From Candidatus Zixiibacteriota bacterium (GTDB taxonomy: Bacteria; Zixibacteria; MSB-5A5; GN15; FEB-12), in NCBI GenBank assembly GCA_024280215.1, contig JAJRQO010000020.1:1-41072 (forward strand): a stretch of DNA of 41,072 nt, in the 5' to 3' direction. The notes beneath the pieces were generated by a model. The model did not search any database. It was not told where the DNA came from and worked only from the letters and a program-made list of their open reading frames with translations. A program made the translations under genes and the position numbers. This document shows, piece by piece, positions 1 to 41,072 of the stretch (the stretch's first letter is position 1; each line of letters begins with the position of its first letter).

Positions 1-30
1 AAGGGACTGTTGAGAAACCTCTTATTTTGG

Positions 31-114
31 AACATACTTCGACTCCGCTCAGTATGACAAATTATAAGTTGTTGTCTTTCAAGTCACCCTGAGCGGAGTC
101 GAAGGGTCTTGAAA
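31..114 (+). repeat. Dispersed ~85-bp palindromic element, copy 1
   Basis: The arms CTTCGACTCCGCTCAG (37-52) and its exact reverse complement (89-104) are separated by 36 nt. The reverse complement of the whole stretch aligns almost throughout with 25376-25460, including sequence between and outside the arms. This is therefore a mobile-like small element (REP/MITE type) and not a chance hairpin. No transposase is encoded. Confidence 0.8.
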
Positions 115-202
115 GACTGTTTGGACTTTTTCAACAAGCCCTCAAGCCAGGGAAGGGGTTGGTGTTGTTTGTAAGGAGTAGTCGTAGGTCAGATAATTTT
201 GA

Positions 203-221
203 GACAGGGCAATGCCCTGTC
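203..221. repeat. Short palindrome (GACAGGGCAATGCCCTGTC)
   Basis: An almost perfect 19-nt inverted repeat. A close variant sits at about 3884-3899, upstream of mazG, so this is another member of the short dispersed palindromes in the spacers. Confidence 0.65.
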
Positions 222-241
222 GGTACATATAATAGTAGTAG

Positions 242-284
242 GTCGGGTTCACGAAGCCACCGATAGGTGGGTATAGAACCCGAC
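242..284. repeat. Two-tier hairpin repeat
   Basis: The outer arms GTCGGGTTC (242-250) and GAACCCGAC (276-284) enclose a second inverted repeat, CCACC/GGTGG (257-270). The structure could form a stable cruciform or RNA hairpin. There is no T-tract, so it is not a typical intrinsic terminator. Confidence 0.6.
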
Positions 285-330
285 AGATTTTGAAGCCATT
301 TTGTTAGAATTAAAAATGATTAAAAACTGG

Positions 331-351
331 ATTCCCAATCAAGTTGGGAAT
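331..351. repeat. Short hairpin repeat
   Basis: The arms ATTCCCAA and TTGGGAAT are separated by 5 nt. It is followed by loosely repeated 'tgacattg/cgacattg' units to about 380. It appears to be part of the same repeat-derived spacer. Confidence 0.5.
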
Positions 352-475
352 GACATTGGAGAAGTGTGGAACGACATTGTAGGAGTCTAAGATGACAGTG
401 TACCAATGTTTTTTAGATTGTTAATTACTCTCTAAATAAGAATGGATTAAATATTAGGATAGAACAATTCTTGGT

Positions 476-1027
476 TTATTGTTCTGTTTTTCTACTTCTC
501 AGAATTAGGATTGTTATAACATACATAAGGACGATAGCAAAAGGTATAGCAGAAAATCTATACTCAGGGAGTAGATACCATAAAAGAAGTATGAGAACTG
601 TTCTTACTACTGCATGGAAAACCCCGACCCAATGCTTAATCATCCATGAAAATGGCAACCACATTGTACCTGTCAGAATTCCAATTGTCAAAGGCAAAGA
701 AGTGTAATCAATAATAAAAAAAGGAATTGCTATAGAGTAAATTAAAACTGCTTGTCCAACGGTGAATAAGAATAGATTATCAAAAATGTTTTTCGGTTTT
801 GTTTTGTCGAGAAAATTTTCACCAGTAAATCGTGATAGAAGCAAACCTAAATATACGATACTACCAGTACCTATAAATAGAACCCATACAGTTATCTTAG
901 GAGGATAAAACAGTCCCGCTATTCCAATAGTTAACCAAACGATTAAACCAGCTAATGGAGTCGCAAGAAATTTTCTATTTGAAAATTCTATTCGCTGTTC
1001 TTCAAATGTTCTGTCATTATTTTCCAT
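476..1027 (-). CDS. Six-helix membrane protein, possibly DUF7010 family
   Basis: A 183-residue protein with about six hydrophobic helices (roughly 24-40, 45-65, 85-106, 110-128, 135-153, 158-176) and no signal peptide, so it should sit in the inner membrane. The spacing of the helices and the pattern around 'GTGSIVYLG' and 'GILTGTMWLPFSW' recall the small DUF7010 membrane family from memory; I cannot confirm this. It begins 9 nt after the valS stop codon on the same strand and is probably cotranscribed with it. The function is unknown, and nothing suggests a role in tRNA charging. Confidence 0.75.
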   Translation of the reverse strand: MENNDRTFEEQRIEFSNRKFLATPLAGLIVWLTIGIAGLFYPPKITVWVLFIGTGSIVYLGLLLSRFTGENFLDKTKPKNIFDNLFLFTVGQAVLIYSIAIPFFIIDYTSLPLTIGILTGTMWLPFSWMIKHWVGVFHAVVRTVLILLLWYLLPEYRFSAIPFAIVLMYVITILILRSRKTEQ

Positions 1028-1036
1028 TACAGGCTG

Positions 1037-3712
1037 TTACCAACCGAGGATTTGTTCGAGATTTTTGTTCATCTTCTCGATACGTTCCTGATAGTCTTCT
1101 TTTTTGGCTCGTTCTTTCTTGGTGACATCTTCAGGAGCGTTAGCTAAAAAGTCTGGGTTGGCAAGTTTGCGAGATACTTTTTCAAGTTGATTTTTCAAGT
1201 TGGTTATCTCTTTATCAAGACGTGCTTTCTCAACTTCAATATCAATCAGTCCCGCAAGCGGAACATAAATATCGGCACCTGAAATAATTGCTGATGCCGA
1301 GACTAATGGTTTTTTTGTATCAGTTCCGACAAAAAGGTTTTCAACTTTTATCAACGAACGGAAATAACCGATATGATTTTCTAAAAGTTGTCCAAAGGCC
1401 TCATCTTTTACTTTGATATACAAATCAGATTTTTTGCTTGGTGGAACATTAAGCTCAGAACGAACCATTCGTACCGCTGTGACGACCGCTTGGATTTGTT
1501 CGAGGGACTCTTCTAATTTTTCATCAATAAAAGAAGCATCAGGTTCAGGCCATTTAGCAAACATGATAGTTTCAGATGAACCTTCGATTAAATTATGTAA
1601 GTCACGATAGGTGTTCTCAGTTACAAATGGTGTAAATGGATGCATCAGTTTTAATATCTGATTCAAGACGTATGCGGCAACATTGAGAGAGCCTTCACGA
1701 ATTTCTTCGTCTGCTTTATCAGGTTTGATAAGTTCAACATACCATGAACAAAAATCATTCCATACAAAGTTGTAAACTGTTTTAGCGGCAGTGGAAAGTC
1801 TGTATTCGTCTATTGATTTATTGACAGATTCAAGGGTACGATGCAACCGAGATAGAATCCATTTATCAAAAATAACTAAATCATCTGAATTGATCTCATG
1901 TAAATTCGGTTTTTTATCACCAATACGCATCATAACAAATTTTGACACTTGATGAACTTTATTGATAAAGTTTCTTCCAACTTCAAAGGTGTTTTTAGAA
2001 AGCCATGGGTCTTGTCCATCAGGTGTTGATAGCACCATCGAAATACGCAATGCATCGGCACCATATTTTTCAATGATTTCAAGCGGGTCGATACCATTGC
2101 CTAATGACTTTGACATCTTGACACCATTGGCATCACGAACAGTTCCATGGATGTATACATCGGTGAATGGTAAGCCACCGACAAATTCATAGCCAGCCAT
2201 AACCATGCGGGCTACCCAGAGGAAAATAATTTCTGAACCAGTACTTAGTACTTTGGTAGGGTAGAATGCTTTGACATCGGCGTCATTGTTTGGCCAACCT
2301 AAAGTAGAGAATGGCCATAACCATGAGGAGAACCATGTGTCTAAGACATCTTCATCTTGTACCAAAGTTTCTGGGTCGTATCCTTTACAGTCATCTGCAG
2401 AAGGTCTGTTGACCGAGATGAACATGGTGCCATCTTCGGCGTACCATACAGGGATACGGTGTCCCCACCAAAGTTGACGGGAGATACACCAATCACGGAT
2501 ATTTTCCATCCAATGCAGATATGTTTTTGACCAGTAGTCTGGATGAAATTTTATCTCGCCACTTTTAACGGCATCAATTGCTGGTTTGGCGAGTTCGGAC
2601 ATTTTTACAAACCATTGGTCTGAAAGATATGGCTCAACAATATTATGACAACGATAACAGGTTCCCGCTGAGAGGTCGTAGTCTTCAGTTTTTACAAGGT
2701 GACCTTTTTCTTCTAACTCTTTAAGGAGTTGTTTACGGCAATCGTATCGTTTGAGTCCTTTGAATTTTCCACCATTTTCATTGATGGAACCATCGATATT
2801 TAAAATATTGATTTCTTCTAAATCATGACGACGCCCTATCTCAAAATCGTTAGGGTCATGAGCAGGGGTGACTTTGACAACACCAGTTCCAAACTCAGGG
2901 TCAACATAACTATCGGCAACGATTTTTATTTCACGTTCTAAAATCGGAAGGATAACAGTTTTGCCAACGTACTTTTTGAAACGAGAATCTTTTGGTGAAA
3001 CAGCTAAAGCAGTATCACCAAGCATTGTTTCTGGGCGGGTAGTGGCAACGGTCAAGTATTCATCGGAACCTTTGAGTTTGTATCGTATGTACCAGAGTTT
3101 ACCTTTGGAATCTTCATGTTCGACTTCATCGTCAGACAAAGAGGTCTGGCATGAGATACACCAGTTTACAATACGGTGTCCACGGTAGATGTAGCCTTTA
3201 TCATAGAGGTGCTTGAATACATGTTCAACTGCGGAAGTGAGTCCATCGTCGAGAGTGTATGCGGTACGGCTCCAGTCACATGAGGAACCCATTTTTTCGA
3301 GTTGATGCAGAATTTTATCTTTGTTGAGGTCTGCCCAGCCTTGGGTGCGTTCTATAAATTTGTCTCGTCCGATTTCACGACGGGTGGAACCTTCGGCGAC
3401 TAACTGTTTTTCAACAATCACCTGAGTGGCGATTCCAGCGTGGTCAGCACCCGGAATCCATGCAGTTTCAAATCCTTGCATGCGGTGCTTACGAATGAGG
3501 ATATCCTGAATCGTGTTATTTAAAGCATGTCCTAAATGCAGAACCGAAGTTACATTTGGAGGTGGGATCACTATCGAGTATGGTTTTTTATCGGAAGTGT
3601 TGTCGGCGGTGAAATATTTTTTGTCGAGCCATTCCTGATAAATTTTTGCTTCTATTTCAGCGGCTTGATAGGCACCTGACTTAATTTCTTTATTTTCGTT
3701 TTGCTTGCTCAT
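1037..3712 (-). CDS. valS: Valine--tRNA ligase
   Basis: Attaches valine to tRNA-Val in the cytoplasm, using ATP. The 891-residue length is normal for a bacterial enzyme. Visible class I signatures are HLGH at residues 59-62 (the HIGH box) and KMSKS at 532-536. The editing (CP1) domain lies at about 200-350 with 'TTRPETMLGDTA' (224-235), and 'GADHAGIATQ' follows the first motif. The anticodon-binding region is C-terminal, and the last ~65 residues form the charged coiled-coil arm typical of ValRS. It is transcribed away from mazG and is followed after 9 nt by a small membrane-protein gene. I did not find a T-box leader. Confidence 0.97.
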   Translation of the reverse strand: MSKQNENKEIKSGAYQAAEIEAKIYQEWLDKKYFTADNTSDKKPYSIVIPPPNVTSVLHLGHALNNTIQDILIRKHRMQGFETAWIPGADHAGIATQVIVEKQLVAEGSTRREIGRDKFIERTQGWADLNKDKILHQLEKMGSSCDWSRTAYTLDDGLTSAVEHVFKHLYDKGYIYRGHRIVNWCISCQTSLSDDEVEHEDSKGKLWYIRYKLKGSDEYLTVATTRPETMLGDTALAVSPKDSRFKKYVGKTVILPILEREIKIVADSYVDPEFGTGVVKVTPAHDPNDFEIGRRHDLEEINILNIDGSINENGGKFKGLKRYDCRKQLLKELEEKGHLVKTEDYDLSAGTCYRCHNIVEPYLSDQWFVKMSELAKPAIDAVKSGEIKFHPDYWSKTYLHWMENIRDWCISRQLWWGHRIPVWYAEDGTMFISVNRPSADDCKGYDPETLVQDEDVLDTWFSSWLWPFSTLGWPNNDADVKAFYPTKVLSTGSEIIFLWVARMVMAGYEFVGGLPFTDVYIHGTVRDANGVKMSKSLGNGIDPLEIIEKYGADALRISMVLSTPDGQDPWLSKNTFEVGRNFINKVHQVSKFVMMRIGDKKPNLHEINSDDLVIFDKWILSRLHRTLESVNKSIDEYRLSTAAKTVYNFVWNDFCSWYVELIKPDKADEEIREGSLNVAAYVLNQILKLMHPFTPFVTENTYRDLHNLIEGSSETIMFAKWPEPDASFIDEKLEESLEQIQAVVTAVRMVRSELNVPPSKKSDLYIKVKDEAFGQLLENHIGYFRSLIKVENLFVGTDTKKPLVSASAIISGADIYVPLAGLIDIEVEKARLDKEITNLKNQLEKVSRKLANPDFLANAPEDVTKKERAKKEDYQERIEKMNKNLEQILGW

Positions 3713-4023
3713 TATCTTGTAATTTCTTATATATGTGCCGTTCTCTGTATTGAGTTCGACAAGTTAATTTAGATCGCCCAATGTAGGCGGAATTCACCTT
3801 TTTGTCAAGGTTGTTTCGATTTCTGCTTACAGGTTAAAATGTTGGCAACGGGGGACGTCTGCCATGCACGAATTTGTAGCGATAGGGCATTGCCCTGTCT
3901 ATCGGACAGAACTGAAATAATTTATGAAAGAGTAGACATTACCGTCTGCCATGCACTAACAAAGTCATGCTGAGTCCGCCTAGGCGGAAAGTATGGTATC
4001 TATAAAGGATAGTATCGACAGGT
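3713..4023. other. Divergent valS/mazG spacer with repeats
   Basis: About 310 nt with no gene. It holds a variant of the GACAGGGCAATGCCC palindrome (3884-3899) and two copies of a GTCTGCCATGCAC motif (about 3857-3869 and 3944-3956). It also holds TCCGCCTAGGCGGA (3975-3988), set in sequence resembling one end of the ~85-bp element ('tcatgctgag...gtatg'). The promoters for valS and mazG must lie here, but I could not assign -35/-10 boxes with confidence. Confidence 0.65.
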
Positions 4024-4815
4024 ATGGATAAAAATAAAAGTATAGTTTTTGATAAAAAAATCGCTCCTTTTGAACGCTTAGTGGCTGTTTTTGAGGTATT
4101 GAGGAGTGAAAATGGTTGTGCTTGGGACAGAAAACAGACGCATAAGAGTTTATTGCCTTATTTGATAGAAGAAGCATACGAAGTATATGAAGCGATTGAA
4201 AATGAAGATTATTCTGAATTAAAAGAAGAATTGGGCGATTTGGTCTGTCAGGCGGTTTTTCATGCACAGCTTGCTAAGGAACGTGGAGATTTTGAAATCA
4301 ATGATTCGATTACGCATATTGTTGAAAAGTTGATTCGGAGGCATCCTCATATATTTGAAAATGAAAAATCTTTGGATGCTCAAGAAGTGCGAGATCAGTG
4401 GGAAAAGATAAAAGTTGAGTCAGGTGAGAAAAAAGATGTTTTGTCTGGACTTCCCAAAGCGATGCCTGCATTGACTATGGCGTTTCGCATTGGTGAAAAA
4501 GCGGGTGGGATTGGCTTTGACTGGGAAAAATCTTCCGATGTGATAGATAAGATTGAAGAAGAGTTAGATGAGTTAAAAGCGGAAATTATTTCCGACAATA
4601 AAGATGGCATAGAGGATGAGATTGGTGATTTACTCTTTGCGGTTGCATCATTGGCACGTAAAAATGAAATTGATCCTGAAATAGCCCTAAAAAGGGCACT
4701 TGGGAAGTTTAAAGCACGGTTTTTAAAATTAGAGAATGAAATCCGTTCAGATGGTAAATCATATGGCGACTATTCTTTAGCTGAGCTTGAAACTATTTGG
4801 CAAAAAATAAAATAA
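4024..4815 (+). CDS. mazG: MazG nucleoside triphosphate pyrophosphohydrolase
   Basis: Hydrolyses (d)NTPs to NMP and pyrophosphate, a house-cleaning role. The 263-residue length matches tandem-domain MazG. The first domain carries 'LIEEAYEVYEAIEN' followed by 'EELGDLVCQ', which are the Mg-binding EExxE and ExxD motifs. The second has 'KIEEELDELKAEI' followed by 'DEIGDLLFAV'. The 'CAWDRKQTHKSL' stretch near the N terminus is also typical. The ribosome binding site is weak: AAAGG lies about 15 nt upstream of the ATG, with only CAGG close by. No clear hairpin terminator follows. Confidence 0.94.
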   Translation: MDKNKSIVFDKKIAPFERLVAVFEVLRSENGCAWDRKQTHKSLLPYLIEEAYEVYEAIENEDYSELKEELGDLVCQAVFHAQLAKERGDFEINDSITHIVEKLIRRHPHIFENEKSLDAQEVRDQWEKIKVESGEKKDVLSGLPKAMPALTMAFRIGEKAGGIGFDWEKSSDVIDKIEEELDELKAEIISDNKDGIEDEIGDLLFAVASLARKNEIDPEIALKRALGKFKARFLKLENEIRSDGKSYGDYSLAELETIWQKIK

Positions 4816-5133
4816 TTTAATTGACAGCGTTCATCTTTTGTTGTTTTATCCCCCAAGTTAAATAAAGAAGACCTAAATTTATTAGTTTTTTATGTTGTGT
4901 TTTAATTTGAATGAAAGTAATTTTTCACTGTTCAAAATAATTTTGTTTAGTCACTTAAAATAATTTGAACTTTTTTTTTCAAAGTACGTTAGGGATTGAC
5001 ATAGATGATTTAAACATTAATAGGAATGTGATGTTTTAAAACCAAAGATGAAAGGAGCATCGAACCGTCGTATAACCGTCTTAATGATTTTAGAAATTTA
5101 AAAAATGTATTACAAATTTTAATGGAGAAAAAA
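4816..5133. other. AT-rich spacer and leader of the barrel gene
   Basis: No protein gene is supported. The sequence is very AT-rich, with a T9 run near 4971. A TTGACA box lies at 4996-5001, followed by an approximately 100-nt leader before the start codon at 5134. The leader includes two ACCGTC repeats near 5064-5082. I do not recognise a known riboswitch. Confidence 0.5.
4996..5024 (+). promoter_or_regulatory. Possible promoter of the outer-membrane protein gene
   Basis: A perfect TTGACA at 4996-5001, with weak -10 candidates (TAATAG or AATAGG) 16-17 nt downstream. The -35 match is strong and the -10 is poor, so this is tentative. Confidence 0.4.
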
Positions 5134-6228
5134 ATGAAAAAATTTATAATAATGTCTTTTGTATTTGTCATGCTGTTAAGCATGTCTGCTATGGCTTCAG
5201 AAACCCGTGTTAAGACAATGGGTGATAATAACAATATTTTACTTGATGATGCTAATATTTGGATGTATCCATCAAGAATTTTAGATCATACAAATATCGT
5301 AGTTGCCGAACTTGGTTACTACAATGATGAATTTGATGTGATGGGAATCAACTGGAAGTTAGATGATAACTCTGCCTTAGGTACTTATTTTTCGACAAAA
5401 GATTCATGGGATCGTATCAATTTGTTTTATGCAAAAGATATGAACGGCAATAAGCTTGGTGTTCATTTAAATGCACAGCAGTGGAGTGATAAATCAGAAA
5501 ATGATACTATTTTTGCTGGTAATAACAATGCCGAAATGGGCGAAAGCTTTTATGATCTAACTGTTGGTTTAACTGAAGCTAACGGTCAATGGGATGTTGC
5601 ATTGAATTTTGGTGTTGGATCTTATACTGATATCAATGATACTGGTTTTACTGCGAATGAAGGTGATGGAATCAGTAAAATAGGATTTTACGGTCGTTAC
5701 TTTAAGACAAGAAACCCTAACTATACAACTATTTACCATGTAGGTATTATGTCTGAAAAATATGGTGAAAAAAACAATCTTTCAAACACAAGTTTTTCGG
5801 ATAAAACTGTTTCTCTTGATGTAGGTTGTGGTATCAACTATACACCATCAAGCCATGTTTTAGCAGTATTTGATTTTGGTATTATGTATTCAAAAACTAC
5901 TGAAGAACAAACAGGTTCCTCAGATAGAGATACAAAGAACTTCATGTTACCATACTTTAAACTTGGTATGGACGGTAAAGTATTCAATTGGTTAGACCTT
6001 CGTTTTGGTGCTACATCTTATTGGAATAACACTAAACGAGAATTTGAATCTCAATCATATTCTACAAAAGATGCCACTAACATGACTTATTTAGGTTTAG
6101 GTTTCAACTGGGGACATCTTCATGTTGATACAGAAGCTGACCCAGAACTTTTCTTAGACGGTCCTAATTTCCTTTCAGGTCAAAATAATAGAATGTATTG
6201 GAAAATGTCTGTCACTTACGACATGTAA
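5134..6228 (+). CDS. Outer-membrane beta-barrel protein, family unknown
   Basis: About 364 residues with a clear signal peptide (MKKFIIMSFVFVMLLSMSAMA, cut before SETR). The remainder is rich in alternating aromatic/polar strands and Gly/Asn turns, as in outer-membrane barrels. No catalytic motif is visible. The C terminus ends '...YWKMSVTYDM', a final beta strand without the usual terminal Phe. The start at 5134 is preferred over the in-frame ATG at 5122, because GGAG (5124-5127) lies 6 nt before it and the signal peptide then begins MKK. It is monocistronic: a long leader precedes it and a strong terminator follows. It may be a porin or surface protein. Confidence 0.8.
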   Translation: MKKFIIMSFVFVMLLSMSAMASETRVKTMGDNNNILLDDANIWMYPSRILDHTNIVVAELGYYNDEFDVMGINWKLDDNSALGTYFSTKDSWDRINLFYAKDMNGNKLGVHLNAQQWSDKSENDTIFAGNNNAEMGESFYDLTVGLTEANGQWDVALNFGVGSYTDINDTGFTANEGDGISKIGFYGRYFKTRNPNYTTIYHVGIMSEKYGEKNNLSNTSFSDKTVSLDVGCGINYTPSSHVLAVFDFGIMYSKTTEEQTGSSDRDTKNFMLPYFKLGMDGKVFNWLDLRFGATSYWNNTKREFESQSYSTKDATNMTYLGLGFNWGHLHVDTEADPELFLDGPNFLSGQNNRMYWKMSVTYDM

Positions 6229-6249
6229 GCATTGATTTTATATGATTTT

Positions 6250-6278
6250 AAAAGCCCGCTTTTGGCGGGCTTTTTTTT
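6250..6278 (+). terminator. Intrinsic terminator after the barrel gene
   Basis: The stem AAGCCCGC (6252-6259) pairs with GCGGGCTT (6265-6272) over a 5-nt loop, followed by a run of eight T. It ends the transcript of the outer-membrane protein gene. Confidence 0.92.
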
Positions 6279-6338
6279 GCTTAAGATTGAATTAGTTTCT
6301 TCAGGAAAGGGTTCCTGACGACGCAGAAGCATTCGATT

Positions 6339-6394
6339 GTAGGGTTCAGGCTTGCCTGAACCGTTTGGGCGGAACAGGCAAGCCTGTTCCCTAC
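6339..6394. repeat. Composite palindromic repeat
   Basis: Two hairpins, GGTTCAGGCTTGCCTGAACC (6343-6362) and GGAACAGGCAAGCCTGTTCC (6371-6390), are set back to back. GTAGGG at the left end and CCCTAC at the right end make the whole 56-nt unit an imperfect larger palindrome. The half unit recurs at 7157-7179. Confidence 0.75.
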
Positions 6395-6559
6395 AAAATC
6401 AGTAATACAATGTACTGTTCTGGGTTTCGGCTAAAGCTGGAGGGAGTTCAAAAGAACAAGCCAAACAATTTTATTACACCTTGCGTTCTTTCTTATTGCA
6501 ACATACATTCATGACAATTCGATAATTATGAATTCTAAAATTCAAAAAAGGAAGTACCC

Positions 6560-7099
6560 ATGTTACAAAAAGAAAACGCAGTACTCGTTGTTATAGACGT
6601 ACAGGGCAAACTTGCAACACTGATGCACAAACATAAACGTTTGTTTGAAAATGTGAACAGAATGATTGATGGTGCTAAGGCACTCGATATACCGATTATC
6701 TGGACTGAACAAATACCTGACAAACTTGGTGCGACTGTTGATGAAGTGAAGTCTCATCTTGATGGTGTTGAATTGTTGACTAAAAATACATTTTCATGTT
6801 GTGGTGGTGATGGTTTTAATGAAAAGCTTGAACAACTTGGCAAGAAACAGATTATAGTTTGTGGTATTGAAACACATGTCTGTGTCTATCAGACTTGTAA
6901 AGATTTACTTGCCAATGGCAAGGAAGTCCATCTGGTGACCGATGCGGTCTCATCACGCTTTAAACAGAACTATTATCTTGGTATGGAGCGTATCAAGGAA
7001 TTGGGTGGTATTATGACCTCGGTTGAGATGTCATTGTTTGAGATGCTCAAAGTTGCTGAGGGTGACCAGTTTAAGAAAGTAATTAAGATAGTTAAGTAG
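6560..7099 (+). CDS. Isochorismatase-family hydrolase
   Basis: A 179-residue single-domain cysteine hydrolase of the isochorismatase/nicotinamidase superfamily. The expected catalytic triad is visible: Asp13 in 'VVIDVQG', Lys75 in 'LTKNTFSC' and Cys108 in 'CGIETHVCVYQT', with the usual cis-peptide stretch before the cysteine. The length and the 'WTEQIPDKLG' pattern fit the YcaC-like branch, whose substrates are largely unknown. Sequence alone does not separate amidase from other activities. The start is supported by AAGGAAG 5 nt upstream. It stands alone between repeat-bearing spacers. Confidence 0.88.
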   Translation: MLQKENAVLVVIDVQGKLATLMHKHKRLFENVNRMIDGAKALDIPIIWTEQIPDKLGATVDEVKSHLDGVELLTKNTFSCCGGDGFNEKLEQLGKKQIIVCGIETHVCVYQTCKDLLANGKEVHLVTDAVSSRFKQNYYLGMERIKELGGIMTSVEMSLFEMLKVAEGDQFKKVIKIVK

Positions 7100-7156
7100 T
7101 GCCTGAAAGTACTTTTATTAATTTCTGACATTTTTTTGACAATCTGAACCTATTAG

Positions 7157-7184
7157 TAGGGAACAGGCATGCCTGTTCCTTTTT
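7157..7184 (+). terminator. Palindromic repeat acting as likely terminator
   Basis: The perfect palindrome GGAACAGGCATGCCTGTTCC (7160-7179) is followed by TTTTT. It belongs to the same repeat family as 6339-6394, but its position and T-tract suit transcription termination of the hydrolase gene. Confidence 0.6.
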
Positions 7185-7342
7185 ATATATACAATAATTC
7201 AATATTTCCTTCAAAATCTTCTTTATTCTTCTACAAATTACCCCTATCTTGAAGCAATTAAAAGATCAGATTACCACGTCTTTACCTCATGTTGAGGTTT
7301 CGACTCGCAATGATTGCTTAAAGGAAGAAGAAGCTTACATAT

Positions 7343-8332
7343 ATGTCTAAATTAAAAACTGCTGTTGTTGGTGTTGGTGCATTAGGGCGACATCACCTGA
7401 AATGGATGTCACAACTTGACGATTCTGAACTTGTCGGTGTCTATGATATTGACCAGACACGATGCGGTGAATATGCCGATGAATACAAAATAAAAGCGTT
7501 TGAAACTGTTGAACAATTGGCAGGTGAGGTCGATGCGGTCTCGATTGTGGTGCCGACTACGGTACATTATGAGATAGCTTCTCAACTTATCAAAGCTGGG
7601 ATTCATTGCCTGATTGAAAAACCTGTCACACTCAACCTTGACCAAGCAGAAGAACTTATAAAGCTCGCTGAGGCACATAAAGTCAAAGTTACTGTTGGAC
7701 AGATTGAACGGTTTAATCCTGCTGTGGCAGCACTCATGAAGAGTGATTTGAAACCATCGTTTATTGAAGCTCATCGTCTGGCTGGTTTTGACCCTCGGGG
7801 TACCGATGTCGCGGTGATTTTGGATCTGATGATTCATGATATTGATTTGGTGCTTTCGTTTGTTGACTCAAAAATTAAAGATATACAAGCCTCGGGTGTG
7901 GCGGTGATTTCGGATATGATAGATATTGCCAACGCTCGTTTGACATTTGAAAATGGTTGTGTCGCTAATTTGACGGCATCACGGATTTCATTGAACCCGA
8001 TGAGGAAATTACGTCTGTTCCAAAAATCTGGTTACTACTCACTCGACCTTGCTAAAAAACAAGCCGATATATATAGCTTGGCGTCGCCTGATGAAAAAGT
8101 CGAAGGATTTCGGATGCCACTTGGGAAATCTGACAAGGATGTTATCTATAACAAAATTGAAGATAATGGTGCTGATATGCTTGGGGCGGAATTAGCGTCA
8201 TTTTTGACAGCAATTAAAAATGATAGCGATGTTGCGGTGTCGGTCTTTCAGGCATCGGAAGCGTTGCGGGTGGCTCTTGAAGTTGAGAAAATTTGTAAAG
8301 AGTCGTTGCAACTACATGAGGAAATGTCATAG
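7343..8332 (+). CDS. Gfo/Idh/MocA-family oxidoreductase (GnnA-like candidate)
   Basis: An NAD(P)-dependent sugar-type dehydrogenase of 329 residues. The Rossmann motif is GVGALG at 10-15, the family EKP signature is at 92-94, and the active-site-type 'MIHDID' is at about 163-168. It is followed after 3 nt by lpxB and then waaA and lpxK, so a role in lipid A or surface sugar metabolism is likely. In Acidithiobacillus and Leptospira the relative GnnA oxidises UDP-GlcNAc at C3 on the way to a 2,3-diamino lipid A. The partner aminotransferase GnnB is not in this window, so the GnnA assignment is inference. AAGGAAG lies upstream of the ATG. Confidence 0.88.
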   Translation: MSKLKTAVVGVGALGRHHLKWMSQLDDSELVGVYDIDQTRCGEYADEYKIKAFETVEQLAGEVDAVSIVVPTTVHYEIASQLIKAGIHCLIEKPVTLNLDQAEELIKLAEAHKVKVTVGQIERFNPAVAALMKSDLKPSFIEAHRLAGFDPRGTDVAVILDLMIHDIDLVLSFVDSKIKDIQASGVAVISDMIDIANARLTFENGCVANLTASRISLNPMRKLRLFQKSGYYSLDLAKKQADIYSLASPDEKVEGFRMPLGKSDKDVIYNKIEDNGADMLGAELASFLTAIKNDSDVAVSVFQASEALRVALEVEKICKESLQLHEEMS

Positions 8333-8335
8333 CAC

Positions 8336-9433
8336 GTGGCAGATTCAATTTTTATTTCAGTTGGTGAACCATCGGGGGATAACGCTCTCTCGCGTGTAAT
8401 TGAAGAACTCAAAAACGAACATACTGACTTGACTTTTTTTGGATTAGGTGGGAAACGATTGCTCGCTTTAGGGCAGGAACAATTTGCCAATAGAGAAGAT
8501 TTGGCGGTTATCGGTTTTTGGGAAGTTGCAAAGAAGTATCTTTACTTTCGAAAACTTTTTCATAGATGTTTAGATGAGATAAGATCTCGACAACCAAAGG
8601 TTGTTATCTTAGTTGATTACCCCGGATTTAATTTACGTCTGGCAAAAGAGATTAAAAAACTTGGCATTCCTATTATTTATTATATCTCTCCACAGATTTG
8701 GGCGTGGGGAAAAAAACGTATTGTTGAAATTCAAAAAAATATTGATCTGATGATTCCGATACTTCCATTTGAAGAAAAGTTTTACAACGATTCATCTGTC
8801 AATGTCAAATATGCTGGGCATTATCTTACTGAAGATATTAATGGAAATTTTATTGCATCGATTGTTCCAATTGACGGACATCTTGCCTTGCTACCTGGTT
8901 CTCGGAGGATAGAGATTGAGCGGATGCTTCCTGTGATGATTGAGACTGCTGAGACGATGTACGAGAAGTACAAAATAAAATCTGTGATTGCTGGGGTGAA
9001 GGGAATCTTTGAGTATGAAAAATTTCTTAAAAATACAAGTTGTATTTCAATTGTCTATGATGATTCCAGAAAAGTTGTCAATGATGCCAAACTTGTCTTG
9101 ACGGCATCGGGAACTGCGACGCTTGAGGTTGGTCTTATTGGAAGACCGATGGTGATTATTTATAAGACAGGGATGCTGACTTATCAGATAGCCAAACGAT
9201 TGGTCTCTTTGGATTCTATCGGGCTTGTCAATTTAGTATTGAATGATAAAGTTGTACCTGAACTTATTCAACATGAAGCGAATGAAAAAAATATTGTCGA
9301 TGCGTTGTCAAAATTTATTGATGATGAAATCTATTTACAAGAAACTACCAAGACCCTGCACACTTTGCCGACTCTCTTAGGAGAAAAAAATGTTTCGAAA
9401 AATATCGCTGGTTTCGTAGGGGAATATTTGTAG
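8336..9433 (+). CDS. lpxB: Lipid-A-disaccharide synthase
   Basis: Joins UDP-2,3-diacylglucosamine and lipid X to form the lipid A disaccharide at the inner face of the inner membrane (GT19). The 365 residues are near the usual 380. Visible signatures are 'VGEPSGDN' at the N terminus, 'ISPQIWAWGKKR', the 'LLPGSRRIEIERMLP' loop, and 'TASGTATLEVGLIGRPMV' near the nucleotide-sugar site. The start is GTG, 3 nt after the preceding stop; no in-frame ATG fits the conserved N terminus. It is part of a tightly packed run with waaA and lpxK. Confidence 0.96.
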   Translation: MADSIFISVGEPSGDNALSRVIEELKNEHTDLTFFGLGGKRLLALGQEQFANREDLAVIGFWEVAKKYLYFRKLFHRCLDEIRSRQPKVVILVDYPGFNLRLAKEIKKLGIPIIYYISPQIWAWGKKRIVEIQKNIDLMIPILPFEEKFYNDSSVNVKYAGHYLTEDINGNFIASIVPIDGHLALLPGSRRIEIERMLPVMIETAETMYEKYKIKSVIAGVKGIFEYEKFLKNTSCISIVYDDSRKVVNDAKLVLTASGTATLEVGLIGRPMVIIYKTGMLTYQIAKRLVSLDSIGLVNLVLNDKVVPELIQHEANEKNIVDALSKFIDDEIYLQETTKTLHTLPTLLGEKNVSKNIAGFVGEYL

Positions 9434-9435
9434 AG

Positions 9436-10671
9436 ATGTTATTTGTATATAATCTACTCATACGATTAGTTGCCTTTGTTTCATTTGTGGCGAAGCAAAG
9501 TAAAATTAAGACAGATGCTCAATGGCAAGGGCGATTTGCTCAAATAGAGTCTTTAGCGACGGTTGATCTATGGATACATGCCGCTTCGGTTGGTGAGGTG
9601 AAAGTTATCGGGCATTTGATTCACTATCTGATTTCTCAGAAAGAAGAAATTAAAATTCATCTTACGACGATGACAAAAACAGGCTACGAATTAGCATGTG
9701 AATTGTATAAGTCAGATAATCTTGCAGTGACGCAGTTTCCATTTGATACAAAAGCTCTTATGGTGAAAACATTTGATATTATAAAGCCAAAGTTGTTAGT
9801 AATTGCAGAGACTGAAATTTGGCCGAACTGTATTTTGGAAGCGGAAAAAAGAAAAGTCCCTATTGTGCTGGTCAATGGACGGATGTCTTCCAAAGCTTTT
9901 AAAAGATACACGTTGTTACAAAAAAGTTTTAGTTATCTTTTGAAAAAATATAATAAGTTGTTTGTGAAATCATCGGAAGATGCCATGCGTTTTTTAACTT
10001 TTGCTAATGAAAATCAAATTCAAGTTGCTGGTGATATGAAATTTGATGCACCACTTATAGAAAGAACAAAAGAAAAAGTTGATGGAATAAGAATTGCTTG
10101 TGGGATTGAATTTGATTCATATATATTGGTGGCGGGTTCAACTCGACCTGGTGAGGAAGAGATGCTTGCTGATTTGTTTCTCAAGATGATAAAAGTACAC
10201 AAGGCATTTAATTTGATTATTGCTCCTCGACATATTGAACGGGTTGATGAAATCAAAACGATACTTCAGAAAAAAAATATACAATTCAAATTGTATGGCT
10301 CATCAAGTAAACATGAATCGGTTATCTTGGTAGACAAAGTTGGTTTGCTACAAAATCTTTATCTTGCCGCCGACTTAACATTTGTTGGTGGGACGCTTGT
10401 TGGAATTGGTGGGCATAATCTTTTGGAACCTGTTTGGGCTGGCGTGCCTGTAATGTTTGGGGATTCTATTTATAACGTTAATGAATCGGCTGAGTATATT
10501 ATGAATAATAATTATGGTATGCAAGTTGGAAACAGTTCTGAACTAATCCAAAAAGTTCAGTCGCATATTGTAGGTGACTTACAATTTGCAACAAAGAGTT
10601 CAAATGACTTAGAAAATTCAGCAACTCGTGATATTGGTGATAACCTTTTGGAGTTGTTAACTCATGTTTGA
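9436..10671 (+). CDS. waaA: 3-deoxy-D-manno-octulosonic acid transferase
   Basis: Transfers Kdo from CMP-Kdo to lipid IVA (GT30), forming the inner core of LPS. It is 411 residues with an N-terminal membrane-anchoring helix and the conserved 'WIHAASVGEVKV'. Further signatures are 'IAETEIWPN', 'LVNGRMSSKAFKRY', 'GSTRPGEEEML', 'APRHIERVDEI' and 'FVGGTLVGIGGHNLLEP'. It starts 2 nt after the lpxB stop and overlaps lpxK by 8 nt, which indicates translational coupling. Whether it adds one or two Kdo residues cannot be told from sequence. Confidence 0.95.
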   Translation: MLFVYNLLIRLVAFVSFVAKQSKIKTDAQWQGRFAQIESLATVDLWIHAASVGEVKVIGHLIHYLISQKEEIKIHLTTMTKTGYELACELYKSDNLAVTQFPFDTKALMVKTFDIIKPKLLVIAETEIWPNCILEAEKRKVPIVLVNGRMSSKAFKRYTLLQKSFSYLLKKYNKLFVKSSEDAMRFLTFANENQIQVAGDMKFDAPLIERTKEKVDGIRIACGIEFDSYILVAGSTRPGEEEMLADLFLKMIKVHKAFNLIIAPRHIERVDEIKTILQKKNIQFKLYGSSSKHESVILVDKVGLLQNLYLAADLTFVGGTLVGIGGHNLLEPVWAGVPVMFGDSIYNVNESAEYIMNNNYGMQVGNSSELIQKVQSHIVGDLQFATKSSNDLENSATRDIGDNLLELLTHV

Positions 10672-11749
10672 AAAATTTTGGAAAAAAATAATTCGTCGTA
10701 AACGATTTTCATACCTTTCATTGCTTGCATTTATTTTATGGTTGGTGTCGTTGTGCTATAGAGTATTACAAAAAGTGTATTGGATTACAAAAAAAGTTGA
10801 AGTGAAGACAAAGACTCAGCTTGTCTCTATCGGAAATATAACTATTGGCGGAACAGGGAAAACGCCGATAGTTGCGTTTATCGCAAAATTTTTACTTCAA
10901 GAAAATTATAGGGTTGGCATTGTTTCGTCTGGTTATGGTAGGCAGTCGTCGGAAAGTTTTATTTTACCTGGCTACAAAATGCTCAAACTTGACAGTTCGC
11001 AAATAGGTGATGAGGTTAAGCATCTTGCTGAGATTTTACCTAATGCGATTTTTTCGGTGCATCAGATAAAAGCTCAAGCAGCAAAGCTTTTGGATGAGTC
11101 GGAATCACTTGATTTGATAATAGTTGATGATGGATTCCAGCATCGGAATTTACATAGGGATTTGAACATTGTCACTGTAGATGCATCGTTAAAAGAAAAA
11201 CAGCTCAAACTTTTCCCGTATGGTCTACTTCGTGAACCTGAGGCAAAAATTTCTGAGGCTGATCTGATTATATATACACGAACTGAATTTGCTCAGGAAC
11301 TTTCCTTGCTTACGAAAAAAATTTCTTCTTTGAACCGAGATGCGAGTCAGTATTTTGCTCGTTTTTCAGCGACTGAAATTATTGGTCGGAAACAGTCATT
11401 TCCAGTGAAATACTTAGAAGATAAGTCTGTGTTGCTTTTTGCTGGAATTGGAAATTTTGAAGCCTTGAAAAAACAGGTCTCACGTCTGAGTGCTGATATT
11501 GATTTTGCTCTTGAGTTTTCTGATCATCAGGAGTATACTAAAGAACTTTTAGCAGAGATTAAACAATTGGCTGATGATCACAATTCCGATTTAATCCTCA
11601 CGACAGGCAAAGATGCTGTTAAAATTGAAAATTTTGATTTTGGACGGGAATTTTACTACCTTAATCAAACGATAGACTTAGACCCAGGTGAAGAAAAATT
11701 GATTAAAAATCTGCTGCATACACTTAAACTACAAAGAGAGTCTTCCTGA
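10664..11749 (+). CDS. lpxK: Tetraacyldisaccharide 4'-kinase
   Basis: Phosphorylates the 4' position of the lipid A disaccharide, using ATP at the inner membrane. It has 361 residues, with an N-terminal hydrophobic helix (about 16-33). The P-loop is 'GNITIGGTGKTP', and the conserved 'VDDGFQHRNLHRDLNIV' and 'LLREP' follow. It overlaps the waaA end by 8 nt, and its TGA shares one base with the nadB ATG. Together with lpxB and waaA it forms the late lipid A module; lpxA, lpxC and lpxD are not in the window. Confidence 0.95.
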   Translation: MFEKFWKKIIRRKRFSYLSLLAFILWLVSLCYRVLQKVYWITKKVEVKTKTQLVSIGNITIGGTGKTPIVAFIAKFLLQENYRVGIVSSGYGRQSSESFILPGYKMLKLDSSQIGDEVKHLAEILPNAIFSVHQIKAQAAKLLDESESLDLIIVDDGFQHRNLHRDLNIVTVDASLKEKQLKLFPYGLLREPEAKISEADLIIYTRTEFAQELSLLTKKISSLNRDASQYFARFSATEIIGRKQSFPVKYLEDKSVLLFAGIGNFEALKKQVSRLSADIDFALEFSDHQEYTKELLAEIKQLADDHNSDLILTTGKDAVKIENFDFGREFYYLNQTIDLDPGEEKLIKNLLHTLKLQRESS

Positions 11750-13341
11750 TGGAATATAGATATGATTTCCTCATCGTTGGAACTGGAATAGCGGGGCTTT
11801 TTTATTCTCTGAAAATTGCTGAACTTAATCCAAATGCCAAAATAGCGATTGTTACAAAAAAATCTGAAGAAGATACATCGACTAACAAAGCACAAGGTGG
11901 TATAGCTGCGGTACTTTCCAATACCGATTCATTCGAATCTCATATCAATGATACTCTTTCGACAGGACAGGGGCTTTGCGATAAAGAGATTGTAACCAAA
12001 ATTGTAGAAAATGGTCCGACGGTTATTGACGAACTGATGAAATATGGCGTGAAATTTTCTATTGATGGAGAGAATTTGGCGATGGGGCGAGAGGGTGGTC
12101 ATACGCATAGTCGTGTGGTGCATGCAGCTGATTTTACTGGACAGGAAATCGAACGAGGGCTACTTGAGTCTTGTCGGGCTGTTGATAATATTGATATTTA
12201 TAAAGACCATATTGTTTTAGATTTAATCACTCATAAAGCGAGTGAAAATGTTTCCTGTTGTGGTGCGTTTGTCTTTTCTGAAGATGATCGGACGTTTTGT
12301 TCTTTTTATGCGGCTGTGACAATGCTTGCCTCAGGAGGATTAGGACAAATTTATTTTCATAATACTAATCCAAAAATTGCAACTGGGGATGGTGTTGCTA
12401 TTGCGTATCGAGCTGGTTGTTCAGTTGCTAATCTTGAGTTTGTACAATTTCATCCGACAACACTTTATAATCCTGGGCGTTGGCCATTTCTGATTTCTGA
12501 GGCTGTGCGTGGTGAGGGTGGTAGGTTGTTAACTGTTGATGGTCGATTTGTTATGGAAGCAGTTCACGAATTGAAAGACCTTGCTCCACGTGATATAGTT
12601 GCTCGTGCGATTGATAAAGAATTGAAAGAGAGTGGTGAAGAATATGTCTTGCTTGATATCAGTCATCTTGATGAAAAATTTATAATAGAACGGTTTCCAA
12701 CTATATATCAGGAATGTCTCAACCGTGGTTTTGATATTACAAAAAGAGATATACCTGTTGTTCCAGCGGCACATTATTCATGCGGTGGAGTGGTGGCAAC
12801 TATTGATGGTGAGACCGATATTCCGGGGCTTTTTGTCTCTGGTGAAGTTGCTCATACAGGGATGCATGGAGCAAATCGTTTGGCATCGAATTCTTTACTT
12901 GAAGCGGTTGTTATGGCGAAAATGTCTGCGATTAAGTCATCGGAGTATTACAAAAATAATGATTACTCAAAACCGACTACTGTCTGTGGGAATTTTTATT
13001 CATCATTAAAATATCCTCGTAATAAAATTCTTATAGCTCATGATAGGAGAGAATTGTCTCGGGTGATGTCTGACTTTGTTGGTATTGTTCGAAGCAAAGA
13101 TAGATTACTTTTGGCACTTGAGAAAGTTCAGAAAATTCATGATGCTATCGAACAGTATTACCTTGCTACTCCTGCTACTTACGGGATTGTCGAATTGCGT
13201 AATATGGCAACGGTCTCAACGCTTATTATAAAGTCGGCATTGATGCGGTTGGAGTCACGGGGCTTGCATTATATGGAAGATTATCCAGAAACAAATAATA
13301 GATTACAAAAGAACACGATTTTAAAATCTGATTTAACTTAG
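11749..13341 (+). CDS. nadB: L-aspartate oxidase
   Basis: An FAD enzyme that oxidises L-aspartate to iminoaspartate, the first step of NAD synthesis; NadA would use the product. It is 530 residues with the N-terminal dinucleotide fold 'LIVGTGIAGL' and 'STNKAQGGIAAVL'. The active-site regions 'GREGGHTHSRVVHAADFTG', 'EFVQFHPTTLY', 'SEAVRGEGGRLL' and 'PAAHYSCGGV' follow. These support aspartate oxidase over the related fumarate reductase and succinate dehydrogenase flavoproteins. It is translationally coupled to lpxK (TGATG). nadA and nadC are not in the window. Confidence 0.94.
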   Translation: MEYRYDFLIVGTGIAGLFYSLKIAELNPNAKIAIVTKKSEEDTSTNKAQGGIAAVLSNTDSFESHINDTLSTGQGLCDKEIVTKIVENGPTVIDELMKYGVKFSIDGENLAMGREGGHTHSRVVHAADFTGQEIERGLLESCRAVDNIDIYKDHIVLDLITHKASENVSCCGAFVFSEDDRTFCSFYAAVTMLASGGLGQIYFHNTNPKIATGDGVAIAYRAGCSVANLEFVQFHPTTLYNPGRWPFLISEAVRGEGGRLLTVDGRFVMEAVHELKDLAPRDIVARAIDKELKESGEEYVLLDISHLDEKFIIERFPTIYQECLNRGFDITKRDIPVVPAAHYSCGGVVATIDGETDIPGLFVSGEVAHTGMHGANRLASNSLLEAVVMAKMSAIKSSEYYKNNDYSKPTTVCGNFYSSLKYPRNKILIAHDRRELSRVMSDFVGIVRSKDRLLLALEKVQKIHDAIEQYYLATPATYGIVELRNMATVSTLIIKSALMRLESRGLHYMEDYPETNNRLQKNTILKSDLT

Positions 13342-13350
13342 GAAATAATT

Positions 13351-14892
13351 ATGTCTGCACACCATGAAATGATATTGATCTTAGATTTTGGCTCACAGTA
13401 CACTCAGCTTATTGCCCGTAGAGTTCGTGAAGCAAAAGTCTATTGCGAAATTGTCCCATATAATTCTGATTTGTCTAAGTATGCTAATGAAAATGTAAAA
13501 GGATATGTACTTTCTGGCGGACCTTCATCTATCAAAGATGATGATGCCCCTCGATTGGACAAATCATTTTTTGATACTGGAATTCCTATCTTGGGAGTCT
13601 GTTATGGTATGCAGTTAATGGCTGATATCTTTGGTGCAAATTTGGAACGTTCTGAAACCAGAGAGTATGGTCGGGCAACATTTGATGTGAAAGATGGTTC
13701 GTCGCTTTTTGATGGAATTCCAAAATCATCACAGGTCTGGATGTCGCATGGTGACTCTATAAAATCGTTACCAGATGGGTTTGAAATTATTGGGTCGACT
13801 GATTCACTTGAAGTTGCGGCAATTGAAAATAAAAAAGATAAGATGTATGGGATTCAGTTTCATGCTGAAGTGCATCATACTAAAGAAGGTAAAAATATTT
13901 TACAGAATTTTATTTTTGATATTTGTAAACTTAAAGGGGATTGGACAACCGAATCATTTATAGAAAGTTCTATCGCACAGATTCGTGAACAAGTTGGTGA
14001 TAAGAAAGTAATTTTAGGTATTTCAGGTGGTGTTGATTCTACTGTTGCGGCGGTTCTTTTGGATAAAGCAATTGGTAAAAATCTGCATGCGGTCTTTGTA
14101 AACAATGGTCTGCTTCGTAAAAATGAATATGAAGATGTTATCAAGATGCTTACGAAACTGAAAATAAATTTAAATCCTGTGGATGCATCCGATTTGTTTT
14201 TGACTCGTCTTGCTGGCGTTACTGACCCTGAGAAAAAACGAAAAATTATTGGGACGACATTTATTGATGTTTTTGAAGACGCTGCCGATGGAATTGGCGG
14301 GATAGACTTTTTGGCTCAGGGAACTTTGTATCCTGATGTTATCGAGTCGGTATCATTTAAGGGTCCATCAGCGACAATCAAATCACATCACAACGTTGGT
14401 GGTCTTAAAGATAAAATGAAGATGAAACTTGTCGAACCGCTTCGAGAACTTTTTAAAGATGAAGTCCGTGTTCTTGGACGTTCGCTTGGATTGTCAGATG
14501 AGTTTATCGGACGACATCCATTTCCAGGTCCTGGGCTGGCGGTTCGTATCTTAGGCGATTTGACTGTCGAACGGTGTGACTTGCTTCGTGAGGTTGATGC
14601 AATTTTTATTGAGGAACTCCATAATTATAATATCTACAATGACATCTGGCAGGCGTTTGCAGTATTGCTTCCGATTCAAGCAGTTGGTGTCATGGGTGAC
14701 GAGCGGACATACGAAAATGTTGTTGCACTTCGAGCGGTTTCATCGGTAGACGGCATGACAGCCGATTGGTCACGAATAGATTATGATATTCTGGCACATA
14801 TTTCAAACCGTATTATTCGTAATGTACGTGGCGTGAATAGAGTGACCTATGATATTTCATCAAAACCACCCGCTACAATTGAGTGGGAATAA
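13351..14892 (+). CDS. guaA: GMP synthase (glutamine-hydrolysing)
   Basis: Converts XMP to GMP with ATP and glutamine in the cytoplasm. The 513-residue length is full. The N-terminal class I amidotransferase domain has the nucleophile in 'LGVCYGMQ' and the His/Glu pair in 'QFHAEVHH'. The ATP-pyrophosphatase domain begins with the P-loop-like '[12 protein letters not shown]'. The C-terminal dimerisation domain contains '[16 protein letters not shown]' and ends '...[11 protein letters not shown]', as in the family. It starts 9 nt after nadB and probably belongs to the same transcript. Confidence 0.98.
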
Positions 14893-14911
14893 GTAAATAG
14901 TAGTAGCAAAA

Positions 14912-15757
14912 ATGAAAGTTTTGAAAATGCTCATGTGGATTCCTCTTGGACTTGTTGGTGTTTATCTCGCCATTATGTTCTATATCTATTTTAATCAGGA
15001 TAAAATGGTGTTTTATCCTATCGAAGATTTTAGTATGCTACCAAGTCAAGTTGGACTTACCTATGAAGATGTTGAAATTAAAATTGATGAAAGCGTAACT
15101 ATACATGGCTGGTTTTTTCCGTCTGACGATTCGACTAATTCAAAAGTTGTGCTGCTCTGTCATGGTAATGCGGGGAATATTTCGAACCGTCTTGAGACAG
15201 CTAAGTATTTACATGACTTAGGTGTTGCTGTTTTTATGTTTGATTATCGAGAGTATGGAAAGTCAACAGGTCAAGCAACCGAAGAGGGTGTTTATCTTGA
15301 TGGGGTTGCATCTTTTAATTGGTTAACAGAATCAAAAAAATATAATGATCAAGATATTGTGATTTTTGGGCGTTCACTCGGTGGAGCGGTAGCTATTGAA
15401 TTGGCTGGTCGGGTGCATTCTGGTGGCTTGGTTGTGGAGTCATCTTTTACTACAGTAGGAGATTTAGGTCAAAAGCTTTTCCCATTTTTTCCTATTAAGA
15501 GTCTGATTCGGTATTCATTTAATTCTGTTGAGAAAATTGCAAAATTACATGTCCGAAAGTTGATTACTCATTCTCCTGATGATGAGCTGATTCCATTTGC
15601 AATGGGTGAAAAATTATTTGCAGTAGCAGCTGAACCAAAACAATTTGTTCGTTTATCTGGTGGGCATAATTCCAGAACATATTTTGAAGATTCTGAATAT
15701 AAAAGTGCTTTAAACGAGTTGATTTTTGGTGACTCTCAGGAAAAATCGGACGAGTAA
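14912..15757 (+). CDS. Membrane-anchored alpha/beta hydrolase
   Basis: A 281-residue serine hydrolase with one N-terminal membrane helix (about 8-27), resembling the YfhR/BEM46 (ABHD13-like) family. The oxyanion motif 'HGNAGNISNR' is at 84-93. The nucleophile elbow GRSLGG carries Ser155. The likely acid Asp224 is in 'SPDDELIPF' and the catalytic His252 in 'SGGHNS'. The natural substrate is unknown; esterase or thioesterase activity is plausible. It follows guaA by 19 nt and precedes a separate promoter for the prenyl synthase. Confidence 0.88.
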   Translation: MKVLKMLMWIPLGLVGVYLAIMFYIYFNQDKMVFYPIEDFSMLPSQVGLTYEDVEIKIDESVTIHGWFFPSDDSTNSKVVLLCHGNAGNISNRLETAKYLHDLGVAVFMFDYREYGKSTGQATEEGVYLDGVASFNWLTESKKYNDQDIVIFGRSLGGAVAIELAGRVHSGGLVVESSFTTVGDLGQKLFPFFPIKSLIRYSFNSVEKIAKLHVRKLITHSPDDELIPFAMGEKLFAVAAEPKQFVRLSGGHNSRTYFEDSEYKSALNELIFGDSQEKSDE

Positions 15758-15773
15758 CTTTCTAAGCGTCTGC

Positions 15774-15802
15774 TTGACATTTCTCCCTAATAGTTTTATG
15801 TT
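15774..15802 (+). promoter_or_regulatory. Promoter of the polyprenyl synthase gene
   Basis: TTGACA at 15774-15779, a 17-nt spacer, then TATGTT at 15797-15802, a good sigma-70-type match about 30 nt before the start codon. The same TTGACA-N17-TATGT arrangement recurs at 35192-35220. Confidence 0.65.
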
Positions 15803-15831
15803 CTTGCATCAAAGAAGGAATAAAGAGATAT

Positions 15832-16812
15832 ATGCTTGATTTAGAAAAAATGACCGAATACACCTCGCCGATTCAAGGTGACTTGGATTTATTCAACCAG
15901 AAATTACATGATCATTTACAAGGTGATTCACCACTTATCTCATCTATTGCAAAGCATTTGCTCAAATCACGTGGGAAAAAAATTCGCCCAGTATTTCTTT
16001 TTTTGTCTTCACGGGCAGGTGATAATTTTACAGATTTTTCTGTTGATGCCTCACTTTCTATTGAACTGATTCATACCGCAACGTTGCTTCATGACGATGT
16101 TGTTGATGAGTCCGATATGCGTCGGGGTCAGGAAACAGTTAACTCACAATGGACAAATTTGATTTCGGTCCTTATGGGTGACTATCTATTTGCCAAAGCA
16201 TTCAGCATGATGGTTGAGACAAATTCAATTGAACTTATGCGTTCGATATCCAGAGCGACCGAACGAGTTGCTGTGGGTGAATTGCGTCAGATTGAAGAGA
16301 CAGCTAATTACGATCTTTCTGAGGAGGCTTACCTTTCTATTATCGCTGACAAAACAGCATCGCTGTTTGCGGTTTCATGTGAAGCTGGTCCGATTTTAAA
16401 TAATAGAGATGCTGATGCGAGAGCGAAATTTGCTGATTTTGGTGAAAAAATAGGGATTGCATTTCAGATAGCTGATGATTTATTAGACTATGTAGGTGAT
16501 GCAAAAACTACTGGTAAAGAACCTGGCATTGATGTTTTGACAGGACAGATGACGCTTCCTCTGATTTATGGGTTGCAAAAATCAAATGATGCAAGTCGTA
16601 ATGAGATTATTAAGCTTTTGAAATCAAAAGATGAAAATTCGTTTAAAAAAGTATATGACTTTGTTGTTGAGACTGGTGGAATTGATTATGCCTATAAAAA
16701 AGCAAATTCATTAGCTCAAGAAGGTCTTGATTCGATTTCATCTTGCCAACACAATATTTATTATGAACGACTGGAAGATATGGTAAAATTTACCACTGCC
16801 CGAGCATCATAA
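15832..16812 (+). CDS. Long-chain (all-trans) polyprenyl diphosphate synthase
   Basis: Condenses isopentenyl diphosphate units onto an allylic primer to make the side chain of a quinone. It has 326 residues. The first aspartate-rich motif is DDVVD at 88-92 in 'LLHDDVVDESDMRRG', and the second is DDLLD at 215-219 in 'FQIADDLLDYVGD'. 'GDYLFAKAF' lies between them. Small residues in place of bulky aromatics just before the first motif fit a long product (C35-C40 or so, IspB/HepT type). Exact chain length cannot be read from the sequence. It has its own promoter. Confidence 0.93.
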   Translation: MLDLEKMTEYTSPIQGDLDLFNQKLHDHLQGDSPLISSIAKHLLKSRGKKIRPVFLFLSSRAGDNFTDFSVDASLSIELIHTATLLHDDVVDESDMRRGQETVNSQWTNLISVLMGDYLFAKAFSMMVETNSIELMRSISRATERVAVGELRQIEETANYDLSEEAYLSIIADKTASLFAVSCEAGPILNNRDADARAKFADFGEKIGIAFQIADDLLDYVGDAKTTGKEPGIDVLTGQMTLPLIYGLQKSNDASRNEIIKLLKSKDENSFKKVYDFVVETGGIDYAYKKANSLAQEGLDSISSCQHNIYYERLEDMVKFTTARAS

Positions 16813-16874
16813 TAATCAAATTTTAGTAATAGAATAATAAACGAAAATTTAATTTAGTTGTATAAGAGTTACTT

Positions 16875-19046
16875 ATGATTGGAATCAATAATATATCTGT
16901 AGAATTCTTATCCGACACTATTTGGCTCAATATTGTTGCTGGGTTGATACTTTTGACACTTGCATTTTTTTTGTATTTAAGAACTAATCCACCAATCCCA
17001 AAATATTTAAAAGCAATTTTTATCTCTCTTAGGGTTATAGCAATCTTGGCATTGCTTTGTGCTTTGTTTGAACCGATTTTGTCGTATGAGCAAAGTTTTA
17101 GTCGCAAACCACGAATTGCTCTTTTATTGGATGAATCTAAAAGTATTGATAAAGTGGAAAATGAATTATCTCGAAGAGCAAGACGTGATTCATTGTTTTC
17201 GAGTTCGGCATTTGAATTTATAACTGATAGAGCTGATGTCGTAACATACTATTTTGGTGAAAATATTTCTGAAGATGTTTCTAAAGTTAAAACCGATGCG
17301 ACATCGCTTGCAGATGCGGTCATGTATGTAGGATCTCATCAAATAGAATCTGAATTTGATTACCAAATTCTCTTTTCTGATGGAAATAGTAATACAGGGC
17401 GACAGGTTGATGCGATAACATCACTTTTGAAAACAAAAACACATAGCGTTGATTTGTCATTAGGTGGTAAACGGTATGACCTTTCAGTGGTTGAAATAGA
17501 TTATAACCCTGTCATGTTTTCAGAGAGAACAACAGAAATAAAATTAAAAGTCAAATGGGAAAATTCAGAATCTCAAACGATACCTATTCAACTAATGGAT
17601 TCTAACAGAGTTGTTGCTCAATCAACCTTTAGCATTAATCAATCTGAAGGGTTTGGGGAAATCGTTTTAACATACCGACCTTCTGAATCAGGTCAAAAGA
17701 TTTTAACGCTCAAAGTTGCTACGACTGAAACAGAAGAGAATAAAAGTAACAATACAAAATCATTTTCGGTGAAAGTGCTAAAATCTAAATTAGAAATTCT
17801 ATTGTTATCTGAGAATCCTGACTATGAGTTAAGTTTTTTAAAAAAACGATTAGAAAAATCAGACAAATATAATATAGAACTTCGTTTGCTTGGTCGAAAA
17901 TCAGGAAACTTATCTGGTTTGATCCCATCACGACAATCTGAGTTAAATAAATATGATTTGATAATAATTCATGATGTGAGTCCTGCTTTATTATCCTCAC
18001 GGCAAGAATTGTTCGACTCCTATTTGCAGGATAAGGGTGGTTCAATTTGGTTTTTGCTTGGAGAGAACTATGCTGCGTCAGAGATTTCTCCATGGTTTAA
18101 TTCCCTGCTTCCGTTTTCTCAAACACAAAAATCTCATGTTTTATACAGATCATTTCATGCGGAACCGTCAGAGGGGAATTTGTATCATCCCTCGATTCGT
18201 ATAGCCGAGAATCAAACCGCGATTCGTCAAGGATGGGCGGAGCTTCCACCATTTGAACAAATTGTCAGATGTGAATCTGTTTTACCGCAAGCGACAATTT
18301 TGGCATTTGCATCTGGACTGATAAATCAAAATGGAAATCAAATACCAATAATCGGCTTTGTTCGTAATGGTCCAGGGAAAGTTTTAGCAGTTGCGGCACA
18401 GCCATTTTGGAATTTCGGCTTTTTATCCATTGGTTTTGGTGAGTCTGATGAAGCCTATACAAGCTTTATTGAAGGGTCTGTCGATTGGTTGACGGTAAGT
18501 GATGATTTAGAACCGATTCGAATTTTTCCACAAAAATCTATTTTCACTCGGGGTGAAGTCGTTCAGTTTGATGGTTTTGCTTTTGATTTAGGGTACCGTC
18601 CTATTAAAAATGTTACAGGGACAGTTGTGTTGAAAGGGAGTGAAAATAATTTGTACCAAGCTGATTTGTTGATGGTTGATGATGGGAAGTACAAAGCGAT
18701 TTTACAAAATATTAAGCCCGACAGATATACCTACCAAGCTGTTTTTGTAAAAGATGGGAGGACTTTAAAAGATGTGACTGGACAGATTGAAGTTGGTGAA
18801 TTTTCTCTTGAAGAGTTTAACCGTGACGGTGATTCCCAGAATCTTAAAATGATTGCTTCGATAGCGGGTGGAACTTATACAACAGCGACGGATTTTGAAA
18901 AACTTGTACAGACGATAGAATTACAACCAATTGAAGTTATAAAAAAAACAGAAGTGAATCTTTGGGATAAACTTCTGCTTTTGATTCTTTTTATCTCAGC
19001 TCTATCTCTTGAATGGCTGATAAGAAAACTTAATCAGTTAATCTAA
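16875..19046 (+). CDS. VWA / amidotransferase-like membrane protein
   Basis: A 723-residue protein with two N-terminal membrane helices (about 18-35 and 47-65) and a C-terminal one (about 702-718). A von Willebrand A-like segment carries an intact-looking MIDAS DxSxS (Asp86, Ser88, Ser90), a Thr in 'TDATSLADAV' and Asp169 in 'LFSDGNSN'. A CARDB-like beta domain (about 200-305) follows, then an amidotransferase-like fold without a recognisable catalytic cysteine, then a beta domain before the last helix. This layout matches large BatA/YfbK-neighbour-type membrane proteins, usually found beside MoxR and DUF58 genes, which are absent here. The function is unknown. Confidence 0.8.
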   Translation: MIGINNISVEFLSDTIWLNIVAGLILLTLAFFLYLRTNPPIPKYLKAIFISLRVIAILALLCALFEPILSYEQSFSRKPRIALLLDESKSIDKVENELSRRARRDSLFSSSAFEFITDRADVVTYYFGENISEDVSKVKTDATSLADAVMYVGSHQIESEFDYQILFSDGNSNTGRQVDAITSLLKTKTHSVDLSLGGKRYDLSVVEIDYNPVMFSERTTEIKLKVKWENSESQTIPIQLMDSNRVVAQSTFSINQSEGFGEIVLTYRPSESGQKILTLKVATTETEENKSNNTKSFSVKVLKSKLEILLLSENPDYELSFLKKRLEKSDKYNIELRLLGRKSGNLSGLIPSRQSELNKYDLIIIHDVSPALLSSRQELFDSYLQDKGGSIWFLLGENYAASEISPWFNSLLPFSQTQKSHVLYRSFHAEPSEGNLYHPSIRIAENQTAIRQGWAELPPFEQIVRCESVLPQATILAFASGLINQNGNQIPIIGFVRNGPGKVLAVAAQPFWNFGFLSIGFGESDEAYTSFIEGSVDWLTVSDDLEPIRIFPQKSIFTRGEVVQFDGFAFDLGYRPIKNVTGTVVLKGSENNLYQADLLMVDDGKYKAILQNIKPDRYTYQAVFVKDGRTLKDVTGQIEVGEFSLEEFNRDGDSQNLKMIASIAGGTYTTATDFEKLVQTIELQPIEVIKKTEVNLWDKLLLLILFISALSLEWLIRKLNQLI

Positions 19047-19364
19047 ATCTTTGGCAACTTTTTGAAAGTCATCTATAACGGTTGAAAGATCTAATTTTGT
19101 TTCTAATTCTATTTTTTCAACACATAAATAATCAATCAATTTTTTCATACGTTCTGCTGATTTTAAAATCTGTTTGAGAGACGAACGTAAATTATCTGGA
19201 ACAGATTCATCATCAATTAAAAACTCACTATATCCAATAATACCTGTTAGCGGATTGTTTAGCTCATGATTTAAAATAAGACAATGTCCAATATATGGCT
19301 TAAGAGCAAGATATGTTTCGTATTCTTTAAATTCTACCTGGGTTAGTTCTTTAGTTGCTGTCAT
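19038..19364 (-). CDS. Stand-alone histidine-kinase HisKA domain protein
   Basis: Only 108 residues, consisting of an N-terminal helix and a HisKA dimerisation/phosphoacceptor hairpin. The H-box 'LNHELNNPLTGIIGYSEFL' carries His33 followed by Glu and Asn-Asn-Pro-Leu, as in active kinases. No ATP-binding (HATPase) domain is present, and the short tail cannot hold one. It converges on the VWA gene with a 9-nt 3' overlap. It could be a phosphotransfer protein, a dominant partner of another kinase, or a decayed kinase. The intact start and in-frame length argue against simple decay. Confidence 0.7.
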   Translation of the reverse strand: MTATKELTQVEFKEYETYLALKPYIGHCLILNHELNNPLTGIIGYSEFLIDDESVPDNLRSSLKQILKSAERMKKLIDYLCVEKIELETKLDLSTVIDDFQKVAKDLD

Positions 19365-19505
19365 AATAGACCTGTTTCGTTATATATTATTATTATACTT
19401 ATATATCGACAGAAATGATAAAATCTACATTCTAATCAATGAAAATTTTATTTCTAATTCACACAAATAGTTGTATGTTATTTGTCAGAGAAAAGAAAGG
19501 TTCGT

Positions 19506-20648
19506 ATGAAAATTGTAGTACTTGGTGCTGGTCTTATGGGTAGAGCAGCCTTATATGATGTAACTATGGCTGAGGGAGTCGAAGTTTCAGGGGTTTTTGA
19601 CATTGATAACAGATTAGCAACTGAAATAGCTTCTAAATATGGAAATGAGAATACTATTTCAGGGCAGTTGGATGTTTCTGATGAAAATGCGGTTTTCAGA
19701 ATTTTACAAGATTTTGATGCGGTGATTTCATGCGTCACTTATAAATATAATCCAATTATCACAAAAGCGGCTATTCGGGCAAAATGCCATATGGTTGATT
19801 TAGGTGGTAACAATGATACGGTCAATAGTCAGCTTGAAATGGATGCTGAGGCAAAAGAGGCGGGAGTAATTATTGTACCTGATTGTGGATTGGCACCTGG
19901 TATGGTTTCTGTCTTGACCGCTGATGGAATGGCGAAGCTTGATACAGTCGATTCTGTTAAAATTCGAGTAGGTGGTTTGCCACAATCTCCGAGACCACCG
20001 CTGAATTATCAGATGGTATTTTCGGCTGAGGGGCTTATTAATGAGTATTGGGAACCATGCGTTATTTTAGAGAATGGGCAGAAAAAAACGGTCAATCCGA
20101 TGTCGGCGATTGAAGAATTATCATTTGATGGGATAGGTGATTTGGAAGCATTTTATACTTCGGGTGGGACTTCAACCTTGCCAGATACATACGAAAATAA
20201 GTTAGATTTTTTAGATTATAAAACAATTCGTTATCCAGGTCATTGCATGATGTTTAAGCCGATGCTCGAAATTGGTCTGGCGTCTCGACAAACGATTGAT
20301 GTCAACGGGCAACAAGTGGAACCTCGTTCATTGTTAAAAGCTGTCTTAGATAAAAACCTTACTTCAACGAATCTTGATATGGTTTTGGTTCGTGTGACTG
20401 TCGAAGGTAAAAAAGATGGTGCCGATAAAAAGATAGTCTATGAAATTATCGACCGTCAGGCGAGTAAAGATAGTCTGACAGCGATGATGCGGACGACGGC
20501 ATTTCCAGCCGCGATAATTGCATGGATGGCTGCTGCGGGGCATATTGATAAGCGTGGATGTCAACCTCAAGAGTTGGTTGTGAACCCGTCACTGTTTTTA
20601 CCACAACTCCAAAAACGTGGTATCAATTTGGTGATTAGGGAAGAGTAG
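19506..20648 (+). CDS. Saccharopine/lysine 6-dehydrogenase-like oxidoreductase
   Basis: A 380-residue NAD(P)-dependent enzyme with an N-terminal Rossmann fold (VVLGAGLMGR, residues 4-13) and 'MVDLGGNN' at the end of the nucleotide domain. 'DCGLAPGMVSVL' and 'GLPQSPRPPLNYQ' are hallmark stretches of the saccharopine dehydrogenase/lysine 6-dehydrogenase group. Lysine catabolism or a similar amino-acid dehydrogenation is likely; the exact substrate is uncertain. The ATG at 19506 is chosen over the in-frame TTG at 19482, because AAAGG sits 5 nt before it and the Rossmann strand begins at once. No neighbouring lysine-pathway gene is seen. Confidence 0.85.
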   Translation: MKIVVLGAGLMGRAALYDVTMAEGVEVSGVFDIDNRLATEIASKYGNENTISGQLDVSDENAVFRILQDFDAVISCVTYKYNPIITKAAIRAKCHMVDLGGNNDTVNSQLEMDAEAKEAGVIIVPDCGLAPGMVSVLTADGMAKLDTVDSVKIRVGGLPQSPRPPLNYQMVFSAEGLINEYWEPCVILENGQKKTVNPMSAIEELSFDGIGDLEAFYTSGGTSTLPDTYENKLDFLDYKTIRYPGHCMMFKPMLEIGLASRQTIDVNGQQVEPRSLLKAVLDKNLTSTNLDMVLVRVTVEGKKDGADKKIVYEIIDRQASKDSLTAMMRTTAFPAAIIAWMAAAGHIDKRGCQPQELVVNPSLFLPQLQKRGINLVIREE

Positions 20649-20998
20649 AGTTATTAAGTAAGATTGTGTTAGGAATGCCCACCAAGACGGGCTGATACCT
20701 GAATAGTTTGACTATCTATGTGCATGGCAGATGTCCTCGTCTGCCATTACTTCTATAAATGTTACTCTTAATTATTTGTCCGTGTGCCTTGATGAAAGAG
20801 CATCTGCCATCTATTGTCTGAAAATTTCCAATTCGAGCTTCGCAATGAGTATGTTGTTTGAGAGTCTGATTTATCAAGACAGGTTATATGATATGTAGTC
20901 AGAATTACATCTGCTGATAACTTTTTAGTGTGGAAATTGTTTATTGTCATTGGCGGAGAGGAGTGGTGGTGATTTGTTAAACAATTTCGTACTATTTC
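20649..20998. other. Convergent spacer with one palindromic repeat
   Basis: About 350 nt between the dehydrogenase (plus) and the last prepilin gene (minus). It contains one hairpin of the GTCTGCCATGCAC family at 20720-20747. A 60-codon minus-strand reading frame (20768-20950) has no ribosome binding site or recognisable protein character. Otherwise I see nothing. Confidence 0.6.
20720..20747. repeat. Hairpin of the GTCTGCCATGCAC repeat family
   Basis: ATGGCAGA (20724-20731) pairs with TCTGCCAT (20740-20747) over an 8-nt loop. The flanking GTGCATGGCAG is the reverse complement of the motif seen twice at 3857-3956. Confidence 0.6.
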
Positions 20999-21730
20999 TT
21001 AAAACAAATCGGCAGGGAAGAGGATAGAAATTTTGTTTTCTGATTCGGGAACAATAGAGACTGTATACGAAACGGTATCGGTATCAGGAATATAAATGAC
21101 CGTTAATGTATGAACTCCTATTGGTAAAGCTGTAAACGAAAAATTACCGCTTTGATCAGGAATCACAGAGGTTGTGTTGTATCCGCCTGAGCCATTGGGG
21201 TATTTCATCTGAATATTGAGAGAGTCTTTATATACTGTCCCCGGGGCTTGACCTGAGGCATCGATAACATATCCACTCAAACTGTTTGATAAAAGTGATG
21301 CTGACGATGAAGCAAAATCTTTATCGATATTTGTACCCGAACCTATGGAACGAATTGAGGTTGTGCTTAAAACATAGGCAACATTCCAAGCATCTTGCAG
21401 ATAGTCACTATTTGCGGTTCCGTTCGTCATGTATGGTCCATCCCAAGTTGTATATCCTCCTGGGTTTTGATAAAGGGCAGATAAGTTAGGGGGAAGCGCT
21501 CCAATATCGCCGACATAGCCAAAATCGGTACGTGAACCATTGAGATATACTTGTGGATTTCCGACAATTGCATAAGCAAGTTGGTCGAGTTCTTTTTTTG
21601 TGTGTTCATGTTGTGCAGTGTTTATCGAGCTTGACATATTTCGCACTGCTACTGATGAAATCACTCCGATAATGAGAATTATTAATACTAATTCTATGAG
21701 TGTAAAACCTGTTTGGTTTTGTGAATTCAT
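20999..21730 (-). CDS. GspG-like prepilin, short form (gene 4 of 4)
   Basis: A 243-residue type II pseudopilin-like protein. The leader ends MNSQNQTG|FTLIEL, with the invariant Glu at mature position 5, and is followed by one hydrophobic helix. The GspG-type body has 'DFGYVGDIGALPPNL', 'TWDGPYM' and 'LQDAWNVAY'. After it comes a carboxypeptidase-regulatory-like beta domain (about 150-225; 'SGYVIDASGQAPG', 'GNFSFTALPIGVHTLTV'). Unlike its three upstream paralogues it lacks the glycine linker and C-terminal domain and ends soon after. It starts with a 1-nt TAATG overlap with the previous gene. Confidence 0.88.
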   Translation of the reverse strand: MNSQNQTGFTLIELVLIILIIGVISSVAVRNMSSSINTAQHEHTKKELDQLAYAIVGNPQVYLNGSRTDFGYVGDIGALPPNLSALYQNPGGYTTWDGPYMTNGTANSDYLQDAWNVAYVLSTTSIRSIGSGTNIDKDFASSSASLLSNSLSGYVIDASGQAPGTVYKDSLNIQMKYPNGSGGYNTTSVIPDQSGNFSFTALPIGVHTLTVIYIPDTDTVSYTVSIVPESENKISILFPADLF

Positions 21731-22875
21731 TATGGACAGGCTCCAGTATTAAATGTGATAACAGAACCATCAGAGAATGTAATAGTAAAATCAGTATTAC
21801 TCATGACAGCATCATTACCACCAGTTGGTTGATCTTTAAACCCCTTTATTTCTATGTTTATTGTTTGTCCAGCATTTATAGCTTGAGGATTGTCAAAAGT
21901 TGCGGTAGCACCTGAACCGATTCTTGGATCTTCCTCTTCGTATACTTTCTCACCATTGTATTTAATTTCTCTAAAATATGCTGTAGGAGAAGACCATATT
22001 GGTGTGATACTTGTTAGAGTGATAGGGCTTCCAGTAGTGTTGATAATATCAAAATTAAATTTATCACAATCTCCACCAGTTGTTTGAGCAGTACCGCCTA
22101 CATATTGTATTGCTCCAGTCCCCCCACTTGAGGAAGAATTCCAGTAATTAGATGGAAATGTATATGCATCATATATAGAAGACTTTGGAGTAGATGAAAC
22201 AAACCGTTTTAGAGTGTCAGAACTTGGAATATAGACTATTTGAATATCATGATTGCCAATAGGAATTGAATCAAACGAGAAATATCCTCCGTAGTCAGGG
22301 GTAATTCCTTTTGTAAGAATACCACCTGTTCCATTTGGAATAGATATTAAAATAGAAATAGAATCTTTATAGATAGTACCAGGAGGGGTTCCATCGGCAT
22401 CATAAATATTACCAGAAACCTGATTGATAAGAAAATCTGTTGTCGCTTCACCGATTTTATGTACAATTGAAGAACCGGAACCTGTGGAAGTTATATCAAC
22501 TCCAGAAAAATTATATGTTACCCCCCATGCATCTTGCGAATAATCATTTGGGAGTTGGGAGAATCTATTTGTGATGTATGGACCTTTCCATGTAGCATAT
22601 CCACCTGGGTTAGTCATGAGAGCATCAATATTGAGAGGCATTGCACCAATATCACCGACATAACCGAAGTCGTTTCGGACGTTATTATTTATTAGATTAT
22701 CATTACCAACTATGGCATAGGCAATGTCATGCATTTCTGTTTTAGTTATTTCGGTTCTACCTGTTTCCGTGATAGTCGTAGCTGATCGCATTGCAACAGA
22801 GGCAAGTATTCCAGCTATGATTACAGCCATAACTACTTCTATTAATGTTACGCCTTTGTTGTTTAGATATAGCAT
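21730..22875 (-). CDS. GspG-like prepilin with added beta domains (gene 3 of 4)
   Basis: 381 residues. The prepilin leader ends NNKG|VTLIEV, with Glu at +5. The GspG-like region has 'DFGYVGDIGAMP', 'TWKGPYI' and 'SQDAWGVTY'. A carboxypeptidase-regulatory-like domain follows ('SGNIYDADGTPPG', 'GGYFSFDSIPIGNHDI'). A short Ser/Gly linker leads to a ~110-residue C-terminal domain with two cysteines ('GGDCDKFNFDI' and the final 'TGACP'), probably disulfide-bonded outside the cell. It is coupled by TAATG overlaps at both ends. It would be cleaved and methylated by a prepilin peptidase encoded elsewhere. Confidence 0.9.
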   Translation of the reverse strand: MLYLNNKGVTLIEVVMAVIIAGILASVAMRSATTITETGRTEITKTEMHDIAYAIVGNDNLINNNVRNDFGYVGDIGAMPLNIDALMTNPGGYATWKGPYITNRFSQLPNDYSQDAWGVTYNFSGVDITSTGSGSSIVHKIGEATTDFLINQVSGNIYDADGTPPGTIYKDSISILISIPNGTGGILTKGITPDYGGYFSFDSIPIGNHDIQIVYIPSSDTLKRFVSSTPKSSIYDAYTFPSNYWNSSSSGGTGAIQYVGGTAQTTGGDCDKFNFDIINTTGSPITLTSITPIWSSPTAYFREIKYNGEKVYEEEDPRIGSGATATFDNPQAINAGQTINIEIKGFKDQPTGGNDAVMSNTDFTITFSDGSVITFNTGACP

Positions 22876-24047
22876 TAGTTACAACTTCCTGTATTAAAAG
22901 TGATAACTGAACCATCTGAAAATGTAATTGTAAAGTCTGTATTGCTCATATTTACTTTATTACCATTAGTCGGTTGATCTCTAAATCCTTCTATTTGAAT
23001 ATTTATTGTTTGTCCAGCATTTATTGTTTTAGGATTATCAAACGTAGCGGTAGACCCCGAACCGATTCTTGGGTTTTCCTGTTCATAAACATCATCACCG
23101 TTATATTCGACCTCTTTGAAGTATGCCGTTGGTGATGCCCATTGAGGTGTGAGACTTGTTATAGTAATAGGACTACCTGTAGTATTGATAATATCAAAAT
23201 TAAATTTATCACAATTCCCACCAGTAGTTTGTGCTGTACTATTTACATATTTAATAGATCCTGAACCACTAAGTCCACCGCCCCCCCCGCCGCTACCACC
23301 AGAGGTAAAGTATGAGGATGCAAATTTGAAAGTTTTGTTGCTTTTGTGTCGAGGGAGGATTGTTAATATCGAGTAGAGTGTATCAACATTTGGAGTGTAG
23401 ATTATTCGCAATGGGTGTTGACCAACAGGGAGTGAGTCGAGAGTAAAAACACCGCTTGCGTTGGTAAGATAGGATCTTGATGTGGTTCCACCTGCACCAT
23501 TTGGGATAGTTATATTGATATTGATAGAATCAAGATAGGTCGTACCGGGAGTAGTACCTGACGCATCGAGAATGGTTCCGTTAAAGTTATTCAAAGTATA
23601 ATCAGTAGTTGCATCGGCAATCTTTTTAGTGATAATTGTACCACTACCATTTGAAGAAATCGTCAACCCGCCTGTGTAAGTATAAGCATTTCCCCATTCG
23701 TCAGTTTTGTAACCATCGGTGTCTTGAGTGAATTGAGTCGAAATATATGGTCCATCCCATGTTGTATACCCACCTGGATTTATAATCAAGGCATCGAGAT
23801 TGGGAGGGAAGGAGCCTACATCACCGATGTAACCAAAATCCCCACGTTGATTTCCAGCAGATATGTCAGCATTACCGATGATAGCGTCTGCGAGCAGTTC
23901 CATTTCACGTTCTGTTTTTACTTGTCGTGCATCAGTAATGAGAACAGTCATCGACTGCATTGCAATCGATGCCATGATACCAATCGTGATTATTATGATA
24001 GTGACTTCTATGAGTCCGAAACCGTTATTGTTATTCAATCTAATCAT
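22875..24047 (-). CDS. GspG-like prepilin with poly-Gly linker (gene 2 of 4)
   Basis: About 390 residues from the ATG at 24047, which forms an ATGA overlap with the preceding stop. An in-frame TTG at 24053 is less likely. The leader ends NNNNG|FGLIEV. The order of parts is as in gene 3: helix, GspG-like region ('DFGYIGDVGSFPPNL', 'TWDGPYI', 'TDEWGNAY'), carboxypeptidase-regulatory-like domain, glycine linker, C-terminal two-cysteine domain. The linker is encoded by a homopolymeric run of eight G on the coding strand (23281-23288), a place where slippage would remove the C-terminal domain. Confidence 0.9.
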   Translation of the reverse strand: MIRLNNNNGFGLIEVTIIIITIGIMASIAMQSMTVLITDARQVKTEREMELLADAIIGNADISAGNQRGDFGYIGDVGSFPPNLDALIINPGGYTTWDGPYISTQFTQDTDGYKTDEWGNAYTYTGGLTISSNGSGTIITKKIADATTDYTLNNFNGTILDASGTTPGTTYLDSININITIPNGAGGTTSRSYLTNASGVFTLDSLPVGQHPLRIIYTPNVDTLYSILTILPRHKSNKTFKFASSYFTSGGSGGGGGGLSGSGSIKYVNSTAQTTGGNCDKFNFDIINTTGSPITITSLTPQWASPTAYFKEVEYNGDDVYEQENPRIGSGSTATFDNPKTINAGQTINIQIEGFRDQPTNGNKVNMSNTDFTITFSDGSVITFNTGSCN

Positions 24048-25237
24048 AAGCAAGGTCCAGTGTTGAAAATAATAATGGATCCATCCGATAAAGTGATAGT
24101 CATATCTGTATTAGTCATATCAACTTTTTGTCCACCAGTTGGGTTCTCTTTAAATCCTTCAATATCAACGGTAACTATTTCTCCAGGAGTAATTGTAATT
24201 CCAGGAAAATTAATTATCTGTCCAGTACCATTCCTTGGGTTGGAATTATCAAAAACTTCTGTACCACCAATTTCTACTTCTTTATAGTATCCTGTTGGAT
24301 TTAACCAATCAAATGTTATTGATGTAATAGTTATATTACTTCCACTATTATTTTTCAAATCAAATTGAACATCATCACAATTACCACCGCTTGTTTGTCC
24401 AGTTCCATTAACATAGATTAAATTTCCACTACCTCCACCACTACCTCCACCTCCTCCGCTACTTAAACCAGTAGTGTCACACCAGAGTGAGACAGGAAAC
24501 TGAACATCGGCATGGTAGAGGGAATTTGGATTGATATAAATTTTTCTATAAAGGGTATCATTGTTTTTGAGTTCGACTATAGTAAGTGTTTGTTGTCCAA
24601 TAGGTATAGAATCAAATTCTACGAACCCATCAGCGAATGGAAATTTACTATCGGTTTGATAACTTCCAAGCCCATTAGGATAAGTTAGATTTACTCTTAC
24701 CGAATCTTTGTCGATTGTACCTGGGGGACAGTGGTCTAAGTCTACTATATTCAACGAGACTCTGTTGTATAAAAGTACATCGGAGTTGTTTGCAAGCTCT
24801 CTTGTGATTGTTGTCGAACCACCAGTTGAAGAAATTGTCACTCCACCTGAGTAGGTATATTGTTTGCCCCATCCATCAATAGCATATTCAGATTCTGTCG
24901 CTGCCGACGATGCATAGAAGTCATCTTTCAGATATGGACCATCCCATGTTGCCAGCCCAGGGTCTGTCACGAGATTATTCAAGTTGGAAGGCAATGCTCC
25001 AATATCACCAACATAGCCATAATCAATTCTATGGTTACCAGAGATTTTTTGTTCATCCCCGACAATCCCAATCGCTAACTGGTCTAGTTCGATTTTTGTT
25101 TCTTCTGTTTTTGAGACATCGACAGTCTTTCCCATAAATCTCATTGATGCAGTCATGAGAATCGATATGACAATCATGACGACAACGAGTTCAAATAGAG
25201 AGTAGCCGTTTATATTTTGTAAGTTCTTTTTACTCAT
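24044..25237 (-). CDS. GspG-like prepilin with added beta domains (gene 1 of 4)
   Basis: 397 residues and the first gene of the four-gene run. The leader ends NING|YSLFEL, with Glu at +5. The body has 'DYGYVGDIGALPSNL', 'TWDGPYL' and 'IDGWGKQYTY'. The middle beta domain is the most divergent of the set and has an extra cysteine ('LDHCPPG'). A long Gly/Ser linker precedes a C-terminal domain with 'GGNCDDVQFDLKNNSG' and the final 'NTGPCL'. GGGAAA lies just upstream of the ATG. No secretin, ATPase or platform protein lies nearby, so the assembly machinery must be elsewhere. Confidence 0.9.
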   Translation of the reverse strand: MSKKNLQNINGYSLFELVVVMIVISILMTASMRFMGKTVDVSKTEETKIELDQLAIGIVGDEQKISGNHRIDYGYVGDIGALPSNLNNLVTDPGLATWDGPYLKDDFYASSAATESEYAIDGWGKQYTYSGGVTISSTGGSTTITRELANNSDVLLYNRVSLNIVDLDHCPPGTIDKDSVRVNLTYPNGLGSYQTDSKFPFADGFVEFDSIPIGQQTLTIVELKNNDTLYRKIYINPNSLYHADVQFPVSLWCDTTGLSSGGGGGSGGGSGNLIYVNGTGQTSGGNCDDVQFDLKNNSGSNITITSITFDWLNPTGYYKEVEIGGTEVFDNSNPRNGTGQIINFPGITITPGEIVTVDIEGFKENPTGGQKVDMTNTDMTITLSDGSIIIFNTGPCL

Positions 25238-25313
25238 ATTTTTCCCATATCTATACCTTTAGTTTATCGGCAAATTGGATATAATTATGAGTAGCGAGGA
25301 GAGAGGCAGAGAT

Positions 25314-25343
25314 AAAAAAACCCGCTAAAGAAGCGGGTTTTCA
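25314..25343 (-). terminator. Intrinsic terminator of the Fe-S operon
   Basis: The stem AACCCGC (25319-25325) pairs with GCGGGTT (25333-25339). Reading on the minus strand it is followed by a T7 tract (25314-25320). It lies about 140 nt beyond the ferredoxin gene and shields the prepilin run. Confidence 0.85.
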
Positions 25344-25375
25344 AGAAATTTTAGAAAGACAAAGTTTAATCTATA

Positions 25376-25460
25376 TTTCAAGACCTTTCGACTCCGCTCA
25401 AGGTGACTTAAAATACAAAGATTTATAATCAATCATGCTGAGCGGAGTCGAAGTATGCTT
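25376..25460 (-). repeat. Dispersed ~85-bp palindromic element, copy 2
   Basis: The inverted-orientation counterpart of 31-114. TTCGACTCCGCTCA (25387-25400) and CTGAGCGGAGTCGAAG (25438-25453) are separated by 37 nt, and the central and flanking sequence also match copy 1 with scattered substitutions. It lies between the ferredoxin gene and its terminator. Confidence 0.8.
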
Positions 25461-25480
25461 ATATTTGTTTACTAAATATC

Positions 25481-25798
25481 TTAAAAGGTGTCATCTTTCC
25501 ATTCGGAATCTTTTGACGGGATTTTGACTACTAAATCAGCAGTGACAGTACATTGGCAGGCAAGACGAGAATTTTCAGTGAGGTTTTCGGCTTCGTCGAG
25601 CATATCTTCTTCGTCTTCTGATTTTTCTCCAGTCGTCTCGATACCTTTTTCGATAATGACATGACAGGTAGAGCAAGCACAATTGCCACCACAGTTGTGG
25701 TCGATTTGTACGTTGTTATCTAAAGCAGCATCTAAAAGATTGTAGTCATCTTCAACTTCAACTACGGTTCCAGACGGTAAAAATGTAACTTTTGGCAT
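25481..25798 (-). CDS. fdx: 2Fe-2S ferredoxin, adrenodoxin/ISC type
   Basis: A 105-residue electron carrier. The cluster ligands fit the adrenodoxin pattern C-x5-C-x2-C in 'NCGGNCACSTC', with the fourth in 'RLACQC'. An additional cysteine lies inside the first loop. The acidic stretch 'EKSEDEEDMLDEAENL' is the region used for partner docking in ISC-type ferredoxins. It is the third gene of a minus-strand set with an IscA-type protein, so a role in Fe-S cluster assembly is likely. It is followed by a repeat element and a strong terminator. Confidence 0.9.
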   Translation of the reverse strand: MPKVTFLPSGTVVEVEDDYNLLDAALDNNVQIDHNCGGNCACSTCHVIIEKGIETTGEKSEDEEDMLDEAENLTENSRLACQCTVTADLVVKIPSKDSEWKDDTF

Positions 25799-25871
25799 AT
25801 TTTATATCCTTATTTTTTGAATGCGATTAAATGTATATTTTGATTATAAATATTTATCGAATGAATTCCAA

Positions 25872-26126
25872 CTATTTTTTATTCCGGTAAATGACAATAT
25901 GATCATGTTCATTACCAAATCGAATCGACTTTGCGATTGATATGAGCTTGGCAGTGAGTAGCATGTATGCCCATGGTGGAATAATAGATGAAGTACATCC
26001 CCTAATTAAGACTTTATTACCTTGATAGAGAGACCAATCCTGTTGGTCGGTTGCTCTCACAAAAGCATCTTCTTTAAAGATGCCTTCATCGAGCAAATCA
26101 TTTATATCTAAGATAGTGAAATTCAT
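25872..26126 (-). CDS. Half-length DUF2480-like protein
   Basis: 84 residues, soluble. The stretch 'DQQDWSLYQGNKVLIRGCTSSIIPPWAYMLLTAKLISIAKSI' followed by 'GNEHDHIVIYR' has the hallmarks I recall for DUF2480, a protein of about 165 residues built of two similar halves and known mainly from Bacteroidota. Here there is a single half. Its function is not established. It starts 3 nt after the stop of the IscA-type gene, so the link to Fe-S assembly rests on gene order. Cys44 is the only cysteine. Confidence 0.7.
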   Translation of the reverse strand: MNFTILDINDLLDEGIFKEDAFVRATDQQDWSLYQGNKVLIRGCTSSIIPPWAYMLLTAKLISIAKSIRFGNEHDHIVIYRNKK

Positions 26127-26129
26127 ATT

Positions 26130-26489
26130 TTAACAGCTAAATGATGTGCCGCAGCCACATGAGCGTTTTGCGTTAGGATTCTCAAAAGCAAATCCTCCAC
26201 CCAAAAGACCACCTTTGAAATCTAAAATAGTTCCCTCTAAGTAAGAAACGGCTTTTTTGTCAATAATAACGATGATGTCATTGATATTGTAGCTCATATC
26301 ATTTTCTAATTGTTCGGTATCAAAGCCCATGCTGTATGACATCCCCGAACAGCCACCAGCAGCAACACCCAAACGAAGATAGAGTTTTTCTTCTTTTTCC
26401 TGTGAGGTCAATCTTTTGATTTCAACAATAGCAGAGTCTGTAATTGTTACCACTTTGTTATTGTCGTTTTTTTGGTTTTTATCTTCCAT
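26130..26489 (-). CDS. IscA/ErpA-type iron-sulfur carrier protein
   Basis: A 119-residue A-type carrier (HesB/IscA family) that delivers Fe-S clusters to apoproteins. The three ligand cysteines are present: one in 'AAGGCSGMSYSM' and two in the C-terminal 'RSCGCGTSFSC', which also has an extra final cysteine. The first ~15 residues are charged and variable. AAAGGA lies upstream of the ATG. It is the promoter-proximal gene of the minus-strand set and is divergent from a Cys-rich Rrf2 regulator, which suggests control by cluster status. Confidence 0.92.
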   Translation of the reverse strand: MEDKNQKNDNNKVVTITDSAIVEIKRLTSQEKEEKLYLRLGVAAGGCSGMSYSMGFDTEQLENDMSYNINDIIVIIDKKAVSYLEGTILDFKGGLLGGGFAFENPNAKRSCGCGTSFSC

Positions 26490-26787
26490 ACTATAACATT
26501 CCTTTCAAATCTGTTTACACGTATTACGGAACTTATAACGTATTCATTGAGTAAAAAGTTCCATAAGTCGATATTTGCTTAAAAAATCGTCAAAAAAGAC
26601 CTTGTTGAAGCCTTTAAAGCTTGTTTTGGTCTTGTCTGTTTCAAATTTGGACTCAATATATAAAAAAATCACGATTTGTAAACTTTTTTATGGACTAATC
26701 CCATCTTTTATCGTATAATAGACAAATTAGAAGTAGTTACAAATCAATTGTAGAACAAACATTTTTAAATACAGGAAAACAAGATAC
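26490..26787. promoter_or_regulatory. Divergent iscA/rrf2 control region
   Basis: About 300 nt with no gene. An inverted repeat GGAACTT (26528-26534) and AAGTTCC (26556-26562) lies upstream of the IscA-type gene and is a possible operator. On the plus strand a TATAAT at 26714-26719 has a weak -35 (TGGACT, 26691-26696) 17 nt away, about 70 nt before the regulator start. Binding by the adjacent Rrf2 protein is inference. Confidence 0.5.
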
Positions 26788-27198
26788 ATGAGACTTTCTC
26801 GCAAATCTGATTACGCACTTCGGGCAGTACGGCACTTATCTACTTTACCAAAAGGTAAATTAGGCTCAATTAACTCTGTAAGCGAAGCAGAAGAAATTCC
26901 AAGAGAATTTTTAGCAAAAATTTTAAAAGATTTAACCCGTGCTGGTATTTTGGTTTCTTTCCAAGGTGTTACTGGTGGTTATCGTTTAGCTCAACTTCCA
27001 AAAGAAGTTAGCTTTTTAAACGTGATTGAAGCTATTGATGGTCCAGTTCATTTAAATCTTTGTACAGAAACAACAAATTGTGCCTGTGAAAAGTTTGATG
27101 ATTGTCAAATGAAGGGTTTCTGGCAAGTTCAGGAAGTTTCATTTAAAAAATCACTCCAACGTGAACATTTTGGCAAATATAAGAAAATTAAGAAATAA
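26788..27198 (+). CDS. Rrf2-family transcription regulator, IscR-like
   Basis: 136 residues with an N-terminal winged helix-turn-helix ('MRLSRKSDYALRAVRHLS', then recognition region 'EIPREFLAKILKDLTRAGIL', wing 'GVTGGYRLA'). Four cysteines at 92, 98, 100 and 106 lie where IscR and NsrR bind a 2Fe-2S or 4Fe-4S cluster. The spacing (C-x5-C-x1-C-x5-C) is not the standard IscR C-x5-C-x5-C. It is divergent from the IscA-type gene, so it probably regulates that operon and itself. The basic C terminus ends KKIKK. Confidence 0.9.
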   Translation: MRLSRKSDYALRAVRHLSTLPKGKLGSINSVSEAEEIPREFLAKILKDLTRAGILVSFQGVTGGYRLAQLPKEVSFLNVIEAIDGPVHLNLCTETTNCACEKFDDCQMKGFWQVQEVSFKKSLQREHFGKYKKIKK

Positions 27199-27229
27199 TA
27201 TTCTGCCAAATATCTGACCAAATTGTATT

Positions 27230-27256
27230 GGGGCTTGTGTTCAAGCCCCTTTTTTT
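27230..27256 (+). terminator. Intrinsic terminator after the Rrf2 gene
   Basis: GGGGCTTG (27230-27237) pairs with CAAGCCCC (27242-27249) over a 4-nt loop, followed by seven T. Confidence 0.93.
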
Positions 27257-27340
27257 ATTATATTCCGCTGACAAAAGAATTGCTTTAAAATAACAAATTA
27301 CGGTTGAAGTTTTTTTCCTGTATAGAAGGAGTTATTAAAA

Positions 27341-28225
27341 ATGATAGATTATTCAAATAAAGAGTACAAAGTCAAAGTTGGTTTAGCGGAAATGCTCAAA
27401 GGTGGTGTCATTATGGATGTCATCAATCCTGAGCAAGCGAAGATTGCTGAAGATGCTGGAGCGACTGCGGTTATGGCTCTTGAAAGGGTTCCATCTGATA
27501 TTCGTTCCGACGGTGGTGTTGCTCGAATGTCCGACCCGGATATGATTGAGGGAATCAAAAAAATTGTGACTATTCCTGTAATGGCAAAATGCAGAATTGG
27601 ACATATCTCTGAGGCTCGAATTTTAGAATCTTTGGAAGTTGATTTTATAGATGAATCCGAAGTGTTGACGCCTGCCGATGATGTGTATCATATAAATAAA
27701 TGGAATTACAAAGTGCCGTTTGTGTGTGGTTGTCGTAATTTGGGTGAAGCACTCAGACGAATTGCCGAGGGTGCTGCTATGATTCGTACCAAAGGTGAAG
27801 CGGGGACTGGTGATGTATCGCACGCCGTGAAACATCTGCGTGAGATAAATTCAATTATGAAATCGCTGACTATTATGAGTGATGAAGAACTTTTTGGTAT
27901 TGCTAAAAATTATCAGGTCTCAATTGATTTAGTGCATACTGTTGCTAAAACAGGTAAACTTCCTGTACCAAATTTTGCGGCTGGTGGGGTTGCGACTCCT
28001 GCTGATGCGGCACTGTGTATGGAGCTTGGTGCTGAGGCAGTATTTGTTGGCTCTGGTATTTTTAAAGCGGACAACCCATCAAAACGAGCTAAAGCAATTG
28101 TCGCTGCGACAACTCATTGGCAGGATTATACAATTGTGACCGATGCATCTCGTGGGCTTGGTGAAGCGATGAAAGGTATTCAGGCATCTGATATTCCAGA
28201 TGAGGAACTGCTGCAGACTCGGTAG
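27341..28225 (+). CDS. pdxS: Pyridoxal 5'-phosphate synthase lyase subunit
   Basis: Makes PLP from ribose 5-phosphate, glyceraldehyde 3-phosphate and ammonia supplied by PdxT (deoxyxylulose 5-phosphate-independent route). It is 294 residues and very typical: '[28 protein letters not shown]', '[11 protein letters not shown]' with the catalytic Lys in 'VMAKCRIGH', '[17 protein letters not shown]' and '[20 protein letters not shown]'. Long motifs are quoted in parts. AAGGAG precedes the ATG. A strong terminator follows, so it is transcribed apart from pdxT. Confidence 0.97.
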
Positions 28226-28285
28226 TATTGTTGTGAAGGTATGTTATTCTCAACTTGATTGAGGATTTTGAATAAATTGTTTTGT

Positions 28286-28317
28286 AGGGCAGAACCCTTT
28301 AGTGGTTCTGCCTTTTT
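28286..28317 (+). terminator. Intrinsic terminator after pdxS
   Basis: GGCAGAACC (28288-28296) pairs with GGTTCTGCC (28304-28312) over a 7-nt loop and is followed by five T. It isolates pdxS from the downstream opposite-strand gene. Confidence 0.9.
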
Positions 28318-28342
28318 CTATATAGATATTTTTGAAATATAA

Positions 28343-28888
28343 TTAATTATTTTTGAACTCAGGTATATTGGTAGTAGGGATTTCTTCAATTTTGTCTAAT
28401 TGAATTGGGATTGTTTCTAAGGTATCATTAAGACATTTTAACCCTCTGCTAACAGGTACTTTTAAATTCATCTCTTTGATAAGTGTATCAATATATTCAT
28501 AGGCGACAGTTTTAGATTTAAAAAATCTTTCTTCATTATCGCTTATTTGATTGAGAGTCAATTTAAAGGTCAATCTGCTCATACTGGTTCCGTAGGCAAT
28601 AGCACCTTTTGGAAATAGATGGTTTTTGGTTAGTTTTTTAAAAAATTGACCAATTTGTTTATTAAAATCAAGCTCAATAATAATTCTATTAAAATCAATT
28701 ATCATAAAAAGACGTCTGTTTTTACTATGTTTTTTTAATAGAAAATCCATCTTTCTATAGAGATATACAAGTTTTCTTACGGAATTAATCCTTAGTTTAC
28801 TGCTTGAAGTAAAATGAACAATCCCTTTTTTTTTATCAAATTCCGCAATAAGCTGTTTTGTTTTTATGTTTTTAGTATTCAATCCCAC
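28343..28888 (-). CDS. Unknown protein inserted between pdxS and pdxT
   Basis: 181 residues, basic, without signal peptide or membrane helix. I do not recognise it. The alternation of strands and helices ('RLFMIIDFNRIIIELDFN', 'AIAYGTSMSRLTFKL', 'EYIDTLIKEM') loosely suggests a STAS/SpoIIAA-like alpha/beta fold, unproven. The start is GTG at 28888 or, with better spacing from AAGGA, TTG at 28882. It is transcribed against pdxS and pdxT and has its own control region. The very AT-rich, lysine-rich composition differs somewhat from its neighbours. Confidence 0.65.
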   Translation of the reverse strand: MGLNTKNIKTKQLIAEFDKKKGIVHFTSSSKLRINSVRKLVYLYRKMDFLLKKHSKNRRLFMIIDFNRIIIELDFNKQIGQFFKKLTKNHLFPKGAIAYGTSMSRLTFKLTLNQISDNEERFFKSKTVAYEYIDTLIKEMNLKVPVSRGLKCLNDTLETIPIQLDKIEEIPTTNIPEFKNN

Positions 28889-29009
28889 AATCCTTATTCT
28901 TATAAATATTTCTATTTAGATAATCGGAGATATTTAATATTTTATGAGTGTTTTTTCTAAAAATATATGTATTGAAAATTTCCAACCATAGTAGGTACTA
29001 TTTTCTTGC

Positions 29010-29037
29010 TTGATTATCTCAGTATTTGGCATATACT
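29010..29037 (+). promoter_or_regulatory. Probable pdxT promoter
   Basis: TTGATT (29010-29015), a 16-nt spacer, then TATACT (29032-29037), about 35 nt before the start codon. It fits separate transcription of pdxT, since pdxS has its own terminator. Confidence 0.55.
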
Positions 29038-29071
29038 GGGAGATTAAATTGAGTGATTGTGTAAGAGAAAT

Positions 29072-29677
29072 ATGAATAAATATAAAGAAATAGAAATAGG
29101 GGTCTTAGCCCTTCAGGGTGACTACGAATGTCACAAAAATCAACTCGAGCTTCTTAAAGTTCGCAATAGGTATGTGAAATTATCGAAACATCTTGAAAAG
29201 CTCGATGGGTTAATAATCCCTGGGGGAGAGTCAACTACAATAAGTAAATTGATTAACCGCTTTGATTTACGTGATAGTTTAGTCAGCTTTGGTCAAACAA
29301 AAGCGGTCTGGGGAACATGTGCGGGGATGATTATGCTTGCATCTGAGATTGAAGAAAATCAGGCAGGTGTAGAGCCGTTAGAGCTTATTGATATTGTAAT
29401 AGCACGTACAGCTTTTGGGCGACAGGTTTTTTCGTTTGAAACGGAACTGACACTTACTCTAAACGGAAAAAATCTGAAAAGTCAAGCATCATTTATTAGA
29501 GCTCCTCGGATTAAAAGAGTTGGGAAAAATGTAAATATTCTTGCTACTTATAATGATGAAGCCGTATTGGTTGAGAAAGATAATATATTGGCAAGTTCGT
29601 TTCATACTGAGCTTGAAAATGACACTACTTTACTTGAATATTTTTTAAATAATTTAGTGGATAATTTGAACAAATAA
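29072..29677 (+). CDS. pdxT: Pyridoxal 5'-phosphate synthase glutaminase subunit
   Basis: Hydrolyses glutamine and channels ammonia to PdxS. About 201 residues, with 'IGVLALQGDYECH' at the N terminus, 'IPGGESTTI', the nucleophile cysteine in 'VWGTCAGMIMLA' and the His/Glu pair in 'SSFHTELENDT'. The ATG at 29072 is preferred over the in-frame TTG at 29057, because the conserved domain starts directly after it. It is unusual in being split from pdxS by an opposite-strand gene. lipA follows after 15 nt. Confidence 0.95.
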   Translation: MNKYKEIEIGVLALQGDYECHKNQLELLKVRNRYVKLSKHLEKLDGLIIPGGESTTISKLINRFDLRDSLVSFGQTKAVWGTCAGMIMLASEIEENQAGVEPLELIDIVIARTAFGRQVFSFETELTLTLNGKNLKSQASFIRAPRIKRVGKNVNILATYNDEAVLVEKDNILASSFHTELENDTTLLEYFLNNLVDNLNK

Positions 29678-29692
29678 ACGTATGTTAGATGG

Positions 29693-30655
29693 ATGTATAA
29701 AGTCTTGTTTACACAATCGGTCGGTGAGAATTCTGCTCACGGGATTAATCCCAAAGCTCCTAAAAAAAGCGAGCGGAAATTAGTACCTCATTCAAAGTTA
29801 CCGAAATGGATGAAAACTACTGCGGCACATGGTCCGAATTTTAAGCATGTAAAAGATATTTTAGATGCTCATGGTCTGCACTCAGTTTGTCAGGAAGCGG
29901 CCTGTCCTAATATTCGAGAATGTTGGGATGAAGGAACAGCGACCTTTATGATTTTAGGGAAATACTGTACTCGTGGATGTAATTTCTGCGATGTCTTAAA
30001 AGGTTTCCCAAAAGGATTAGATGAAGATGAGCCACGTCGATTAGCGGATGTGGTAGCATTGTTGAAATTAAAACAAGTTGTTATAACCTCGGTTACACGA
30101 GATGATCTGCCGGATGGGGGAGCTACTATTTTTGCCCGGACTATAGAGCTCCTCCGAAGGCAGGATAAAAATGTACAAGTAGAGTTTCTGATTTCTGATT
30201 TAGGTGGAAATTATGACTCGCTGAAAATCGTGCTTGATTCAGGTATGGATGTTTTAGCACATAATGTTGAGACTGTTGGCAGGTTACACAAAAGGGTTCG
30301 TGGTGCTGCCAAATTAGACAGGTCGCTTCAGATATTACGATGGATGCACGAGTATCCAACTCGTCCGATTGTCAAAACAGGCATTATGGTTGGGCTTGGA
30401 GAAACTGTTGATGAAGTCGTTGAACTACTTCATCAAATTCATGCGACAGGGTGTGACTTAGTTACGATTGGTCAATATCTCAGACCATCAGCGGAACATC
30501 TGCCCGTAGAAAAGTATTATCATCCATCTGAGTTTGAAGAATTGGCTCGAATTGGAAAAGAAATTGGACTCGGGCATGTAGAGGCAGGGCCGATGGTACG
30601 GTCATCGTATAAAGCTTTTAATCAAACACAACAGTTATTGGATAAAGCATGTTAA
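29693..30655 (+). CDS. lipA: Lipoyl synthase
   Basis: A radical SAM enzyme that inserts two sulfur atoms into protein-bound octanoate. The auxiliary 4Fe-4S cluster ligands are Cys66, Cys71 and Cys77 ('CQEAACPNIREC'), and the radical SAM motif is Cys92, Cys96 and Cys99 ('CTRGCNFC'). The C-terminal 'MVRSSYKAF' supplies the conserved serine ligand. The 320 residues include a basic N-terminal extension of about 30 residues before the usual 'KLPKWMK', with no better start visible. It overlaps ispH by 7 nt. No lipB is in the window. Confidence 0.96.
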   Translation: MYKVLFTQSVGENSAHGINPKAPKKSERKLVPHSKLPKWMKTTAAHGPNFKHVKDILDAHGLHSVCQEAACPNIRECWDEGTATFMILGKYCTRGCNFCDVLKGFPKGLDEDEPRRLADVVALLKLKQVVITSVTRDDLPDGGATIFARTIELLRRQDKNVQVEFLISDLGGNYDSLKIVLDSGMDVLAHNVETVGRLHKRVRGAAKLDRSLQILRWMHEYPTRPIVKTGIMVGLGETVDEVVELLHQIHATGCDLVTIGQYLRPSAEHLPVEKYYHPSEFEELARIGKEIGLGHVEAGPMVRSSYKAFNQTQQLLDKAC

Positions 30656-31569
30656 AGAAAATTCATATAGCATCACATCACGGGTTTTGTATGGGCGTAA
30701 AACGGGCGATTCAATTTGCCGAAGATACAGCAGAAAATGCTCAAGGCAGAGTCACTATCCTTAATGAAATTGTACACAACGAACATGTTGTAGAAAAATT
30801 TAAACAGCGTGGTGTTGGACAAGTAAAATCAGTAGAAGATGTCGATGAAGGAACTCTTATTATTTCTGCTCATGGTATCGCACCTGATGTAATAGCAAGG
30901 GCTGAAAGCAAAGGGCTAACTGTTGTTGATGCGACTTGTCCGTTGGTTACAAATATTTATGATATTATTGTAGATGCTGTTAAAGATGGTTATAACATCA
31001 TTCATTATGGGAATCCTCATCATGAGGAAACAAGAGGAATTGTTGGTTATGCTCCAGAACATATTACTTGTGCTGCCAGCGAAGAAGAACTCCTTGCTTT
31101 ACCTGAATGGAAAGATAGAAAACTCGGACTTACAGTTCAGACAACTGCCCATATAGAAGATTTTGCTATTGTTGAAAAAAAGGCACTTCAAAAGTGGCCG
31201 CATTTGAAAGTATTTAACACAATTTGTAATGCGACAACAAAACGACAGTCAGCCATTTTGGAACTTGCACCTAAAGTTGATATGGTCTTGGTTGTTGGCT
31301 CCAATTCCTCTGCGAATTCTCATCGATTGGCCGCAATTTCAAATGATATATGTGGTAATGGCAAACTTATCGGATCTGCCGATGATATAGATAAGCTTTG
31401 GTTTGATGATGAATCAATAGAATCAGTAGGTATTTCAGCAGGAGCATCGACTCCTGATTTTCTTGTAGAAGATGTTATCAAAAAGTTAGTAGCACTTTCA
31501 GGCGGGCAAGCAGAAGTAATTCAACCAATTTCAAAGAGAATGAAGAAAAATTCTCAATCAGTGAGATAA
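30649..31569 (+). CDS. ispH: 4-hydroxy-3-methylbut-2-enyl diphosphate reductase
   Basis: The last enzyme of the MEP isoprenoid pathway, reducing HMBPP to IPP and DMAPP with a 4Fe-4S cluster. It has 306 residues. The cluster cysteines are Cys14 ('HGFCMGVKRA'), Cys97 ('DATCPLV') and Cys193 ('TICNATTKRQ'). Conserved histidines are in 'VHNEHVV', 'SAHG' and 'GNPHHEETRG', the last including the catalytic Glu. 'GSNSSANSHRL' binds the diphosphate. It overlaps lipA by 7 nt, and ccmF follows after 33 nt. Its products would feed the polyprenyl synthase at 15832. Confidence 0.95.
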   Translation: MLKKIHIASHHGFCMGVKRAIQFAEDTAENAQGRVTILNEIVHNEHVVEKFKQRGVGQVKSVEDVDEGTLIISAHGIAPDVIARAESKGLTVVDATCPLVTNIYDIIVDAVKDGYNIIHYGNPHHEETRGIVGYAPEHITCAASEEELLALPEWKDRKLGLTVQTTAHIEDFAIVEKKALQKWPHLKVFNTICNATTKRQSAILELAPKVDMVLVVGSNSSANSHRLAAISNDICGNGKLIGSADDIDKLWFDDESIESVGISAGASTPDFLVEDVIKKLVALSGGQAEVIQPISKRMKKNSQSVR

Positions 31570-31602
31570 TTTTAATTTTTTTAAAATAGAATAGAGGTAT
31601 AT

Positions 31603-33834
31603 ATGATTGCATATATAGGTGATGTATTAATTTTTGCAACGGCAGTTTCATTGGCTCTGTCTTTATTGTTTTATTTCATGGCATGGCGTGGAAATGATGG
31701 AACTCTCAATTTAGCTCGTAATTTTTATTATGCTGCTACTGGGCTAATCGTTGTTGCTATTGTTGCATTGTTTTATCTTATTCTCACGCACGATTTCACT
31801 GTTGCCTATGTCTATTCCTATTCATCGACTGATTTACCACTTGGATATCTGATTTCTACCTTATGGGGTGGACAGGAAGGAACCTTCTTACTTTGGATTT
31901 TCTTTACATCAATACTTGGTATTGTTATGCTTCGTACGGCTGGTTCTTTTGAGAAGGGGAATATGTTTTTTGTAAATCTCTTTTTACTTTCGATAATAAT
32001 TATTCTTATTAAAAAATCACCATTTGAACTGATGCCTGTCTTCCGTGCTGAAGGTGCTGGTTTAAATCCGTTACTACAAAATTTCTGGATGCAGATACAC
32101 CCACCGATAATGTTTATTGGTTTTTCTGGAGCAGTTTTTCCGTTTGCTTTTGCGATGACTGGTCTAATTGATAAAAAATATAACCAATGGGCAGAATCTG
32201 CTCGAAGCTGGACTGTCTTTGCTTGGCTTACATTAGGTGTTTCATTGGTCATGGGGGGCTATTGGGCATATATTACATTAGGATGGGGTGGTTTCTGGGC
32301 GTGGGATCCAGTAGAAAATTCATCATTTATTCCATGGATATTCTTAGCAGTACAGATTCATGTACTCTTTATTAATAGACTTCGTCGAGGTTTGATGAGG
32401 TTTTCTCTGTTTATTGTTTGCTTGTCATTTTGGTCGGTACTTTATGGAACATTTTTGACACGGTCTGGAGTTCTTGCTGACTTTTCGGTTCACTCATTTG
32501 TTGATTTAGGACTTAATAATTATCTGGCTGGGGGACTATTTCTCTTTGTAGGCATCGGATTGTCACTCATAGCATATAGATGGAAAAGTATCCCACCAAA
32601 CCCTGCATTCACGCAAGTCGCTTCTAAATCATATTTGGTCACCTTAGGCGTATTGCTGCTTTTCATAGGTGGTGTGCTTACCCTTATCGGAACTTCCGCA
32701 CCACTTCTTACTCGATTAGCAGACGACCCATCAGCGGTTGGGTTACATTATTATTTTGTTACAATGACACCGATAGCAATTGGGGTGATGTTGTTGCTTG
32801 GTCTGTTCCCTGCATTTAAATGGAACAATGGTATTTCCAAACCCAAATTACTTATTAGTGGGATTTCAGCTGGGTTGGTAACAATAGCATTATTGCTTAT
32901 TACAGGTTTCACCTATGAACTTATGTACTTACTCTTTTTTGGTACTGCCGCAATGGCAATCGTATCAAATTCATTTGTATTGATTCTTTCCTTTCAGGAG
33001 AAAAACTTTGTACCTGGCTATCTTGCTCATATTGGAATCGCAGTTGCAATGATTGGTGCTGGAGTTTCTGCTGGATTTGAAACTAAAAAGACAATTGTGC
33101 TTCCTCAAAATAAAGTTGTGAACGAGATGGGTTACGAGTTAAAATTTACTCGGATAGTTGACAACGCAAAAGGGTTTAATTGTCATGTTGAAGTTACTTC
33201 AGATGATGAAAGTTTTGTCGCAATATTACCGCATGAGTTCCCAAAGAACCAAGAGGGTGTTATGAGAAAACCTTATGTCGAAAAATATCTTAGCCATGAT
33301 GTCTATATCGCACCAATTGGGATGGAACAGACGTCAGAAAATGATCCAACAATTTTTGAATTTGCTAAAGATGAAACAATACAGATAGATAAATATAAAG
33401 TAACATTTCACGATTATGAACTCTCATCTCATGGTGAAGGTGGATCAACAACTGCAGCGGCGAAACTTACAATAGCTTACGATGGTAAAACAGAAGAAAT
33501 TACACCATTGATTCAAGTGGTTGGAGACTCTGTGAGTACCAAAGAAGCCCTTTTTGACTATGACAAAGGTCGCGTGTATATCTCTGGTATTTCTCCTGAG
33601 TCAGGTTCGGTATTGTTAAAAATTGTAGGGGACTTTATCCCAGCAGGTGAGTTAAGTCAAGCAAATCTGGTTATCGAACTTTCTGAGAAACCACTTATAA
33701 ATCTCTTTTGGTTTGGGACATTTCTCTGCTTCTTCTCAGGTGGACTTTCATTAAGAAAACGGAAACGTCGGATGAAGAATAGTCAGACAAAATCTGTTGA
33801 AGTCTTTGGTGATAAAAAAGAGATGGCTTCCTAA
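31603..33834 (+). CDS. ccmF: Cytochrome c maturation heme lyase CcmF
   Basis: A polytopic inner-membrane protein that attaches heme to apocytochrome c in system I. It is 743 residues, with about a dozen helices. The heme-handling WWD region is 'GWGGFWAWDPVENSSFIPW' (about 227-245). 'GLNPLLQNFWMQIHPPIMF' and several conserved periplasmic histidines are present. The large C-terminal periplasmic domain (about 495-690) and final helix are as in the family. No other ccm gene is adjacent, so the rest of the system must be elsewhere. It implies c-type cytochromes. Confidence 0.93.
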   Translation: MIAYIGDVLIFATAVSLALSLLFYFMAWRGNDGTLNLARNFYYAATGLIVVAIVALFYLILTHDFTVAYVYSYSSTDLPLGYLISTLWGGQEGTFLLWIFFTSILGIVMLRTAGSFEKGNMFFVNLFLLSIIIILIKKSPFELMPVFRAEGAGLNPLLQNFWMQIHPPIMFIGFSGAVFPFAFAMTGLIDKKYNQWAESARSWTVFAWLTLGVSLVMGGYWAYITLGWGGFWAWDPVENSSFIPWIFLAVQIHVLFINRLRRGLMRFSLFIVCLSFWSVLYGTFLTRSGVLADFSVHSFVDLGLNNYLAGGLFLFVGIGLSLIAYRWKSIPPNPAFTQVASKSYLVTLGVLLLFIGGVLTLIGTSAPLLTRLADDPSAVGLHYYFVTMTPIAIGVMLLLGLFPAFKWNNGISKPKLLISGISAGLVTIALLLITGFTYELMYLLFFGTAAMAIVSNSFVLILSFQEKNFVPGYLAHIGIAVAMIGAGVSAGFETKKTIVLPQNKVVNEMGYELKFTRIVDNAKGFNCHVEVTSDDESFVAILPHEFPKNQEGVMRKPYVEKYLSHDVYIAPIGMEQTSENDPTIFEFAKDETIQIDKYKVTFHDYELSSHGEGGSTTAAAKLTIAYDGKTEEITPLIQVVGDSVSTKEALFDYDKGRVYISGISPESGSVLLKIVGDFIPAGELSQANLVIELSEKPLINLFWFGTFLCFFSGGLSLRKRKRRMKNSQTKSVEVFGDKKEMAS

Positions 33835-34016
33835 ATTTTCAGATTGCTTTTTTAAAAATATTATGTACATTCTGTAAGCAATGATTGTTATTATGGGAAT
33901 AGCTGTCATTCTAAGTTTGATTCAATAATTGTAATTCAGTTTGTCGGAATGGTAACCATCAGACATATCTAAAAATGAGTAATATTGCTACTTAAAAAAG
34001 TAGATATAAGGTCATA

Positions 34017-34325
34017 GTGCAGAAAATTAAATTTTGTAAGGTCGAAGACCTTCCCGTTGGGAAGTCTCTTGATAAAAAAATTCTTGCTCGCAAAATAGCT
34101 GTTTTTAACGATAATGGAACGATTTCTGCCATGGAAGCGGAGTGCAAACATATGAAAGCACCGCTCAATATGGGTAAAGTTGAAGATGGAATTGTGACCT
34201 GTCATTGGCACAATTGGAAGTACGATCTCAAAAGTGGCAAATGTTTAACTCATGAAAAGATGGATTTGAAAAAATTTGAAGTCGAAATATCAGATGGATG
34301 GATTTTTGTCTTATTTGATTTTTGA
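34017..34325 (+). CDS. Rieske-type 2Fe-2S protein
   Basis: A 102-residue soluble Rieske ferredoxin, like those of dioxygenase systems or the small NirD type. The cluster motif is C-x-H at 43-45 ('CKH') and C-x2-H at 62-65 ('CHWH'), 16 residues apart. The loop is otherwise short, and no signal peptide or membrane helix is present, so it is not the cytochrome bc1 subunit. The start is GTG with AAGG about 5-7 nt upstream. It precedes an O-methyltransferase by 18 nt. The electron partner is unknown. Confidence 0.88.
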   Translation: MQKIKFCKVEDLPVGKSLDKKILARKIAVFNDNGTISAMEAECKHMKAPLNMGKVEDGIVTCHWHNWKYDLKSGKCLTHEKMDLKKFEVEISDGWIFVLFDF

Positions 34326-34343
34326 TTTATTTGAAAGGTCTTT

Positions 34344-34961
34344 ATGTTTCAAAAGGTTCACAAATATTTAGAAAACAAGATTCCAGAACGTCCACCGATT
34401 TTACGTGAGATGGAACAACATGCCACGGAAAATGATTTTCCGATTATTGGACCATTAGTCGGACGTTATTTATATCAAACAGCTCATATGATGAAAGCAC
34501 GTAAGATTTTAGAACTTGGGTCTGGGTTTGGCTACTCAGCATTTTGGTTCTCATTGGCGATAAAGGGTAAAGGTCATATTACTATGACGGATTCGTCTAC
34601 TGTAAATAAAAGAACTGCTTTTGATTTCTTTAAGCGAGCAGGCTTACAAACACAGTTTGACTTCAAAGTCGGCGATGCTCTTAAATCAGTCAAAAAAATT
34701 GACGGTCCCTTTGATATTATTCTCAACGATATAAATAAAATAGATTATCCTAAAACAATCGATTTAGCTGCCACTCGACTTAAGAAGGGTGGACTTTTTA
34801 TTACTGATAATCTGATTTGGTCTGGAAAAGTCTGCGATAAAAAACAGGATGAAGATACAAAGTCTATCGTAGAATTTACCGAAACTTTATACCGTGATAG
34901 TCGATTCTTTACGACAATTATGCCGATTCGTGATGGTATTGCGATTTCAGTACGGCTTTAG
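34344..34961 (+). CDS. Class I O-methyltransferase (Methyltransf_3 family)
   Basis: 205 residues, SAM-dependent. The SAM motif is 'ILELGSGFGYSAFWFSLAI', the catalytic metal region is 'FDIILNDINKIDYP', and 'LKKGGLFITDNLIWSGKV' matches the caffeoyl-CoA/catechol O-methyltransferase group. In bacteria such enzymes have varied and mostly unknown substrates. AAAGG lies 8 nt before the ATG. It probably shares a transcript with the Rieske gene. Confidence 0.88.
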   Translation: MFQKVHKYLENKIPERPPILREMEQHATENDFPIIGPLVGRYLYQTAHMMKARKILELGSGFGYSAFWFSLAIKGKGHITMTDSSTVNKRTAFDFFKRAGLQTQFDFKVGDALKSVKKIDGPFDIILNDINKIDYPKTIDLAATRLKKGGLFITDNLIWSGKVCDKKQDEDTKSIVEFTETLYRDSRFFTTIMPIRDGIAISVRL

Positions 34962-35313
34962 GAGAAAAATAAGCTGAAATTTGTTCATGTTTTAATTGAT
35001 TTTGAAACAATTCGACTCTATATTCGTTTAAAGAATATATAGATTCAGGTAGTAAATTTTGAATTTATATTCCCGATAAGAATCTTAGGACCTTAAAAGA
35101 ATCTCTCAAAGCAATTTGAATCACTCGTAACTCTTCATGGAGTTCTAAGAATAAAATAAAACAATAAATTTAAACGTTTGTTTTATTTAAGTTGACAAAT
35201 TAGTAGATATTTGATATGTAACCAAAGTCAAATTATAGTAGGTATCATATTTAACAATTTAAACTGAAAAATAAATAATAACTTTACGTTATATCTTTTT
35301 TCACGGAGGATTT
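34962..35313. other. AT-rich spacer and leader of the ArsC/Spx-like gene
   Basis: About 350 nt with no gene. The only signal I can support is a promoter at 35192-35220. The ~90 nt between it and the start codon have no recognised riboswitch. GGAGG at 35306-35310 is a strong ribosome binding site for the next gene. Confidence 0.55.
35192..35220 (+). promoter_or_regulatory. Promoter of the ArsC/Spx-like gene
   Basis: TTGACA at 35192-35197, a 17-nt spacer, then TATGTA at 35215-35220. It is the same arrangement as the promoter at 15774. Confidence 0.6.
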
Positions 35314-35805
35314 ATGGCTCCTAAAAGGGCAACATTTTATACATACGGTAACGATACTATTTGCGATGAAGCTCTAAAGTTTGTTTCAGATGCAGGTGTA
35401 CTTCTTACAGTTCGAAACCTTGCTGAAAAACCACTCACTGTTCTTGAATTAAAAAATTTAATTGGACATATTGATGTGAAGCATTTTCTCAACTCTGCAT
35501 CTCCTGAGTATACAAAGTTGAAAGTCACCGAACACTTAAACGATCTTACTGTACTTTTTAAGATTATATCAGAAAACAATTGTATTTTAAGACGTCCAAT
35601 AGTCAGAACACCTCGACTTGTTACTGTTGGTTGTGACAAAAATAGAATTGCTGAAATGTTACAGATTTCAAATGGGTCTGGACAAAGAATGGATGATTCA
35701 AAAGGTAACTTAAAAAACAGCAAATATGTTACCCGTCGGACTCCATCAAAGAGTTCGGATTCAAAACCAGCTTCATCATCTTCAACTGCGAGAGCTACAA
35801 AGTAA
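35314..35805 (+). CDS. ArsC/Spx-like thioredoxin-fold protein with disordered tail
   Basis: 163 residues. The first ~118 match the ArsC/Spx fold: 'FYTYGNDTICDEAL' with a single Cys17 in place of CxxC, 'KPLTVLELKNLIGHIDVKHFLNSASPEY', and 'LRRPIVRTPRLVTVG' with the conserved Arg pair before Pro-Ile. Residues 120-163 are a Ser/Lys/Thr-rich, probably disordered tail. Arsenate reduction is unlikely without arsenic genes nearby, so a redox or Spx-like role is possible but unproven. It has a strong promoter and SD, and ETF-QO follows after 79 nt. Confidence 0.78.
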   Translation: MAPKRATFYTYGNDTICDEALKFVSDAGVLLTVRNLAEKPLTVLELKNLIGHIDVKHFLNSASPEYTKLKVTEHLNDLTVLFKIISENNCILRRPIVRTPRLVTVGCDKNRIAEMLQISNGSGQRMDDSKGNLKNSKYVTRRTPSKSSDSKPASSSSTARATK

Positions 35806-35884
35806 TCTGAATATTTCTTGCATTTCAAATCAGTTCACTCTATCTTTTCTCAGTTACGTTAATGTATATAAAGAGGTATAAGAT

Positions 35885-37549
35885 ATGGAATTTGAACGAG
35901 AAATCCTTGAAACTGATATATTGATAGTTGGGGCTGGACCCGCTGGCCTTGCTACTGCTTATAAGATTGCTCAATTAGCTCAATCTCAGTCACTTGAAAT
36001 GCCTGAGATTTTACTCATTGATAAAGGGTCATATACAGGAGCACACGCATTATCTGGTGCTGTCATGGATCCTAAAGGTATTGCTGAACTTATTCCTGAT
36101 TTTAAAGAAAAAAATGCTCCATTAGAAGCTGAAGTTTCTTCTGATGCGATGCATTATCTTTCTGAAAACGGTTCATCAAAACTTCCATTTGTCCCACCAT
36201 CATTACACAATACAGGCAAATATGTTATCTCATTAAATAAATTCACCGCATGGATGGCAGAGCAAGTAGAAGCTTTAGGTGTTGATATTTATGCCGGACT
36301 TGCGGGGTATGATTTAATCGTTGAAGATAATAAAGTCACAGGTGTGCAGACTGTTGATATGGGACTGGACAAAGAGGGCAACCAACGTTCAAATTTTGAA
36401 CCTGGTTCTATTATTCAGGCAAAAGTTACCATACTTTGTGAGGGGGTTCACGGTTCTTTGACTCGTCATGCATTTGAAAAAATTCCAGAACTTCTCAAAG
36501 ATGTTGTACCTCAATCTTATCTTACTGGTGTTAAAGAAGTGTGGGAAGTACCTGATGGACGTATACAACCAGGTGAAGTGATTCATCTCTTTGGCTATCC
36601 TCAACCTTCAAATGAATATGGTGGTGGCTGGATTTATGGTATGACTGATAATAAAGTCTCGGTTGGATTCACAGTTGGTTTAAACTCACCGAATCCTCAG
36701 AATGACCCTCATAATAAATTTCAACTTTATAAAAATCATCCTCTTGTGAAAAAGATTTTAGAGGGTGGAACTATGCTTCATTATGGAGCAAAAACTATCC
36801 CTGATAATGGCTATTATTCGATTCCAAAATTATATCATAATGGTCTGATGCTTTGCGGTGATTCGGCAGGAATGTTGAATCCGTTAAAACTCAAAGGGGT
36901 GCATCTCGCAATTAAGTCTGGTATTATGGCGGCAGAAACTGCTATTGAAGCAATCAAGGCGGATGATTTCTCAGAGAAAACATTATCGAATTATAAAACA
37001 AAATTTGATAACAGTTGGGCAAAAACAGAATTGTATGAATCAAGAAATTTTCACGCAGGATTTAAAGGCGGGCTTTTTGCTGGGATGTTCCATGCAGGAA
37101 TGCAAATCATAACTGGTGGACGAGGACTATTCGATAGAAAAGTTTCTAAACTTGACCATGAGTATATGTTGACTAAAAAAGCATATCAGCAAAAATTTGG
37201 TGTAGAACCATCAAAGCCAACACTCAAATTTGATAATGAATATCTTTTTGATAAATTAACCAATGTTTACAAGTCAGGCACAATGCACGAAGAAGAACAG
37301 CCTTCCCATTTGCAAATTACAGATTTTGATATTTGTAATACAAAATGTAAAGAAGAGTATGGGAATCCGTGTCAACATTTTTGTCCAGCACATGTCTATG
37401 AGATGGTCGAAGATGGTATCGATTCAAAGTTGCAACTGACCCCATCAAATTGTGTGCATTGTAAAACGTGTGACATCGCAGATCCATATCAGGTGATACG
37501 ATGGGTGACGCCTCAGGGTGGTGAAGGTCCTAACTATACAAATTGTTAG
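35885..37549 (+). CDS. Electron transfer flavoprotein-ubiquinone oxidoreductase
   Basis: Passes electrons from reduced ETF to the quinone pool at the membrane. It is 554 residues with an N-terminal FAD fold ('DILIVGAGPAGLATAYKIA'), 'GAHALSGAVMDPKG', and 'MLCGDSAGMLNPLKLKGVHLA' (FAD and membrane/quinone region). The C-terminal ferredoxin-like domain has 'HFCPAHVYEM' and 'NCVHCKTCDIADP', the 4Fe-4S ligands, ending with the conserved 'GGEGPNYTNC'. No etfAB lies alongside. It suggests fatty-acid or amino-acid dehydrogenation linked to respiration, in keeping with CcmF and the quinone side-chain synthase. Confidence 0.95.
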   Translation: MEFEREILETDILIVGAGPAGLATAYKIAQLAQSQSLEMPEILLIDKGSYTGAHALSGAVMDPKGIAELIPDFKEKNAPLEAEVSSDAMHYLSENGSSKLPFVPPSLHNTGKYVISLNKFTAWMAEQVEALGVDIYAGLAGYDLIVEDNKVTGVQTVDMGLDKEGNQRSNFEPGSIIQAKVTILCEGVHGSLTRHAFEKIPELLKDVVPQSYLTGVKEVWEVPDGRIQPGEVIHLFGYPQPSNEYGGGWIYGMTDNKVSVGFTVGLNSPNPQNDPHNKFQLYKNHPLVKKILEGGTMLHYGAKTIPDNGYYSIPKLYHNGLMLCGDSAGMLNPLKLKGVHLAIKSGIMAAETAIEAIKADDFSEKTLSNYKTKFDNSWAKTELYESRNFHAGFKGGLFAGMFHAGMQIITGGRGLFDRKVSKLDHEYMLTKKAYQQKFGVEPSKPTLKFDNEYLFDKLTNVYKSGTMHEEEQPSHLQITDFDICNTKCKEEYGNPCQHFCPAHVYEMVEDGIDSKLQLTPSNCVHCKTCDIADPYQVIRWVTPQGGEGPNYTNC

Positions 37550-37570
37550 GCTTTATATTTATATGATTTC

Positions 37571-37602
37571 AAGCGGGTCTCAAGTAAGTCCCGCTTTTTT
37601 AT
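37571..37602 (+). terminator. Intrinsic terminator after ETF-QO
   Basis: AAGCGGG (37571-37577) pairs with CCCGCTT (37590-37596) across a 12-nt loop, followed by six T including the stem end. Confidence 0.82.
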
Positions 37603-37632
37603 TGAAAGTGAGTTTCTGAAATGGAGAGCAAT

Positions 37633-37878
37633 ATGGTTGCGATGATAATAGGAACAGTTGGAGTTAGCTTACTTCTTATAGGCTTTGGTTTAAATATCTC
37701 AAATAGATTATCGGAAACTTCAAAGACGTATCTGATATTAAATATTGTTGGTTCTCTGATGGCAGCATGGTATGCTTATGTCGGGGAAGTTTACCCGTTT
37801 ATTGTGCTGGAAATTGTTTGGGCGTTGGTAGCCTTTGTTCGTTTAATTAATGTGAGCAAAGTAAAAGTTGAAACATAA
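37633..37878 (+). CDS. Small membrane protein, CBU_0592-like
   Basis: About 81 residues with three hydrophobic helices. The pattern 'YLILNIVGSLMAAWYAYVGEVYPFIVLEIVWALVAFV' resembles the small CBU_0592-type membrane family, whose function is unknown. The ATG at 37633 is preferred because GGAG (37623-37626) lies 6 nt before it. An in-frame ATG at 37621 would add MESN and has no clear SD. It stands alone between two terminators. Confidence 0.75.
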   Translation: MVAMIIGTVGVSLLLIGFGLNISNRLSETSKTYLILNIVGSLMAAWYAYVGEVYPFIVLEIVWALVAFVRLINVSKVKVET

Positions 37879-37910
37879 AAAAGCCCGCTTATGCAAGCGG
37901 GCTTTTTTAT
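37877..37910. terminator. Bidirectional intrinsic terminator
   Basis: A perfect 10-bp stem, AAGCCCGCTT (37881-37890) with AAGCGGGCTT (37895-37904), over a 4-nt loop. There is an A-run on the left and a T-run on the right, so it works for the small membrane protein (plus) and the PEP-CTERM gene (minus). Confidence 0.93.
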
Positions 37911-37931
37911 AATATTTTGTATTTAAATTTG

Positions 37932-38534
37932 TTATGCTTTGTGTTTAAACTTTTTCCGAACAACTCCACCAGCAAGACCTAAAGCGAATAGTAACATTGT
38001 GGCAGGTTCTGGTGCATCGGTAACAACAGTAAGTTGAATCTTATCATTAAAGAAATGACAATCAGGATCAAAACCAAATCCGAAGTTTCCATCAGCAGCA
38101 AAAGCTGTGAAATCATCAAGAAGACCCATAGCAGCAAAATCGTAGTTTAAGTCAACCCAATCACCATTAGGACCACCGTCAGTATCAGTCCACTCATCTA
38201 CAACAACACCTTGACCTTCATAAAAATTTTGAATATCGTTAGGTAAACCAACAGATTTGTTATCATCACCAACGTACAAGCCAGCATCCATCTGATCCAT
38301 CATATTGATGAAAAGCATATTAGGTTCTGGCCACCAGTTGTTTACATTTTTAACAGTAAGGAAAACATTTGAAATTTTTTCAGTTCCAAAATCTTGATCT
38401 ATTCCCCAACCATAATAATAACCGTGATCTAAATCAAACATATCGGCTGGTGTAGGGTTAAAGTGATATACACCTGCTGACGCTGAACCAAATGCAAAAA
38501 GTAAAAGTGATAAAGTTACAATAATTTTTTTCAT
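37932..38534 (-). CDS. PEP-CTERM sorted secreted protein
   Basis: 200 residues. The signal peptide MKKIIVTLSLLLFAFGSASA is cut before GVYHF. The extracellular part is Asp/Gly-rich and appears beta-structured. The C terminus has the PEP-CTERM signal: 'PEPATMLLFALGLAGG', a hydrophobic helix, and the basic end 'VVRKKFKHKA'. Such proteins are processed by an exosortase (EpsH/XrtA family) and usually go to the cell surface or exopolysaccharide. No exosortase is in the window. AGGGA precedes the ATG, and a bidirectional terminator follows. Confidence 0.9.
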   Translation of the reverse strand: MKKIIVTLSLLLFAFGSASAGVYHFNPTPADMFDLDHGYYYGWGIDQDFGTEKISNVFLTVKNVNNWWPEPNMLFINMMDQMDAGLYVGDDNKSVGLPNDIQNFYEGQGVVVDEWTDTDGGPNGDWVDLNYDFAAMGLLDDFTAFAADGNFGFGFDPDCHFFNDKIQLTVVTDAPEPATMLLFALGLAGGVVRKKFKHKA

Positions 38535-38797
38535 TCTAAATTCCCTACGTTTTTTGTAAAATATTATATCTAATTTTTCTACCTGATTCTAAAGCAAGAT
38601 ATAAGCCAAAAAACTGAAATATAGATAAAACAGTAAAAACTTTTAAATTCAAGCAGTTAAACAAGATAAAGGGATATAGGATTAAAATTGTCTATAATGG
38701 TTTTTGGAATAAAAAAAAAGGATTTGTTTGATATATGCAATAAAAAGTAACTGAAATTGATGAAAGTATGCAAATCATTGCGAGGTTATGGGGAGTA
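38535..38797. other. Spacer upstream of the PEP-CTERM gene
   Basis: About 260 AT-rich nt with no gene. It includes GTTTGATATATGCA (38726-38739), which recurs as a direct repeat at 39270-39283 on the other side of the Cys-rich gene. It also includes TCATTGCGAGG near 38774, which resembles CTCGCAATGATTG at about 7306 in reverse. The PEP-CTERM promoter must lie here on the minus strand, but no clear boxes are assigned. Confidence 0.45.
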
Positions 38798-39217
38798 TTA
38801 GCTTCCGCAGGTGCCACAACCAGCACAAGCTGCTATTTCAGCATTCATCCCACCGGCTGATAATTCGGCTAAGAGAATCATACCATCTGGAGTGTATTCA
38901 ATTGAGTCAACGGTACAAAAATCTTCAACTCCGCCAGAATTTTCACCTATCATAATAGATAAGCCTGATTTGATAGCGATAAAATGCTTGAGATAGAGGT
39001 ATTCCCAAGTAGAACTTTTTGTTGGGAATTCTTTGAAAAGTTGTTCGGGGGAGAGTTCTAATATCTCTGAAATTGATCTGTCTTTGAGCCACTTGGTCAG
39101 CATCGCTTTACGACCTACATCACCACCGCAGGTTTTTTTGGTGAGCTTGTAGCGAACGAATTTGTCGTTGGAATCGACTAATATTTTGAGCGAATCTGTA
39201 ATATCTTTGCATGGCAT
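38798..39217 (-). CDS. Cys-rich IscU/NifU-like protein
   Basis: 139 residues, soluble. The stretch 'KKTCGGDVGRKAMLTKWLKDRSISEILEL' and the following helix pair recall the IscU/NifU scaffold around its first ligand cysteine (here Cys30). The other scaffold cysteines are not where expected. The protein ends with a separate 'CAGCGTCGS' (Cys131, Cys134, Cys137), a CxxCxxC metal- or cluster-binding-type tail. A standard scaffold role is therefore doubtful. No good ribosome binding site precedes the ATG. It is transcribed alone on the minus strand. Confidence 0.65.
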   Translation of the reverse strand: MPCKDITDSLKILVDSNDKFVRYKLTKKTCGGDVGRKAMLTKWLKDRSISEILELSPEQLFKEFPTKSSTWEYLYLKHFIAIKSGLSIMIGENSGGVEDFCTVDSIEYTPDGMILLAELSAGGMNAEIAACAGCGTCGS

Positions 39218-39302
39218 AAAACAATATACGAAAGTTTTGAGAAGGTGTGAGGAATTATTTTAAAAAGATGTTTGATATATGCACACTAAAGTGTTATTCA
39301 TT

Positions 39303-39308
39303 TATAAT
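39303..39308 (+). promoter_or_regulatory. Candidate -10 box of the propeller gene
   Basis: A perfect TATAAT 39 nt before the start. The best -35 at 17-nt spacing is TGCACA (39280-39285), a partial match. Confidence 0.45.
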
Positions 39309-39346
39309 GAAATATATAGTATCTATAATATTTGATTGGGAGGTAG

Positions 39347-40432
39347 ATGTTGAAAAAAGTTATGCTTGTATTACTGCTGGGCTTATGCATATCGTCAAAT
39401 CTGATCGCACAAGATATTAATTGGGAAATCCAAACTGATAAAAAAATTCATTGGATGGAGTCATTTCAAGATAGTTTACTTATCGTAGGTGCAAAAAATA
39501 AAATATCCGCTTATCAAAGTTCAACTGGGGAGATTGTCTGGGAGATTAATGATTTCAAAAGTGTGGATAAATCAAGATTTACACAATTGTATGGAACTGA
39601 TAAAGCACTTATTGTACAGCATAAACAAAATTTCCCCGACAGAAGAGACCCAATCAGAAATAAAATACAGCCTTACCTGATAGCTATACCATCAGGGGAA
39701 ATTATAGCCAATTATGAAACTATGGATTTTTATCATAGTTTAGGTATCTATCGAATGCCAAATGATAATTTACTTTTGTATGCCTATAACAGAAAAAAAG
39801 AAATCTCCCTGCGAGTATTGGATATACAAGATGGAAGTGTTCTTTGGATTGATTCTTTGGCTTACAAAAAAGAAAAACCAAAAGTATTAAAGCAGAAACA
39901 ATCAAATGATCTTACTATCAAAACAATTATCGGGAACCAACCTCCTGTTTTTGATTCAGATAGTACGATGATTATTCTTGATGATAAAAAGTATGTTCGT
40001 AAATGGAATTTTCACACTGGAGAAATTCTCTGGAGAAAAGAATTTAAACAGAGACATCACATGCTCCAAAAAGATGATTTTGCTTTTGCACAGATAAATT
40101 CTGATAGCACTGTATTGTATATGGTAGTTAAGAAATCTCTTTATGCCATAAATGTGAGTGATGGTTCTGTTGTTTGGCAAACAGATGAGTTAAACAAAAG
40201 AATTAAACAAATTAAGCAAAATGAGACGCATATTTTTTTAAAAACTGTCGGATTAATAAAGAAAAGTAAATATCTTTATTTGACTAAAATAGATAAGGCT
40301 GATGGAACAGTTATCTATACATCAAATGAAATATGTAAAAACAAAAATGATTTTCCTTTTAAATGGCATGGTAAAAAACTAATCCTTTATGCGGATAAAC
40401 ATCTTTATACCTTTGACCATGAAAAAAAATGA
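39347..40432 (+). CDS. Secreted PQQ-like beta-propeller, 5' part of a frameshifted gene
   Basis: 361 residues with a signal peptide (MLKKVMLVLLLGLCISSNLIA, before QDINW). PQQ-type blades repeat the 'DGSVLWxxx/TGEILWRKEF/DGSVVWQTDEL' pattern. The frame ends at a TGA directly after eight A (40422-40429), in mid-blade ('LYADKHLYTFDHEKK'). The blades continue in the +1 frame to 40922. The ribosome binding site GGGAGG (39338-39343) is 3 nt from the ATG but 6 nt from the in-frame TTG at 39350, which may be the true start. No catalytic residues are recognised; it may be a scaffold or sensor. Confidence 0.8.
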   Translation: MLKKVMLVLLLGLCISSNLIAQDINWEIQTDKKIHWMESFQDSLLIVGAKNKISAYQSSTGEIVWEINDFKSVDKSRFTQLYGTDKALIVQHKQNFPDRRDPIRNKIQPYLIAIPSGEIIANYETMDFYHSLGIYRMPNDNLLLYAYNRKKEISLRVLDIQDGSVLWIDSLAYKKEKPKVLKQKQSNDLTIKTIIGNQPPVFDSDSTMIILDDKKYVRKWNFHTGEILWRKEFKQRHHMLQKDDFAFAQINSDSTVLYMVVKKSLYAINVSDGSVVWQTDELNKRIKQIKQNETHIFLKTVGLIKKSKYLYLTKIDKADGTVIYTSNEICKNKNDFPFKWHGKKLILYADKHLYTFDHEKK

Positions 40433-40922
40433 ATCAGTTAGGTTGTCTGAAAAAATAAAATTTAAACATGGTGATAAACCTCAAAAATTTACAATAGTAA
40501 ACGACGGTTATTATTTACAATCATCTCAAAATCTTATGCATATGGATATGCTTGGTGAGGTAGTATTTCACACTCATATTAACCCTCCAGATTTAACTTT
40601 CGGACAATCATTAAGTCTAATTGCACTTTTAGCTTTAGATACTTACGCAAGTAGTTTAAGTCCTTTTAGTTTTCCAAGTAGTATGGAGGTTCCCGAGTTT
40701 AAAAATTCATCAGAAAGTGATTTCTATCTTTATATGCTCAAAAAAAATGTTTTTCAAGAGAGTTCAAGATGTAATGGTATTGTGAGAATAAATTATTTCA
40801 CAGGTGTAGTTGACGCAGAAATCTGTTTACGAACGAATACACCGATATATGCTGTCGATGAAACAAATGATTGTCTTTACTATGTAAAAGAGAAAACAAC
40901 AATTATCTCCCAAAGCTGGTAA
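40419..40922 (+). CDS. Beta-propeller, 3' part in the +1 frame
   Basis: About 167 residues without a signal peptide. Blade-like strands ('RINYFTGVVDAEI', 'TPIYAVDETNDCLYYV') complete the propeller begun at 39347. Joining the frames at the A8 run gives a continuous '...LYTFDHEKNESVRLSEKIKF...' and a protein of about 524 residues. No SD precedes the ATG at 40419 or the earlier in-frame ATG at 40389, so independent translation is unlikely. Either the gene is broken, or the frame is restored by slippage, or there is a sequencing error. Confidence 0.65.
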   Translation: MKKNESVRLSEKIKFKHGDKPQKFTIVNDGYYLQSSQNLMHMDMLGEVVFHTHINPPDLTFGQSLSLIALLALDTYASSLSPFSFPSSMEVPEFKNSSESDFYLYMLKKNVFQESSRCNGIVRINYFTGVVDAEICLRTNTPIYAVDETNDCLYYVKEKTTIISQSW

Positions 40923-41072
40923 GGGATTGATGGGAATTATTTTTTGAATATAGATATAATATAGTTACTAATTATGTTTGAGATCTTTTTCGAGCTTGTA
41001 AGTAATTTTGTGTAAATGTAAATAATTACTTATACTTTGAAAGACACAAAGTATATTTACACAGGAGATATT
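40923..41072 (+). promoter_or_regulatory. Structured leader of a gene beyond the window edge
   Basis: A -10-like TATACT (41031-41036) lies 17 nt after TTGTGT (41008-41013). Inverted repeats surround it: TAAGTAATT/AATTACTTA (40999-41007 and 41024-41032), TATACTTT/AAAGTATA (41031-41038 and 41048-41055) and GTGTAAAT/ATTTACAC (41010-41017 and 41055-41062). AGGAG at 41063-41067 is a ribosome binding site for a coding sequence starting just past 41072. Confidence 0.55.

Follow-up and report, generated by a model that had tools for sequence, protein, structure and literature searches.

Type IV pilins with grafted domains are a published kind of protein, the modular pilins, and fusions to PF13620 and PF13385 domains are among their common architectures (PMC8179133). 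PilB and PilC of Streptococcus sanguinis have been shown experimentally to be modular pilins whose heads, a vWA and a lectin domain, bind proteins and glycans; their structures have been solved and a tip complex has been modelled (PMC8179133, PMC9934059).

Here we describe a cassette of four prepilin genes from Candidatus Zixiibacteriota. The window, meaning the whole stretch of DNA that was analysed, is 41 kb long and comes from contig C26 of a 3.03 Mb genome, 96% complete, in a 42-contig assembly. Outside the window, gene neighbourhoods in this genome were read from regions surrounding the loci concerned. The initial annotation knew of no described system with this layout. That view was too broad, in that modular pilins are published; it stands for a four-slot cassette with exchangeable heads, which we did not find described. 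A literature search (subscription papers and preprints lay outside its scope) returned nothing on the same system and no dedicated pilus or secretion work on the phylum. Pilins with grafted domains are thus known, and what appears undescribed is an ordered set of orthologous carriers, the exchange of their heads and their link to a secretion or pilus operon.

The cassette and its surroundings

ORF calls place four adjacent prepilin genes, overlapping or abutting, on the minus strand at 20999-25237. We refer to their positions as slots 1 to 4, to the leader, pilin module and following sandwich as the carrier, and to the C-terminal domain as the head; the head type found in the window is called ct. 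The features are as follows.

24044..25237, minus strand: slot 1 modular prepilin, 397 residues, with leader, GspG-like pilin module, transthyretin (TTR)/CPD-like sandwich, Gly linker and ct head; slot-1 clade support 100/99
24047..24430, minus strand: slot 1 ct head, a probable beta sandwich with two terminal Cys
22875..24047, minus strand: slot 2 modular prepilin with ct head, read from the ATG at 24047 and overlapping slot 1 by ATGA; slot-2 clade support 99/95
22878..23264, minus strand: slot 2 ct head, 78% identical to the slot 3 head on carriers that are 45% identical
21730..22875, minus strand: slot 3 modular prepilin with ct head, 381 residues, TAATG junction, AlphaFold model with pLDDT 89; slot-3 clade support 93/82
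22447..22875, minus strand: slot 3 leader, alpha-1 helix and GspG-like pilin module (model residues 1-143, from secondary structure; GspG-like motifs in the alignment)
22138..22446, minus strand: slot 3 transthyretin/carboxypeptidase-regulatory-like beta sandwich (model residues 144-246; Z 8-11.7 over 78-95 residues)
21733..22119, minus strand: slot 3 ct head, from the structure model and head comparison
20999..21730, minus strand: slot 4 prepilin, 243 residues, carrier only and headless, from the ORF call; headless in 42/42 slot-4 genes
25316..25342, minus strand: hairpin resembling an intrinsic terminator, lying upstream of slot 1 and closing the ferredoxin-type gene before it

The junctions are ATGA at 24044-24047 and TAATG at 22875 and 21730, as originally read. 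The slot 2 ORF had been listed from a TTG (22875-24053, 392 residues); an in-frame ATG at 24047 is the likelier start and gives about 390 residues. The cassette is probably its own transcription unit; four terminator-like sites were found where chance would give 2.7.

Genes conserved next to the quartet, named from a look at the sequence, seem to have housekeeping roles (PdxS-like, an Rrf2-type regulator and saccharopine-dehydrogenase-like) and offer no functional hint. A 723-residue protein at 16875-19046, which has no Pfam match at E 1e-5, lies near the quartet in 21 of 44 loci. The window also holds LpxB and Kdo-transferase genes (8336-10671), which point to lipid A synthesis and to a diderm envelope, in agreement with the secretin operon described below.

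Carriers and heads

All four predicted proteins begin with a class III leader that ends in Gly and continues as YSLFE, FGLIE, VTLIE or FTLIE, with Glu at +5 in each case. Profile PF07963 scores above its cut-off in three of the four, and T2SSG matches fall below theirs. The GDIGA-type, TW.GPY and D.WG..Y motifs are conserved in an alignment of the four. The canonical leaders and GspG-type bodies of the initial annotation were therefore confirmed. A second module of about 100 residues is common to all four proteins, and a Gly/Ser linker with a further domain of about 110 residues follows in the first three only. The second module had been read as carboxypeptidase-regulatory-like, which is weak by sequence (PF13620 in two proteins, E 5e-4 and 3e-4, below cut-off) but evident from the structure model of the third protein. 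That AlphaFold2 model, built with 58 sequences, has a mean pLDDT of 89 and a pTM of 0.57, so that the relative placement of its domains is uncertain. It shows a helix at residues 11-56, and a structure search matched residues 144-246 to carboxypeptidase M/N/D and transthyretin-type sandwiches at Z 8-11.7, among them 6hif_Y (Z 11.7, rmsd 1.9 over 86 residues) and carboxypeptidase M 1uwy (Z 10.1, rmsd 1.7 over 79).

In sequence and predicted structure the proteins resemble modular type IV pilins: a hydrophobic helix follows a class III signal peptide (Gly at -1, Glu at +5), and the pilin module is fused to a C-terminal module that is not pilus-specific (TTR/CPD-like here, LamG and jelly-roll in relatives). 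Their tie to a filament is a genomic one, through the assembly operon described below. Like GspG, the proteins have the leader, the pilin module motifs and the GPY and DxWG motifs near the calcium site. Unlike GspG, they score only 29.8, 20.7, 18.9 and 13.6 bits with TIGR01710, whose equivalog cut-off is 88.85, they carry about 100-550 extra residues across the family, and their system has another GspG-like protein; judged by these scores, they are not GspG itself. GspH and PilV models gave weak matches in the leader region only, far below their cut-offs, and neither an HIJK-type nor a PilV, W or X identity was recovered. A viral or phage origin of the carrier was also considered and dropped, as a scan of viral contigs gave no relative.

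We next consider the history of the carriers. On a quick FastTree tree of the 254 distinct carriers collected, the slot labels need 5-6 changes, compared with about 122 when shuffled. In a more careful IQ-TREE analysis of 94 carriers, all labels together fit with 4 changes, the fewest that could occur, where shuffled labels need 57; slots 1 to 3 form clades with the support listed above, the operonic forms group at 90/87, and slot 4 falls into one or two groups. The four positions are therefore four old, separately inherited carrier lineages that have been kept in order.

The heads behave quite differently from one slot to another. Slot 4 is always headless and slot 1 is headless in 29 of 39 genes, and slots 2 and 3 mostly bear a head. 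On the carrier tree, head type changes at least 7 times in slot 1, 18 times in slot 2 and 9 times in slot 3, and never in slot 4; these counts are approximate, as only ct was labelled by HMM, the other heads by sequence patterns, and the tree was a quick one. The same pattern is seen within the window's genus: slot 2 carriers that are 71% identical bear ct in one species and LamG in another, slot 1 carriers at 69% bear ct or the head type labelled RP, and slot 3 carriers at 66% bear ct or no head. Heads have thus been replaced repeatedly on stable carriers, by archaellin-like, jelly-roll/CBM-like, LamG lectin and other types, or by none. The window's own slot 2 and slot 3 heads, far more alike than the carriers beneath them, suggest that heads also move between slots; in addition, the slot 2 head is 67% identical to the slot 3 head of one congener and 54% to its slot 2 head. 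This is the identity pattern that head copying would leave.

Concerning their identity, some heads are LamG/ConA-like lectin domains. They score 69.6-108 bits with PF13385 (cut-off 27.6; E down to 6e-31) in five proteins of four relatives, and are absent from the window. Two very large heads, of 354 and 456 residues (L066 8496-10310 and L071 8860-10971), consist of LamG plus further domains, for instance DUF2341. The RP head, about 165 residues long, is a jelly-roll in a medium-confidence model (pLDDT 76). It resembles CBM16 2zew (Z 8.8), CBM27 1oh4 (Z 8.1) and the sugar-binding F-box domain 1umi (Z 9.3), values that may reflect a common sandwich, and it also resembles small phage proteins (TM-score 0.78, normalised by target).

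Of 129 genomes of the phylum, 82 have a ct head, and in all loci examined it follows a carrier, save for one copy whose frame is cut by a contig edge. Of the initial description of the domain, its Gly linkage in three of the four proteins and its two Cys, which are terminal, hold in the window, but the Cys are not a family-wide trait and are missing in many operonic relatives. A CBM2-like reading based on the terminal Cys pair found no sequence support, and the ct head has no firm ligand-binding relative. PDB profile searches with it were empty or gave chance-level matches, and structure searches with the whole model were dominated by the TTR-like domain and did not pick out the ct fold.

Some ct heads match the archaeal flagellin family PF01917. 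Seventeen of 51 do so at E<1; the best two, both from relatives, score 34.6 bits (E 2.9e-8) and 29.5 bits, with a gathering cut-off of 29.5, and the alignments fall within profile positions 55-161, which correspond to the Ig-like domain. Five reversed and five shuffled ct heads, used as controls, gave no match. The window's own ct heads have no significant PF01917 match, and no whole-genome match exceeded the cut-off. Our reading is that the ct head likely has an archaellin-type Ig fold. Because the globular domains of bacterial pilins and archaeal Ig-like domains have been reported to be unrelated (PMC7347861), an archaellin-like ct head is worth testing.

Linkage to a secretion or pilus operon

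A carrier-alignment scan of bacterial and archaeal genomes, which used one short peptide pattern and could therefore miss relatives outside the phylum, found named loci almost entirely in Candidatus Zixiibacteriota, with a few titled Calditrichota, Ignavibacterium or simply 'bacterium'. Within the phylum, 106 of 132 genomes have a carrier at E <= 1e-30. In two families of the window's order (f3 and f4), as in further lineages of the phylum, a conserved operon takes in between one and three modular prepilins; its order is ATPase E, platform F, pilin 1, GspG-like pilin, modular prepilin(s), PilM-N fusion, PilO-like, C/PilP-like and secretin. In the window's family (f1) and its sister family f2, the prepilins instead stand apart as a block that usually has four genes. 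On contig C17 (L053) the window's genome keeps the operon, in which PilMN directly follows GspG. Among 15 further regions from relatives, 13 have the operon, all from quartet families and none with a modular prepilin inside it; the other two (L194 and L195) lack the operon. This complementary distribution, prepilins inside the operon in some lineages, and in others a separate quartet together with an operon free of them elsewhere in the genome, is our main argument that the quartet works with the C17-type machine. The carrier model also fits the operon's own small GspG-like pilin (E 2e-29 over model positions 8-141).

The absence of secretion genes beside the quartet is accordingly a derived, local trait. 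The initial annotation was right that the window has none; the genome, however, has them on another contig, where its proposed search for gspD/E/F and pilB homologues recovers E, F and a secretin.

As to the kind of machine, E scores best with PilB, F with GspF and the secretin with PilQ, all below equivalog cut-offs, and the operon adds a PilM-N fusion that is GspL-like and a GspC domain that stays below threshold. All seven T2SS kinds (E, F, G, L, M, C and D) are seen, by weak or hybrid scores, and we therefore call the machine T2SS/T4P-type. The quartet could be pseudopilins of a genuine type II secretion system, with periplasmic heads that recruit or sort secreted cargo. The GspL- and GspC-like components and the GspF affinity of F are consistent with this, as is the separate T4P-type GspF of relatives, and cargo-binding beta domains would be expected to diverge quickly too. 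We nevertheless consider it unlikely: the PilB and PilQ affinities leave the operon not clearly T2SS, the LamG and CBM-like heads resemble the adhesive heads of known modular pilins, and the nearby M6 metalloprotease, with its sorting domain for type IX secretion, makes no obvious cargo for a T2SS. That protease belongs to a group of genes that recurs beside the operon in two families (L053 3027-8943 and L088 14165-19905), with a DUF6055-like protein, an exported protein of about 535 residues and a small zinc-ribbon-like protein. Thr replaces Glu at +5 in one of the three operonic carriers of a family f3 locus (L074 7985-8746, GFSLVTIL). Lack of Glu5 characterises tip-capping minor pilins, GspK for example.

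Other pilus genes are present in the genome. Contig C21 has a second set comprising a pilin, PilM, PilN, PilO-like, a 479-residue protein and a secretin (L054 6798-12780), with no local ATPase or platform gene, and PilT is on contig C27. Three PilV/PilW/PilX-like minor pilin sets lie apart from the quartet, two on C28 (L057 2752-9309) and one on C6 (L056 6461-8609), which suggests several tip complexes in one genome. It is therefore conceivable that in quartet genomes the cassette was taken over by a separate type IVa pilus, built from the C21 PilMNO-secretin set and the C27 PilT rather than by C17. The cassette left the operon in exactly the quartet families, and relatives have a second GspF-type system, so that the cassette could serve another filament where it stands as a quartet, a point against our preferred assignment. 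Yet the carriers remain GspG-like and orthologous in kind to the operonic forms, and the C17 operon is kept in every quartet genome checked, so that we regard such a takeover as improbable.

The quartet might also form the body of a filament, a heteropolymer of four modular pilins decorated along its length and comparable to the archaellum. The fixed order of the four subunits and the archaellin-like Ig head would suit this arrangement, but the operonic relatives pair one modular prepilin with two ordinary small pilins, and heads ranging from about 110 to 456 residues are easier to accept at a tip; a body role is very doubtful. Finally, the autonomy that a window free of machinery genes had implied, as a new pilus lacking assembly machinery of known type, is already contradicted by phylum-wide synteny with a standard E-F-secretin operon, inside which relatives carry these genes and which this genome retains elsewhere, and we give it almost no weight.

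The initial annotation had held that absence of a prepilin peptidase from the genome would refute its reading. Formally it is absent, as PF01478 has no match in the window's assembly. However, all three congeners have the peptidase, as do 57 of the 61 genomes searched; true absence is accordingly unlikely, and an assembly gap is far more likely. In relatives the gene often lies about 24-34 kb from the operon, and on C17, a contig of 53 kb with the operon at 24-32 kb, such spacing would put it at or beyond the contig ends. A gap probably also explains the missing second GspF gene: the assembly has one and relatives usually have two. For the same reason, we dropped the argument that a sole GspF proves the linkage.

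A proposed filament tip with exchangeable heads

Overall, these data lead us to consider it probable that the quartet encodes modular minor pilins or pseudopilins of the C17 T2SS/T4P-type machine, most likely located at the filament tip, where they would present exchangeable heads. The original idea of filament subunits that display extra domains finds support and is strengthened. What the computation shows is the family, its domain anatomy, the orthologous slots, the head exchange and the genomic linkage to the operon. That operon encodes ATPase E, platform F, two small pilins, the PilM-N fusion (GspL-like), the PilO/GspM-like and C/PilP-like proteins and the secretin. Prepilin peptidase would cut after the Gly, the alpha-1 helix and GspG-like module would mediate polymerisation, and the TTR-like domain would act as a spacer below a C-terminal head that is exchangeable in three of the four proteins. 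We infer that ATPase E and platform F assemble the subunits into an ordered hetero-oligomer, most plausibly at the tip, where bulky heads fit. The always headless slot 4 may connect this tip with the body pilins. For the heads, surface glycans, surface proteins or the machine's cargo are the probable ligands.

A bolder version of this model, which we put forward only tentatively, is that the phylum shares an ordered tip complex of four co-inherited, fixed-position carriers, whose heads are swapped between slots and acquired from elsewhere, much like phage tail fibres, and so retarget the filament, one head type being an archaellin Ig domain on a bacterial GspG-type pilin. If so, it would link two globular folds thought to be separate. 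The cassette gives a handle on a filament system in this phylum, and with it the chance to test whether a bacterial pilin bears an archaellin-like fold. It also provides a natural experiment on how the binding of a type IV filament changes: the carriers stay and the heads are replaced, so that ligand, head and lineage can be compared directly.

Compared with the archaellin and archaeal pilin Ig-like domain, the likeness lies in the alignment of relatives' ct heads over that part of PF01917, two of them at or above the cut-off; the differences are that the window's ct heads fall short and that the head here tops a bacterial GspG-type module. The HIJK and PilVWX-FimU complexes, together with PilC/PilY1, likewise have four subunits proposed at a tip that presents an effector. 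In contrast to those, the Zixibacteria four are paralogues of each other and of GspG, past the leader no relation to H, I, J or K was detected, and their heads are fused, whereas PilC/PilY1 is a separate protein. PilB and PilC of S. sanguinis share the class III leader, the pilin module, an extra C-terminal module such as a ConA-like lectin, and the presence of several such proteins per system. The Zixibacteria carrier differs in being GspG-like with a TTR-like spacer, in belonging to a diderm phylum and in having an archaellin-like head among its types; it is also kept as four orthologous carriers in fixed order over many genera while their heads are exchanged.
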